Of a DNA stretch of 64,000 bases, positions 1-64,000 are shown in pieces. Where the stretch lies: NCBI GenBank assembly GCA_947625605.1, contig CANQOY010000003.1, positions 1-64,000 of the forward strand, in the 5' to 3' direction. The notes beneath the pieces are model-generated. The model ran no database searches, was not told the origin of the DNA, and saw only the letters and a program-made list of their open reading frames with translations. The position numbers and the translations under genes were made by a program. Each line of letters starts with the position of its first letter. The stretch's first letter is position 1. The DNA is from an uncultured Clostridia bacterium. Lineage in GTDB: Bacteria > Bacillota > Clostridia > Christensenellales > Borkfalkiaceae.

Positions 1-2
1 CA

Positions 3-464
3 GACGAGAGCTGCGGAAAGTGCACGCCCTGTCGGATCGGCACCAAGCGCCTTCTCGACCTGCTCACCAAGATCACCGAGGGCAAGGGCACCGAGGAAGA
101 TCTCGAAAAGATCCGCGACCTTGCGGAACACATGAAGGCCTCCTCCCTCTGCGCGCTCGGCCAGAGCGCGCCCAACCCCGTCCTCTCCACCCTTCACCAC
201 TTCAAGGACGAGTACGAGGATCATATCCGGAACCACCACTGCACGGCGGGCGTCTGCAAGGCCCTGTTGACCTATGTCATCGACAGGGAGAAGTGCATCG
301 GCTGCGGCCTCTGCGCGCGCAACTGCCCCGTCTCCGCCATCGCGCGGACGGACTACACCGCCCCCGGCCACAAGCTCGCGTCGTTTGCGATCGACCCCGA
401 AAAGTGCATCAAGTGCGGCGTGTGCATGGGCAACTGCAAATTCAAAGCAGTCGAGAGAAAGTGA
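3..464 (+). CDS. hydB: NADH-dependent [FeFe]-hydrogenase / NuoF-like subunit, C-terminal fragment (5' end outside window)
   Basis: Reading frame 3 gives [17 protein letters not shown]..., followed by two ferredoxin motifs ([24 protein letters not shown]); directly upstream of hydA. Confidence 0.88.
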
Positions 465-474
465 GGTAAGACGA

Positions 475-2199
475 ATGGCTAATATGGTAAATCTGAAAAT
501 CAATCATATCCCCGTAACCGTACCCGAGGGAACGAGCATTCTCGAAGCGGCGCGCGCCGCACATGTCGAGATCCCCACCCTCTGTTATCTGAAAGACGTC
601 GCCTGCGTCGGCTCTTGCAGAATGTGCCTCGTCGAGGCAACGGGTGCGCGCGGCCTCGTGGCGGCGTGCGTCTACCCCGTCGCCGAGGGCATGGAGGTGC
701 TCACCAACACCCCCAAGTGCAGGAAGAGCAGAAAGGTCACGCTCGAACTCCTGCTCTCCCGCCACAAGAAGAAGTGCCTCTCCTGCGAGCGCGCGGGGAA
801 CTGCGAACTGCAACGCCTTTCCATTGAGTACAATGCGGATGAAGACCGCTTCGAGGGGGAGCATGCCTTAAATCCCCTCGACGACAGCAACCCCTGCGTC
901 GTGCGCGACAACGACAAGTGCATCAACTGCATGCGCTGCGTTGCGGCGTGCAAGAAGCAGCATGTGGGCGCGATCGGGCCCATCGGAAGAGGGTTCGGCG
1001 TGCACGTCGGGAGTGCGGGAGGCGTTGAGCTCAAAGATTCCTCCTGCGTGGGCTGCGGGCAATGCGTCGTGGCCTGCCCCGTGGGTGCGCTCACGGTGAA
1101 GTCCAACATTGCGGAAGTCCGCGCCGCGCTCGACGATCCCGAGAAAAAGGTCGTGTTCTTCACGGCGCCCTCCGTCCGCGCGACGCTCGGCGAGGCCTTC
1201 GGGCTTCCCGTCGGCACCAATGTCGAGGGCAAGATGGTTGCCGCCATCCGCCGCCTCGGCGACTGCGAAGTGTTCAACATGGACGTCACGGCCGACCTCA
1301 CCATCATGGAGGAGGCGACCGAGCTTCTGAGCCGTATCCAGACGGGCGGAACGCTCCCCATGTTCACCTCCTGCTGTCCCGGGTGGGTCCGCTTCGTGGA
1401 GCAGACGCACCCCGAGCTCATCCCCCATCTCTCCACCTGCAAGTCTCCGCAGGAGATGTTCGGCGGCGTGCTCAAAACGTACTACTGCGAGAAGAACGGC
1501 ATCGACCCGAAGAACCTCTTCGTCGTCTCCGTCATCCCTTGCAGCGCGAAGAAGTTCGAGTGCAAGCGCCCCGAGATGAAGGGAGAGGTGGACGTGGCCC
1601 TCACCACGCGCGAGCTGGCCGCCATGATCAAGACGGCGGGCATCCAATTCAACCTGCTCCCGGACGAGAACTTCGACGATCCGTTTGCCACCTGCTCCGG
1701 CGGCGGCACGATCTTCGGCGCGACGGGCGGCGTCATGGAGGCGGCCCTCCGCGTTGCGGCCAAGGCGCTCGACGGCGACTTCAAGGTCGTGGACTTCCCC
1801 GAAGTGCGCGGCGTTACCCCCATCAAGGAGGCGACTTACAGCGTCGCGGGGAGAACGGTGCGCGTCGCGGTGGCGAGCGGCCTCGAAAACGCCGAGACGC
1901 TCATCCGCTCCATCCAATCGGGCGAAAAGCAGTATGATTTCGTCGAGATCATGGCCTGCCCGGGCGGCTGCGTGAACGGCGGCGGTCAGCCCACCCTTCC
2001 CGACAGCGTCCGCAACAACGTGGCCCTGCGGGACGAGCGCGCCAAGGCTCTGTACGCGAGCGACGGCAAAAACGCACTCCGCGCCTCCGACGAGTCCCCC
2101 GTGATCGAGACGCTGTATGCGGACTACTTCGGCAGCCCCAACAGCCACAGGGCGCACGAGGTGCTGCACACCTCCTACAAGGCCAACCCGAGAATTTAA
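475..2199 (+). CDS. hydA: [FeFe]-hydrogenase catalytic subunit
   Basis: N-terminal 2Fe-2S and ferredoxin domains; H-cluster motifs FTSCCPGWVRF, PCSAKKFE, MACPGGCVNGGGQP. Confidence 0.95.
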   Translation: MANMVNLKINHIPVTVPEGTSILEAARAAHVEIPTLCYLKDVACVGSCRMCLVEATGARGLVAACVYPVAEGMEVLTNTPKCRKSRKVTLELLLSRHKKKCLSCERAGNCELQRLSIEYNADEDRFEGEHALNPLDDSNPCVVRDNDKCINCMRCVAACKKQHVGAIGPIGRGFGVHVGSAGGVELKDSSCVGCGQCVVACPVGALTVKSNIAEVRAALDDPEKKVVFFTAPSVRATLGEAFGLPVGTNVEGKMVAAIRRLGDCEVFNMDVTADLTIMEEATELLSRIQTGGTLPMFTSCCPGWVRFVEQTHPELIPHLSTCKSPQEMFGGVLKTYYCEKNGIDPKNLFVVSVIPCSAKKFECKRPEMKGEVDVALTTRELAAMIKTAGIQFNLLPDENFDDPFATCSGGGTIFGATGGVMEAALRVAAKALDGDFKVVDFPEVRGVTPIKEATYSVAGRTVRVAVASGLENAETLIRSIQSGEKQYDFVEIMACPGGCVNGGGQPTLPDSVRNNVALRDERAKALYASDGKNALRASDESPVIETLYADYFGSPNSHRAHEVLHTSYKANPRI

Positions 2200-2210
2200 G
2201 CCAAAAAATC

Positions 2211-2242
2211 GTATCCCCGCCAAACGGCGGGGATATTTTTTG
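2211..2242 (+). terminator. Rho-independent terminator of hydA
   Basis: TCCCCGCC-AAAC-GGCGGGGA stem followed by a T-rich tract. Confidence 0.8.
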
Positions 2243-2453
2243 TCTAAAAACACGTTGAAACTGCCCCCTTTGAAGGGTGGAGCGGCGCAATTCTTGCTCA
2301 ACAGTGCAGTGCACTGTGAGCCGCGCCGCGACAGGAGGCGTGGCTTCGCCGACGGCATTACGGCGGTCCCTGCCGCCGTAATCGAGCTCCGCCGTTTACG
2401 GCGGTGGTGGGGGTTGTCCCTGTCATCATAGACGGTGAGGGGGTGTCATTCTG

Positions 2454-2945
2454 ATCGTCATGTTGAGCGAAGTCGAAACATCACCTTATTTATCATGCGG
2501 CTACCCTTCAACGGGGCTCAGGGTGACGTAATTTAGAACAAACCCCCACCTGTCGCGGCTTTGCCGCGCCACCCGCCCCCTTGAAAAGGGGGCAGGTCTT
2601 TCCGTAGCCTTACCTACCCCGTCTCTTCCCGTCATTCCGCCCCGCTTTGTCTCTTCCTGTCATTCCGACGACCGAGCCTGCGAGGGAGGAGAGAATCCCC
2701 TGATACGAAGTCCGTCCCTACCCCCTCCTTGGGGAGGGGGATCAAGGGGGTGGGGGATACTATTCCCCACCTCAGTCTCGCTCCGCTCGCCAGCTCCTCC
2801 CAAGGGAGGCGCTTTTTGCCTTGTCTGCTCCCTCAACGACCAAGGGGATACACTCGCCCGCTCCGCGGATACTTCGCCCTTGCGGGCTCGTGCTGTCCTT
2901 GGACAACGATAAGAACGTGCGGGCGGGGCGGTATGACAGGAAACC
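2454..2945. repeat. Dispersed intergenic repeat cluster, copy A
   Basis: Contains stretches found in reverse complement at 31200-31495 and 51786-51813, e.g. ATCGTCATGTTGAGCGAAGTCGAAACAT, 28 bp identical. Confidence 0.8.
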
Positions 2946-3076
2946 ATGCCCCGCCCCTCCTGTCAGTCTCTACCTGCCTCTCTTGAAAAGTGGAGCGGCG
3001 TATGCCGTACAAACGCTTGACTTTTTCCCAAAAAAGATTAAACTTGTACTCGATTCCTGCGCTTTGGAGGGCATTC

Positions 3077-5809
3077 ATGCTGGAAGTCAGACATGTGACA
3101 AAGATCTACCGCGAAAAGGGCGGGGCGCAGACGCAAGCGCTCAAAGACGTAAATATCAAATTCCCCGAAAGAGGGCTCGTATTCCTGCTCGGGAAGTCGG
3201 GCTCGGGCAAGAGCACCCTGCTCAACCTCATCGGCGGGCTGGACGCGCCCACCGAGGGCGAGATCGCGATCATGGGTAAGAGCTCCGCGACCTTTTCGGG
3301 CAGAGACTTCGATTCCTACCGCAATACGTTCATCGGCTTCGTCTTTCAGGATTACGATCTCCTCAATGAGTTCTCCGTCGAAGAGAACGTGGCCATCGCG
3401 CTCGAATTGCAACATCAGAAGAACGCGCGCGAACGGGTCGGGCAAATTCTGCGCGAAGTGGACCTTGCGGACTTTGCGGCGCGCAAGCCGAACACGCTCT
3501 CGGGCGGACAGAAACAGCGCGTCGCCATTGCCCGCGCCCTCGTCAAGGATCCCAAGATCATCCTCGCCGACGAACCGACGGGCGCGCTCGATTCGGATAC
3601 GGGCGAGCAGATCTTCTCTCTGCTCAAACATTTTTCCGAGGATCGCCTCGTCATCGTCGTCTCCCACGACAGGGAGTCCGCCGAAACCTATGGGGACCGC
3701 ATCATCGAACTCAAAGACGGCCGCGTCGTCTCGGATACCACAAATAATCCCGCTTGCGGCGGGCAGGAGCCCGAAACGGAGCGGCTTTCTGAGGGTGCAC
3801 CCTCGGACATGCCCCCCGCCTCGGCGGTGGAAGGCGGCGGAGAGGTCCAACTCATCCGCTCCCATCTCTCGGCGGCGAGAGCGCTCAAAATGGGGGCCTC
3901 GGGCCTGCGGTTGAAGCCGTTCCGCCTGATCCTCACCATCCTGCTCTCCGTGGTCGCCTTTGCGGTGTTCGGCCTGTTCTCCACCCTCATGATCTACGAC
4001 GGCGAGACCGTTCTGCGCAGGTCCATCTCAAACTCCGACGCCGAGCGCGTCGTCGTCGAAAAGCGCTATGCGTACCGCGACCACACCGCGGGGCACCCCG
4101 AAAACGGCGAGGGCGCGGCGCGCTTCACGCCCGAAGAGGTCGCCGCGTTCGGGGAGGAGGCCATCGGCGCCTATTCGATGATCATCCGCGCCGACGGGAT
4201 CGACATCGAGCACGCGCTCTCCAATTACTATTATCCGCTGATCAACTGCGTCGCCGAGCTCCCCGCGGGCCATCCGCTCGAACGGGGCCTTCTTGCGGGG
4301 CGGCTTCCCGAGGCCGCCGACGAAATTGCGGTGAGTTCTTACTTCCTCGAATGCGCGAAGGCCTCAACCTATACCCCCTGCGACGGCGACGGCTCTCCCT
4401 TGCCCGCGCGCACGATCGCGGCGGCGCAGGACCTCTTTTCTGACTACCTATCCACGGACATGGGTCCCCTGAAAGTGTGCGGCGTCTTTGACAGCGGGGA
4501 GATCCCGCCGAAGTTCGACGGGCTGAAAGACCTCGACGCGGGGCGCGATCCCGAACTGCTCGACGCGTTCTCTTCGCACATGGCGGAAAGTTTGAGCTAT
4601 GTCGCCTACGTCTCGGAAGCGTTTATAGAGGCGCACCTCGTGGACGGCGGGGCGGAGGGGCCCATCTTCCAAAGGGGCGGCTACCGCTTCTGCTTCCCCT
4701 CCGAGAGCGGGAGCGGGAACATCGTCACCGCCGTCTCCGTCGCCGTCTATCAGAAAAAGTATGAAGAACGGCTCCCCATTTTCTATATGGAAGAGGGAAC
4801 GGAGCAGCTTCGCGACAACCAGATCATTGTCAAATTCGATTTTCTCGAAAGCATTTATATGGACCGCTACGACAGCGCTCCCGACGGCGCCTATGAGGCG
4901 TTTCGGGAGGCGGCCATTCCCTTTTATGCGGAAATGGAGCGGAGCGATGCGGGCGATTGGCGGTTCGTTGACCCCGAGCCCGACGGCAAAGCGGAGCTGT
5001 ACAACCAAAATCTTCCCGTATGGCTCGAATACATGCGGTCGCACCCCCTCTCGCTGCGCGTGGAGACGACGACAAGCGAGAGCGATACGCAAGTCCCCTA
5101 CGGCGAGTTCGAGATCGCAGGCGTGTACTTCAACGCCGTCGATGAGCCGAACAGCGATGGATTTTTCTGCACGCAGCGCATCTATCAGAGCACGATGAGC
5201 GCCATAACCTACGACGAGGAGACGAAGTACGTTCCCGAAGAGAACGCCGTGTACGACCGCGTGTTCTTCTCTCCCGACGATGCCGCCGCGCTCCGCTTCG
5301 CGTGCAAAATGTTCGGGAAAACCGACCCGGCTACCGACGTCCGCTATGTGATCAGCAGCGCGGTCGCGGAGGACGTTTCGCAGGCGAACTCGCTCATCGA
5401 GAGCACGTCGCCCATTTTGCTCGGCGTCGGGCTGGGGCTCGCGGCCTTCTCGGCGCTCCTCCTCTTCAACTTTATTTCCGTGAGCATCGGCAACAAGAAG
5501 CGGCAGATCGGCATTCTGCGCGCGCTGGGCGCACGGGGGAGCGACGTATTCAAGATCTTCTCCGCCGAAGCGGGCATCATCGCGGGGATCTGCACCGTCC
5601 TCGCCGTGGTCGGGAGCGCCGTCGCCACCGTCGCGCTCAACGATCTGCTCGTTTCGACGACGGGCTCGCTCGCAAGCCCCTTTGTGTTCGGGATCTACTC
5701 CGTCCTCGCCATGGTCGCGCTCGCGCTGGTCGTGGCCTTCCTCGGCACCTTTATCCCCGTCTATCTGACGGCGCGAAAGAAGCCTGCGGAGAGCATCCGC
5801 GCCCTGTAA
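3077..5809 (+). CDS. ABC transporter, fused ATPase and FtsX/MacB-type permease
   Basis: Walker [10 protein letters not shown], signature [15 protein letters not shown], Walker [13 protein letters not shown]-terminal FtsX-like membrane segments ([24 protein letters not shown]). Confidence 0.92.
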
Positions 5810-5945
5810 CGCCCCATGTACGGCCCGCCCCATCGGAGCGGGCTTTTTCGTTGAAAAACCCGCCCGTCTGCAAATTTGAACAAAAAGCGCGTTTCTTGTT
5901 GCTATTTTCATGAAAGTGTGATAAAATAAGTAACGGAAGTTTTTT

Positions 5946-7286
5946 ATGGACGACGAAATGCACGAAAAACTGCAAAACGATGCGCCTTCCGAGGAGGAGG
6001 AAAAGACCCCCACCATGCCCGCGGACGAAACCGGCAAGACGGAAAACGGGCATACCATGGACGAGGATGCGGCGTCGGAAAATGCCGCTCCCGCCGTGCA
6101 GAAAGGAGACGATTTTTCCGACCTCGCCGAGGAAGCCGCGGCGAAACAGAGGCAGGAAGAGCGGCGGAAAAAGCGGAAGTGGTGGATCCAGACCGCTTTT
6201 CTCCTCGTGCTCATCGGCGCTTCCATCGGCATCCTCTTCCCCATCACGAACAGCCTGACCGACGAGGGAACGCGCGGATTCGTCGATATGTTGCGCGGCG
6301 CGAGCCTGCCCTACTTCTTCTTGCTCTTGGGCGTCTTTTTCCTCTACATCCTCACCGAGAGCTTCCAATATTCCTATATCTTAAAGACGTCTACGGGCAA
6401 ATTCCGCCTGCGCAACTCTGTGAAGGTGGCCCTGCTCGGGAAATATTACGATGCGGTGACCCCGCTTGGCACGGGCGGACAGCCTTTCCAGATCATCTAT
6501 CTCCACAAAAAGGACATCCCAAAGGGCGTGGCGACGGCCGTTCCCCTCGTGAAGTACACCTTTTCAACGTTCGCAAAGGGCCTGCTCTCCGTCGTGTTCT
6601 TCTCGCTCGCCTTCACCGTACTGCCCGCCGCGGTGACGCATGACGCGGGATTTACGGCAGTCTATGCGCTCGCATGGGTCTCCATGATCGTCAACATGCT
6701 CATCCCCGCGATCATGATCTTCGGCTCGCTCTTCCCGCGGGCGGGGAAAAAGCTCGTGATGCGCATCATCGCCCTCCTCGCCAAGCTGCACATCGTCAAG
6801 CGCAAATACAAGGTGACGAAGAAGTATGTGGGCGAGATGGGCGAATACCGCCGCTCGCTCAAAGAGATCTTGAAGAGGTGGTGGATCGTCATTCCCCTCT
6901 TCCTCATCTGCCTCGTGACGGCGCTCATCAACTTCTCCATCCCTTTCTTTACGGCGACGGCGCTCGCCAACACCGCGCCCACCTGGGACCTCTGGGCGCA
7001 GATGTACTGCGGCGGCCTCCTCGCGTACTACGCCGCCTCCCTCCTCCCCACCCCGGGCAATTCGGGCGGCATCGAGCTCACCTCGGGCCTCGTGTTTGCC
7101 TCCGTGCTCAACTTTGTTGAGGGCGGCGCGGCCGGCGCCGTGAGTGCGTGGATCATCCTCGCTTGGCGCTTCCTCACCTACTATGTGTACATCTTCACGG
7201 GGATCGGACTGAATATCTTCGAGATCATCCGCGGCGCGGTCAGGAACCGCCGCGCTGCCGCCGCCTCGCGCAGAGGCCCCAACTGA
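5946..7286 (+). CDS. Lysylphosphatidylglycerol synthase TM-region / flippase-like (UPF0104) membrane protein with acidic N-terminus
   Basis: Multi-TM protein with GTGGQPFQIIYL and PTPGNSGGIE motifs. Confidence 0.75.
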   Translation: MDDEMHEKLQNDAPSEEEEKTPTMPADETGKTENGHTMDEDAASENAAPAVQKGDDFSDLAEEAAAKQRQEERRKKRKWWIQTAFLLVLIGASIGILFPITNSLTDEGTRGFVDMLRGASLPYFFLLLGVFFLYILTESFQYSYILKTSTGKFRLRNSVKVALLGKYYDAVTPLGTGGQPFQIIYLHKKDIPKGVATAVPLVKYTFSTFAKGLLSVVFFSLAFTVLPAAVTHDAGFTAVYALAWVSMIVNMLIPAIMIFGSLFPRAGKKLVMRIIALLAKLHIVKRKYKVTKKYVGEMGEYRRSLKEILKRWWIVIPLFLICLVTALINFSIPFFTATALANTAPTWDLWAQMYCGGLLAYYAASLLPTPGNSGGIELTSGLVFASVLNFVEGGAAGAVSAWIILAWRFLTYYVYIFTGIGLNIFEIIRGAVRNRRAAAASRRGPN

Positions 7287-7308
7287 TTTGAAACTGATTT
7301 GATAGACA

Positions 7309-7346
7309 ACGAGCCTGCCGCAGATTGCGGCAGGCTCGTTCCTTTT
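7309..7346. terminator. Bidirectional terminator hairpin
   Basis: AACGAGCCTGCCGCAGATTGCGGCAGGCTCGTT followed by CCTTTTT. Confidence 0.8.
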
Positions 7347-7357
7347 TCCCTTGATCC

Positions 7358-7540
7358 TTACTTTTTGCGGGCGGGCTGTTCCTCTTTCCGGCAGCTCTTG
7401 CAGCAGCCGCAGGAGGCGCAGTCGCCGCACCCGCAGGAGGTCTTTCCCTGCTTCTTGCGCACGACGGAGAACGCGATCACACCGATGACGAACGCCGCCG
7501 CCGCGATGATGATGAGGATTTCCCACCAGCTCATATTCAC
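7358..7540 (-). CDS. FeoB-associated Cys-rich small membrane protein
   Basis: One N-terminal TM, tail CGCGDCASCGCCKSC, overlaps the feoB stop codon. Confidence 0.85.
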   Translation of the reverse strand: MNMSWWEILIIIAAAAFVIGVIAFSVVRKKQGKTSCGCGDCASCGCCKSCRKEEQPARKK

Positions 7541-9900
7541 TCCTTTGTGTCGCTCGCGGCGACCTCTTTTTGCACTTCACTCTCGGACATGGCCCCCTCG
7601 TTTTGCTTCACGGGGTGCTTTTTATTCCAGAACACGATCCCGACGGCAGCCGCCGCAACGAGCGCGGCGAAGATGAATACCGTCCACCACCAGCTCCCGA
7701 TGAGATAGATCGCCGAAGAGACCAGATAGGAGGTCACGATCCAGAAGAGGAGCGTCCACTTGAACTTGCCCTCGGGCAGTTCCGCCCGCGCCGTGGCGCA
7801 AGCCGCGAAGCAGGGAATCGTCGTCATGTTGAAGGCGATGAAGGCGATGAGCGCGGGGATCGTGATGCCCGTACGGGAGATCATGGTGACCGCTTCGAGA
7901 ATGCCCTCTTCGGTGGCGATGTATTGCCCCGCCACGCAGGCCGCAAGGGTGCCGAACGTTGCGATAACGTTCTCCTTCGCGACGAGCCCCGTGATGGCGG
8001 CGACGGCGAATACCCATCCGAACGCTTGAAGCTGCGAGCCGAAGCCGAGCGGCGTGAAGAGCGGCTGGATCAGCATGCCGATGGAGCCTAAAATGCTCTG
8101 GTCCGCATGGAGATTCGCAAGGATGATCTCCCCCTCATATTCGATCTCCTCGGGCAAAAAGTGCCAATTCCACGAGAAGTTGGAGAGGAACCAAATGACG
8201 ATGGTCGAGGCGAAGATGATCGTGAACGCCTTCTTGACGAAGTGCTTCGTCTTATCCCAAAGGTGGATCATCAGGCCCTTGAAGAGCGGGGCATGGTAGG
8301 CGGGGAGCTCCATGATGAAAGGCGGAACGTCCCCGCGCATCGTCGTATTGCGCATGAGGATGACGCAGACGATGGCGGTCACGATGCCGACGAGATACAT
8401 TCCGTAGGTGATGAGGTCGGCATTCCCCACCCCGAAGTAGGAGACGATCCCGCCCGCGATCGCGGTGAGAATGGGCAGTTTTGCGCCGCACGAGAACATG
8501 GGGATGACGCGGATGGTCGCCGTTCTCTCCTTGTCGTCGGCGAGGGTACGGGTGTTGATCATGGCGGGCAGCGAGCATCCGAAGCCCATGATCATCGGCA
8601 TGAACGCCCTGCCAGAGAGCCCGAACTTGCGGAAGATGCGATCCATGATGAAGGCGACGCGCGCCATGTAGCCCGAATCTTCGAGAATGGAGAAGAACAA
8701 AAACAGCGTCAAGATCTGCGGCAGGAAGCCGAGCACGGCGGAAAGTCCGCCCCAGATGCCGTCTCCCACAAAGCTGCCGACCCAGAGCGGCGCGTTCTGC
8801 GTGCAGAGGGAGATGAGCTCGCCGACCCAATCCAACAGCCATGTCCATAGATTGGTGAGGATGACGCCCGGGGAGTAGATCGCGCCGTTATAGAAACACG
8901 CAAGGAGGGTCACGCCGGGGTTGGACATATCGTAGCCGAGTTCTTCGAGCGTGGGCAGCGCCTTCCCGCCCAGAGAGGCCCAACCGTTGATGAAGAACAG
9001 ATCCTCCGCGAACGTCAAGTGGAAGATGGCAAAGAGGATGACGAGGAAGATGGGGATCCCGAGCCACTTGTTGGTGAGGATCTTATCCGCTTTGTCGCTC
9101 CGCGAGAGCTTTTCGCTCCGCTCCTTTCTGCGGTAGGCGGAGGAATAATTCGCCGAGATATAGCGGTACCTCGCGTCGGCGACGACCGCTTCGAGGTCGC
9201 TCCCGAACGTATCATCCTTGAAAGTCGCCTTGAATTCGTCCACCATCTTGACGAGCTCGGGGTGCATCTTCACCTCGATCTCATCCATCTCGGCGAGCTT
9301 CACCGCGTGGAAGAGCGGCGCCTCGACCTTTGCGCCTTTGAGGGCGATGTTCACGTCCCGCACGAGGTGCGCGAGCGGCGAATCGTGCAGAACGGTGACT
9401 CCCTCGCGCGGCTTCTTCGCCACAGAGATCGCGCGGTCCATGAGTTCCTTGATCCCCGTTCCTTTGAGGGCGGAGATCGCAACGACGGGGAGCTTGATCT
9501 TCTCCTCCAACTCCTTTGCGTCGATCTGGTCTCCCTGCTTCTCCACCGCGTCCATCATGTTGAGGGCGATGACGACGGGGACGTTGATCTCCATGAGCTG
9601 GGTCGTCAGATAGAGATTGCGCTCCAAATTGGTCGCGTCCACGATATTGATGACGCAGTCCGGCTTCTCATCGAGGATGAAATTCCGCGAGATGACCTCC
9701 TCGGGCGTATAGGGCGAGAGCGAATAGATGCCCGGGAGATCGACGATCTTCACGGGTTCCTCCCCTCTCTTGTACGTTCCCTCGCGCTTATCCACGGTCA
9801 CGCCCGGCCAATTTCCGACGTACGCCGTGGAGCCCGTAAGTAAATTGAACAGTGTGGTCTTGCCGCAGTTGGGGTTGCCTGCGAGCGCAAAATTCATCAT
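7537..9900 (-). CDS. feoB: Ferrous iron transport protein B
   Basis: G-domain GNPNCGKTTLFNLLTG, VDLPGIYSL; FeoB gate regions. Confidence 0.97.
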   Translation of the reverse strand: MMNFALAGNPNCGKTTLFNLLTGSTAYVGNWPGVTVDKREGTYKRGEEPVKIVDLPGIYSLSPYTPEEVISRNFILDEKPDCVINIVDATNLERNLYLTTQLMEINVPVVIALNMMDAVEKQGDQIDAKELEEKIKLPVVAISALKGTGIKELMDRAISVAKKPREGVTVLHDSPLAHLVRDVNIALKGAKVEAPLFHAVKLAEMDEIEVKMHPELVKMVDEFKATFKDDTFGSDLEAVVADARYRYISANYSSAYRRKERSEKLSRSDKADKILTNKWLGIPIFLVILFAIFHLTFAEDLFFINGWASLGGKALPTLEELGYDMSNPGVTLLACFYNGAIYSPGVILTNLWTWLLDWVGELISLCTQNAPLWVGSFVGDGIWGGLSAVLGFLPQILTLFLFFSILEDSGYMARVAFIMDRIFRKFGLSGRAFMPMIMGFGCSLPAMINTRTLADDKERTATIRVIPMFSCGAKLPILTAIAGGIVSYFGVGNADLITYGMYLVGIVTAIVCVILMRNTTMRGDVPPFIMELPAYHAPLFKGLMIHLWDKTKHFVKKAFTIIFASTIVIWFLSNFSWNWHFLPEEIEYEGEIILANLHADQSILGSIGMLIQPLFTPLGFGSQLQAFGWVFAVAAITGLVAKENVIATFGTLAACVAGQYIATEEGILEAVTMISRTGITIPALIAFIAFNMTTIPCFAACATARAELPEGKFKWTLLFWIVTSYLVSSAIYLIGSWWWTVFIFAALVAAAAVGIVFWNKKHPVKQNEGAMSESEVQKEVAASDTKE

Positions 9901-10133
9901 TTCCGCACCTCCATCGTCACAAGTTCGGCCTCCGTCTTTCTGAGCGTGAGCTCATAGCCGCGGATGGTGACCTCGATGGGATCGCCGAGCGGCGCCTTCT
10001 TCCTGAGACGGATCTGCGCACCCGGCGTTACGCCCATGTCGAAGAGCCGACGGCGCAGCCGGCCTTCTCCCGAGACGGACTTCACGACCCCTTCCTCCCC
10101 GAGAGAAAATTCACTGAGCAACTTGTTTACCAT
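9897..10133 (-). CDS. feoA: Ferrous iron transport protein A
   Basis: FeoA SH3-like domain, overlaps the feoB start. Confidence 0.9.
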   Translation of the reverse strand: MVNKLLSEFSLGEEGVVKSVSGEGRLRRRLFDMGVTPGAQIRLRKKAPLGDPIEVTIRGYELTLRKTEAELVTMEVRK

Positions 10134-10163
10134 ATTCTATGAACCTCCGAATGACAATACGAA

Positions 10164-10376
10164 TCAAGCGACATAGATCCTTGCGGCAAGATTTCTGTCG
10201 AGGGCGAGCCGCCCGTCTTTGACGCGGCAAAGCGCGCTCCCGCCGCTCGTGGAGAGCACGGTGATCCTCCCCTCCACAAGGACGCCGAGATTGGACAGAT
10301 GTTTCTTTGTCTTGTCGTCGGCGACGATCCGAACGATCTTTACTTCCTTCCCCAAGGGCGCAAGAATGAGCGGCAT
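10164..10376 (-). CDS. Second FeoA-domain protein
   Basis: MPLILAPLGKEVKIVRIVADDKTKKHLSNLGV...; start chosen downstream of the ORF-track start, so the operators lie upstream of it. Confidence 0.8.
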   Translation of the reverse strand: MPLILAPLGKEVKIVRIVADDKTKKHLSNLGVLVEGRITVLSTSGGSALCRVKDGRLALDRNLAARIYVA

Positions 10377-10394
10377 TTGCAGATACTCCTTTTG

Positions 10395-10557
10395 AGTTCG
10401 CCGCGGCGAACTGTTCGCGAAATTTTTGTTCGCATAGGCTAACTCACTTCCGAAAAATGAGTTCGCCATTGCGAACTGTATTTATTCTATCATGAAGCCG
10501 TTCGGCGTGTCAACCGTTTGGCGAAAAATTTTCCAAGAGAGTTCGCATTTGCTAACT
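10395..10557. promoter_or_regulatory. Cluster of four 18-bp interrupted palindromes AGTTCGC-N4-GC(G/T)AACT
   Basis: Sites at 10395-10412, 10427-10444, 10460-10477 and 10540-10557 between divergent feoA and the DUF1349-like gene. Confidence 0.75.
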
Positions 10558-10677
10558 ACGATCTTTTTTTGTGCGAATTTGACGAAAAAGCGCGAGGGAG
10601 CGCCGCCGATGCGCCCATTCCCTTGCCAAACGGGAAAAAGTGTGGTATGCTTGAAAAAAAGGAGCAAGAAAGCCGAC

Positions 10678-11286
10678 ATGGACCTCAAAGATTTCAAATG
10701 GACGCGCGAGCCCGCGGTGCACCGCATCTCGGAGGACGCGCTCGAAATCGTCACCGAGCCGCATACCGATCTCTGGCAGAACACGTACTATCACTTCTGC
10801 AACGACAACGCGCCCCTCTTTCTCGCCGAAACGGGGCGGCGGTATTTCAGTTTTTCCGTGAAAACGGATTTCCGCGAGAGCCGCCGCCGCTTCGACCAGT
10901 GCGGTTTGGCCCTCTATTTAGACGGGAAGAATTGGATCAAGGCCGCCGTGGAGTATGAAAACGAACGCTTCGGGCATCTCGGGAGCGTGGTGACGAACGG
11001 CGGGTTTTCCGATTGGGCGACGACGGAGATCGACGCCGCGGTGCGGATCGTGTGGTACCGCCTCAGCCGCAGGGAGGACGACTTCCGCGTGGAGTGTTCT
11101 TTCGACGGCGTGCGCTACTCCCAGATGCGCGTCTGCCATATGGCGCGGGGCGGCGGCAGCGTTCGCTTCGGCGTTTACGCCTGTTCGCCCGAAGATTCCT
11201 CGTTCTGTGCGCGCTTTACGAACTTTGCGTTCACGGACTGCCTCTGGCCGCCGCACGACGGGCAACAGCCCGACCCGAAACACTGA
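10678..11286 (+). CDS. DUF1349-like (concanavalin-like) protein
   Basis: Sequence resembles DUF1349 (CGLALYLDGKNWIKAAVEYEN...RIVWYRLSRREDDFRVECSFDG); promoter TTGCCA-N17-TATGCT upstream. Confidence 0.75.
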   Translation: MDLKDFKWTREPAVHRISEDALEIVTEPHTDLWQNTYYHFCNDNAPLFLAETGRRYFSFSVKTDFRESRRRFDQCGLALYLDGKNWIKAAVEYENERFGHLGSVVTNGGFSDWATTEIDAAVRIVWYRLSRREDDFRVECSFDGVRYSQMRVCHMARGGGSVRFGVYACSPEDSSFCARFTNFAFTDCLWPPHDGQQPDPKH

Positions 11287-11344
11287 CGCAAAACAAAAAC
11301 GGGCATACCATGCCCGCAAGTGCACCCTTACATACAGGTTTATA

Positions 11345-11383
11345 AAGGGCCGCCCGCCGCAAATTGCGGCGGGCGGCCTTCCC
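11345..11383. terminator. Terminator hairpin
   Basis: GGCCGCCCGCCGCAAATTGCGGCGGGCGGCC. Confidence 0.8.
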
Positions 11384-11419
11384 TTCTTCGCAGACGGATC
11401 GCCTGCGGTTTTTTCGTCT

Positions 11420-12442
11420 CTATTCTTCCCCGCCCGCCACTTCGTCAACGGGCGCGCCCTTCGCCGCGAGGCGGATCTTCTCGATCATCTCATTCATGAG
11501 TTCGGGGTTATCTTTGAGGAATTGGCGGAGCCGCTCTCTGCCGTTGGCGATCTTGTTGTCGTTGTAGCTGAACCATGCGCCGCTCTTCTTGATGATGTCG
11601 TACTGTACGCCGAGGTCGATGACGCAGCCCTCCTGCGAGATGCCCTGCCCGTACATGATATCGAACTCGGCCTGACGGAAGGGAGGCGCGAGCTTGTTCT
11701 TGACGACCTTGGCCTTCGTGCGGTTGCCCGCGGGGCCGTCGGTATCTTTGAGGGTATCCGTCTTTCTCACGTCGATGCGGATGGAGGCATAGAATTTGAG
11801 CGCCTTGCCGCCGGGCGTGACTTCGGGGTTGCCGAACATGACGCCGACCTTCTCGCGGAGCTGGTTGATGAAGATGACGCACGTCTTGCTCTTGTTGACG
11901 ATGGCGGTGAGCTTGCGAAGCGCCTGCGACATGAGGCGGGCCTGCAAGCCGACGTGCGAATCCCCCATATCCCCCTCGATCTCCGCCTTGGGCGTGAGGG
12001 CGGCGACGGAGTCCACGACGATGATGTCCACCGCCGAGGAGCGGACGAGCGCGTCCACGATATCGAGCGCCTGTTCGCCCGTGTCGGGCTGCGAGACGTA
12101 GAGTTCATCGAGATTGACGCCGAGTTTCTTGGCATAGACGGGATCGAGGGCGTGCTCGGCGTCCACAAACGCCGCGATGCCCCCCATCTTCTGCGCTTCG
12201 GCCACGGCGTGCAGGGCGACCGTCGTCTTGCCCGAGGACTCCGGGCCGTAGATCTCGATCATTCTGCCGCGGGGGAATCCGCCGATCCCCAGCGCGAGAT
12301 CGAGCGAAAGGCACCCCGAGGGAATGACCTCGATATCGGTGTTCCCCGCGCTCGCGCCCAATTTCATGATGGAGCCCTTGCCGTACGCCTTTTCGATCTG
12401 CGCCAGCACCGCGTCCAATGCTTTGAGTTTTTCTTCGTTCAT
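11420..12442 (-). CDS. recA: Recombinase RecA
   Basis: [19 protein letters not shown], full-length RecA. Confidence 0.98.
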
Positions 12443-12490
12443 ATCGTTCTCCTTGTGGTTTAGATTCGATTGTCGCCCGCAACGCATTCC

Positions 12491-13570
12491 CTATTTCAGC
12501 TGCTTATAGGCAAGAAACAGGGCGAGGTTGATCGCCGTTTCGGTGACGGCTTCGCGGTTGCCCGTGAGGTGATAGCGGAACACCTTGACCTGCTCCTTCG
12601 TCCCCACGGCGAGAAAGCACAGCCCGACGGGGACGTCCGCCTGCGGAGAGGATGGCCCGGCGGCGCCCGTCGTGGCGATCGCAATGTCGCAGCCGCCGCC
12701 GCGGATCAGCCCCGCCGCCATCTCATAGACGGTCTCATCCGAGACGGCTCCCTTGGCCGCGAGCGTCTTTTCGGAAACGCCGAGGCGCTGGATCTTGGAC
12801 TGCTCGCTATACGTGTTGAGCCCTTCCGTGTATACCATGCTCGCGCCCGGCACGCGCACAATGGCTCTCCCCACGCCGCCGCCCGTGAAGGATTCCGCCG
12901 TGGAGATCGTGAGCCGCCGCAGTTTCAGCGCGTCCACGAGCCGCTCCGCGATCGTCACGTCTTCGAGGGCATAGAGGTAGTCCGCAAGCTCGGTCGCAAG
13001 CGTCCGCGAGACTTCATCCACCGTCATCTTGGGCGTGGTGCGGTCGTACACGAGTTCGATGCGGCAGACGCCGTACTTCTCTTCGAGGTGAATGAGCATG
13101 CGATCTTTCGCGATCGCCTCCGCCTTTTCCATGGCGGACTGCAACTTCTCCGTCGGCGCGGAGACCGTCCGGAGCACCATGCTGCAATAGGAATTTTTTC
13201 GGCGCGCGTCGATGCGCGGGAGGGTTTCGCTGCGCACGATCTCGGCGCCCCGCGTCCCTGCGGGCAGGGCGGCGTACAGGCAGTCTTTCGTTTCAAGCAG
13301 GAATTCTTCCTCGAAGCGCGCGTCTGCCGCCGCCTCGATCTGCCGCCTTGCAGAGGGGAGCAGAACGGCGTCGCAGACGACAAAGACCCCATCCATGTCC
13401 AAACTCAACCGCGAAATTGCGGCTCCGATGGCAGACGGCGCGTCATACGGGAGCAGCGCCGTTTCGCTGAGAAATACGCCGCCCGCGAGCAGCGCGTCCG
13501 TCACGGCGTTGTAGTCCACGATCGAGAAAGGACTTCGGCCGTCCACCAAAACGACAGCGGCGTACTTCAC
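12491..13570 (-). CDS. cinA: CinA-family protein (C-terminal PncC domain, divergent N-terminal domain)
   Basis: STAESFTGGGVGRAI, YSEQSKIQRLGV, ATTGAAGP; next to recA and pgsA. Confidence 0.85.
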   Translation of the reverse strand: MKYAAVVLVDGRSPFSIVDYNAVTDALLAGGVFLSETALLPYDAPSAIGAAISRLSLDMDGVFVVCDAVLLPSARRQIEAAADARFEEEFLLETKDCLYAALPAGTRGAEIVRSETLPRIDARRKNSYCSMVLRTVSAPTEKLQSAMEKAEAIAKDRMLIHLEEKYGVCRIELVYDRTTPKMTVDEVSRTLATELADYLYALEDVTIAERLVDALKLRRLTISTAESFTGGGVGRAIVRVPGASMVYTEGLNTYSEQSKIQRLGVSEKTLAAKGAVSDETVYEMAAGLIRGGGCDIAIATTGAAGPSSPQADVPVGLCFLAVGTKEQVKVFRYHLTGNREAVTETAINLALFLAYKQLK

Positions 13571-14199
13571 GCCCGATCCCCTCCCTCGCGCTTTTGCGGC
13601 TCATCCTTCAAAACCTGTCTGTTTCTGACAACGTAGTTGACGCCCGAAGCGACGGTCGCGATCGCGGCGAGCGTGAAAACGGCCACTCCCGCGACGGCAA
13701 ACCCTCTGCCGACCGACGTCGCAAGGAAGGGCATGACGGCGAGGAGCAGGGCGATGGAGACGTCCTGCAAGACCGTCTTGATCTTCCCCAACCGATCGGC
13801 GGCGAGCACGATCCCGCGCTCGACCGCAAGGAGGCGGAAGCCGCTCACGATGAGCTCGCGCGCCAAAATGACGGCGACGCACACGCCCGCGAAGATCGTC
13901 CCCCAGCCCGCGAGGAAGGAAACCTCAAACGCGGCGGGGCGGGTGAGCAGGAGGATGAGCGCCGTCGAGACGAGCACTTTATCGGCGATGGGGTCCAGAA
14001 ACTTCCCCATGTTCGTGACGAGACCGTACTTGCGCGCGATGTGCCCGTCCAGCGCGTCCGTCGAGGCGGCGAGCACAAAGACGATGGCCGCAATGAGATA
14101 GTTGTACCCATTGAGCGCAGCGATCTCCAAATAGAAGAAGAGGATAAACAACGGGATCATACAGATCCTTGTCAGCGTGATCTTGTTGGGCAAATTCAT
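13567..14199 (-). CDS. pgsA: CDP-diacylglycerol-glycerol-3-phosphate 3-phosphatidyltransferase
   Basis: MNLPNKITLTRI...; CDP-alcohol transferase motif DALDGHIARKYGLVTNMGKFLDPIADK. Confidence 0.95.
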   Translation of the reverse strand: MNLPNKITLTRICMIPLFILFFYLEIAALNGYNYLIAAIVFVLAASTDALDGHIARKYGLVTNMGKFLDPIADKVLVSTALILLLTRPAAFEVSFLAGWGTIFAGVCVAVILARELIVSGFRLLAVERGIVLAADRLGKIKTVLQDVSIALLLAVMPFLATSVGRGFAVAGVAVFTLAAIATVASGVNYVVRNRQVLKDEPQKREGGDRA

Positions 14200-14208
14200 G
14201 GGTTCTCC

Positions 14209-15533
14209 TTATGTAGCTCCATCAGTGTCTTGGGCCATACCATGTCCGAAGAGGTCGTATTCGGTCGTGCGGTCGATGCGGACATGGTACCGCTTTCCCT
14301 CTTCCGCATGCGCGGCGGTGAAGCGGACGGCGCCGTCGATCTCGTACGCCTGAAAGTACGCCCTCCCCACAAAACAGCTCTCCTCGTAGTCGATGCCGTC
14401 GCAGATGACTTCGAGCGTCTTTCCGACGTATGCGCGAAGTTTTTCCGCGGAGATCTCGGCCTGTCTTTTGTACAGCGCCTTCACGCGGCGCCGCTTTTCG
14501 GCCGCGGGGATCTGCCCTTTGAGCTTGTAGGCGGGCGTTTCGGGTTCGCGCGAGTAGGCGAAGAAGCCGCAGTTCTCAAACTGTGCCTCCCCGAGAAATT
14601 CGAGCAGGGCGCGGTGCTCCTCCTCCGTCTCGGTGGGAAAGCCCGCGATGAACGTCGTGCGGAGGGCGATTTCGGGGATCTCCCCTCTCAGCTTTGTAAG
14701 AAGCGCGCGGATCTCCTCCTTCGTGCTCCGCCGCCCCATCAGTTTGAGGATGCGGTCCTCCGAATGTTGCAGGGGGATATCGAGATAGGGAATGACCTTG
14801 GGATTGCGCTTGATCTCAGCGATCAGCGCGTCCGTGACCACCTCGGGATAGCAGTAGAGCAGGCGGATATGGCGGATATTTTCGAGCGCGGAGAGCGCGC
14901 GGATGAGCGGAACGAACAAATTCTCTCCCGTGTCCTCGCCGTAGCGCGTCGTATCCTGCGCCACGAGCACCAGCTCGTCCGTCTCGCCGAGGCTCCTTGC
15001 CTCCGCAACGAGTTCCTCCATGGGGCAGGAAACGTACTTCCCGCGGATCTTGGGAATGAGGCAATACGTGCAGTGATTGAAGCATCCGTCGGCGATTTTG
15101 AGGTATTTCAGGTGGGGCATGGTCGAGACAAGGCGCTCGGTTCGGTCTCCCGTGCCCGTGCCGACGGCGTTGACGCGCCCCTCCCGATACGACCGTTCGA
15201 GCGCGGGGAAGAGCTCGGATGCGTCCTTCACGCCGAGAAAGACGTCCGCCTCCGTGAGCGCGGGAAAGAGCTCGCCGATGAACTTTTCCGGAAGGCACCC
15301 CGAGACGACGATCTTTTCGAGCTTCCCCTCGCGCAGCCCGTTGCCTTCGAGGACGGCGGAGATGGATTCCTCGCGCGCGCTGTTGAGAAAGGCGCAGGTG
15401 TTGACGATGAGGACCTGCGCTTCGCGGGGATCGTCCGTGATTGGGCAGCCGTGCCGCTTGATTTCCCCGAGAAGGCGCTCGCCGTCTACGCGGTTCTTGT
15501 CGCACCCGAGCGAGATCATGCCAAACGTTTTCT

Positions 15534-15537
<4 letters not shown>
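14209..15537 (-). CDS. rimO: Ribosomal protein S12 methylthiotransferase RimO
   Basis: SLGCDKNRVDGE, radical SAM CFNHCTYCLIP, TRAM domain. Confidence 0.95.
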
Positions 15538-18923
<3,386 letters not shown>

Positions 18924-19083
18924 TTCCCGTCGGATTTTTCAACGAAATTGCGGAAAATTTTTCAAATTTCTTTTTCTGATTGTCTCGCGCGCACGAGGAG
19001 AAATCCCGCATGAAAGCAAATCCCGCCCGAACGCATGCAAGACGCCGGACGGGATCTCCCCCTTATCATAAAAACCTTCCCCT

Positions 19084-19833
19084 TTATACCATGCTCTCCA
19101 AAATGAGCTTGTCCGCCACCAGCGCGATAAATTCGCTGTTCGTCGGCTTTTCCGTGCCGATATACACCCTTGCGCCGAAGATCGCGTTCACGGCGTCTAC
19201 CCTGCCGCGGTTCCATGCGACCTCGATCGCATGGCGAATGGCGCGCTCCACCTTGCTCGCCGACGTCTGGAAGCGTTCGCCGATGATGGGATACAGCCCC
19301 TTGGTGACGTTGTTGATGATGTGCGGATCATTCACGGCCATCTTGATGCCCTCGCGCAGGTAGTTGTATCCTTTGATGTGGGGCGGGATCCCGATGGAGA
19401 TGAAGATGTTGGAGATGCGTTCGTCGAGAGAGCCCGCGCGGCGGCGCTCGAACTTCTCCGTCTTGGGCGAGAGGTCAGACAAGATCTCGGCCACGCGCTC
19501 CTCCACAAGTTCCGCGGAGACGGGCTTCATGAGGTAGTACCTCGCCCCGAGTTCGATCGCACGGTTGATGATCTTGTCGTCCGTGAAGTTCCCCATGACG
19601 ATGAAGTCCGCCTTCTTGCCGCTCTTCCTCGCCTCCTCCATGACGGTGAAGCCGTCGCAGGTCTTCAAAAGCAGGCTCATGACGACGATTGCGGGAGAGG
19701 CGCTTTCAAGCAGTTTGAGCCCCTCTGCCCCGTCTGCCGATACGCCGCAGACGTCGTAACCCTCCTTGGTGAAGAGTGCGGCGAGTTCTCCTGCGAACGC
19801 TTCGTTGCTTTCCAGAATCAAAATGCGTTTCAT
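19084..19833 (-). CDS. spo0A: Sporulation master regulator Spo0A-like, degenerate receiver
   Basis: Strong Spo0A C-terminal domain (NIFISIGIPPHIKGYNYLREGI...KGLYPIIGERFQTSASKVERAIRHAIEVAWNRG). Confidence 0.93.
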   Translation of the reverse strand: MKRILILESNEAFAGELAALFTKEGYDVCGVSADGAEGLKLLESASPAIVVMSLLLKTCDGFTVMEEARKSGKKADFIVMGNFTDDKIINRAIELGARYYLMKPVSAELVEERVAEILSDLSPKTEKFERRRAGSLDERISNIFISIGIPPHIKGYNYLREGIKMAVNDPHIINNVTKGLYPIIGERFQTSASKVERAIRHAIEVAWNRGRVDAVNAIFGARVYIGTEKPTNSEFIALVADKLILESMV

Positions 19834-19924
19834 AGATTTTCCTCCCTTTTTCTGAATTATAAAACACAATTTTGAATTTGTAAAGTCATTTTTGTACAAA
19901 ATACAAAAAATTTTTTACAAAATT

Positions 19925-19967
19925 TGACGAATTTTGAATTATTCTGTTGAATTTTCATAATTCGACA
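19925..19967. promoter_or_regulatory. Two 0A-box-like sequences upstream of spo0A
   Basis: TGACGAA (19925-19931) and TTCGACA = TGTCGAA on the minus strand (19961-19967). Confidence 0.5.
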
Positions 19968-20078
19968 AAAATCGACCCGAAGTCGCAGACATGCCCCCAT
20001 CAAAAGAGGTGTAAAAAAATTCCCGCTGAAAGGCGAGCGGGAAGAAGAGAAGCGTTGGGTGAGGCGCTTTGCGGGCCG

Positions 20079-21656
<1,578 letters not shown>

Positions 21657-21771
21657 ATTGCCCTCTCTTTTCTGTTTCCACGGGGGATTATACCATATTT
21701 CGGGCGGCGCGGCAAGCAAATCGCGGGCAGAAAAAATTTCTTTTGAATGTTCACATAATGAAATAATTTGG

Positions 21772-21800
21772 TTGACAGCACGGGATTTTTTTCCTATAAT
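21772..21800 (+). promoter_or_regulatory. Sigma-A-type promoter of the YhhN-ADH-ALDH fusion gene
   Basis: TTGACA - 17 nt - TATAAT, 28 nt upstream of the ATG. Confidence 0.85.
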
Positions 21801-21828
21801 ACAAAAAGACTGCCTCGGAGGTAGGTTC

Positions 21829-24800
21829 ATGAAACGCATTCAAGACAAGTTATTTCTCACGGTGAACGCCGCATTTTTTGCGCTCACCGCCGCGGGGTGC
21901 GTCCTCTACATTCTATATGGTACGCTTCCCGTCAAGGCCGCCGCGAGCGCGGCGTTCCTGCTCCTCGCGCTCTTCAATGTGATCTTGGCGCTCGTCCGCG
22001 GGAAGGGCGGCTACCCGCTCTGCAAATATTTGCTGCTCGCAGGGCTCGCCCTCGCCTTTGCGGGGGATATCGCGCTCGAATACGAGTTTATCGCGGGGAT
22101 CGCGCTCTTTGCGGCGGGGCATGTCCTGCTCATCGGCGCCTTCCATGCGCTCAAACCGCTCGGCTGGCGGGATATTTTGCCCACCCTGTTGCTCGCGGGA
22201 GGGTCCGTGTGCCTGCTCGTGCTGCTCCCCGCCTATGACTTCGGCGATCTCCTCGCGCCCGTTCTCGTGTACGCCGTCGTGATCTCGGCCATGCTCGGGA
22301 AGGCGGCGGGCGTCCTGCTCGACCGCAAGCTCGACCTTGCCATGCGGCTCGGCGTGTTCGGCGGCGCGCTGCTCTTCTTCGCCTCCGACCTCTTTCTGAC
22401 CTTTGCCAACTTCACCGCATTTGCGTTCGACTTCTCCGTGCCCTGCCTCGTGACGTATTACCTCGCCACCTATCTGCTGGCAGTGACGGTGTATCTCGCT
22501 TCCGCGACGGGGGAACGGCGCGAAAGCGTTCGGATGAATGTGTTCGCACGGCTCTATTGCCGCGCGTTTCAGGGCATCTTCCGCCTCGCCATTCCCTTCA
22601 TGCCCTACCGCAAGCCCAAACTGCTCGAAAATTGCGGGGAGGCCGCTTCCCTCATCCGGGAAAAGGGCAAGCGCCGCCCGCTCATCGTGACGGACGCGGG
22701 CGTCCGCGCGCACGGCGTACTTGCGCCCGTGACGGAGGCGCTCGATCGGGCGGGTATCGCCTATGAGATCTTCGACGAGACGCCCGCAAACCCCACCGTG
22801 TCCGCGATCGAGGCGGCATTTTCGCTCTACCGCGAACGGGGATGCGACTGCCTCATGGCCGTGGGCGGCGGCTCGCCCATGGACTGCGCAAAGGGCGTCT
22901 GCGCGCGCATCATCTGCCCCAAAAAGCCGCTCGTCCGCATGCAGGGCATCCTCAAAGTCATCGGCTTTGCGCCCCTCTTCATCGCCGTGCCCACCACGGC
23001 GGGAACGGGGAGCGAGGCGACCATCGCCGCCGTCGTCACCGATGAAAAGACGCACCATAAATTTACCGTGCTCTCCTTCTGCCTCGCACCCAAATACGCG
23101 CTTTTGGACCCCGTTCTGACCAAGACGCTCCCGCCTGCTCCCACCGCGGAGACGGGGCTCGACGCGCTGACCCACGCCGTGGAGGCTTACATCGGCCGCT
23201 CGACGACCCGCATGACGCGCCGCCTTGCCGTGAGCGCCGTGAAGCGCATCGACAAAAATCTGCTCACCGCCTACCGCGACGGAGAGAACCTTGCCGCGCG
23301 CAGGGAGATGCAGCTCGCCGCCTATGAGGCGGGGCTTGCGTTCACCGTCTCCTATGTCGGGTATGTGCATGCCGTGGCGCACTCTCTGGGCGGCGCATAC
23401 AACCAACCGCACGGCAGGACAAATGCCACGCTCCTGCCCATCGTGCTCCGCATGTACGGCAAATCGGCGGAGAGGCGGCTTGCCAAGCTCGCCCGTTTGA
23501 GCGGCGTCTGTGGGGAACCGCTTCCGCGCCATGAAGCCGCCGAGTCGTTCCTCGCATGGATCGAGGATCTCAACGAACAGACGGGGATCCCGAAGTCGAT
23601 CGAAATCGCGGAAGAGGATATCCCCGCGCTGGCGAAAAACGCCGCGGCAGAGGCGAATCCGCTCTATCCCGTGCCCCGCCTCATGGACCGCACCGCGCTC
23701 GAAGATATCTACCGCGCGGCGCGCACGCGGCATGTCCTCTCCTCCGAGGAGGCGCTCGCGGCGCAGAAGAAGCATTTTGCGTCGGGCGCGACATTAGATC
23801 TCAAAACGCGCAGACGCTATCTGGAAAAACTGTACACCGCGCTTGTGGAACGCGAAGGGCAACTCAACGACGCGCTCAGAGCCGATCTCGGGAAGAGCGC
23901 GTATGAAAGTTATATGTGCGAAGTGGGCATGGTACGGGCGGAAATCGCCCATCTCCTCAAACACCTCCGCGGCTACGCCAAGGAAAAGCGGGTAAAAACG
24001 CCGCTCGCGCAGTTCGCCTCCCGTAGCTACAAAAAGCCTTCGCCCTACGGATGCGTGCTCGTGATGAGCCCGTGGAACTACCCCGTTCTGCTCACGTTGG
24101 AACCCCTCGCCGACGCCATCGCCGCGGGCAACTGCGTCATCGTCAAGCCCTCCGCGTACTCCCCCGCGACGAGCGACGCGCTCAAAGCGCTGCTTTGCGA
24201 CGTGTTCCCGCCCGAGCTCGTCTATCCCGTGCTCGGCGGCAGAGCGGAGAATGCGGCGCTCCTCGACCTGCCATTCGACAAGATCTTCTTCACGGGAAGC
24301 GTTGCCGTCGGGAAAGAGGTGATGCGGCGCGCCGCGGAAAGGCTCATCCCCGTCACCCTCGAACTCGGCGGCAAGAGCCCCTGCATCGTAGACGAAACCG
24401 CGGATATCCCGCTCGCCGCAAAGCGCATCGTGTTCGGGAAATTCTTGAACTGCGGGCAGACATGCGTCGCGCCCGACTATATCCTCGTGCACCGCTCCGC
24501 CGAACAGAGGCTCCTCGCCGAACTCAAACGGCAGATCCAAAGGCAGTTCGGCGAACGGCCGCTCGAAAACGCGGACTACGGGAAGATCATCAGCGAAAAG
24601 CACTTCCGCCGCATTGCGGCGCTCATCGACCCCGCCAAGGTGTACTGCGGCGGCGAATCGGACGAAAAAACGCTCCGCATTGCGCCCACCGTTCTGCAAA
24701 ATGTGACGCGGGAGGACGGCGTGATGCAGGAGGAGATCTTCGGCCCCGTCCTGCCCGTGCTCGTGTATGACGACGAGGGGGAGATCATCGCGGACATCAA

Positions 24801-25107
24801 CGCGGGCAACGCCCCGCTCGCGCTCTACCTCTTCACCTCGAAAAAGGAGACCGAGCGCAAGGTTATGTCGCGCGTCGCATTCGGCGGCGGGTGCGTGAAC
24901 GACGTCGTCATCCACATCGCCTCTTCCGAGCTGCCCTTCGGCGGCGTGGGCGCGAGCGGCATGGGCGCCTATCACGGCAGGGCGGGCTTTGAATGCTTCT
25001 CGCACACGAAAGGCATTGTGGACAAGAAAACGTGGATCGATATGCCCATGCGCTATCAGCCGTACGGGAAATTCTTCGAAAGGCTCGTGCGCTTCTTTAT
25101 GAAATAA
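21829..25107 (+). CDS. Tripartite fusion: YhhN/TMEM86 lysoplasmalogenase-like membrane domain + iron-containing alcohol dehydrogenase + ALDH3-type aldehyde dehydrogenase
   Basis: Single uninterrupted ORF. YhhN-like FAGDIALEYE...GHVLLIGAFHAL...GALLFFASDLFLTF; Fe-ADH GGGSPMDCAKG, PTTAGTGSEAT, AHSLGGAYNQPHG; ALDH SPWNYPVLLTLEPLADAIAAGNCVIVKPS, LELGGKSP, NCGQTCVAPDY, PFGGVGASGMGAYHG. Confidence 0.9.
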   Translation: MKRIQDKLFLTVNAAFFALTAAGCVLYILYGTLPVKAAASAAFLLLALFNVILALVRGKGGYPLCKYLLLAGLALAFAGDIALEYEFIAGIALFAAGHVLLIGAFHALKPLGWRDILPTLLLAGGSVCLLVLLPAYDFGDLLAPVLVYAVVISAMLGKAAGVLLDRKLDLAMRLGVFGGALLFFASDLFLTFANFTAFAFDFSVPCLVTYYLATYLLAVTVYLASATGERRESVRMNVFARLYCRAFQGIFRLAIPFMPYRKPKLLENCGEAASLIREKGKRRPLIVTDAGVRAHGVLAPVTEALDRAGIAYEIFDETPANPTVSAIEAAFSLYRERGCDCLMAVGGGSPMDCAKGVCARIICPKKPLVRMQGILKVIGFAPLFIAVPTTAGTGSEATIAAVVTDEKTHHKFTVLSFCLAPKYALLDPVLTKTLPPAPTAETGLDALTHAVEAYIGRSTTRMTRRLAVSAVKRIDKNLLTAYRDGENLAARREMQLAAYEAGLAFTVSYVGYVHAVAHSLGGAYNQPHGRTNATLLPIVLRMYGKSAERRLAKLARLSGVCGEPLPRHEAAESFLAWIEDLNEQTGIPKSIEIAEEDIPALAKNAAAEANPLYPVPRLMDRTALEDIYRAARTRHVLSSEEALAAQKKHFASGATLDLKTRRRYLEKLYTALVEREGQLNDALRADLGKSAYESYMCEVGMVRAEIAHLLKHLRGYAKEKRVKTPLAQFASRSYKKPSPYGCVLVMSPWNYPVLLTLEPLADAIAAGNCVIVKPSAYSPATSDALKALLCDVFPPELVYPVLGGRAENAALLDLPFDKIFFTGSVAVGKEVMRRAAERLIPVTLELGGKSPCIVDETADIPLAAKRIVFGKFLNCGQTCVAPDYILVHRSAEQRLLAELKRQIQRQFGERPLENADYGKIISEKHFRRIAALIDPAKVYCGGESDEKTLRIAPTVLQNVTREDGVMQEEIFGPVLPVLVYDDEGEIIADINAGNAPLALYLFTSKKETERKVMSRVAFGGGCVNDVVIHIASSELPFGGVGASGMGAYHGRAGFECFSHTKGIVDKKTWIDMPMRYQPYGKFFERLVRFFMK

Positions 25108-25184
25108 ATTCTGCCTGCGCCTTCGGACATGGGTGGCCGATCCCGCGTAAAAACTCCTCAACCGAACCGCCTTGAAAAACGCAA

Positions 25185-25209
25185 CCCGCCGACATGGTCG
25201 GCGGGTTTT
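25185..25209 (+). terminator. Terminator hairpin
   Basis: CCCGCCGACATGGTCGGCGGG followed by TTTT. Confidence 0.8.
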
Positions 25210-25264
25210 GCCATTCATTTTGTTTTACTTCGGGCGACGCGGAGGCTCAACACACAGAACAACC

Positions 25265-26026
25265 TTATAGCAATAGCACAACCAAAATAACAGTAAGGGC
25301 AAGTAAAGCGCCTCCGACTACCCCTAAAACAATCTTTTTGTTGCGTTTTCGTTTGAGCCTTCTTTCCTCCTCACTCTTTGCGGTTTCACCCATTGGAAAA
25401 ATCTCCGCACTCATTGATTCTTCTCTCGAATCAAGTAGACCCACTGTAAAGCTTGAACCATCCGATTGCTTTATATGAATGGGGAATATTCCAACAGCAA
25501 CAGGCTCTCTCAATTTTTCAAGTGAATCATAAGTAACTCTTTCAAGATCGACGTAAACACCATTCCATCCCTCCACTTCTTCATCCAACGCTTTTTTCCC
25601 CTTTGATCTCAGCAACCCTTTCAAAGAATACTCATCGGAACTGTATACGGTTACACCCAAATTGGCTTTTCTCATAACTTTTGAAAAATCATCGGCTGAC
25701 AAATCTTCTGTGTTTATCCATAACAAGCACTCAAAACTAAAAAGTTTTTTTATGCGTCTTGTCATATCCGATCCAATATACTTAACTTCGCCCCAAGCGG
25801 TTGCATTGACCCGAACAGGCACAATTTTCGGACATAATCCCACATCAATCCCGTCGATGCCATTTACCGAAGCCAATAACGATGCCTTTGTGGGAGCATA
25901 TTGAGAAAGAAGTTTATAGTCTTCCGATTGTACATAATTTCGCAATGCGGAGAGTGCGCATTGATAGACTGCTGCTAATCTTTTTACATCCTCTTCCTGC
26001 TGTGCCGTCATGTTTTCGTTTTCCAT
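25265..26026 (-). CDS. Uncharacterised protein with C-terminal TM anchor (AT-rich cassette)
   Basis: 253-aa ORF in AT-rich DNA; KRKRNKKIVLGVVGGALLALTVILVVLLL at the C-terminus. Confidence 0.75.
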   Translation of the reverse strand: MENENMTAQQEEDVKRLAAVYQCALSALRNYVQSEDYKLLSQYAPTKASLLASVNGIDGIDVGLCPKIVPVRVNATAWGEVKYIGSDMTRRIKKLFSFECLLWINTEDLSADDFSKVMRKANLGVTVYSSDEYSLKGLLRSKGKKALDEEVEGWNGVYVDLERVTYDSLEKLREPVAVGIFPIHIKQSDGSSFTVGLLDSREESMSAEIFPMGETAKSEEERRLKRKRNKKIVLGVVGGALLALTVILVVLLL

Positions 26027-26083
26027 GATTTTCTCCTGTGTTTTTCTTTTATTATATAAGAAGTTTAGTTCTTTGTCAATGAT

Positions 26084-26104
26084 TTTAAGAAGATTTCTTC
26101 TAAA
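26084..26104. promoter_or_regulatory. Operator-like inverted repeat
   Basis: TTTA-AGAAG-ATTT-CTTCT-AAA just upstream of the HTH gene. Confidence 0.55.
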
Positions 26105-26112
26105 ATTATTGT

Positions 26113-26316
26113 ATGATAGCTGAACGAATCAAAGAATTACGCACAGAAAAAGGGCTCTCGCAAGCACAACTCGGGAAAATAATCGGAGCAAGCCAAAAGG
26201 CAATCGATTTTTGGGAACGAGGCATTCATGAGCCAAAGGCGAGCTATATCATCGCCCTCTGCGACCATTTTGGCGTTTCCGCCGATTACCTCCTTGGAAG
26301 AAAGGAAATAGAATAA
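26113..26316 (+). CDS. XRE-family HTH regulator
   Basis: MIAERIKELRTEKGLSQAQLGKIIGASQKAIDFWERG...ADYLLGRKEIE. Confidence 0.92.
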   Translation: MIAERIKELRTEKGLSQAQLGKIIGASQKAIDFWERGIHEPKASYIIALCDHFGVSADYLLGRKEIE

Positions 26317-26473
26317 TCCTTTCCGTCTCCCCGTTTAGAGAGAAGAAGATAATTTAATTAAAATCGAGATATCTCAATAACGGCACCCGCGGCTATGCCA
26401 CGGGTCATGTTCAAATTAACATTTATTCAAGGAGTCGTAACGAGAGAAGCGGCGAGAAAGGATTTGGACGAAA

Positions 26474-27400
26474 TCACTTCGGGCGGTGCGGAGGGCGGCT
26501 GCGCCGCGCAAGCGTCAATGCGCCGAGAGAGATCGCTGCGCCGAAAAGAAGCAGCGCGAATGAAATCGCCCAACCCCATGCGTCCATCGAGACGGCGCTT
26601 CGCGCGAATGGCGCATAGATCGCCACGACGGAGCCCGTCACAAAGCCGAGAATGGCAAAGTACGTCGCGCGGGGGAACCGCTTCAACAGATGGCGCATAA
26701 ACAGAGAGATCAGGAAAAATCCCACAAGCATGCCGCAGCCCGCCGTCAACAGGACGGAGATGCTGACAAGAGGCTGTGTGCCCCTGAGGACGAACTCCGT
26801 GATGACGGAGACGAGGGGCGCATAGTAGCCGAAAATGAGGAGGAGCATGGAGCCCGAAATGCCGGGGACGACGAGGGCGCACGCGGCGACGGCCCCCACG
26901 AGGAACAAGAGGAGGTATCCGCCGAAGTCGAGGCGGTACAAGAATCCCTCGGCATGTTTTGCCGTGGGAAGAAACGCCAGCCCCGCCGCAACGAGGCAGG
27001 GAAGGAGGAAGGCCACGGCGTTCTTGAACGTAGGGCGCCCCGGTGCTTTCTCCTTGATGGCGGGAAGGCCGCCGAGCGCAAGCCCCACAAAGAGGGTCAC
27101 CGTGGGAACGGGATAGCGGCTGAGCCCCCACTGGATGGGAAACATGAGGGCGGCCGCCCCGAGCGCGGCCCCGATCGCCATGGGAAGCAGGGTGGAGAGA
27201 CTGCGCCTGAAATGCGAAAAGATCCCAGCAACGCTCTCCACGAGCCGCTCATAGACGCCGAGGATCGCCGCGACCGACCCTCCCGAAAATCCCGGAATGA
27301 TGAATGCAATGCCGATCGCCGCCCCCCGCAGGATATCCAACAGGAAGGCGGCGATCTTGTTTTGTCTCCCCTCGGAGGGAGTTGCGGCAGAGGGATCCAT
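26474..27400 (-). CDS. popT: DUF368 membrane protein (PopT-type undecaprenyl-phosphate translocase family)
   Basis: RGAAIGIAFIIPGFSGGSVAAILGVYERLVESV and repeated PGISGSMLLLIFGYY motif. Confidence 0.85.
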   Translation of the reverse strand: MDPSAATPSEGRQNKIAAFLLDILRGAAIGIAFIIPGFSGGSVAAILGVYERLVESVAGIFSHFRRSLSTLLPMAIGAALGAAALMFPIQWGLSRYPVPTVTLFVGLALGGLPAIKEKAPGRPTFKNAVAFLLPCLVAAGLAFLPTAKHAEGFLYRLDFGGYLLLFLVGAVAACALVVPGISGSMLLLIFGYYAPLVSVITEFVLRGTQPLVSISVLLTAGCGMLVGFFLISLFMRHLLKRFPRATYFAILGFVTGSVVAIYAPFARSAVSMDAWGWAISFALLLFGAAISLGALTLARRSRPPHRPK

Positions 27401-27551
27401 TTCCCTCTATTTTATTGCACTGCCGCGATGATATGTGAGAAATCTTTATTTCGATTTTTGTCGAATTAAAGCATTTTTGCGATTTTTTTGCTAAAATTAC
27501 GTCATTTTTTGGATTTTTGCGAATTTTCTCCATTTGGAGAAGCGGCGTTCT

Positions 27552-28961
<1,410 letters not shown>

Positions 28962-29966
28962 TTACGCCTCCGTTTCGGACATGGTACCCTTGATCACTGC
29001 GAGGAGGGAATATTCGCCCTCCGCGTCCAACGAAACTTCCCAGATCATGATCCCGCCGTATTGCTTCGCAAGCATGCACTTTTCGCGCATCAGCTCGGCG
29101 CCGTTATACGCCACGCCCTCGAAGAGATCCGCATGAAAATTCCCGACGTCCACCGCGATCAGATCGGAGAACGGGACGTAGGAATCCCAATTCAGGCTGC
29201 CGTTGCTGCGGTAGCCGCGCCCGTAAAAGGGCACGCCGAGCACGAGCTTTTCGCGCTCGATCCCTTTCTGCGTGAGAAAATATCCGAGGGACGCCTCGGC
29301 GAACGCATACGAGGAGTGGGAGGCGCTGTCCGCATCGTCGTCGTATGCCATGACGTTGACGAAGTCGAAACAGGCATACGTCTCGGGCGCGACCTTCTCG
29401 GAGACCCACTGCGCCGTCGCCGCGGTGAGGACATATCCCCTCTCGTCGCAGAGCGCGCGCAGGGAGCGCACCCAGCCCGCATAGTACTCCCAGATCTTGT
29501 GGTTTGAGGCGAGCTCGATATCGAGGTCGATGCCGTCCAGCCCGTGCGATCCGCAATATTGTATGATCTTGGCGTTGAACTCCGCCATCTCCTCGGGCGT
29601 ATCCAGCAGGGGCAGGTAGCCGTCGCATCCCCCTCCGCCGCCGAGCGCCGCCAAGACCTTGACGTCCGCCGCGTGCGCCCGCGCCACGAGGTCCGCCATG
29701 TCGGCGTCCGGGATCGAACAGGAGAGCTCGCCCTGCCCGTTCGGATTGCAAAACGCCACGTTCAGGTGGGTGAGCGCGGTGAAATCGAGCTTGCGGTAGA
29801 AAGAATAGGACCAATCGGGCAGATACCCGACGACGCGCGTTCTCGATGCAAGATCTTCGGGGTCCGTCGGCTCCTGCGGCTTCCCCGCGCAGCCGCACAG
29901 GCACATTGCCGCGGCCGCCGCCAACGCAAACGCACACATCGCCTTGGTCCTCAAACGCTTCCTCAT
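28962..29966 (-). CDS. Glycoside hydrolase family 18 lipoprotein (chitinase-like)
   Basis: Lipobox LCGC; catalytic motif LDGIDLDIE. Confidence 0.88.
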   Translation of the reverse strand: MRKRLRTKAMCAFALAAAAAMCLCGCAGKPQEPTDPEDLASRTRVVGYLPDWSYSFYRKLDFTALTHLNVAFCNPNGQGELSCSIPDADMADLVARAHAADVKVLAALGGGGGCDGYLPLLDTPEEMAEFNAKIIQYCGSHGLDGIDLDIELASNHKIWEYYAGWVRSLRALCDERGYVLTAATAQWVSEKVAPETYACFDFVNVMAYDDDADSASHSSYAFAEASLGYFLTQKGIEREKLVLGVPFYGRGYRSNGSLNWDSYVPFSDLIAVDVGNFHADLFEGVAYNGAELMREKCMLAKQYGGIMIWEVSLDAEGEYSLLAVIKGTMSETEA

Positions 29967-30209
29967 CTTCTTCTCCTCCGCACATCTTTCTGATGGTATC
30001 ATACCGCCGAAAGGGCGTTTTGTCAACCTCGTCGAGGGAAAATTTCCGCGCATGGCCGCAAGCGGGCGAAAACCGCGCCGCCTTCCGTTCCCCCTCTTGC
30101 ATTTTTGCCCGAGGTGTGCTATAATCTCCGTGAAGCCGCTTTCTCGCGGAAAATATCCCCCCGCGGCGCCCCGTAAGCGGAAGGCCGCCGCCCAAAAGGA
30201 GATACGGAC

Positions 30210-31181
30210 ATGAAAAGGACGCTGAAACTTTTCCTGAGCCTTGCCACGGCGCTGGGCGTCGTCTGTGCCCTCGCCGCCTGCGGCGAGCCCCACAAGCACA
30301 ATCTGGTTTGGCTGCACAGCCCCACCGAGCACTGGCAGGTGTGCACCGTCCCCGGGTGCGACGGCTCCTTCGACGAAGCGCGCGGCGAGCATGTCGGCTC
30401 CCCGTGCGAGGTCTGCGGACCCGCCTTCCGTGCGGTCGCCTTTTATACGGGCATCAACGATCAGGCGCATGTGAGTTTCGTCAACGAGGCCAATCAATGG
30501 TTTGCGGAACAGGCCGTCGCGTGCAACTTTCTCTATGAGGCCACGAACGATTGGAGCAAGCTCAACGACGAATTCCTCGAAGAGTACGACCTCGTGCTCT
30601 TCCTCGACACGCGGCCCGAAGAGGCCTCCGCGCGCGAGGCCTTTGAGCGGTACATGAAAAACGGCGGCGCGTGGATGGGCTTCCATTTCAGCGCGTTCGC
30701 CCTCACGCCCTCCGACTACGAGCAGAATTGGGATTGGTACCACGACGAATTCCTCGGCTCGGGGGAGTATGTGAGCAACACCTGGGAACCCACGGCCGAA
30801 GTCCTCAAAGTGGAGACGCACGATCACCCCGCTACGGAGCATCTTCCCGATACCTTCCTCTCGCAGCCCTGCGAATGGTATGCGTGGGAGTTTGACCTCA
30901 GGGAGAATCCCGATATCACCATCCTCGCCGCCCTCGACTCCACCATCCCCGAATCGAGCTTCCCAGTAGGGAACAACAAGGAGAAACCGTGGGAGATCTG
31001 GCAGGACGGTTACTACCCCGTCGTTTGGGCGAACAACAACTATCGGATGATGTACCTCAATATGGGGCACAACCTCGTCACCTACGGCAGCAACAGCCGT
31101 GATCTCTCCTCCACGTTCGGCAACGAAGAGCAGGACCGCCTCGTGATCGACGGAATGTTCGGCCTGACAAGGCCGGAATAA
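30210..31181 (+). CDS. Lipoprotein with ThuA-like domain
   Basis: Lipobox LAAC; GGAWMGFHFSAF, YPVVWANNNYRMMYLNMGHN. Confidence 0.78.
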   Translation: MKRTLKLFLSLATALGVVCALAACGEPHKHNLVWLHSPTEHWQVCTVPGCDGSFDEARGEHVGSPCEVCGPAFRAVAFYTGINDQAHVSFVNEANQWFAEQAVACNFLYEATNDWSKLNDEFLEEYDLVLFLDTRPEEASAREAFERYMKNGGAWMGFHFSAFALTPSDYEQNWDWYHDEFLGSGEYVSNTWEPTAEVLKVETHDHPATEHLPDTFLSQPCEWYAWEFDLRENPDITILAALDSTIPESSFPVGNNKEKPWEIWQDGYYPVVWANNNYRMMYLNMGHNLVTYGSNSRDLSSTFGNEEQDRLVIDGMFGLTRPE

Positions 31182-31199
31182 ATATCCAATCGATTGCCC

Positions 31200-31560
31200 T
31201 ATTGTCATACCGCCCCGCCCGCACGTTCTTATCGTTGTCCAAGGGCGGCACGAGCCCGCAAGGGCGAAGTATTTCGCGGAGCGGGCGAGTGACTCCTCTT
31301 GGTCGATGGCGGACTTCGTATAGGGGGATTCTCTCGGGGCGTTGCCCCTCGGAATGACAGGAAGAGACAAGGACATGGTTCTTCCTGTCATACCGAGGCC
31401 GCGGAGCGGGCGAGTGTATCCCCTTGGTCGTTGACGGACTTCGTATAGGGGGATTCTCTCCTCCCTCGCAGGCTCAGTCGTCGGAATGACAGCGTGGGAC
31501 AAAGCGTGCGGAGCGGAATGACAGCGTGGGACAAGGCATTTTCGTTTAGATAGCCAAGGG
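31200..31560. repeat. Dispersed intergenic repeat cluster, copy B (inverted relative to copy A)
   Basis: TCATACCGCCCCGCCCGCACGTTCTTATCGTTGTCCAAGG... is the reverse complement of about 2835-2940; 31433-31492 is the reverse complement of about 2658-2716. Confidence 0.85.
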
Positions 31561-31614
31561 GAGGCAACCGATTGCCTCCCCTTCATGATTTTTCGAAAAT
31601 ATGCGACAGATTGC

Positions 31615-32250
31615 TTATTTCGCACGCACCATGTCCGCGGCGGGATCCGCAGGTTCTTCCGCAATCTCACCGCTCTCGGCGGGCGCCTCGGCCCCCATGA
31701 CGGAGACATTTTGAAGCGCCTTCGCAAGCCGTTTCGCGGCGGAAAACTCCATATTTCTCTCCAAAAAGGCCGTGTTCGCGCCCTCCCAAACAAAGAGCGT
31801 CCCGCTGATGTTGACGATATCGAAGAGGATGTCGTACTTGGCGGATTGGAGGAAATAGCTCACGATGAGCACCGCCGCACCCGCGCCGATGAGCGCCCAA
31901 CCGCTCCAACGGTGGCCGTTCCCCGATTTGAGCGCCAAATAGGCGGAGAGCTTGATGTTCTGCAAGATGATCTCCTCGCATTCCTCGCGGGCGTACGCCC
32001 CGAAATCGCGGATATGTACCTCGACGTTCAGCTTGTACGTTCTGGGCAGGATCTCGGCCGCCTCACGGATATCCGAGAAGAGTTTCTCGTTGAGTTTCTC
32101 CGTATGCTCGTCCCCAAAGTTGGGATTGACGAGTTCTTCGAATGTGTCGTAGAAGAGCTTCAACGTCGCGATCTTGCCCTCGATGGTAAAAAATTTGCTC
32201 AACAGCCGATCTCTCAGCTCGCTTTCCAGCTTCTTTGCCTTCATACCCAT
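31615..32250 (-). CDS. Uncharacterised membrane-associated protein
   Basis: 211-aa ORF with two hydrophobic segments. Confidence 0.7.
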   Translation of the reverse strand: MGMKAKKLESELRDRLLSKFFTIEGKIATLKLFYDTFEELVNPNFGDEHTEKLNEKLFSDIREAAEILPRTYKLNVEVHIRDFGAYAREECEEIILQNIKLSAYLALKSGNGHRWSGWALIGAGAAVLIVSYFLQSAKYDILFDIVNISGTLFVWEGANTAFLERNMEFSAAKRLAKALQNVSVMGAEAPAESGEIAEEPADPAADMVRAK

Positions 32251-32280
32251 CCTCCCGCCGCGGGTTTTTTACGGCCTTCT

Positions 32281-33453
32281 TCAAAGGCTCTCTTTGAGGA
32301 CGGCGAGGATCTCCTCGGCCGTCAGAACTTTATAGCCGCCGTCCATCACGAGGGTGCTCTTTGCGATGCCTTCGAGCATCCCCTCGGTAACGCCGAGCTC
32401 GGAGAGGTGCATCACGAGCCCGAGTTGGGTCATCCATGCCTCCATGGCGGCCAGCCCTTCGCGCGCCGTCTGCATCTCGGACTTCCCGCGGGGATCGACG
32501 TTCCATACGCTTGCGGCATAGCGCGCGAACTTGGCCGTTCCGTACGGAAGAATGTGCCGATAGTAGGGCATGGATACCGCGGAGAGCGTCATTCCGTGCG
32601 TGGCGTCCGTGTGCGCGCCCACCGCCTGCCCGAGCATGTGCACTTCCCAATCCGTCGTCTTGCCCTTTGCAACGAGGGTATTGAGCGCCCATGTCGCGAT
32701 CCACATGATGTTGCTCCTCGCCTCATAGTCGAGCGGAGCCTTTGCGGCGATCTCCGCGCTGTGAATGAGGGAGCGGAGAAGCCCCTCCATGAGATAGTCG
32801 GAGGTGTTGTCGTCCGTGCCGGAGAAATACTGTTCGAGAATGTGCGACATGATATCGTAGATGCCCGAGATCATCTGGTACTTCGGCAGGGTAAAGGTAA
32901 ATTCCGGGTTGAGAACGGAGAATTTGGGGAACACCCTCTCCCCGAACACATGGCCGATTTTGAGCTTCTGCGCGCGGTTCGTGATCACGGATCCGCCGTT
33001 CATCTCGCTCCCCGTGCCCACCATGGTGAGCACGCAGCCGACGGGAATGATCGGAAGATCGTCCGCAGGCTCTTCAAAGCGGAGGTAGTACTTCTCCCAC
33101 GGGTCCTCGCCGCAATGCGCCGAGACGGAGACGGCCTTGGCGTAGTCGCACACGGAGCCGCCGCCCACCGCGAGGATGAGGTCGGCATCGGCGGCAAGGG
33201 CGCGCTCGCACCCCTCCTTCAACTTCTCCGTCGTGGGGTTCGGCATGACGCCGGGGTCCTCGTACACCGTCTTTCCGTTCCTTTGCAGGATGGCGACCAC
33301 GCGGTCATAGATCCCGTTCTTCTTTATGGAACCGCCGCCGTAGACGAGGAGCACGTTCTTCCCGTACTTGGGGAGCTCCTCGTCGAGGCCTTCGAGCGCA
33401 TCCTTACCGAAATAGAGTTTGGTGGGATTGCAGTAAGTGAAATTGCCGAGCAT
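32281..33453 (-). CDS. Iron-containing alcohol dehydrogenase (BDH/YqhD-like)
   Basis: GGGSVCDYAKAV, GTGSEMNGGSVIT, typical NFTYCNPTKLYFG N-terminus. Confidence 0.93.
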   Translation of the reverse strand: MLGNFTYCNPTKLYFGKDALEGLDEELPKYGKNVLLVYGGGSIKKNGIYDRVVAILQRNGKTVYEDPGVMPNPTTEKLKEGCERALAADADLILAVGGGSVCDYAKAVSVSAHCGEDPWEKYYLRFEEPADDLPIIPVGCVLTMVGTGSEMNGGSVITNRAQKLKIGHVFGERVFPKFSVLNPEFTFTLPKYQMISGIYDIMSHILEQYFSGTDDNTSDYLMEGLLRSLIHSAEIAAKAPLDYEARSNIMWIATWALNTLVAKGKTTDWEVHMLGQAVGAHTDATHGMTLSAVSMPYYRHILPYGTAKFARYAASVWNVDPRGKSEMQTAREGLAAMEAWMTQLGLVMHLSELGVTEGMLEGIAKSTLVMDGGYKVLTAEEILAVLKESL

Positions 33454-33543
33454 CTTCTTTCTCTCCTTTCCCTTTTCAGGTCATTTTTACGCCGATGACG
33501 CGGACATGGTGCCGTCGTTTTCGCTCATCGGAACATTTTTCTG

Positions 33544-33600
33544 TTGCCGCGGGAGCTCCCGCGGCAAGAAAAGGATACCACATTTCTTGCGCGAAGTCAA
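33544..33600 (-). promoter_or_regulatory. Promoter and perfect 24-bp palindrome upstream of the Fe-ADH gene
   Basis: Minus strand TTGACT-N17-TATCCT (33600-33572), then TTGCCGCGGGAGCTCCCGCGGCAA (33544-33567). Confidence 0.6.
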
Positions 33601-33695
33601 CCCCCTCCCCGCAATAAAAAACAAACATTTTCCGCTTTCACCCGTTCGGGGTTGACGGGGACGGAAAAAAGGTGTATCATAGCAAAAAAGGAGGA

Positions 33696-34088
33696 ATGCG
33701 TATGGTGGAAGTGGTTGCGGCGCTCATTCGGAGCGGAGAAAAGTTTCTGATCTGCCAGCGGCCGCCGCACAAGGCGAGAGGGCTCCTCTGGGAGTTCGTC
33801 GGCGGAAAGGTCGAGCAGGGCGAAAGCAAGGAGCAGGCGCTCGTCCGCGAGTGCCGTGAGGAGCTCGGGATCACCGTCTCGGTCGGGGAGGTTTTCTGCA
33901 CGCTCGTACACGAATATCCGGATATCTGCGTGCGCCTGACCCTCTTCCGGTGCACGATCGCGGAGGGCGAGCCGCGCAGGCTGGAACACAACGATCTGCA
34001 ATGGATCACGCCGTCCGAGATACCCATGTACGCGTTCTGCCCCGCAGACGAGGAGATCCTGCGCAGGATCATGCACGGCGAACGGTAG
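33696..34088 (+). CDS. NUDIX hydrolase (MutT-like)
   Basis: NUDIX box GKVEQGESKEQALVRECREELGI. Confidence 0.93.
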   Translation: MRMVEVVAALIRSGEKFLICQRPPHKARGLLWEFVGGKVEQGESKEQALVRECREELGITVSVGEVFCTLVHEYPDICVRLTLFRCTIAEGEPRRLEHNDLQWITPSEIPMYAFCPADEEILRRIMHGER

Positions 34089-34169
34089 GCACGGCAGCGG
34101 AATATATTGCGGCCGAGCAGAAAAGAACGGCGGGATCTTTCCCGCCGTTCTCCTTGTTTGTGCCTGTTT

Positions 34170-34367
34170 TTACTCGATACCTTCGTTCAGCTTTGCGAGA
34201 AGGGCGTCGAGGTCCTGCCCGTGAACGGAGACGGCCTCGGCGATCGTTTCGCCGTGCGCGAGGGCGCAGCCGAAGCAGTGCATCCCCGCGGACATGAGGA
34301 TCTCCGCCGCGTCGGGATTGAGTTCAAGGCAATCCGCGATCAATGTATCTGCCGTGATTTTAGCCAT
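34170..34367 (-). CDS. DUF1858 domain protein
   Basis: MAKITADTLIADCLELNPDAAEILMSAGMHCFGCALAHGETIAEA. Confidence 0.88.
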   Translation of the reverse strand: MAKITADTLIADCLELNPDAAEILMSAGMHCFGCALAHGETIAEAVSVHGQDLDALLAKLNEGIE

Positions 34368-34452
34368 ACTGTCACTCCTTTGTTTTTAGTCACCCATATT
34401 TTACCACACTTTCGCGCGCATTACAACTCTTTTGGAGGCTTTTTTCAAATTT

Positions 34453-34908
34453 TCAGAGCCCGATGAGCCAATACAGAAGCCCGACCGCGGCGCCCGCGCT
34501 CACCCCGAATACGATGATGGGCCCCGCCACGATGAACATCTTTGCGGCCATGCCATAGACATACCCCTCCGTCTTGAACTCGATGGCGGGAGAGGCGACG
34601 GAGTTCGCAAACCCCGTAATGGGGACGATGCTCCCCGCGCCCGCGTTCTTCCCGATGCGGTCGTAAACGCCGAGCCCCGTGAGGAGGGTACCCAAAAAGA
34701 TGAGCAGGATGGAGACCGTTCCCGCGAGCATGTCGCCCGTGAGCCCCGCAAATTCGAGCATGTAGCGGAAAAACTGCCCGATACTGCAAATGAATCCCCC
34801 CACGAGAAAGGCCCGCAGACAGGTCTCGAAATGCTTGGTGGGCGGCGCGAAGGAATCCACATAGCGGAGATAATTCCGGTTGTAATTCTCCTTGTTCTTT
34901 CCCGTCAC
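34453..34908 (-). CDS. spoVAC: Stage V sporulation protein AC (GTG start proposed)
   Basis: SFAPPTKHFETCLRAFLVGGFICSIGQ...PITGFANSVASPAIEFKTEGYVYGMAAKMF. Confidence 0.9.
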   Translation of the reverse strand: MTGKNKENYNRNYLRYVDSFAPPTKHFETCLRAFLVGGFICSIGQFFRYMLEFAGLTGDMLAGTVSILLIFLGTLLTGLGVYDRIGKNAGAGSIVPITGFANSVASPAIEFKTEGYVYGMAAKMFIVAGPIIVFGVSAGAAVGLLYWLIGL

Positions 34909-35051
34909 GGCCTGAGCTCCTCCCGCGATCGCTCGGGGAAGCAAGTCTCCCGCTCCTCCCGCGTCTTTTCCAGAGGATTGCGCTTGATTTTCTTCATGGA
35001 TATAATTTGGGAAAAACAGCGCGATCTTATACGGCGATACGCTCTCTTGCG

Positions 35052-35543
35052 CTAAATGTACGAGGCGAGAAGATCGAGCAGGGTGGGATAGAACTCCCCG
35101 AGATAGGACTGCGCGAGCGTATCCATGCTGCATGCCTGAAAGCGCGCGTTGGGCTCGCTCACCGTGCGCATGTAGTACTCCCGCACCACGAGAAAGCGCT
35201 GCGAATAGGAAAGATTGTAGTTCGGGTTCTCGGGATACCGATAGGGCCCGAGCTCGTTGCCCTCGCTCCCCAGCGCCTCGTAGGAGAGCTGATAGCGCAG
35301 GTCCTCTCTGACGGCCTCCACGGCCGCGTCCATCTCCACGCGGATGCGCGAGCTCTCCCGCTCGTACACGGAGGAGCGGGCGTTATCGTTTTTGAGCAGG
35401 CGGTAGAAGAGCTTTTCGAGCGACGCGTCTGCCTTCGCCACGATCTCGTCCTTTCTCGCCTGCGCCGCGCGGACCATGGAGAGCTGCACGGGGTTAAGAT
35501 CCTCATATTGGGGATCGGAAAGGTCGATGATGTCGATCGTCAT
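35052..35543 (-). CDS. Uncharacterised phage-operon protein
   Basis: Last gene of the head operon; 4-nt start/stop overlap with the neighbour. Confidence 0.7.
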   Translation of the reverse strand: MTIDIIDLSDPQYEDLNPVQLSMVRAAQARKDEIVAKADASLEKLFYRLLKNDNARSSVYERESSRIRVEMDAAVEAVREDLRYQLSYEALGSEGNELGPYRYPENPNYNLSYSQRFLVVREYYMRTVSEPNARFQACSMDTLAQSYLGEFYPTLLDLLASYI

Positions 35544-36826
35544 GCCGCGTCCTCCCTGTAATACAATTTGAAGCCATGCACCGATGCGTTTGCGTTTGTG
35601 CGCAGCTCAACGCGGACATGGGTGCCGCGCAGCACGCGAGGAAGCGGGATCACGGCATTTGCGGGCGCCGCGATCTCCACGTTCGTTTTCCCCGACCTCA
35701 GGGCGAGGGTGAACTGCCCTTCCCCCTCCACGCAGACCGCTTCCTGCCGCACGGGGCCGCGCGCGGAAAGGGCGAGGCGGAAGGAGAGGAAAGGCTCCTC
35801 CCCGCCCGCAGGCGCGCCCTGCGGCGTGAGCCGCATGAGCGTCTCTCCGGGCTTACAGTACACAGCGGCGTGGTCGCCCGCGAGCAGGTCGGTGTGATGG
35901 AGGATGATGTGCCCTACGCCCTCTGCGGGATCGTAGCAGAGGATGGCCTTCTCTCCCGACCCGAGCGTGACGATCGCATAGTACCTCCCCGCGTGCGCCG
36001 CCGTGACCGCGGGGCTCACGGGCACGACCCCTTCGGGCAGGCGGTACGCCCGTTCGCACCCGTTTTCGCGCAGCGTGCAGAGCCCGCGCTCGGCGAGGAA
36101 CACGACGCAATTTCCGCAGTTTCTTGCGCTCTTTGCCATGACCATGCCCGCGTCAAAGGGCACTTTTTCAAATTTGAAGTCCAAATCGTCCGCATCGGCG
36201 CGCAGGCGCAAAATCTCCCGCTCGCGAAAGACGATCAGCCGATCTCCGAAGGATACGAGGTCCACGATATTTCCGCCCGCGGTGGAGAGCGCGATCTTGC
36301 CCGTCCGCGCCTCCGTGAGCGCAAAGGTCGCCGTTTCGAGCGGTGCGGAATAGCAGAGGCTGCTGCCCTTTCCGACATAGAGCCGCTCGCGGTGGACGGC
36401 GATGCAATCGCCGCCCGAAACGGAGGAGACCTGCGCGTACGTCCCCGACTGGATCTTGAAACAGTACTTGTCCGTCGCGATGTAGACGATCTCCTCCCCC
36501 TCCCGCGTACAGAAAGAGGCCATGTCGGTTGCCTCATCGGTCATGAAATACAGCTTGTCGTTCGTCAGGTCGAAGAGGTATTTCAGGTCAACGATTCGGG
36601 CAAACCCGTACAGGCCGCCGCCCACCGCAAAGAGCATGGCGATGCCCGCGTTGATCTCGGTCTCGCCCTCCACGCCCTCCGCCGTGACGAACGCGCCGCT
36701 GTCCTGACGGAAGTGGACGGCGCTCAGGCCGCACTCGCCGTGCTCGGCAAGATATGCGGCGGTGACGTGCAGGCTCTTGCGGTTGATGTTCGGGACGGAA
36801 AGGGAAGAGGTCGAACTCATGCCCAC
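35540..36826 (-). CDS. Putative phage neck / DNA-stabilisation-like beta-repeat protein
   Basis: Repetitive beta-rich protein in operon position after a connector-sized gene; function inferred from order. Confidence 0.5.
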   Translation of the reverse strand: MGMSSTSSLSVPNINRKSLHVTAAYLAEHGECGLSAVHFRQDSGAFVTAEGVEGETEINAGIAMLFAVGGGLYGFARIVDLKYLFDLTNDKLYFMTDEATDMASFCTREGEEIVYIATDKYCFKIQSGTYAQVSSVSGGDCIAVHRERLYVGKGSSLCYSAPLETATFALTEARTGKIALSTAGGNIVDLVSFGDRLIVFREREILRLRADADDLDFKFEKVPFDAGMVMAKSARNCGNCVVFLAERGLCTLRENGCERAYRLPEGVVPVSPAVTAAHAGRYYAIVTLGSGEKAILCYDPAEGVGHIILHHTDLLAGDHAAVYCKPGETLMRLTPQGAPAGGEEPFLSFRLALSARGPVRQEAVCVEGEGQFTLALRSGKTNVEIAAPANAVIPLPRVLRGTHVRVELRTNANASVHGFKLYYREDAA

Positions 36827-37371
36827 CTCCTCGCCCTGACCGCGAGTTTATGGCGAACGATGTTGGCCGCCCGCACGGCGTCGCGGAAGCGCTTTTCGAA
36901 GGCGGCCGCCTCCTCATACCTGCCCTGCGCGAGTAGAAATTCCGCTGCGGCGCCCATGGCGAGCAGCCGCTCGGAGACCTTTCCGCTGTAATCGCTCGTG
37001 CCGCCGAGCTCCTTCTTCCGCGGGGCGAAGGCATACACGATCTCGGCCTCCCCCGCCCCGCCCCCGATGCCGATGGCATCGGGGAGGAGCTCAAACGGGA
37101 TATCCATGCCCGAGGTTGACCTCACGGAAAGGATGTCGATGGGCGCTTCCGAGAGCTTGGCATAGGCGATCTTTCCGTCCTCCGCGGAGACGGTCTCGCG
37201 CTTTTTGAGCGGGATGTGATCGAGGGCGACTTCGTTTTCCACGAGGTTGAAGCAACGGACGAGGACGTCGATCTCTTCGCTCTCCCGCGCTTCGGCAGCG
37301 GCCTGCGCGAGGTCCTCCCTGCCGGCAAGCCCCGCCGCCGTCGCGATCACGTCTTTGACTTGAATCGGCAT
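36817..37371 (-). CDS. Putative phage head-tail connector/adaptor
   Basis: 184 aa, position directly after the major capsid gene. Confidence 0.5.
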   Translation of the reverse strand: MPIQVKDVIATAAGLAGREDLAQAAAEARESEEIDVLVRCFNLVENEVALDHIPLKKRETVSAEDGKIAYAKLSEAPIDILSVRSTSGMDIPFELLPDAIGIGGGAGEAEIVYAFAPRKKELGGTSDYSGKVSERLLAMGAAAEFLLAQGRYEEAAAFEKRFRDAVRAANIVRHKLAVRARRWA

Positions 37372-37390
37372 TCGTCACCTCCTTTCCGCT

Positions 37391-38545
37391 TTACCCTTCC
37401 GTGACTTCCGTGAGCATCGCCTGCCCTGCGGGGCGGTAGCAGAGAAGTTCCGCATACTTGACGAGCGTGGCCGTAAAGGTCGGCTTGCTCGAAGACTGCC
37501 TGAGGATCTTTCCGTCCTCGCCCTCGATCCACTGCCAATCGCAGAGCTGGTGCAGGGCGAAGTCGTCCGTGTTGAGGAGATACATCGTCCCCTCCGGGCA
37601 GAATCTGTCCGCGACGACGGGGATGCCGTTGAAGCTGACGGCGCGGAATCCGCCTTCGAGCTCCATGGGTTCCATCTTGCGGTACTGCCCGAGCACCTCG
37701 ACGAGCGCGCGGCGCACGCCCCACGAGCAGATGATGAAATTCACCCCGCTGCCCGTCTTTTCCTCCACCTCGTCAATGACCTTCTGCAACTTGCTCTCCG
37801 TGATCTCGCCGAAGCCCTTCTTGACGGTGGGCGCCAGCCAGCTGTTGCCCTCGCGCGGGAGGCCGTAGAGCGTCTCGGTCTCTCCGAAGATGGCGCCGAG
37901 GCCCGTGATTTCGAGGTCCTTGGACTGCTGCGTGTAGATCGTGAATCCCTCGGGCGAGGCGAACGGGGTGCCCGCGATCGTCACCGTCTTGTTCTCGCGG
38001 TCAACATTTTCGATGACGCGTTTCGTCCCGGCCAGAACGGTGTTCGCCTTGTAGATATCCACGAGCATGCCCTCCGTGAGGTTGCGCACGGTATCCACGG
38101 TATACACCGCGCCCTCCGCCGAGGAGATCGTCGCGAGTTTCCCGCTTCCGTCGCCGAAGAGCATTCTCCCGAAGTTATAGGACGAACTTTTGAGGAGTTC
38201 CGTCATCTCGTCGTTGAGCAGGTCGATGAACGCGCCCGCGCCGTTTGCGGAAGCGCGGATCGCCTTATCCGAGATCTCGACGACGCCGTAGAGATTTTTG
38301 AGGGAGGAGACGAACTGCACGTAGTTGTTCTCCTTTGCGAGGGGAAGCGCGCCCGACTCCGTGCCCGCGCCGATCCCTCCGTTCATGCCGTAGCGAACGG
38401 TCTTTCTCACGTCCTTGCCCCATACGTCCGACGTGGTCTGGCGGATGCGCGCGAGGAAGGGATTGACCGCCTTGTTGAGCTGGTCGCTCACTGCCGCGAG
38501 ATAGTACGACCTCAAAACTTTATCAGCTGATTCTGTGGTTACCAT
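37391..38545 (-). CDS. Phage major capsid protein
   Basis: Size and position after portal and scaffold; N-terminal region resembling known coat proteins. Confidence 0.75.
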   Translation of the reverse strand: MVTTESADKVLRSYYLAAVSDQLNKAVNPFLARIRQTTSDVWGKDVRKTVRYGMNGGIGAGTESGALPLAKENNYVQFVSSLKNLYGVVEISDKAIRASANGAGAFIDLLNDEMTELLKSSSYNFGRMLFGDGSGKLATISSAEGAVYTVDTVRNLTEGMLVDIYKANTVLAGTKRVIENVDRENKTVTIAGTPFASPEGFTIYTQQSKDLEITGLGAIFGETETLYGLPREGNSWLAPTVKKGFGEITESKLQKVIDEVEEKTGSGVNFIICSWGVRRALVEVLGQYRKMEPMELEGGFRAVSFNGIPVVADRFCPEGTMYLLNTDDFALHQLCDWQWIEGEDGKILRQSSSKPTFTATLVKYAELLCYRPAGQAMLTEVTEG

Positions 38546-38565
38546 AAATTTGTCTCCTTAAAAAA

Positions 38566-38967
38566 TTATTTTCCTTGGTTTTTCAGGAACCCGAGCGCGA
38601 GGCTCCCCGCCTCACGGATGGTCCCCGGCCGCTTGGCGGGAGCGGGCACATTGCTTCCGCCCGCCCCCATGAGGGGCACGCCTTTCAAGCTTTGCAGGTA
38701 ATCGCTCACCACGCGTGCGCGCACCCCCTCGTTTTGCGTGACCGCGCGGAGGAGCTCCTCCTGCCCGCACGGCGCGTGCGACGCCTCTTCCTCCTTGGAG
38801 GAGAGTTGCTCTTCAAGCGCTTTGAGCCGTTGACTGCGGCGGGTAAATTCGGCTTCCAGCTCTCCGTACGCACGCACGAGGGCTTCGACGCTCTTGAATT
38901 TCCCCGCCAGGATTGCGCCCTCTTCGGGCGTCCCCTCGGGATCCGCGTTTCTGTTTTCCTCTTTCAC
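38566..38967 (-). CDS. Putative phage scaffold protein
   Basis: Short acidic coiled-coil ORF between portal and capsid. Confidence 0.65.
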   Translation of the reverse strand: MKEENRNADPEGTPEEGAILAGKFKSVEALVRAYGELEAEFTRRSQRLKALEEQLSSKEEEASHAPCGQEELLRAVTQNEGVRARVVSDYLQSLKGVPLMGAGGSNVPAPAKRPGTIREAGSLALGFLKNQGK

Positions 38968-40814
38968 GAAATTTCTCCTTTGCCGCGATGGCTTGCGAGG
39001 TGGCGCATCACCCTCTCCTTGATCGCGGCGTCTTTTTCCCCGCCCGAGAGCAGGTAGCGAAGATGCTCGGTGACGTGCGCGGCATGGTCGTCGTACGCGT
39101 CCGCCTCCACATCCTCCTGCGCCAGAAGCACGTTCTCCCGCTCCGCCTTCGCGATATGCAGGCGGGAGATGTCCCGTGCGTTTTCGAACGAGCCGTAGCC
39201 CAGCGCGTCCAGCACGCGGGAGCGGTCTGCGGCCGTCATGTTCCCTTCCCCGTCTTTGAGAAGACCGAGGGAGAGGAGGTTGAGGATGTCCTCCTTTACT
39301 TGCTCGGGCGTGCGGTCGTACCCGGAGGTGAACTCGACGTCGTCCGCCGAGAGATCGCTCGCGTCGAAGTAAAAGAGTTCGGTCTTCCCGCCCGCGCCCG
39401 TCATGCGGAGAAGGCGGCGCGACGCTGCGAACTGCTTATAAAGGTGCAGAATCTGTTTGCCCGCTTCCTTTACGGCCCGCTCCACGTTCTCCACAGTCAT
39501 GTGCATGCGGTTGGTATCCTGATCGATGAGCAGTTGAAGCCCGACGGCGCTCGTCACGTGCGTGGGATTGGCGGAATTGCGCGAGATTTCGCTCATCCCG
39601 GAGACGAGGATAAACTCGTTCGCGATACGGGTCTCCTCCTCCTGAAACTCCGCGGGGAGTTTCCCGCAGTCGAGAAAGGCGGGCGCCTCCGAGCCCTGCC
39701 GGTAGACGAGCACCTTGCCGGGATAGAGGCCGCCCTCCGCGATCTCCTCCGCGTCCACGGATCCGTCCTCCACGGCGATCACGCCCGCGGTGAGCCGGTT
39801 GAGAAACTCATGCTTGCGGTTCCTCACCGCGTTGTACGCCCTCTGCAAGGGGATCATCCGATCGACGACGCACGTCCCGAAAAAGGCGCCGGGCAGATCG
39901 ATGCAGGCCTGCCGTATGAAGGGAAGCACCCGCTCGCCGCGGTCGCCGTTCCGGTAAGGGAGGGGCCCCTCGTAGAGGAGCACGCCGCCCGCCGCGATCT
40001 CCAACCGCCCCTCGGGATAGGCGCTGTTGGGACGGGTATACCGTTCGATCAGGATCTCCGCGTCTTCGAGCGCAGGCCGGAAGTCGCCGTCCATCGGGCG
40101 CTTCCACCCGCTGGCGGAGGAGTACGGCACGAGCGGAAATTCCTCGATCTTTCTGCCCGCAAGTTCCACGCCGAATCGTTCGACGATCTCGGACACGGGT
40201 ACCGCCTTTGCGTGGATCAGGCTCTTGACCTCGGACATGCCCCCCGCGGAGAGCGTGTCGGGATAGACCTCAAAGGGCGAGAGCGCGATGACGTTCACAT
40301 CCCCCTCCCTGAGCGTATGGCCCGTTTCGTCGGTGCCGATCATGTTCCCGTCGTCAAAGTTCCAGATCACCTTGTAGAAGGCGGTGCCGCACACCTCGGA
40401 CCACAGCGTGGCGACGGAGATGACCTTGTCGAGATCCACTCTGCTCTTGACGGATCTCAAAATATTGGAGGAGAGCCGTGCCGTCTTGATGTCGGCGTCC
40501 TCGTCGGAGAAGGCGCGCACTTCGAGGGAAGGCCGCACCTTTGCGAGGCGCGCCAAACGGGTGTCGATCGTGGGCGCAATGTGGTTGAAGCAGCGGCGGG
40601 ATTGCCAATAGAATTCCGCGCTCTCCTCCTCGATCTCCCCCGCGGGCGAAATGTCGCAGTATTGATTGCCGCTCAAAAAATTCATATTGAGCTGCCAGCC
40701 GCGTTCGAGATGTTTGCGCATCTCCCGCCTCGCCTCGAAATCCGCTTCGATCTCCTCCGCGAGCGCCCGCTTCCGCGCCTCCTCTTGTTTTTCTTTCAAT
40801 TCTTTTTCATTCAT
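38964..40814 (-). CDS. Phage portal protein (P22-like)
   Basis: 616 aa; FLSGNQYCDI...RRCFNHIAPTIDTRLARLAKVRPSLEV. Confidence 0.82.
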   Translation of the reverse strand: MNEKELKEKQEEARKRALAEEIEADFEARREMRKHLERGWQLNMNFLSGNQYCDISPAGEIEEESAEFYWQSRRCFNHIAPTIDTRLARLAKVRPSLEVRAFSDEDADIKTARLSSNILRSVKSRVDLDKVISVATLWSEVCGTAFYKVIWNFDDGNMIGTDETGHTLREGDVNVIALSPFEVYPDTLSAGGMSEVKSLIHAKAVPVSEIVERFGVELAGRKIEEFPLVPYSSASGWKRPMDGDFRPALEDAEILIERYTRPNSAYPEGRLEIAAGGVLLYEGPLPYRNGDRGERVLPFIRQACIDLPGAFFGTCVVDRMIPLQRAYNAVRNRKHEFLNRLTAGVIAVEDGSVDAEEIAEGGLYPGKVLVYRQGSEAPAFLDCGKLPAEFQEEETRIANEFILVSGMSEISRNSANPTHVTSAVGLQLLIDQDTNRMHMTVENVERAVKEAGKQILHLYKQFAASRRLLRMTGAGGKTELFYFDASDLSADDVEFTSGYDRTPEQVKEDILNLLSLGLLKDGEGNMTAADRSRVLDALGYGSFENARDISRLHIAKAERENVLLAQEDVEADAYDDHAAHVTEHLRYLLSGGEKDAAIKERVMRHLASHRGKGEIS

Positions 40815-41101
40815 GTTGATGTCTCCTTGCTTTTCCCGTGCGGCTGTCCTTCGCCCTCCTCCTCCCGAAGCTGGCGCAAAAGCCGCTGTTTCTCGCGTTC
40901 GAGCTCCTCGTCGGTGAGGGCGGAATAGTCGCTCTCTTCCATGAGGAGTTTTACTGCCTTCAAATCGGGCGGCACGTCCTTTTGGGTCTCCTTCCGCTTG
41001 ATGAGGCGGAGCTCCCCATCCTTTGCGTCATACTCCTCCGTGACCTCCCGAACGGAGAACCCGAGCGCGACCTTCCTGATCGCTTCGTCAATTGCGTTCA
41101 C
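40811..41101 (-). CDS. Small phage-operon protein (possible packaging accessory), GTG start proposed
   Basis: VNAIDEAIRKVALGFSVREVTEEYDAKDGELRLIKRK...; overlaps portal start and terminase stop. Confidence 0.6.
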   Translation of the reverse strand: MNAIDEAIRKVALGFSVREVTEEYDAKDGELRLIKRKETQKDVPPDLKAVKLLMEESDYSALTDEELEREKQRLLRQLREEEGEGQPHGKSKETST

Positions 41102-42516
41102 TTTTTTCTCAACCTCCTGATCCGCCTCTCCTTGTCCAATTGCATGACCGTCTTTTCGGGGCGCGTGCGGTTCTGCGGACGCGTCATGAGATAGTACCTC
41201 AAATCGTCCATGGCATGGTCGTCCCGCTTCACGGGCCGCTCTTCGCTGCCCCAAAAATACCCCTTGAACTCGCGGATCATGTGCACGCAGTTGGAGAAGA
41301 TATAGAGATCGGGCAGCCCGTTTTTGCGGTTCAGATAGCTCTTCACCTGCGCGATCCCGCCGAACATTTCCTTGTTGACGCGGGAGTTTGCGAGGATGCC
41401 GCGCTCGTAGAAGAGTTCGGTCACGCTCTTCTCGCTTGCGAGCGTCCGCGCGTCTGCGGCGGAGTCGATAAGCGCCGAGACCCGTCCCTTCGCGTCCCGC
41501 TTCCAGCCGATCCTGCGGGAGATTTCGAGAATGGCCGCGGCGTGCTCGTCCACACCCATGTCCGAGGCATAGTGTTCAGCAACCACGTAGACATTGCCGT
41601 CGTAGTCCACTGCATACCAGTGTGCCGAGAGCGGATTTTTCAAGCCGGGATCGATGGAGATGGTGTCCTGCCACTCGGGAGGAATGGGCCTCGGCTCGAT
41701 CACATGCACGCTCTCGTCGAACTCCGGATAGACCAGCCCCTCCCGCGTGCAGAATCTCCCGTAGCGGCGCGCCTGCTTGACCGTCTCGTCGAGCGTATTT
41801 TCGAGCAGGGCGATCTCCTTCTTCGGGAGAAAGGGGTTGTCCGCCCACTCCATGAATTCGTACCACACCTCGGGGTCGTGCCGCGGATTGAGGTAGATCT
41901 CCGTATACAGAAAGGTGAGGCCTTTCAGGGGCGTCATCGTGCCGAAGATATCCCCCTGCCTGTCCGCAACGCGCATGCGGCACTCCTCGTAGATCTCCTG
42001 CGGAGGCTCCTCGTCGAACCACACGAAATCCAGCGAACTCCCCTGAAAGCGTTCCCGCCCCATTTCGCAGCTCTTAAACCCGATCACAGAAGTCCCTCCG
42101 AACACGTTTTTAATGTAAATTTGATCGATCACCCCGGACATGGGTGCGTCCTTTCTGCCGCTTGTCATCACAATGTCCTCGATCCAATCGGGGCGAAGAT
42201 AGTGCAGGATCTTGCTCTGCGCCACGTCCCGCTGCACCTGCGCGGTGAGGGAGACCACCCATCCGAACACGTTCGGCTTGTTCTTGCGGTAGGGATGCAC
42301 GCCGCGCGCGAGCCACACCGCCTCGACGGCGCCGCACTCGGTTTTCCCCGAGCGGTTGCCGCCGAACACCCAGCGGTTGCGCTTCTTGCAGCGATGAAAG
42401 GCGAGCTGCTTCTTGTGCTTTTTCGGCCCGCGGTTGTAGGCGGCGAGAAAATCGCGTGCCGCCCGTTTCTTTTGTTCCGCCTCGATCGCCATGATTTTTT
42501 GCAATATTTCGTTCAT
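41098..42516 (-). CDS. Phage terminase large subunit
   Basis: Walker A FGGNRSGKTE, Walker B LDFVWFDEEPP, nuclease-domain aspartates. Confidence 0.92.
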   Translation of the reverse strand: MNEILQKIMAIEAEQKKRAARDFLAAYNRGPKKHKKQLAFHRCKKRNRWVFGGNRSGKTECGAVEAVWLARGVHPYRKNKPNVFGWVVSLTAQVQRDVAQSKILHYLRPDWIEDIVMTSGRKDAPMSGVIDQIYIKNVFGGTSVIGFKSCEMGRERFQGSSLDFVWFDEEPPQEIYEECRMRVADRQGDIFGTMTPLKGLTFLYTEIYLNPRHDPEVWYEFMEWADNPFLPKKEIALLENTLDETVKQARRYGRFCTREGLVYPEFDESVHVIEPRPIPPEWQDTISIDPGLKNPLSAHWYAVDYDGNVYVVAEHYASDMGVDEHAAAILEISRRIGWKRDAKGRVSALIDSAADARTLASEKSVTELFYERGILANSRVNKEMFGGIAQVKSYLNRKNGLPDLYIFSNCVHMIREFKGYFWGSEERPVKRDDHAMDDLRYYLMTRPQNRTRPEKTVMQLDKERRIRRLRKK

Positions 42517-42568
42517 TTTCGATCAAATCAACTCTTTCCCGCAGGGAAATTTCCGTTACTATGCGCGT

Positions 42569-43264
42569 ATGAAATATTTTTTCATTGCGCTCAGCATGCT
42601 TCTCGCGCTTGCCGCGCCGCCGGCGGCGCCCGCCGTGCGGGCCTCGGCGGACGAACTCCGCTACGCCGTCGCGGCGGGGCCCGACGTCCCCTTTTACGCC
42701 TCGGAGAGCGATGAGGAGGGGCTCTTTCTCATCCCCGAGACCTACTATGTGCACGTCCTCTATGAGGGAGGTGCTTACACCGCCGTGGAGTATCTTGTCA
42801 ACGATCCGCCCTACCAAAAACTCGTCGGCTACTGCCGCAGCGAGGACCTCACCTTTGTGGACTTCGTTCCCGCGCGTCCCTATCTCAGAAAGCAGATCAC
42901 CGTCTCCTACACCATCCCGAACGGCTCCGACGACGCATTCCAAGACGTGTTCGACAGCGTGGAGCGCACCTTCGTCTACTACGGCATGCGCTATCGGGCG
43001 GGAAGGCTGTATCTCTATGTGCTCTCGGAGGGAAAGTTCGGCTATATCCCGTCGGAAGCGGAACCCGAATTCGAACGCAACACCGACTTTCTGAACGTTC
43101 CGTCCGGGCCCGCAGATGCGGAAAACGAAAGCAAGCCCTCGGGCATGGGTGCCGCGCAGATCGTCGTGCTGTGCATTGCATGCGCGGCGGCCGTCGTCAT
43201 TGCCGTGATCGTGCTCAGGGGCAAGCGCCCGTCTCCGCCCCCCGATCCGTCCGAGGAACCCTGA
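42569..43264 (+). CDS. Secreted/membrane protein with SH3-like region and C-terminal TM
   Basis: Signal peptide, C-terminal TM AAQIVVLCIACAAAVVIAVIVL. Confidence 0.7.
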   Translation: MKYFFIALSMLLALAAPPAAPAVRASADELRYAVAAGPDVPFYASESDEEGLFLIPETYYVHVLYEGGAYTAVEYLVNDPPYQKLVGYCRSEDLTFVDFVPARPYLRKQITVSYTIPNGSDDAFQDVFDSVERTFVYYGMRYRAGRLYLYVLSEGKFGYIPSEAEPEFERNTDFLNVPSGPADAENESKPSGMGAAQIVVLCIACAAAVVIAVIVLRGKRPSPPPDPSEEP

Positions 43265-43751
43265 GCGCGGGGCCCCGTTCCCGTACGCCCGCCTTCATCG
43301 CGCGCTCCCTCATTTTGAGCGCGCGGAACAGCCTGACGAAGGGAGCATACTTCCCGAACTCTTCGAGAAAGCGCGCGTTCGTCCATCCCCGCGCGGCGAG
43401 CAGACATGCGATGCGCTTTTGAAGCGCCGCCTGACGGCGGAAATAGCTCCGCGACGGATACATGGATCTCGCGTCTGCCCCCGCTTCGCCGCGGCGGAAA
43501 TACTTGTATTCGAGCAGAAAGTGCTCCTCCTCGCTCAGGCAGCCGAGCGCCGCGTCGAGCTCCTCTTTCAGGCGGATGAGGCGCGCCGCCGTGCGAAGCT
43601 CCTCCGCCACGGTCTCCGCCGCGTCATAGGCAGAGCACAGCGCGCGGAAGGAGAGAACGGCCTTGTTTTCCGCCGCGACTTCCGCAGCTTCGGCAAGGGA
43701 TTCAAGATCGGAATAGGCATAGAGAAAAGTTTTGGTGATAAGATGGTTCAT
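43215..43751 (-). CDS. Uncharacterised protein, possible sigma-region-4-like HTH
   Basis: LSEEEHFLLEYKYFRRG...SRSYFRRQAALQKRIACLL. Confidence 0.6.
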   Translation of the reverse strand: MNHLITKTFLYAYSDLESLAEAAEVAAENKAVLSFRALCSAYDAAETVAEELRTAARLIRLKEELDAALGCLSEEEHFLLEYKYFRRGEAGADARSMYPSRSYFRRQAALQKRIACLLAARGWTNARFLEEFGKYAPFVRLFRALKMRERAMKAGVRERGPALRVPRTDRGAETGACP

Positions 43752-43919
43752 AAACGGGAAACTGCGGAAATCCTTTGGAAATTTTGCAAACGAATGTTCG
43801 TGATTTCATTTTAGCACAGAAATATGACAAATGGCTGCCGGTATGCCAACTTTTTTTTAAGAAATTTTTTCGGCGGAAAACATTGCCTTTCCCTCGCGCG
43901 CATGTTATAATGGAGATGT

Positions 43920-46472
43920 ATGAACCTTTTACGGAAGAGAACAAAACTCATTCTTTTTGCTGCGCTCGCGCTTTTGCCGTGCGCGGTCGGCGCGTCCCTT
44001 CTCTGCGGCTCCGCGGGGCTTTCGGCCGCCGCGCTCACGCGGGAGGACGCCGCACTCTTTCTTCCGGGCAGCTATGAGCAGTACCTCGCCCTCGAATCCC
44101 CCAAAGACGTCTCGGTGAACGACTCCCATATCGCGATCGCCGACGGAAACTCCATTTACCTCTATACGCGCGGGACGGAGGAATACCGCGTCTACACGCA
44201 TGGTACGCCCTCCGCGACGTTCGGCAAGATCCAGCTCGTCGGGGACACCCTGTATTTTACCGATGCAGCCATGGCTCTCCATACCCTCGATCTCACGGTG
44301 ACGGACCGCTTTGAGGTCGCGGACGTGGGGTACAGCCTCGCGAACTTTGTCGTGGCGGACGGGAAGATCTACGGCACGACGACGATGGGCACCACCACTT
44401 CCCTCTATGCGCTCGACGCGGACGGTTCGACGGAGATCACCTCCGAGGATCCCCTTGCGCCCGGCCTTCCCGCGCAGCTCCCCATGACGTACTGCGACGG
44501 GACATTCTACTATGCCGTCACGAATATGGTGTTCCCCGTGGATACCTCCACGGACACAGTCGGCTCCTTCTTCACCCTCACGCAGGAGGCGCTCGTCTCC
44601 CCCGCCTCGATCTGCGCCGTGGATGGTAAAATGTATTATAGCGATGAAGCAGGCCTCCACTGTTCGGACATGGTGGGCGGATCTGAGCTCATCGACGGCA
44701 ATCTGCGCGACTCCGCACTCACCGCTTTCGACGGGAAACTCTACTGCGCCGCGGGAACGGCCGTGCGCGAGATGGAGACGGAAACCAACACCTTTACGGG
44801 CTATGAGATCACATCCGCCTCGGATTCCGTCAACCGCCTTTCGGGCGCGGTGGAGACAGTGCGGGCGGGCGACCTGCTCGTCACCGCAGACGCGGGCAAC
44901 CGCCGCGTCACCGTGGCAAAGCTCGCGCGCGGCGAAAACGGGAACTACGCCGCCGACTTCTCCGCCATTGACTGCGTGAACGCCACGGGGGACAGCTACA
45001 CCCCCACTCTCGTCGCGACGGACGGCTCGGTGATCGCCGTCGCCTCCGAGGATTGTCACATCTACCTATACCATGTCGGCGATCCGACCTATTTTTACAG
45101 GCATTCCACGGAAAACAATCCCGTGACGGGCCTTACCTGCGTATACGGCAATACGTACTTCGTCACGGGTCACAATTTCGGGAAGGCGGAAGAGGGCTCC
45201 CCTCTCGTGCAGCGCAACAATAACCGCACGAACATTTCGCTCGCCTCCGATCTCTACGGCGATCTCTTCGTCGTCTACGGCAACCACACCGTGGGCCGTT
45301 TCCATGAGAGCAACTTCCTCGACAACCGCATTTCGGGAGAAGATCTTGCCTTCACGCTCCCCGAGGGATTCACCTCCCTCCGCGCGGATTTCGAGGGAAA
45401 TCTCTATTGTCTGCTTCACGGAAAACTTTACAAGAACGGCGCCTCGCAGCCGCTTGCGGAAATTGACGGGAGCGATTATGTCTATACCATGTCCGAGGAT
45501 GTGCCTCTCTCCTATGCCCTCGGCTTCGAGGACGACGAGGTCTTTTTCCTCTTCGGGGATCACATTGTAAAGACGGCGCCGGGCGCGCTCGATATCCCCA
45601 CGCTGAACGAGATCTCCGCGGAGGGCGTATATGAGCGCGTCTTTGCGCCCCACGGCGAGGACGACCTGCTCGTCGAGATCCCCGCGGGGACTATCGGGAT
45701 CCGAACCGACCTCGACGCTTTGCGCGCGGACGACCCCGCCTACTTCCCCTATTCCCACTACTTCCGCACGGACGCATCGCTCCGCGGGATCTTGCTCGCC
45801 GAACAGGGCGGTTACGCGCTCGTCGTCAATTACGAGGTCTATGAGAGCAACCGCGTCTTTACGGCCAACCTCTTCCGCATGGACCCGCGAGAGGACGGAC
45901 TTCTCGTGCTGAAAGAAGAGTATTGGACGGAAAACGAGGGTACCATGTACATAAGTAACCGCGTTTCGAGCTACTTTTACCCCGGGCTTCCCGCCGCGCT
46001 CGCGGATGCGGAATTGGCGCGCGGGACTTGCGTCTCCGTGCTCGGGACGGTACACGCGCCCGAGCGGGACTACGCGCTCATCGAATTCCGCACTGCGGAT
46101 GGTTCGGCACGCCGCGGCTATGTCCCCGCGTCCTATCTGACGGATGTAGATCCCATTCAAAGCGAAAATGAAGATTATGTGCTCGGCTACCTGAAAACGG
46201 AGATGACTTTCACCGCCGAGGACGGCGAGACGCGCGTGCTGGCGGAAGGCGAACAGGTCCGCCTGTATGCAAACGGCGACGGGACGTATACCGCCCGCAT
46301 CACCGATGAGAGCGGAAAGATCTATTCCGCCCAAGTTGATGCAAATTCGGTTCGGCAAGGGGAGTCGGACGCGCTCCGCATCGCCCTCATCGTCATCCTC
46401 TCCGTCCTTGCCCTGCTCATCATCGGCGTGTACTGCTATCTGCTCCCGAAAAAACCCAAAAAGAGGTCTTGA
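43920..46472 (+). CDS. Secreted beta-propeller-like protein with SH3-like region and C-terminal TM
   Basis: Signal peptide; repeated short beta-blades (LVGDTLYFTDAAMALHTLDL, ADGKIYGTTTMG); TM LRIALIVILSVLALLIIGVYCYLL; promoter TTGCCT-N17-TATAAT. Confidence 0.75.
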   Translation: MNLLRKRTKLILFAALALLPCAVGASLLCGSAGLSAAALTREDAALFLPGSYEQYLALESPKDVSVNDSHIAIADGNSIYLYTRGTEEYRVYTHGTPSATFGKIQLVGDTLYFTDAAMALHTLDLTVTDRFEVADVGYSLANFVVADGKIYGTTTMGTTTSLYALDADGSTEITSEDPLAPGLPAQLPMTYCDGTFYYAVTNMVFPVDTSTDTVGSFFTLTQEALVSPASICAVDGKMYYSDEAGLHCSDMVGGSELIDGNLRDSALTAFDGKLYCAAGTAVREMETETNTFTGYEITSASDSVNRLSGAVETVRAGDLLVTADAGNRRVTVAKLARGENGNYAADFSAIDCVNATGDSYTPTLVATDGSVIAVASEDCHIYLYHVGDPTYFYRHSTENNPVTGLTCVYGNTYFVTGHNFGKAEEGSPLVQRNNNRTNISLASDLYGDLFVVYGNHTVGRFHESNFLDNRISGEDLAFTLPEGFTSLRADFEGNLYCLLHGKLYKNGASQPLAEIDGSDYVYTMSEDVPLSYALGFEDDEVFFLFGDHIVKTAPGALDIPTLNEISAEGVYERVFAPHGEDDLLVEIPAGTIGIRTDLDALRADDPAYFPYSHYFRTDASLRGILLAEQGGYALVVNYEVYESNRVFTANLFRMDPREDGLLVLKEEYWTENEGTMYISNRVSSYFYPGLPAALADAELARGTCVSVLGTVHAPERDYALIEFRTADGSARRGYVPASYLTDVDPIQSENEDYVLGYLKTEMTFTAEDGETRVLAEGEQVRLYANGDGTYTARITDESGKIYSAQVDANSVRQGESDALRIALIVILSVLALLIIGVYCYLLPKKPKKRS

Positions 46473-46496
46473 CCTAAGACGCAACGAGACGAAGCG

Positions 46497-46523
46497 CCTG
46501 CCGCAATTCGGCAGGCGCTTTTC
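46497..46523 (+). terminator. Terminator hairpin
   Basis: GCGCCTGCCGCAATTCGGCAGGCGC followed by TTTT. Confidence 0.8.
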
Positions 46524-46556
46524 AATAAAACCGCTCAAAGTTCATATACTGTCTGT

Positions 46557-47681
46557 ATGAAGCATATTCTCTTTACCGGCGGCGGGAGCGCGGGGCATGT
46601 CGTGCCCAATCTTGCCATCATGCACGAGCTCCGCTACACGCACACGCTCTCGTACATGGGTACGGGCGGCATCGAAAAACAGCTTGTGGAGGGAGCGGGA
46701 TTCCCCTTTTTCCGCGTGGACAGCCCGAAGCTCATCCGCAGCTTTTCCCTCGAAAATCTGAAAATTCCCGTTCGCCTCCGCCGCGCAAAGAGGAAGACGC
46801 TCGAAACGCTCAAAAAGCTCAATCCCGACCTCGTTTTTTCCAAGGGCGGCTTTGTGAGCTATCCCGCCGTTTGGGCGGCGCACAAGCTCGGGATCCCCGT
46901 GCTCACTCATGAGAGCGATCTCTCCCCCGGCCTCTGCACACGCTTGATCGCAAAAAAATGCGTCAACGTCCTCACCTCCTTCCCCGAGACGGCGCGCCGC
47001 TTTCAGAACGGAAAATACGTCGGCTCGCCCATCCGCAGAGAGGTGGAAAACGGCGAAAGATCGCGTGCGCGGCGCAAGTTCGGCCTGCCCGAACAGGGAG
47101 CCGTTCTCCTCGTGTTCGGCGGCGGAAGTGGCAGCCATGCCCTAAATCAAGCCGTCGAATCCGCGCTTCCGCTCCTGCTCACGCGCTTCTCGGTGCTCCA
47201 CCTTACGGGGAAAGCGGACGCCCCCTTTGCACCCCCTCGGGAGGAACGGGGGACTGCGCCGCAGGGCGTGTACCTCCGCCGCGAATACGAAGCGGATATG
47301 GGCAGCGCCTACGCCTGCGCCGACCTCGTACTCTCCCGCGCGGGAAGCAACACGGTGTTCGAGATCCTCGCGCTGAAAAAGCCCGCCGTGCTCGTTCCCC
47401 TCGCGCGCTCTTCCCGCGGCGATCAGGCCGAGAACGCCGCCTACTTCGAACAGCGCGGGCTGGTCAAGGTCCTGCCCGAGAGCGAGCTTTCCTCCCGCCT
47501 CTTCGAGACGCTCACCCAAGCGCTCTCCGATCCGCTCCTTGCGCAGAACCTGCGGGAGAGCACCTTCCCCAACGGCACGGAAAACATCGTCCGCGCGATC
47601 AAGGAAACGCTCGACGGCCGCTTGGATCAAGCGGGCGGCGCAAGGGAGTACCCGTCGCCGAAGATGTCCGCCTGCAAATAG
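46557..47681 (+). CDS. murG: MurG-family UDP-GlcNAc transferase
   Basis: TGGGSAGHVVPNLAI; FGGGSGSHALNQAV; CADLVLSRAGSNTVFEILALKKPAVLVPL. Confidence 0.92.
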   Translation: MKHILFTGGGSAGHVVPNLAIMHELRYTHTLSYMGTGGIEKQLVEGAGFPFFRVDSPKLIRSFSLENLKIPVRLRRAKRKTLETLKKLNPDLVFSKGGFVSYPAVWAAHKLGIPVLTHESDLSPGLCTRLIAKKCVNVLTSFPETARRFQNGKYVGSPIRREVENGERSRARRKFGLPEQGAVLLVFGGGSGSHALNQAVESALPLLLTRFSVLHLTGKADAPFAPPREERGTAPQGVYLRREYEADMGSAYACADLVLSRAGSNTVFEILALKKPAVLVPLARSSRGDQAENAAYFEQRGLVKVLPESELSSRLFETLTQALSDPLLAQNLRESTFPNGTENIVRAIKETLDGRLDQAGGAREYPSPKMSACK

Positions 47682-48292
47682 GTATCGGGCACCTTCCCCA
47701 CGAGCACGCTCTCGCAGATGAGCACTTCGGTCAGGGACGCAAAATTGCTCGAACCGGATGGCATGATGATGGAGATATCCGCAACGATTTCGAGATAGAT
47801 CGAATGCTTGGTCTGGTTGATCCCCGTCCCCTCGAAGCGGGAGACAAACCTGCACGACACATTGGAGATGGGGATGATCTTCATATGGATGCGGGGGCCG
47901 AAGCCCGCCCACGCCTCCACGCCGAAGAATGCGCCGAGCGGCACGTCCACGCCGCTCTCGCTCATCGTTTGGAGATTCTGCTGCGACATATACGCCGCGT
48001 CGCGCGCAATGCGGTTGATTTGAAGCGGATCGGACGTGATCGCAAGGATCTCTCCCTCCTCGCCGCGCTCCACGGTGACGAGCTGCTCGTAGCGCACTTC
48101 GTCGGAGAGCGTGTAGTAGATCGCATCGTTTACGGCCTCCGTCGTGATCGAACGCATGCTCGCCTCCGCGATCGCCTTCAATACCCTCGTCGCATTGAGA
48201 TGAAAGAGCACGGCGACCACAATGAGGATGAGAATGGCCGCAAGGATCGCAATGCGGACCTTGATCTTGGAACGGCGGCTACGGTATTTCAC
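47627..48292 (-). CDS. yunB: Sporulation protein YunB
   Basis: VLFHLNATRVLKAIAEASMRSITTEAVNDAI; PLGAFFG...FGPRIHMKIIPISNVSCRFVSRFEGTGINQTKHSIYLEI. Confidence 0.9.
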   Translation of the reverse strand: MKYRSRRSKIKVRIAILAAILILIVVAVLFHLNATRVLKAIAEASMRSITTEAVNDAIYYTLSDEVRYEQLVTVERGEEGEILAITSDPLQINRIARDAAYMSQQNLQTMSESGVDVPLGAFFGVEAWAGFGPRIHMKIIPISNVSCRFVSRFEGTGINQTKHSIYLEIVADISIIMPSGSSNFASLTEVLICESVLVGKVPDTYLQADIFGDGYSLAPPA

Positions 48293-48416
48293 GCAAATAT
48301 TCTATGAACGCGCGGACGGGCTTATACGGTTTTTATTATTTTGATTTTCATCTAAATAAAAGAAAAACATAAAAAATGCGGCAAAAAATGCCGCTTTTTC
48401 TATGTTTTTTGTCACT

Positions 48417-49040
48417 TTACCCGAACGGGAAAATATATCGTTTCCTCTCTGCGATGCGCACTCTTCCGCTAAGCGCGTCGCAGAGGTTTGCGCAAAATTC
48501 GTCAGCTTCGCTCTCTTTGACGGCGACAGCAAAGTCCGCTCCTTCGCCGTATTCGGCGGAGACCGTCTCCGCGCCGCTGCCTTCGAGAAAGCGCAGAGCC
48601 GCGCCCACCTCGGAATATCCTACGCGGACGGAGAACTCGACGCAGCTCTCAAAACTTGCGATCCGCGCCGCCGCAAGCCCCTCGGCCGCCGCGGCCGAAT
48701 ACGCGCGCACGAGCCCGCCCGCACCCAGCTTGATCCCGCCGAAGTACCGCACGACGGCAACTGCGACCTCGCGCAGATCCTGCATTCGGATCGTGTTCAG
48801 GATGGGAAGCCCCGCCGTCCCCTGCGGCTCGCCGTCGTCCGAAAAGCGCATCAGGTTGCCCTCGCGGTCGGCGACGTACCCATAGCAGACGTGCGTCGCG
48901 AGGGGGTGCGCCCGCCGAACGCCAGCGAGGAACTCCTTTGCGGCCGTCTCTCCCTCCGTGCGGGAGACGTATGCGAGAAAGCGGGACCGCTCCACCGTCC
49001 GTTCCGCCGTAGCCTCGCCGATGACGCTGCGGTACCGCAT
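48417..49040 (-). CDS. YigZ/IMPACT family protein
   Basis: FLAGVRRAHPLATHVCYGYVADREGNLMRFSDDGEPQGTAGLPIL. Confidence 0.93.
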   Translation of the reverse strand: MRYRSVIGEATAERTVERSRFLAYVSRTEGETAAKEFLAGVRRAHPLATHVCYGYVADREGNLMRFSDDGEPQGTAGLPILNTIRMQDLREVAVAVVRYFGGIKLGAGGLVRAYSAAAAEGLAAARIASFESCVEFSVRVGYSEVGAALRFLEGSGAETVSAEYGEGADFAVAVKESEADEFCANLCDALSGRVRIAERKRYIFPFG

Positions 49041-49041
49041 T

Positions 49042-50238
49042 TTATGCGCGAATGACCTTTACGCGCACTTTTTTGCCCTTATAGAGCGTAAATTCACCCT
49101 GCGGGACGGGTTGGCCGAAGGACTCCGCGCGCTCTCCGTTGACGCAGACGCCGCCCTGCTCGATGAGCCGCCGCGCTTCACCGTTGCTCTTGCACAGGCC
49201 GGACTCCACAAGGGCCTGCATGACGGTCGCACACTCTTTCGACACGGTGACCTCGGGCAGATCGCCCTCCCCCGCGCCGAACGCGGCCCGCGCCTCCGCC
49301 TGCGCCTTTCTCGCCTTCTCCTCGCCGTGCACCGTCTTGGTCAGTTCGAAGGCAAGCCGATCCTTTGCGGCATTCATGCGCTCATCGCGGTGCGCGCAGA
49401 GCTCGCCGATCTCTTCGAGCGGCACAAACGTCAACAGTTTGAAGCATTTCTCCACGTCGTCGTCCGCCGTGTTGCGCCAATATTGATAGAATTCATAGGG
49501 CGACGTCTTGTTTTCGTCCAGCCACACGGCGCCCTTTTGGGTCTTGCCCATCTTCTTGCCCTCGCTCGTCGTGAGGAGCTGGAACGTCATGGCATACGCG
49601 GGCTTGTGCTCCTTCCTGCGGATGAGGTCGGCGCCCGCGAGGATGTTGCTCCACTGGTCGTCCCCGCCCAGTTCGAGCGAACAGCCGTACTCCCTGTGCA
49701 GCACGAGAAAATCGTATGCCTGCATGAGCATATAATTAAATTCGAGAAAGCTCAGCCCCCGCTCCATGCGCGTCTTGAAGCACTCCGCCGTGAGCATCTT
49801 GTTCACGGAGAAATGCACGCCGACGTCGCGGAGGAAATCCACATAGTTGAGGCCGAGCAGCCAATCCGCATTGTTGACGATGATGGCGGCGTTTTCCCCC
49901 TCGAAGCGCAAAAAACGGGCCATCTGCATCTTGAAGCACTCCACATGGTGGGCGATCGTCTCCTTCGTCATCATGGAACGCATGTCCGTCCTGCCCGAGG
50001 GATCCCCCACCATCGCGGTGCCGCCGCCGATGAGGATGATGGGCCTGTGGCCCGCGTCCTGCATGTGCTTCATCGCGACGAGCTGCATGAAATGGCCCAC
50101 ATGAAGGGAATCCGCCGTCGGATCGAATCCGATGTAGAAAGGCACGCTCTCCTTCCCGAGAAGCTCATAGAGCTCCTCTTCGTACACGGTCTGCTTGATA
50201 AATCCCCGCGCGCGCAGGGTATCCATAACGTTTGGCAT
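49042..50238 (-). CDS. tyrS: Tyrosyl-tRNA synthetase
   Basis: [41 protein letters not shown]4 domain. Confidence 0.97.
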
Positions 50239-50338
50239 CTGAAAAACCTCGTGTGCATTGTTTTCCAAAATTATACACGCGCGGCGGGAGTTTGTCAAAC
50301 GTTTTTCCCCTCCGTCCTTTGCGCGGGAAGGCGGGGCG

Positions 50339-50509
50339 CTATGCGTTGGCCGCAGCCCGCTCCGTCCTCAGTCCCCGCATGCGGGAAAGTTCGGCCAAGA
50401 GCTCCTCAAACGTGCGCCCCTCTTCGAGGCGCAGGCCGAGTTCCCGGTTGCGCGCCTCCCGCTCCCGTGCATGAAAATCTTCAATGATGCGCTCGATTTC
50501 TTCATTCAT
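50339..50509 (-). CDS. Small uncharacterised coiled-coil-like protein
   Basis: [41 protein letters not shown]. Confidence 0.5.
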
Positions 50510-50532
50510 GCCCCTATTATATGGCAAAAAAG

Positions 50533-50561
50533 TTGACAATATCTGTCATATATGATAAAAT
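50533..50561 (+). promoter_or_regulatory. Promoter with overlapping TGACA-N5-TGTCA palindrome
   Basis: TTGACA-N17-TAAAAT; palindrome 50534-50548 covers the -35 box. Confidence 0.7.
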
Positions 50562-50618
50562 TTGTCCCAAAGTTTCGACATTCTTTCCCGCAGACGCCAC
50601 GCGGGAAAAGGAGCTGCC

Positions 50619-51545
50619 ATGAAATATCAGATCATGATGGGGATCCTCTTCACCCTCCTCGCGAAGCGGAAGGTGTCGGCGGGCGAGCTCGCGGCAAAAT
50701 TCGACTGTTCCGTCCGCTCCATCTACCGCTATGTGGAGGAACTCATCCTCGCCAATATCCCCATCGACATTGCGCGCGGCGCGAACGGCGGGATCTACAT
50801 TTCAGACGCGTTCAAACTCCCCAAGGGCTTCATGTCGCGCGAGGAATACAGCCGCACGCTGAGCGCCATGCAGGCCATGCTCTCGGAGACGAAGGACGCC
50901 GTGCTGAAAAGCGCCCTCGAAAAGGTCTCGGCGCAGGTCAAGACGGAGCGCAAAGACGACTCCGTTTCGGGCCACATTCTGGTGGACAGCGGCACGTGGG
51001 GAGACGAGCGCAAGTTCTCCGAAAAGCTCTCCCTCATCGAGCGGGCGACCAACGACAGGATCGCCCTCGAAATCGACTATGTTGCACGCTCGGGCGAGCG
51101 CACCAAGCGCGTGATCCTGCCCCATCTGCTCGTATACAAACAGAACATCTGGTATGTGTATGCGTTCTGCCGTCTGCGCGGGGAGTTCCGCCTCTTCAAG
51201 ATCGGGCGCATGCGCTCCATCGTGGAGACGGAGGAGATCTTCGAACGCCTTCCCTTTTCGCGGGAAGACGTCCCCCTCTCCTTTTGGAAGCTGTGGGAAA
51301 ACGAGGTGGACGCGTGCTTTGAGATCGCGCCCGAAGCGCTCTTCTTCGCCGAGGAATGGCTCGGCGTCGAGAACGTGCGCGAGGAGAACGGCAGATTCTT
51401 CGCCGACGTGACCCTCCCGGACGACGAATCCCTCATCGGGACCATCCTCTCGGCGGGCGCGGGCCTCACCGTTCTCGCCCCGCATGAGCTACGGGAACGC
51501 GTCAGGCGCGAGGCCGAGCGCATCATCCAAAACTATGCAAAATAG
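50619..51545 (+). CDS. YafY-type HTH + WYL domain regulator
   Basis: N-terminal HTH (KVSAGELAAKFDCSVRSIYRYVEEL), WYL-like core (HLLVYKQNIWYVYAFCRLRGEFRLFKIGRM). Confidence 0.9.
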   Translation: MKYQIMMGILFTLLAKRKVSAGELAAKFDCSVRSIYRYVEELILANIPIDIARGANGGIYISDAFKLPKGFMSREEYSRTLSAMQAMLSETKDAVLKSALEKVSAQVKTERKDDSVSGHILVDSGTWGDERKFSEKLSLIERATNDRIALEIDYVARSGERTKRVILPHLLVYKQNIWYVYAFCRLRGEFRLFKIGRMRSIVETEEIFERLPFSREDVPLSFWKLWENEVDACFEIAPEALFFAEEWLGVENVREENGRFFADVTLPDDESLIGTILSAGAGLTVLAPHELRERVRREAERIIQNYAK

Positions 51546-51589
51546 CCCCGCCAACGCGGACATGGTACCGTGGAATGACGTGCGGACCG

Positions 51590-51865
51590 TGTCATAGAGC
51601 GCGGGGCGGAGTGACAGGGGCGGTCCCCCTCCTTGCCCACCCCTTGAGGGGTGGGTGGCGCGAGCAGCGCGAGTGACGGAAGGGGTGGCGCTCTTAATCA
51701 CGTCACCCTGAGCTCCGTCGAAGGGTGGCCGCATTCACGTCGCCCTGAGCCTCGTCGAAGGGTATCCTCAATACAAAACAAGGCCATGTTTCGACTTCGC
51801 TCAACATGACGATTGGAATGATACCCCCTCACCGCCTACGGCAGAGCTCCCCCTCAAGGGGGCGC
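51590..51865. repeat. Dispersed intergenic repeat cluster, copy C
   Basis: Shares 28 bp (inverted) with 2454-2481; CCCTTGAGGGGTGG / CCCCCTCAAGGGGGC elements. Confidence 0.75.
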
Positions 51866-51970
51866 CAAGTGAACCACGCGACGATCGCGTGGTTTTTTTA
51901 GAGAAAAACAGCAGGGAATGTTCCTCGCTGTTTTTTGTTGTCTTTTGCGCCACTATAAAACGGTCTAAAT

Positions 51971-52213
51971 TCACTCAATAATAAGTTCGGGGTCGGTGAA
52001 GAGCGGGTCATCGAAAAAGGCGGCCGGCGTCATATCAAGTCCCTTGATGATGAGCATGAGCGTCGTTAAATTGACGCTCTTATTTTTCTCGGCCATCAAC
52101 GATTTCAATGTACTGTGCGGCATGGCGATTTTCCGTTCGAGCCGGTACTGCGACATCCCTTTTTCCTGCAAGATCCTACTGATTCTCAACGCAACAGCCG
52201 TACTCAATTTCAT
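51971..52213 (-). CDS. XRE-family HTH regulator (AT-rich cassette)
   Basis: MKLSTAVALRISRILQEKGMSQYRLERKIAMPHSTLKSLM. Confidence 0.9.
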   Translation of the reverse strand: MKLSTAVALRISRILQEKGMSQYRLERKIAMPHSTLKSLMAEKNKSVNLTTLMLIIKGLDMTPAAFFDDPLFTDPELIIE

Positions 52214-52329
52214 TGACTTCTCCAAAATAGGGTTATTTTTACGACACTATTTTATCAAAGCAAATATTTCTCATTACGGCGCAATTCTGCCCCTATTCCC
52301 TTGCAAATTATGAAATAAAGTGCTATAAT

Positions 52330-52350
52330 TAGGGCGTAATTATATCCCTA
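52330..52350. promoter_or_regulatory. Operator-like inverted repeat TAGGG-N11-CCCTA
   Basis: TAGGGCGTAATTATATCCCTA just downstream of TTGCAA-N17-TATAAT. Confidence 0.55.
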
Positions 52351-52448
52351 TCAGCGGGATGGACAGTTTTTGACTTGAATCCGCTTTTATCCTTTCATTT
52401 ATATAATGAGATTACAAAACAGAAAGAATCGTGAACGGGAGAAACACA

Positions 52449-53216
52449 ATGAGTAAAAAGATGACGGAAGCAGAAAGAAAAACATTTATAGAAATTGCGA
52501 AAGCGTTCCTCGCCATAGACTTGTCTGCGATCTTCAATGCCTATGCGATCGAAAATGTAACTTTCGGCGATCTGAAACCCAAAGATAAGATCCCGTTCGA
52601 CAAGTTCATAGACGACTTGAAACTCAATGCCGGGAAAGTATACTATTTTCGGGACTGCATCGAGGGCATAGCCATCGCAAAAGATGAAACGATTGCGGAC
52701 AAGGAAATCGTCTTTTTCGAGAAAGAGTGTTTTCTCTTCCACATGAATTGCGTCTTTGAAACCGCGCCGCAGAGCAAACGGAAAGACTTTGACGAAAACG
52801 GCCTGCCCTCGTACAACAAAGAGGGATTAAACGACTATATCATGCGCCTATTCCCCCTCTTCCAAAACATCCTTGCAACCCAAGTGGAATACGACTTTTT
52901 TGAGACCGCCTCGCCGTTTTCCAACGGCGTCGAAGAAACGGCGTGTTATGAAAAAATCGCCAAGTTTTTGGTGGCGATCATAACGCGGGGACTGCGGCAG
53001 GGCGGCTGTGTTGACCGCTACATAAAAGACCTGCCGTATTTGCCGTACTATGTGAAACGGCTCTTGAAAGTAAAAGACGGTCGCTTCCTGCTTGCGAACA
53101 GCGACGCGGAGAGCCTTGATTTTCGGCTTGCCGTCCTTTCCGCGATGCATTTCGTAAACGCGGAACATACGCGGCTCTTTGAACTCAAAGTGCAAAAGTG
53201 GGCGGGCACGCGATAA
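52449..53216 (+). CDS. Uncharacterised protein (AT-rich cassette)
   Basis: 255-aa ORF divergent from the HTH gene. Confidence 0.75.
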   Translation: MSKKMTEAERKTFIEIAKAFLAIDLSAIFNAYAIENVTFGDLKPKDKIPFDKFIDDLKLNAGKVYYFRDCIEGIAIAKDETIADKEIVFFEKECFLFHMNCVFETAPQSKRKDFDENGLPSYNKEGLNDYIMRLFPLFQNILATQVEYDFFETASPFSNGVEETACYEKIAKFLVAIITRGLRQGGCVDRYIKDLPYLPYYVKRLLKVKDGRFLLANSDAESLDFRLAVLSAMHFVNAEHTRLFELKVQKWAGTR

Positions 53217-53330
53217 TATTTATATAGAAAAACAGCGGGGATTATTCCTCGCTGTTTTTGCTCACCCGAAAGTGGATTCGGATATGGATTTATTTCCTGT
53301 TCAACCCCCAAAAGAAGCATTATGCGCAGT

Positions 53331-56021
53331 TCAATGCGAACGCTTGCCCGCGCGCCCGAGGTGCAGGCGGATCAGGCACTTCGAGATCTCTCCCATGATG
53401 AGCGGCGTCACGATCAGCGCGGCGCAGATGAGATACTCTTCCCACGAGAGATAGATGAAGTTGAAAAAGCTATTGACGACGGGGACGAACAGCATGAAGA
53501 GCATCACGGCCGCGGAGAGGAGGATCGCGCAGAGCAGCGCCATGTTGTGCCCGTTCCCGCGCGCGAATGCGGATTGCGTGTTCGAACGCTGGTTCGCGCT
53601 GTGCGTGAGCTGCGAGCCCGCAAGCACGAAAAAGCACATCGTCATGGCGGCTTGGGGATCGCCGTATGCGTACAGCCCGATGAAGTATGCGCCGAGCGAA
53701 ATGGCGCTGATCGTAAACCCGTGCAGGAGGACGCGGAGGATGAGCCCCCGCTCGAACAGCGTCCCCGATTTGATGGGCGGCCGCTCCATCACGTCGCGCG
53801 CGGCGGGGTCCACGCCCAGCCCGAGCGCGGGGAGCGTGTCCGTAACGAGGTTGATGATGAGCACGTGCACCGCAAGGATGGGAGCGGGCAGGTTGAAGGG
53901 GTTGGCGATGAAGAGCACGAGGATCTCCGCAATGTTGCCCGCAAGGAGATATTGGATGACTTTCTGGATATTCGCGTACACCCGCCTGCCCTCGCGCACC
54001 GCGCTCTCGATGGTGGTGAAGTTGTTGTCGAGGAGGATCATATCCGAGGCGTCCTTTGCGACGTCCGTCCCCGCTCCCATCGCAACGCCGATGTCGGCGG
54101 CTTTGAGCGCGGGGGAATCGTTCACGCCGTCCCCCGTCATGGCGGCGACCTCTCCAACCCTCTGCAACGAGCGGACGATGCGCAGCTTATCCGAAGGCGA
54201 GACGCGCGCATAGACGGAGGTCGTTTTGACCGCTTTGTCGAGCTCATCCTCGGACATGGTAGCCAGATCCGCGCCTGTGAGCGCCGTATCCCCCTCGCGG
54301 AAGATGGAGAGTTCGCGCGCAATGGCGACGGCGGTCGTCCTGTGGTCTCCCGTGATCATCACGACGCGCACGCCCGCCCTGTGGCAGGACTCCACCGCCC
54401 CGACGACCTCCTTCCGCGGCGGGTCGATCATGCAGGTCAGGCCGAGAAAGACGAGATCGTCCTCCACGTCGTCCCCCTCCACGGGAACGCGGTCGATTGG
54501 CCTGCAAGCGTACCCGAGCACGCGCAGCGCCTCGCGCGAAGCGCCCTCCGCAAGGGCAAGGATGCGGCCCCTCTCCTCCTCCGAGAGCGGCCGCTCTCCC
54601 TCCTCCGTCAAAACGCGCGTACAGTGCGGCAAAAGTTCGTCGATCGCACCCTTGGTCAGGACATGGTACCCTCCTTTGCGCTCGACGACGACAGACATCC
54701 TCTTTCTGTCCGAGTCGAACGGCTGCTCGAACAGGCGCGGCGACTCCGCTTTCATGCCGTCCGCCGAGATGCCGAAGCGCGCGGCAAAGGAGAGCAGTGC
54801 GCCCTCGGTGGGGTCGCCGAGGTACTCCCCGGGGTGCGCGGGATCCTCGGCGGCGTCGTTGCAGAGCGCGGCCGCAAGGGCGAGTTCGCGCCTCGCTCCC
54901 CCGTCCTCCGCGCGCGCCTCTTCCGCAGGCAGCCATATGCCCTCCGCGATCTCCCGCATCGTTCCGAAGCGCGTCACCGTCATGCGGTTGAGGGTGAGCG
55001 TGCCCGTCTTGTCGCAGCAGATCACGGTCGCGCTGCCCAGCGTCTCCACGGCGGGGAGGTTGCGCACGAGCGCCTGCTGTTTGGCCATGCGCTGCACGCC
55101 GAGGGCCATGACCACGGTCGCCGTAGCGGGAAGGCCCTCGGGGATGACGGAGATCGCGAGGGAAATGGCGGTGAGGAGGGGCAGCTGCCACGCGCTCTTA
55201 TCCGACCAATCCGTCACGCGGAGATAGGAGATCCCGAGCATGAGGAGCGCGATCGCCACGCCCGCCACGGAGAGCCACTTCCCCACGCTGTTGAGTTTTT
55301 TCTTGATGGGCGTCGTCAGTTCATCCGTCTCTTCGAGCATGCCCGCAATCGAACCGACCTGCGTGCGCATGCCCGTCGCGACGACCACGCCGCGCCCCGT
55401 TCCCGCCGTGATGACGGTGGAGGAGTATACCATGTTCGCGCGGTCCCCCAGCGGAGCGTCCTCCGCGAGCACGCAGAGCGCGTCCTTTTCCACGGGCACG
55501 CTCTCCCCCGTGAGGGCGGATTCCTGCACCGCAAGGTTGGCCTCTTCGAGAAGGCGCAGGTCCGCGGGGACCACGCACCCGTCCGCCAGAATGACGATAT
55601 CGCCCGGCACAAGTTCCTCCGCGGGGATCACGCACTCCCGTCCGTCCCGCATTACGCGCGCCGTGGGTGCGGTGAGCGTGGCGAGGGAGGCGAGCGCGTC
55701 CGCCGCTTTCTTCTCCTGTACGATGCCGATCACGGCGTTGATGACGACGATGAGGAAGATGACCGCCGCCTCCGCATAGTCTCCGAACACGAGGGAGAGC
55801 ACGGCCGCCAACAGCAGGATGAGGACCATGACGTCCTTGATCTGCTCCCAGAGCATCCTCCAAATGCTCTTCTTCCTGCGTTCCCGCAGGGCGTTCCTGC
55901 CGTACTCCGCCCTGCGCGCCGCCGCCTCCTCCGCGGTGAGCCCGCCGTCCGAGGCCTTGACCTCGCGCAAGACCTCCTCCGCGCGCTTCGAATGCCATGC
56001 CGTCTGCCGATTTTCTTCCAT
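53331..56021 (-). CDS. P-type cation (Ca2+-like) ATPase
   Basis: CDKTGTLTLNRMTV; MTGDGVNDSPALKAADIGVAMG; TGESVPVEK. Confidence 0.95.
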   Translation of the reverse strand: MEENRQTAWHSKRAEEVLREVKASDGGLTAEEAAARRAEYGRNALRERRKKSIWRMLWEQIKDVMVLILLLAAVLSLVFGDYAEAAVIFLIVVINAVIGIVQEKKAADALASLATLTAPTARVMRDGRECVIPAEELVPGDIVILADGCVVPADLRLLEEANLAVQESALTGESVPVEKDALCVLAEDAPLGDRANMVYSSTVITAGTGRGVVVATGMRTQVGSIAGMLEETDELTTPIKKKLNSVGKWLSVAGVAIALLMLGISYLRVTDWSDKSAWQLPLLTAISLAISVIPEGLPATATVVMALGVQRMAKQQALVRNLPAVETLGSATVICCDKTGTLTLNRMTVTRFGTMREIAEGIWLPAEEARAEDGGARRELALAAALCNDAAEDPAHPGEYLGDPTEGALLSFAARFGISADGMKAESPRLFEQPFDSDRKRMSVVVERKGGYHVLTKGAIDELLPHCTRVLTEEGERPLSEEERGRILALAEGASREALRVLGYACRPIDRVPVEGDDVEDDLVFLGLTCMIDPPRKEVVGAVESCHRAGVRVVMITGDHRTTAVAIARELSIFREGDTALTGADLATMSEDELDKAVKTTSVYARVSPSDKLRIVRSLQRVGEVAAMTGDGVNDSPALKAADIGVAMGAGTDVAKDASDMILLDNNFTTIESAVREGRRVYANIQKVIQYLLAGNIAEILVLFIANPFNLPAPILAVHVLIINLVTDTLPALGLGVDPAARDVMERPPIKSGTLFERGLILRVLLHGFTISAISLGAYFIGLYAYGDPQAAMTMCFFVLAGSQLTHSANQRSNTQSAFARGNGHNMALLCAILLSAAVMLFMLFVPVVNSFFNFIYLSWEEYLICAALIVTPLIMGEISKCLIRLHLGRAGKRSH

Positions 56022-56219
56022 ATTGACTCCGTGGCATCGGATGATGCCGTGGTACCGAAATTTTCGTGATACCAAATGATATGTAGTATATTATGTATTA
56101 TACCGCAAACGGCCGCAAGCAAAACTTGTTTTTGAGGGGAATTTTATTCGATAAGCGCAAAACAATACTTTTTTTCAGATTTCTTAATTGAATTTTCCGT
56201 TTTTTTTTCCGAAACGCTC

Positions 56220-56248
56220 TTGAAATTTGCGATTCGTTTTGTTATAAT
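56220..56248 (+). promoter_or_regulatory. Sigma-A-type promoter
   Basis: TTGAAA-N17-TATAAT upstream of the antiporter. Confidence 0.75.
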
Positions 56249-56329
56249 ACATGCACCTTTGGAAATCGGAAGCCGAAAACCATCATACTATGGTGGAAAC
56301 CCCCTCTCCGTTCTGCGGAGCGATCAACC

Positions 56330-57829
56330 ATGCTGGATCAATTCTACGAACAACTCGCCAAGACCTCACAGGTCCCCGTAGTCATCATATCCGTCGCGAT
56401 CATGCTGCTCGCCGGCTTTTTAGGCACGCGCTTGACCAAACTGTTGCGGCTGCCCAACGTCACCGCCTACATTCTGGTGGGCATCCTCCTCGGGCCGTTC
56501 TGCCTCGACCTCGTGCCGGAGTACGTCTCCGAAGGCATGGACTTCATCTCGGATATCGCCCTCGCCTTCATCGCATTCAGCGTGGGCGAGTACTTCCGCT
56601 TCTCCACGCTCAAAAAGAACGGCGGGAAGGTAATCGTCATCACGCTCTTTGAGGCGCTCATGGCGTCCGTCCTCGTGTTTGTGCTCTGCTACTTCATTCT
56701 GCAACTCGGGCTCGCCTTCTCGATCATCCTCGCCGCGCTCGCCTCCGCAACGGCGCCCGCCTCCACGATGATGACGATCCGCCAGACGGGTGCGCACGGC
56801 GACTTTGTGGACACCCTCTTCTCCGTCGTCGCGCTCGACGACGTGGTGAGCCTCATGGCGTACAGCGTGGCCGTCTCCGTCGCGCTCGCCTCGCTCGGGA
56901 GCGGCTTCTCCGCGGCAGACGTGCTCCTGCCCATCGCGTGGAACGTCATGATGATCGCCGTCGGCATCCTCTTTGGGTTCATCCTCAAATTCCTCATGGC
57001 GAAGCGCTCGACGGACAACCGCCTCATCGTCTCCATCGCGTTCCTCTTCACCATCTGCGGGATCGGCGCGGCCGTGGACGTCTCCCCTCTCCTCGGCTGC
57101 ATGGCCATGGGTACCGTCTACATCAACGTCTCGGGCGACGACAAGCTCTTCAAACAGCTCAACTACTTCTCTCCGCCCATTCTGCTTTTGTTCTTTGTGA
57201 AGTCGGGCATCGGATTCGATCTCGGCTCCCTCGTCAGCACGGCGAGTGTGTCGGTGGGCGTACCGCTGATCGTCGTCGGCGTGCTCTACTTCTTCGTGCG
57301 GCTCATCGGAAAATACGCGGGTGCGTTCGCGGGGTGTGCGGTCACGAGGAAGGATAAGAGGGTGCGGAACTATCTCGGCATGGCGCTCGCACCGCAGGCG
57401 GGGGTCGCGATCGGACTCGCCGCCCTCGGCGCGCGGGTGCTTGAAGGGAGCTCCGACCCTGCGATCGCCGCCATGGGACCCGTGCTCGAAACCATCGTCC
57501 TCTCTTCGAGCATTCTCTACGAACTCGTGGGCCCCGCGCTCGCAAAGCTCTCGCTCTATCTCTCCTGTTCGTACGGGGAACGGGCGGAGGCATTGAAGGC
57601 GGCGGAGGCGGGAGACGCGGCGGCCATGCCCGCAAAGCCTCCCACGCGCGAAGAGGAACTCGCCGCTCTCAAAGAACGGCTTCAAAGCATCCAGAACGAG
57701 CTCTCCGTCAAGGAATATGCGCGCTCTCCCGAGGAGGAGGCCTTCCTCGAAGCCACGGAACCGCCCGATTCGGCAGAGACCTCGGCGGGCGCGGAATATA
57801 ACCGAAAAAAATTCATCAACAAGAGGTAA
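56330..57829 (+). CDS. CPA2-family cation/proton antiporter (KefB/NapA-like)
   Basis: AYILVGILLGPF; ATAPASTMMTIRQTGAHGDFVDTLFSVVALDDVVSLM. Confidence 0.92.
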   Translation: MLDQFYEQLAKTSQVPVVIISVAIMLLAGFLGTRLTKLLRLPNVTAYILVGILLGPFCLDLVPEYVSEGMDFISDIALAFIAFSVGEYFRFSTLKKNGGKVIVITLFEALMASVLVFVLCYFILQLGLAFSIILAALASATAPASTMMTIRQTGAHGDFVDTLFSVVALDDVVSLMAYSVAVSVALASLGSGFSAADVLLPIAWNVMMIAVGILFGFILKFLMAKRSTDNRLIVSIAFLFTICGIGAAVDVSPLLGCMAMGTVYINVSGDDKLFKQLNYFSPPILLLFFVKSGIGFDLGSLVSTASVSVGVPLIVVGVLYFFVRLIGKYAGAFAGCAVTRKDKRVRNYLGMALAPQAGVAIGLAALGARVLEGSSDPAIAAMGPVLETIVLSSSILYELVGPALAKLSLYLSCSYGERAEALKAAEAGDAAAMPAKPPTREEELAALKERLQSIQNELSVKEYARSPEEEAFLEATEPPDSAETSAGAEYNRKKFINKR

Positions 57830-57835
57830 ACAGGC

Positions 57836-58552
57836 ATGCCTACGGATTACATTGCAACATGGCTCGGCGACTGGTCGGCAGAGGTCAATCTCCCGTCCAC
57901 CGCACTCAAAACGGCGATCGTCATCATCATGGCGGTGATCTTGGGCTGCGAACGTTCGCGCAACCGCCATGCCGCGGGGCTGCGCACTTTCATCGTGCTC
58001 TCCATCGGCTCCACGTTCGCGGGCGTCGCGGATACCTACTTTATGCAGAATTACAGTACAGGCTTCCCCGTCATGTCCGCCGCCGTGTTCATCGGGATCT
58101 CCATCATCACGGCGAACACCATCGTCTATTCCTCGAAAAATCAGATCATGGGGCTCACCACCTCTTTCGGCGTGTGGACGATGTCCATCATCTCGGCGAT
58201 CCTCGGCTTCGGCCTCTACATGGCCGCCCTCCTCGGCTTCATCGCCCTCATGATCGGCCTCCTCGCCTTCTCCAAACTCGAAAACTACATCAAGGCGAAG
58301 TCCGACCACTTTGAGATCCACCTCGAACTCAAAACGAAGAACAGCCTGCAAGAGTTTATCACGGCGGCGCGAAAGTTCGGGCTCAAAATCGACAACCTCG
58401 AACTCAACCCTGCCTACGCGAACTCGGGGCTCAGCGTGTACACCGTGCGGTTCACCGTCAACGATAAGGCCCTCCGCAAGAAGAGTCACAACGACATCAT
58501 CGAGGCGCTCTCCGTGCTCGAATGCGTGTATCACGTCGAGAAGATCGGCTAA
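57836..58552 (+). CDS. MgtC/SapB family membrane protein
   Basis: LGCERSRNRHAAGLRTFIVLSIGSTFA; C-terminal ACT-like region. Confidence 0.9.
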   Translation: MPTDYIATWLGDWSAEVNLPSTALKTAIVIIMAVILGCERSRNRHAAGLRTFIVLSIGSTFAGVADTYFMQNYSTGFPVMSAAVFIGISIITANTIVYSSKNQIMGLTTSFGVWTMSIISAILGFGLYMAALLGFIALMIGLLAFSKLENYIKAKSDHFEIHLELKTKNSLQEFITAARKFGLKIDNLELNPAYANSGLSVYTVRFTVNDKALRKKSHNDIIEALSVLECVYHVEKIG

Positions 58553-58592
58553 ATCAGCCGCCGCGCGCCCCTCTCAAACCTGCTCAAAAAAA

Positions 58593-58626
58593 CCTTCCGC
58601 GGAAGATTCCGCGGAAGGCGTTTTTT

Positions 58627-58628
<2 letters not shown>
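58593..58628. terminator. Terminator hairpin
   Basis: CCTTCCGCGGAAGATTCCGCGGAAGG followed by T8. Confidence 0.85.
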
Positions 58629-59730
<1,102 letters not shown>

Positions 59731-59795
59731 TTACGGGACATTTGAAACAAAATGCCCTACTTCATCATATCCTGAAAGAAAAAAAGAGGTGACGG

Positions 59796-60851
59796 ATGAA
59801 GATCTCTCTGTGCATGATCGTAAGGGATGAGGAGGCGGTCCTCGGCCGCTGTTTGAGCAGTGCAAAGGAGGTGGCGGACGAGATCGTCATCGTCGATACG
59901 GGCTCGACGGACGGCACCGTGAAGATCGCCGAACAATTTACGCCCCTCCTCTTTCGGCTGCCGTGGCAAGACGACTTCGCCGCCGCGCGAAACTTCTCCT
60001 TTTCGAAGGCCTCGGGCGACTATCTCCTCTGGCTGGACGCCGACGATTGGATCGCTCCCGAACAGCTCGAAACCTTTCGCACCCTGCGTGCGCAACTCGA
60101 ACGGGAGCGGCCGGATACCGTCCTGTGCAGGTACGATTCGGGCAGTCTCGTCTATCTGCGCGAACGCTTCCTCAAAAACACAAAGGAGGCAAAATGGACG
60201 GGGCATGTCCACGAGTGCATCCCTCCTTTCGGAAAAATCGTGCGCTCCACGTTCACTGTGACGCACCTCCCCGAGGCGAAAGATAAGGGCATGCGCAACC
60301 TGCATATCTATCAAAAATGGGCGGGAAAAGAAAAGCTCTCGGGGCGCGACCTCTTCTACTACGGCCGCGAGCTCTACTACCACAAGCTCTACTGCGAGGC
60401 GGCCGCCGTTCTCGGCGAAATGCTCGCGGGAGAGGGTTGGTACATCAACAAGATCGAGGCGTGTAAAATTCTCGCGGCATGCCGCCGCGAGACAGGCCGA
60501 CCGCACGAAGCGCTCCACGCGCTCTTCCAGAGCTTCCTCTACGGAGAACCGCGCGCCTCCGTCCTCTGCGAGATCGCCTCCATCTTCAAGGGCGAGGGAA
60601 AGACGGCCGAAGCAATCTTTTGGTACGAATGCGCGCTCGCCGCGCGCGACCACAGCGAAGAGGGCGACTTCGAGGTCCCCGCCTGCCGCACGGTGATCCC
60701 CGCTCTCGAACTCGTTTGCCTATACCATGCCCGAGGAGAGATCGAAAAATCCTACGAATACCATAAAAAATCGGAGGCCTTCGCCCCCGATCATCCTTCG
60801 GTGATCGCCAACCGAAAATTCTTCGCCTCGCTCCCCTCGCCGCGCCCGTAA
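59796..60851 (+). CDS. Family 2 glycosyltransferase with TPR-like C-terminus
   Basis: MKISLCMIVRDEEAVLGRCLSSAKEVADEIVIVDTGSTDGTV; DYLLWLDADDW. Confidence 0.92.
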   Translation: MKISLCMIVRDEEAVLGRCLSSAKEVADEIVIVDTGSTDGTVKIAEQFTPLLFRLPWQDDFAAARNFSFSKASGDYLLWLDADDWIAPEQLETFRTLRAQLERERPDTVLCRYDSGSLVYLRERFLKNTKEAKWTGHVHECIPPFGKIVRSTFTVTHLPEAKDKGMRNLHIYQKWAGKEKLSGRDLFYYGRELYYHKLYCEAAAVLGEMLAGEGWYINKIEACKILAACRRETGRPHEALHALFQSFLYGEPRASVLCEIASIFKGEGKTAEAIFWYECALAARDHSEEGDFEVPACRTVIPALELVCLYHARGEIEKSYEYHKKSEAFAPDHPSVIANRKFFASLPSPRP

Positions 60852-60861
60852 GAGGGGGCGC

Positions 60862-62397
60862 TCACTCCCATTCGATGGTTGCGGGCGGCTTGCTCGTGAC
60901 GTCATACACCACTCTGTTCGCGTGCCCCAGCTCGTTCGTGATGCGGGTGGAGACCCTCTCCAAGACCTCGTAAGGGATCCTCGCCCAATCCGCGGTCATG
61001 GAATCCACGCTCGTGACGGCGCGGAGCGCGATGACATTCTCATACGTCCTGAAATCGCCCTGCACCCCGACCGTTGCGCTGTCCGTCAAGACGGCGAAAT
61101 ACTGCCAGAGCTCCCGCGCAAGCCCCGCCTTCTCGATCTCGTCGCGGAAGATGAAGTCGGCCGCGCGCAGCGTCTCGATCTTTTCGCGCGTCACCTCCCC
61201 CACGATGCGGATGGCCAAGCCCGACCCGGGGAAGGGCTGGCGCCATACGATCTCCTGCGGGAGCCCCAGCTCCTCGCCCACCTTTCTCACTTCGTCCTTG
61301 AAGAGATTGCGGAGGGGCTCGACGATCTCCTTGAACTCGATGTCCTCCGGCAGTCCGCCCACGTTGTGGTGCGTCTTGATGACGGCGCTCGGCCCCGTCC
61401 CGCTCTCGATGACGTCGGGATAGATCGTCCCCTGCACAAGAAAATCGGCCGCACCCATCTTCCGCGCCTCGGCCTCGAATACGCGGATGAACTCCTCGCC
61501 GATGATCCTGCGCTTTTGCTCGGGATCGGAGACCCCCGCGAGCCTCGTCAAAAAGCGCTCGCTCGCGTCCACTTTGATGAGCTCCGCCCCGCGTCTGCCG
61601 CGGAAGGAGGCCATGACCTCTTCGGCCTCATTCTTCCTGAGGAGACCGTGATCGACGAATACGCAGACCGGATCGCAGCCCGTCGCCCTGCGCACGAGCG
61701 CGGCGGCGACGGCGGAATCCGTCCCGCCCGACATTGCACACAAGACCTTGCGCCCCGCCAGCTTCGCCCTGAGCGCCTCCGCCTGTTCGGCCGCGAAGTG
61801 CTCCATCGTCCAATCCCCGTGCGCGCCGCACACGGCGTACAGGAAATTTTCAAGCATTTTGTTGCCGTATTCGGAATGGGCGACCTCGGGGTGGAACTGA
61901 ATGCCGTAGATCTTGCGGGCCGCGTTCCCAAAGACCGCAACGGGGCAGCTCTCCGTCACCGCCAGCACTTCAAACCCCGCGGGAAGCGCGGTCACAAAGT
62001 CATTGTGGCTCATCCAGCACACGCTTTTTGAGGGCACACCCTCGGACATGGGTGTATCCTTTACGATGGATAGATCCCTCTTGCCGTACTCGCCCGCCTC
62101 GGCGTGCTCCACCGTTCCGCCCAGCATGTGCGCGATGAGCTGCGCCCCGTAGCAGATCCCCAGAACGGGGATCCCGAGCTCGAAGATCCCCCGCGGCGCC
62201 TTGGGGGAATGCGGGTCGTTCACGCAGTTCGGGCCGCCCGTAAAGATGATCCCGATGGGTGCGTACGCCTTGATCTCGGCAAGGGTCATGCTGCACGGTT
62301 TGAGGTCGCAATAGACTTTCAGATCGCGCACCCGCCTTGCGATGAGTTGATTGTACTGCCCGCCGTAATCCATTACGAGCACTTTTTCATGCTGCAT
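60862..62397 (-). CDS. guaA: GMP synthase (glutamine-hydrolysing)
   Basis: [30 protein letters not shown]-terminal KPPATIEWE. Confidence 0.98.
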
Positions 62398-62477
62398 ATT
62401 TTCTCCGATACAAAAACGCCCTCCCGGGGCGTTTTTTGCTCATTTTATTTGTGCGGGAAGAGGCGCCCGCCGCGGTC

Positions 62478-63107
62478 CTACAACTGTTCCCCGAGATGGG
62501 AAACGATGTCGCGGTACAGTTCGGCAGAACCGTCGAACCCCGCCCCTTCGATCGCGGTGAGAAGAAGGCCGCAGAAGTCCTCGTCCTCTTCATGGATCGC
62601 TTCGATCGCGAGCGCGACGACGGGGTTGCCCGCGGGGAAATCCTTCGGCGTCTCCGCGATGGCAAAGTCCGCCGCCTCCCTGTATTCCCGCTCGCCCGCG
62701 GCCAAATGATACATGACCGTGGCCCCGAGCCCGCAAATATAGGAGCGGTACGTGTAGCCCTCCATCTCCGCGGGGAGATCGAGCGTTTCGTCCTGCCGCT
62801 CGCAAAATTGCGTGAATTTTTCCTGCTCCTTGTCGTAGAGGACGGAGAATCTGCTCGCCGCCGTGCGGTAATTCTTTGCGTCGGCGGAGATGATGAACGA
62901 GCGCGCAAGACAGGCAATGTCGCCCGAGCGCTCATACTCCTGAAAGGCGTAGTCTCCGCTCATCGTCGTAAGCCCGATCCCCGCGGTGAAGCGCATCATG
63001 GCCGCGGGCGCGATGAGGGAAGCCATCCCAAACGCCGCCACCGCCAGAATGATCATCACGCAGAGCGTACATAAAATTGTCTTAAAGACCGTCTTTTTAT
63101 GTTTCAT
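62478..63107 (-). CDS. Uncharacterised membrane-anchored protein
   Basis: 209-aa ORF with N-terminal TM and helical repeats. Confidence 0.7.
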   Translation of the reverse strand: MKHKKTVFKTILCTLCVMIILAVAAFGMASLIAPAAMMRFTAGIGLTTMSGDYAFQEYERSGDIACLARSFIISADAKNYRTAASRFSVLYDKEQEKFTQFCERQDETLDLPAEMEGYTYRSYICGLGATVMYHLAAGEREYREAADFAIAETPKDFPAGNPVVALAIEAIHEEDEDFCGLLLTAIEGAGFDGSAELYRDIVSHLGEQL

Positions 63108-63220
63108 CCGAAAAATGTTTCCGACAAACTTCCTCTTGTACTACCTGCATTTTATCATACATGCGAAAAAATTGCAACCGTTTTGTCATGAAGAAAAAGG
63201 GATTTTCATAATTGTAGTGT

Positions 63221-63883
63221 ATGAGAAAGCGCTGTTTTTGGTTTGTTCCGTTCTTACTATCCCTTCCGCTTCTCGCCGCCTGCGGCGGGAAGTACGACTA
63301 CACGCGCCACATTTCCGAGATCAAATACGATATTTTCCGCGCCGAAACGGAGGAATTTTCCGTCACGCTCTCCCTCTCCTCGCGCGAATACCCGTATGCG
63401 GACGACGGCGTCGCCTGCACCCGCACGAACCTTGCGGAGATCTCGCTCGTCCCCGCGGGCGGCCTGAGCGCGGACTTCTGCGTCTACGTCGTCCAAGGCG
63501 AGAGCGAATGGGGCGGAGAGGCCTCCTTCCGCAACGTGCGCGGCGATTACTACTATTCGCAGGGCGTGGAGACCTTCCCAGAGGGCAGCGTCTCCCTCCG
63601 CATCGAGTGGGAAAGCGAGACCCGTGAGCTCGTTGCGACCTCCGTCAAGACAGCGGACACGATCTCGCCCGAAGAGGCCCTCTCCTTCGCCGTCGCCCAC
63701 GAGTCGGAAGCCATCGCCAAGCTCACCGAAAACGGCGTGTTCCGCGGCGAGTTCCGCGTGCGCCTCTTGCGCAGGGACGATACATACTACTACGTCGGCA
63801 TCATCGACGCGGACGGCCGCACGATCTCTCTGCTTCTCAACAGCGAAACGGGCGAGGTTCTGGCGCGGCGGGAGAGCGCATAG
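63221..63883 (+). CDS. Uncharacterised lipoprotein with PepSY-like C-terminus
   Basis: Lipobox LLAAC; YYYVGIIDADGRTISLLLNSETGEVLARRE. Confidence 0.75.
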   Translation: MRKRCFWFVPFLLSLPLLAACGGKYDYTRHISEIKYDIFRAETEEFSVTLSLSSREYPYADDGVACTRTNLAEISLVPAGGLSADFCVYVVQGESEWGGEASFRNVRGDYYYSQGVETFPEGSVSLRIEWESETRELVATSVKTADTISPEEALSFAVAHESEAIAKLTENGVFRGEFRVRLLRRDDTYYYVGIIDADGRTISLLLNSETGEVLARRESA

Positions 63884-63921
63884 GAGGCTGAGAAAAGGGC
63901 GCTTTTGCCGCTTTGGATCCC

Positions 63922-63950
63922 TTGACAGTTTTCCTCTTCCGTGATATACT
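63922..63950 (+). promoter_or_regulatory. Strong sigma-A-type promoter of a gene leaving the window
   Basis: TTGACA-N17-TATACT, then GTG at 63957. Confidence 0.75.
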
Positions 63951-64000
63951 ATTCCCGTGAAGACCAAGCCGTACAAGCGCACTTTGAGAGCGCTCTATAT

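Follow-up and report, generated by a model that had tools for sequence, protein, structure and literature searches.

Phosphorylation of Spo0A is taken to be the decision point of endospore formation. What becomes of that decision in a bacterium whose only Spo0A has no aspartate at the phospho-acceptor position? The question arises from one gene in the 64,000-nucleotide stretch of DNA analysed here (the window), part of a 1.43-Mb metagenome-assembled genome (97% complete) of Candidatus Gallimonas, a genus of gut Clostridia that we take to belong, in GTDB, to the Borkfalkiaceae. According to a 2024 paper on Clostridioides difficile, all bacterial spore-formers regulate sporulation through Spo0A activation (PMC11115286). 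The gene lies on the minus strand of the window:

19084..19833, minus strand: spo0A, 249 amino acids; its ATG start codon, at 19833, is closely preceded by a GGGAGG ribosome-binding site

A longer frame could open at a TTG (19899), but the ribosome-binding site of the ATG is a good one. The product matches the Spo0A equivalog TIGR02875 (spore_0_A) over its full length (residues 3–247; 224.4 bits against a curated cut-off of 200), and its DNA-binding domain, which a sequence-only reading of this DNA had called Spo0A-like, earns that description with a Pfam Spo0A_C score of 132.5 bits over residues 140–243. Residues 4–114 match Pfam Response_reg (56.3 bits, cut-off 30.2). In the AlphaFold2 model the receiver folds normally, pLDDT lying mostly in the 90s over residues 1–80 and in the 80s to about residue 120, and a Foldseek search of the PDB returned matches to receiver domains and to the Spo0A DNA-binding domain.

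The active site within this predicted fold is not that of a canonical receiver. We aligned the protein with Spo0A of Bacillus subtilis, using a reference sequence that we presume to be accurate and that agrees with the PDB matches. The canonical set (acceptor Asp, acidic pair, Thr/Ser and Lys) is incomplete: three of the five residues are lost, leaving only the first acid and the Lys.

19807..19812, minus strand: codons of Glu8-Ser9, in the column of the B. subtilis metal-binding pair Asp10-Asp11
19675..19677, minus strand: Ser53 (codon AGC), in the column of the phospho-acceptor Asp, B. subtilis D56
19591..19593, minus strand: Gly81 (codon GGG), in the column of the switch Thr86; it opens a GNF(S/A/T)DD motif
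19525..19527, minus strand: Lys103 (codon AAG), the receiver Lys, kept as in B. subtilis K108

The Ser at the acceptor site, the Gly in place of the conserved Thr and the retained Lys had all been proposed by the sequence-only reading, and each holds in the alignment; an alternative Asp in the acceptor column, which could have overturned it, is absent there. Its account of the acidic pair as ES stands only in part: the residues are indeed Glu8-Ser9, but Glu is still acidic and the pair is half kept. Given the Response_reg match, the predicted fold and the three missing residues, we class the domain, on this sequence and model evidence, as a pseudo-receiver (aspartate-less receiver), and the protein, in the absence of biochemistry, as an orthologue of Spo0A by descent rather than a phospho-regulated Spo0A. 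Elsewhere in the same genome, a response regulator of LytTR type that has no kinase next to it (L149, G000:C19:10573-10908) carries Glu in the acceptor column (FTEVQL) and is a candidate second pseudo-receiver.

The altered site extends through the genus. Of 81 distinct Spo0A proteins from Gallimonas, 78 have Ser in the acceptor column, two have Asn and one has Asp, with AGC or AGT as the Ser codon throughout, a recurrence on which we reject sequencing error, chance or misassembly as its source. The first acidic position (10) is Glu in 81/81 and the second is Ser in 75/81; position 86 is Gly in every protein and position 87 Asn in 78 of the 81, while Tyr at position 105, the aromatic switch residue, and Lys at position 108 are kept in all. 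The sole Asp bearer (L122) still has neither a second acid nor a switch Thr. In the β4–α4 loop, GNF(S/A/T)DD constitutes a new motif that is near-invariant across the genus, which argues for a maintained function of the receiver and not for its decay. The recognition helix of the Spo0A_C domain, VERAIRHAIEVAW, is likewise unchanged in 81/81. Mean pN/pS comes to 0.36 in the receiver against 0.13 in the DNA-binding domain; these are rough estimates, with synonymous sites near saturation, and by them the Gallimonas receiver is under purifying selection.

Beyond the genus, none of 106 Spo0As sampled from the family that includes Gallimonas (f1) has the intact D-D-D-T-K quintet. In one genus, g26, some members lack only a single catalytic residue of the five and may still be phosphorylatable. 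The acceptor varies by genus—Asn or Asp in g26, Glu, Gly or Asp in g27, Gly or Ser in g28, Ser in g29 and g31, Asn in g30—and the pocket residues of these other genera differ from those of Gallimonas. Outside f1 most Spo0As are canonical, with a Glu acceptor in single genera of families f10, f19 and f27. A maximum-likelihood tree, built after removal of the acceptor column, implies at least nine changes between Asp and non-Asp across the order, a rough count given that many forks are weakly supported. Neither this family-wide extent of the altered site nor the retention of sporulation genes described below had been part of the sequence-only reading.

Family f27 includes genomes of only 0.9–1.2 Mb that carry Spo0A (G246, G281, G335, G344, G143, G229, G063, G104 and G220). 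In G246 and G281 it is the only receiver and there is no HisKA kinase; SpoIVA is present in all three f27 genomes tested for it (these two and G335). The HATPase proteins of 8/10 f27 genomes are only of the sizes of GyrB/ParE, MutL, HtpG and SpoIIAB, names assigned from size. These small genomes are candidates for kinase-free spore-formers.

Does a Spo0A of this kind still have a sporulation programme to govern? The window genome carries a spoIIAA-spoIIAB-sigF operon, a spoIIGA-sigE-sigG operon, sigK, a sigH-like factor and a full-length SpoIIE; several of these sporulation factors score below strict equivalog cut-offs, and we named them by best match and gene order. Almost every Gallimonas genome has a SpoIIE-like protein, nearly every one of those searched has two SigF/SigG-class factors, and SpoIVA is present in 42/42 genomes tested (41 above the cut-off); in 14 control genomes SpoIVA was found in B. 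subtilis only. We infer from gene content that the sporulation programme is present at the gene level, without expression or spore data and with late genes outside the search.

The upstream regions of spo0A and of the spoIIA operon carry putative targets for the conserved DNA-binding domain. In the window they are accompanied by a promoter and a palindrome:

19961..19968, minus strand: 0A box TTGTCGAA, some 130 bp ahead of the spo0A start codon, a candidate autoregulatory site
19890-19901, minus strand: palindrome TTTTGTACAAAA, close to the -35 element of spo0A on its upstream side
19856..19901, minus strand: sigma-A-like spo0A promoter including the palindrome, with TTTACA at 19884-19879 and TATAAT at 19861-19856

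In 45 of 78 Gallimonas species the exact 7-mer TGTCGAA is found in the 220 bp preceding spo0A, whereas dinucleotide shuffles gave a mean of 3.5 species and at most 9. The boxes peak at -140 to -121. Ahead of spoIIAA, the 7-mer occurs in 6/18 species (0.6 expected), four times near -95, and its core GTCGAA in 12/18 (2.7 expected). The sequences share descent, and the counts are not independent trials; the fixed positions of the boxes nonetheless argue for function despite this kinship. At spoIIG and spoIIE of the window genome no exact 0A box was found, and degenerate candidates were seen by eye only. An RNase P RNA guessed by eye upstream of spoIIE received no support from Rfam. The promoter (TTTACA-N16-18-TATAAT, with a relaxed -10) recurs at spo0A in 73/78 species, and TTTTGTACAAAA is exact in 42/78 and occurs once within the 64-kb window; it is a candidate operator for another, unidentified regulator.

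The input side of the pathway is sparse by comparison with studied spore-formers. An orphan kinase was present in 47 of 48 spore-formers in a published survey, the exception being Erysipelatoclostridium ramosum (PMC6136694). The window genome encodes eight receivers and six histidine kinases, and a response regulator stands beside every kinase:

C2:44.8k/45.1k, C2:53.9k/55.6k and C2:77k/78.4k: kinase/regulator pairs of the window genome
C9:20k/21.4k, C22:17k/18.8k and C24:5.7k/6.0k: kinase/regulator pairs of the window genome

None of the six kinases is thus an orphan, and none of the eight receivers is a Spo0F-like single-domain protein. HisKA-type orphan kinases number 0 in 16 genomes of family f1, as against at least one in 5/9 Asp-bearing genomes of other families (4/9 have none), a contrast that is suggestive only, the genomes being related and fragmented contigs being able to mimic orphans. 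Nor was a second Spo0A found in the window genome: only one protein has a Spo0A_C domain, and the objection that the gene is a mere paralog of an intact copy fails. The suggestion of the sequence-only reading that control here is independent of the classical phosphorelay is supported on these several counts—the acceptor lost genus-wide, a new conserved motif around its site, and no second Spo0A, Spo0F-like receiver or orphan kinase in the window genome. What substitutes for phosphorylation has not been shown, and Spo0B lay outside the search.

Additional Spo0A_C proteins do occur elsewhere. One Gallimonas genome (G019) has a second, divergent Spo0A_C-domain protein (G019:C2:121187-121480, a 277-aa frame, 48.9 bits), and several genomes of the order (G038, G041, G043, G044, G045, G049, G050, G054 and others) carry extra short stand-alone Spo0A_C proteins of ~110–155 aa without a receiver.

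We lean towards an explanation in which a single functional Spo0A with a pseudo-receiver drives the sporulation genes without Asp phosphorylation, its activity set by its abundance and perhaps adjusted by a ligand or partner. The receiver would fold and remain under selection but, lacking the canonical Asp, could not be phosphorylated there, and Spo0A would bind 0A boxes either in its ground state or when joined to a partner, DNA binding being inferred. Entry into sporulation would be set mainly by the amount of Spo0A, through inferred autoregulation and the operator-like palindrome beside the spo0A promoter; the remodelled pocket and β4–α4 loop may in addition, again by inference, let a ligand or partner protein modulate it. 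The genus-wide altered pocket, the 0A boxes, the genes for sigma F, E, G and K and the lack of an orphan kinase together support a phosphorylation-independent Spo0A, and control through expression level is one model already put forward for pseudo-receivers (PMC12632262). Against this explanation stand the Asp of L122, the g26 proteins with four residues, and the classification of Borkfalkiaceae MAGs as non-sporulating by SpoMAG (PMC12536801). Spore formation in Gallimonas, known from uncultured MAGs without expression or spore data, is unproven, and any activating signal for its Spo0A is inferred.

The main rival to control by abundance is gating by a ligand or partner: the pseudo-receiver would act as a sensor, with a small molecule, redox state or partner protein controlling DNA binding, and Spo0A would be a one-component regulator. 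The pocket Glu, Asn and Lys and the GNF(S/A/T)DD motif, invariant or nearly so after loss of the acceptor, speak for such a sensor, and the ligand-gated pseudo-receivers JadR1 and RedZ provide precedent (PMC12632262); yet we find no ligand, no tell-tale neighbouring gene and no ligand-bound structure, and the different pockets in other genera of the family make a shared ligand less than obvious. We regard this sensor reading as possible but doubtful, while recognizing that abundance and ligand control cannot be separated from sequence. A different source of constraint on the acceptor site would be a Hanks-type Ser/Thr kinase that phosphorylates Ser53, or another Ser or Thr, in place of Asp phosphorylation. 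The near-fixation of Ser (78/81) invites this idea, which we nevertheless hold to be very unlikely: two Gallimonas species have Asn, and because close relatives carry Asn, Gly or Glu at the site, a phosphorylatable residue there is not required.

The remaining alternatives deny either that the receiver is maintained or that it has changed its chemistry. Under neutral decay, sporulation would be lost or disappearing and the receiver eroding, as the repeated acceptor changes on the tree of the order and the non-sporulating prediction for the family would allow; but the replacement residues are invariant and not random, receiver pN/pS is as low as 0.36, and the sigma cascade, SpoIIE, SpoIVA and 0A boxes are kept across Gallimonas. 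On the strength of that invariance we judge simple decay unlikely. It is also conceivable that a kinase encoded elsewhere still phosphorylates the receiver, inefficiently or on another Asp, given that Lys103 and Glu8 persist and that the window genome has six histidine kinases. With the acceptor, second acid and switch Thr all gone, a regulator beside each kinase and no other Asp in the acceptor column, we find such residual phosphorylation scarcely credible.

We tentatively suggest, as something that could well prove wrong, that a whole family of gut Clostridia may start endospore formation without Spo0A phosphorylation, by a one-component Spo0A whose abundance or ligand decides, and that other families of the order may have made the same change independently, among them genomes of ~1 Mb with SpoIVA, Spo0A as sole receiver and no HisKA kinase.

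The Gallimonas protein shares with the Bacillus and Clostridium Spo0As of TIGR02875 its domain order, DNA-binding helix, 0A-box targets, single copy and position upstream of the sigma F and sigma E programme; unlike them, it has no acceptor Asp, second acid, switch Thr or orphan kinase. In its receiver fold, missing catalytic residues and retained output domain it resembles the aspartate-less receivers termed ALR, PsR or ARR, for most of which the activation mechanism is unknown (PMC4395418, PMC12632262), but none of the examples considered here is a Spo0A or governs endospore formation, and the Gallimonas change is fixed genus-wide and spread over a family. Closer in biological role are the orphan atypical regulators of differentiation into spores BldM and WhiI of Streptomyces (PMC4125116) and FruA of Myxococcus (PMC12632262), which differ in output-domain family, in spore type and in belonging to lineages other than the endospore-forming Firmicutes. 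CmrT of Clostridioides difficile is a pseudo-receiver for which control via its own expression level has been proposed (PMC12548384, PMC12632262); it differs in having an OmpR-family output, in being encoded with a second regulator, CmrR, and in having no master role in sporulation. Pseudo-receivers and the Spo0A family are both known; a Spo0A naturally without its acceptor appears to be new, as we found no report of one in the literature, subscription papers being outside our search.

Gallimonas thus probably starts sporulation by a switch other than that of the studied spore-formers. If so, it would offer a developmental pathway in which the input layer has been replaced and the output wiring preserved, and its lineage would provide many natural replicates for the study of pseudo-receiver control, which has been called a mystery (PMC12632262). 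A MAG that carries spo0A need not have a classical sporulation switch.

The window spo0A is flanked by two genes on its own strand:

15534-18923, minus strand: FtsK/SpoIIIE translocase, one neighbour of spo0A
20079-21839, minus strand: ABC-F type ATPase, the other neighbour

Within the FtsK frame, a 33-bp tandem repeat of ~8 copies (17360-17626) encodes an 11-residue repeat (DRFTRTDVPSD-like) in the translocase linker. Further along, a plus-strand frame (21583-25107), of which an internal ATG is probably the true start, fuses a YhhN (lysoplasmalogenase-like membrane) domain to iron alcohol dehydrogenase and aldehyde dehydrogenase domains, a triple fusion that could channel fatty aldehyde from lysoplasmalogen.
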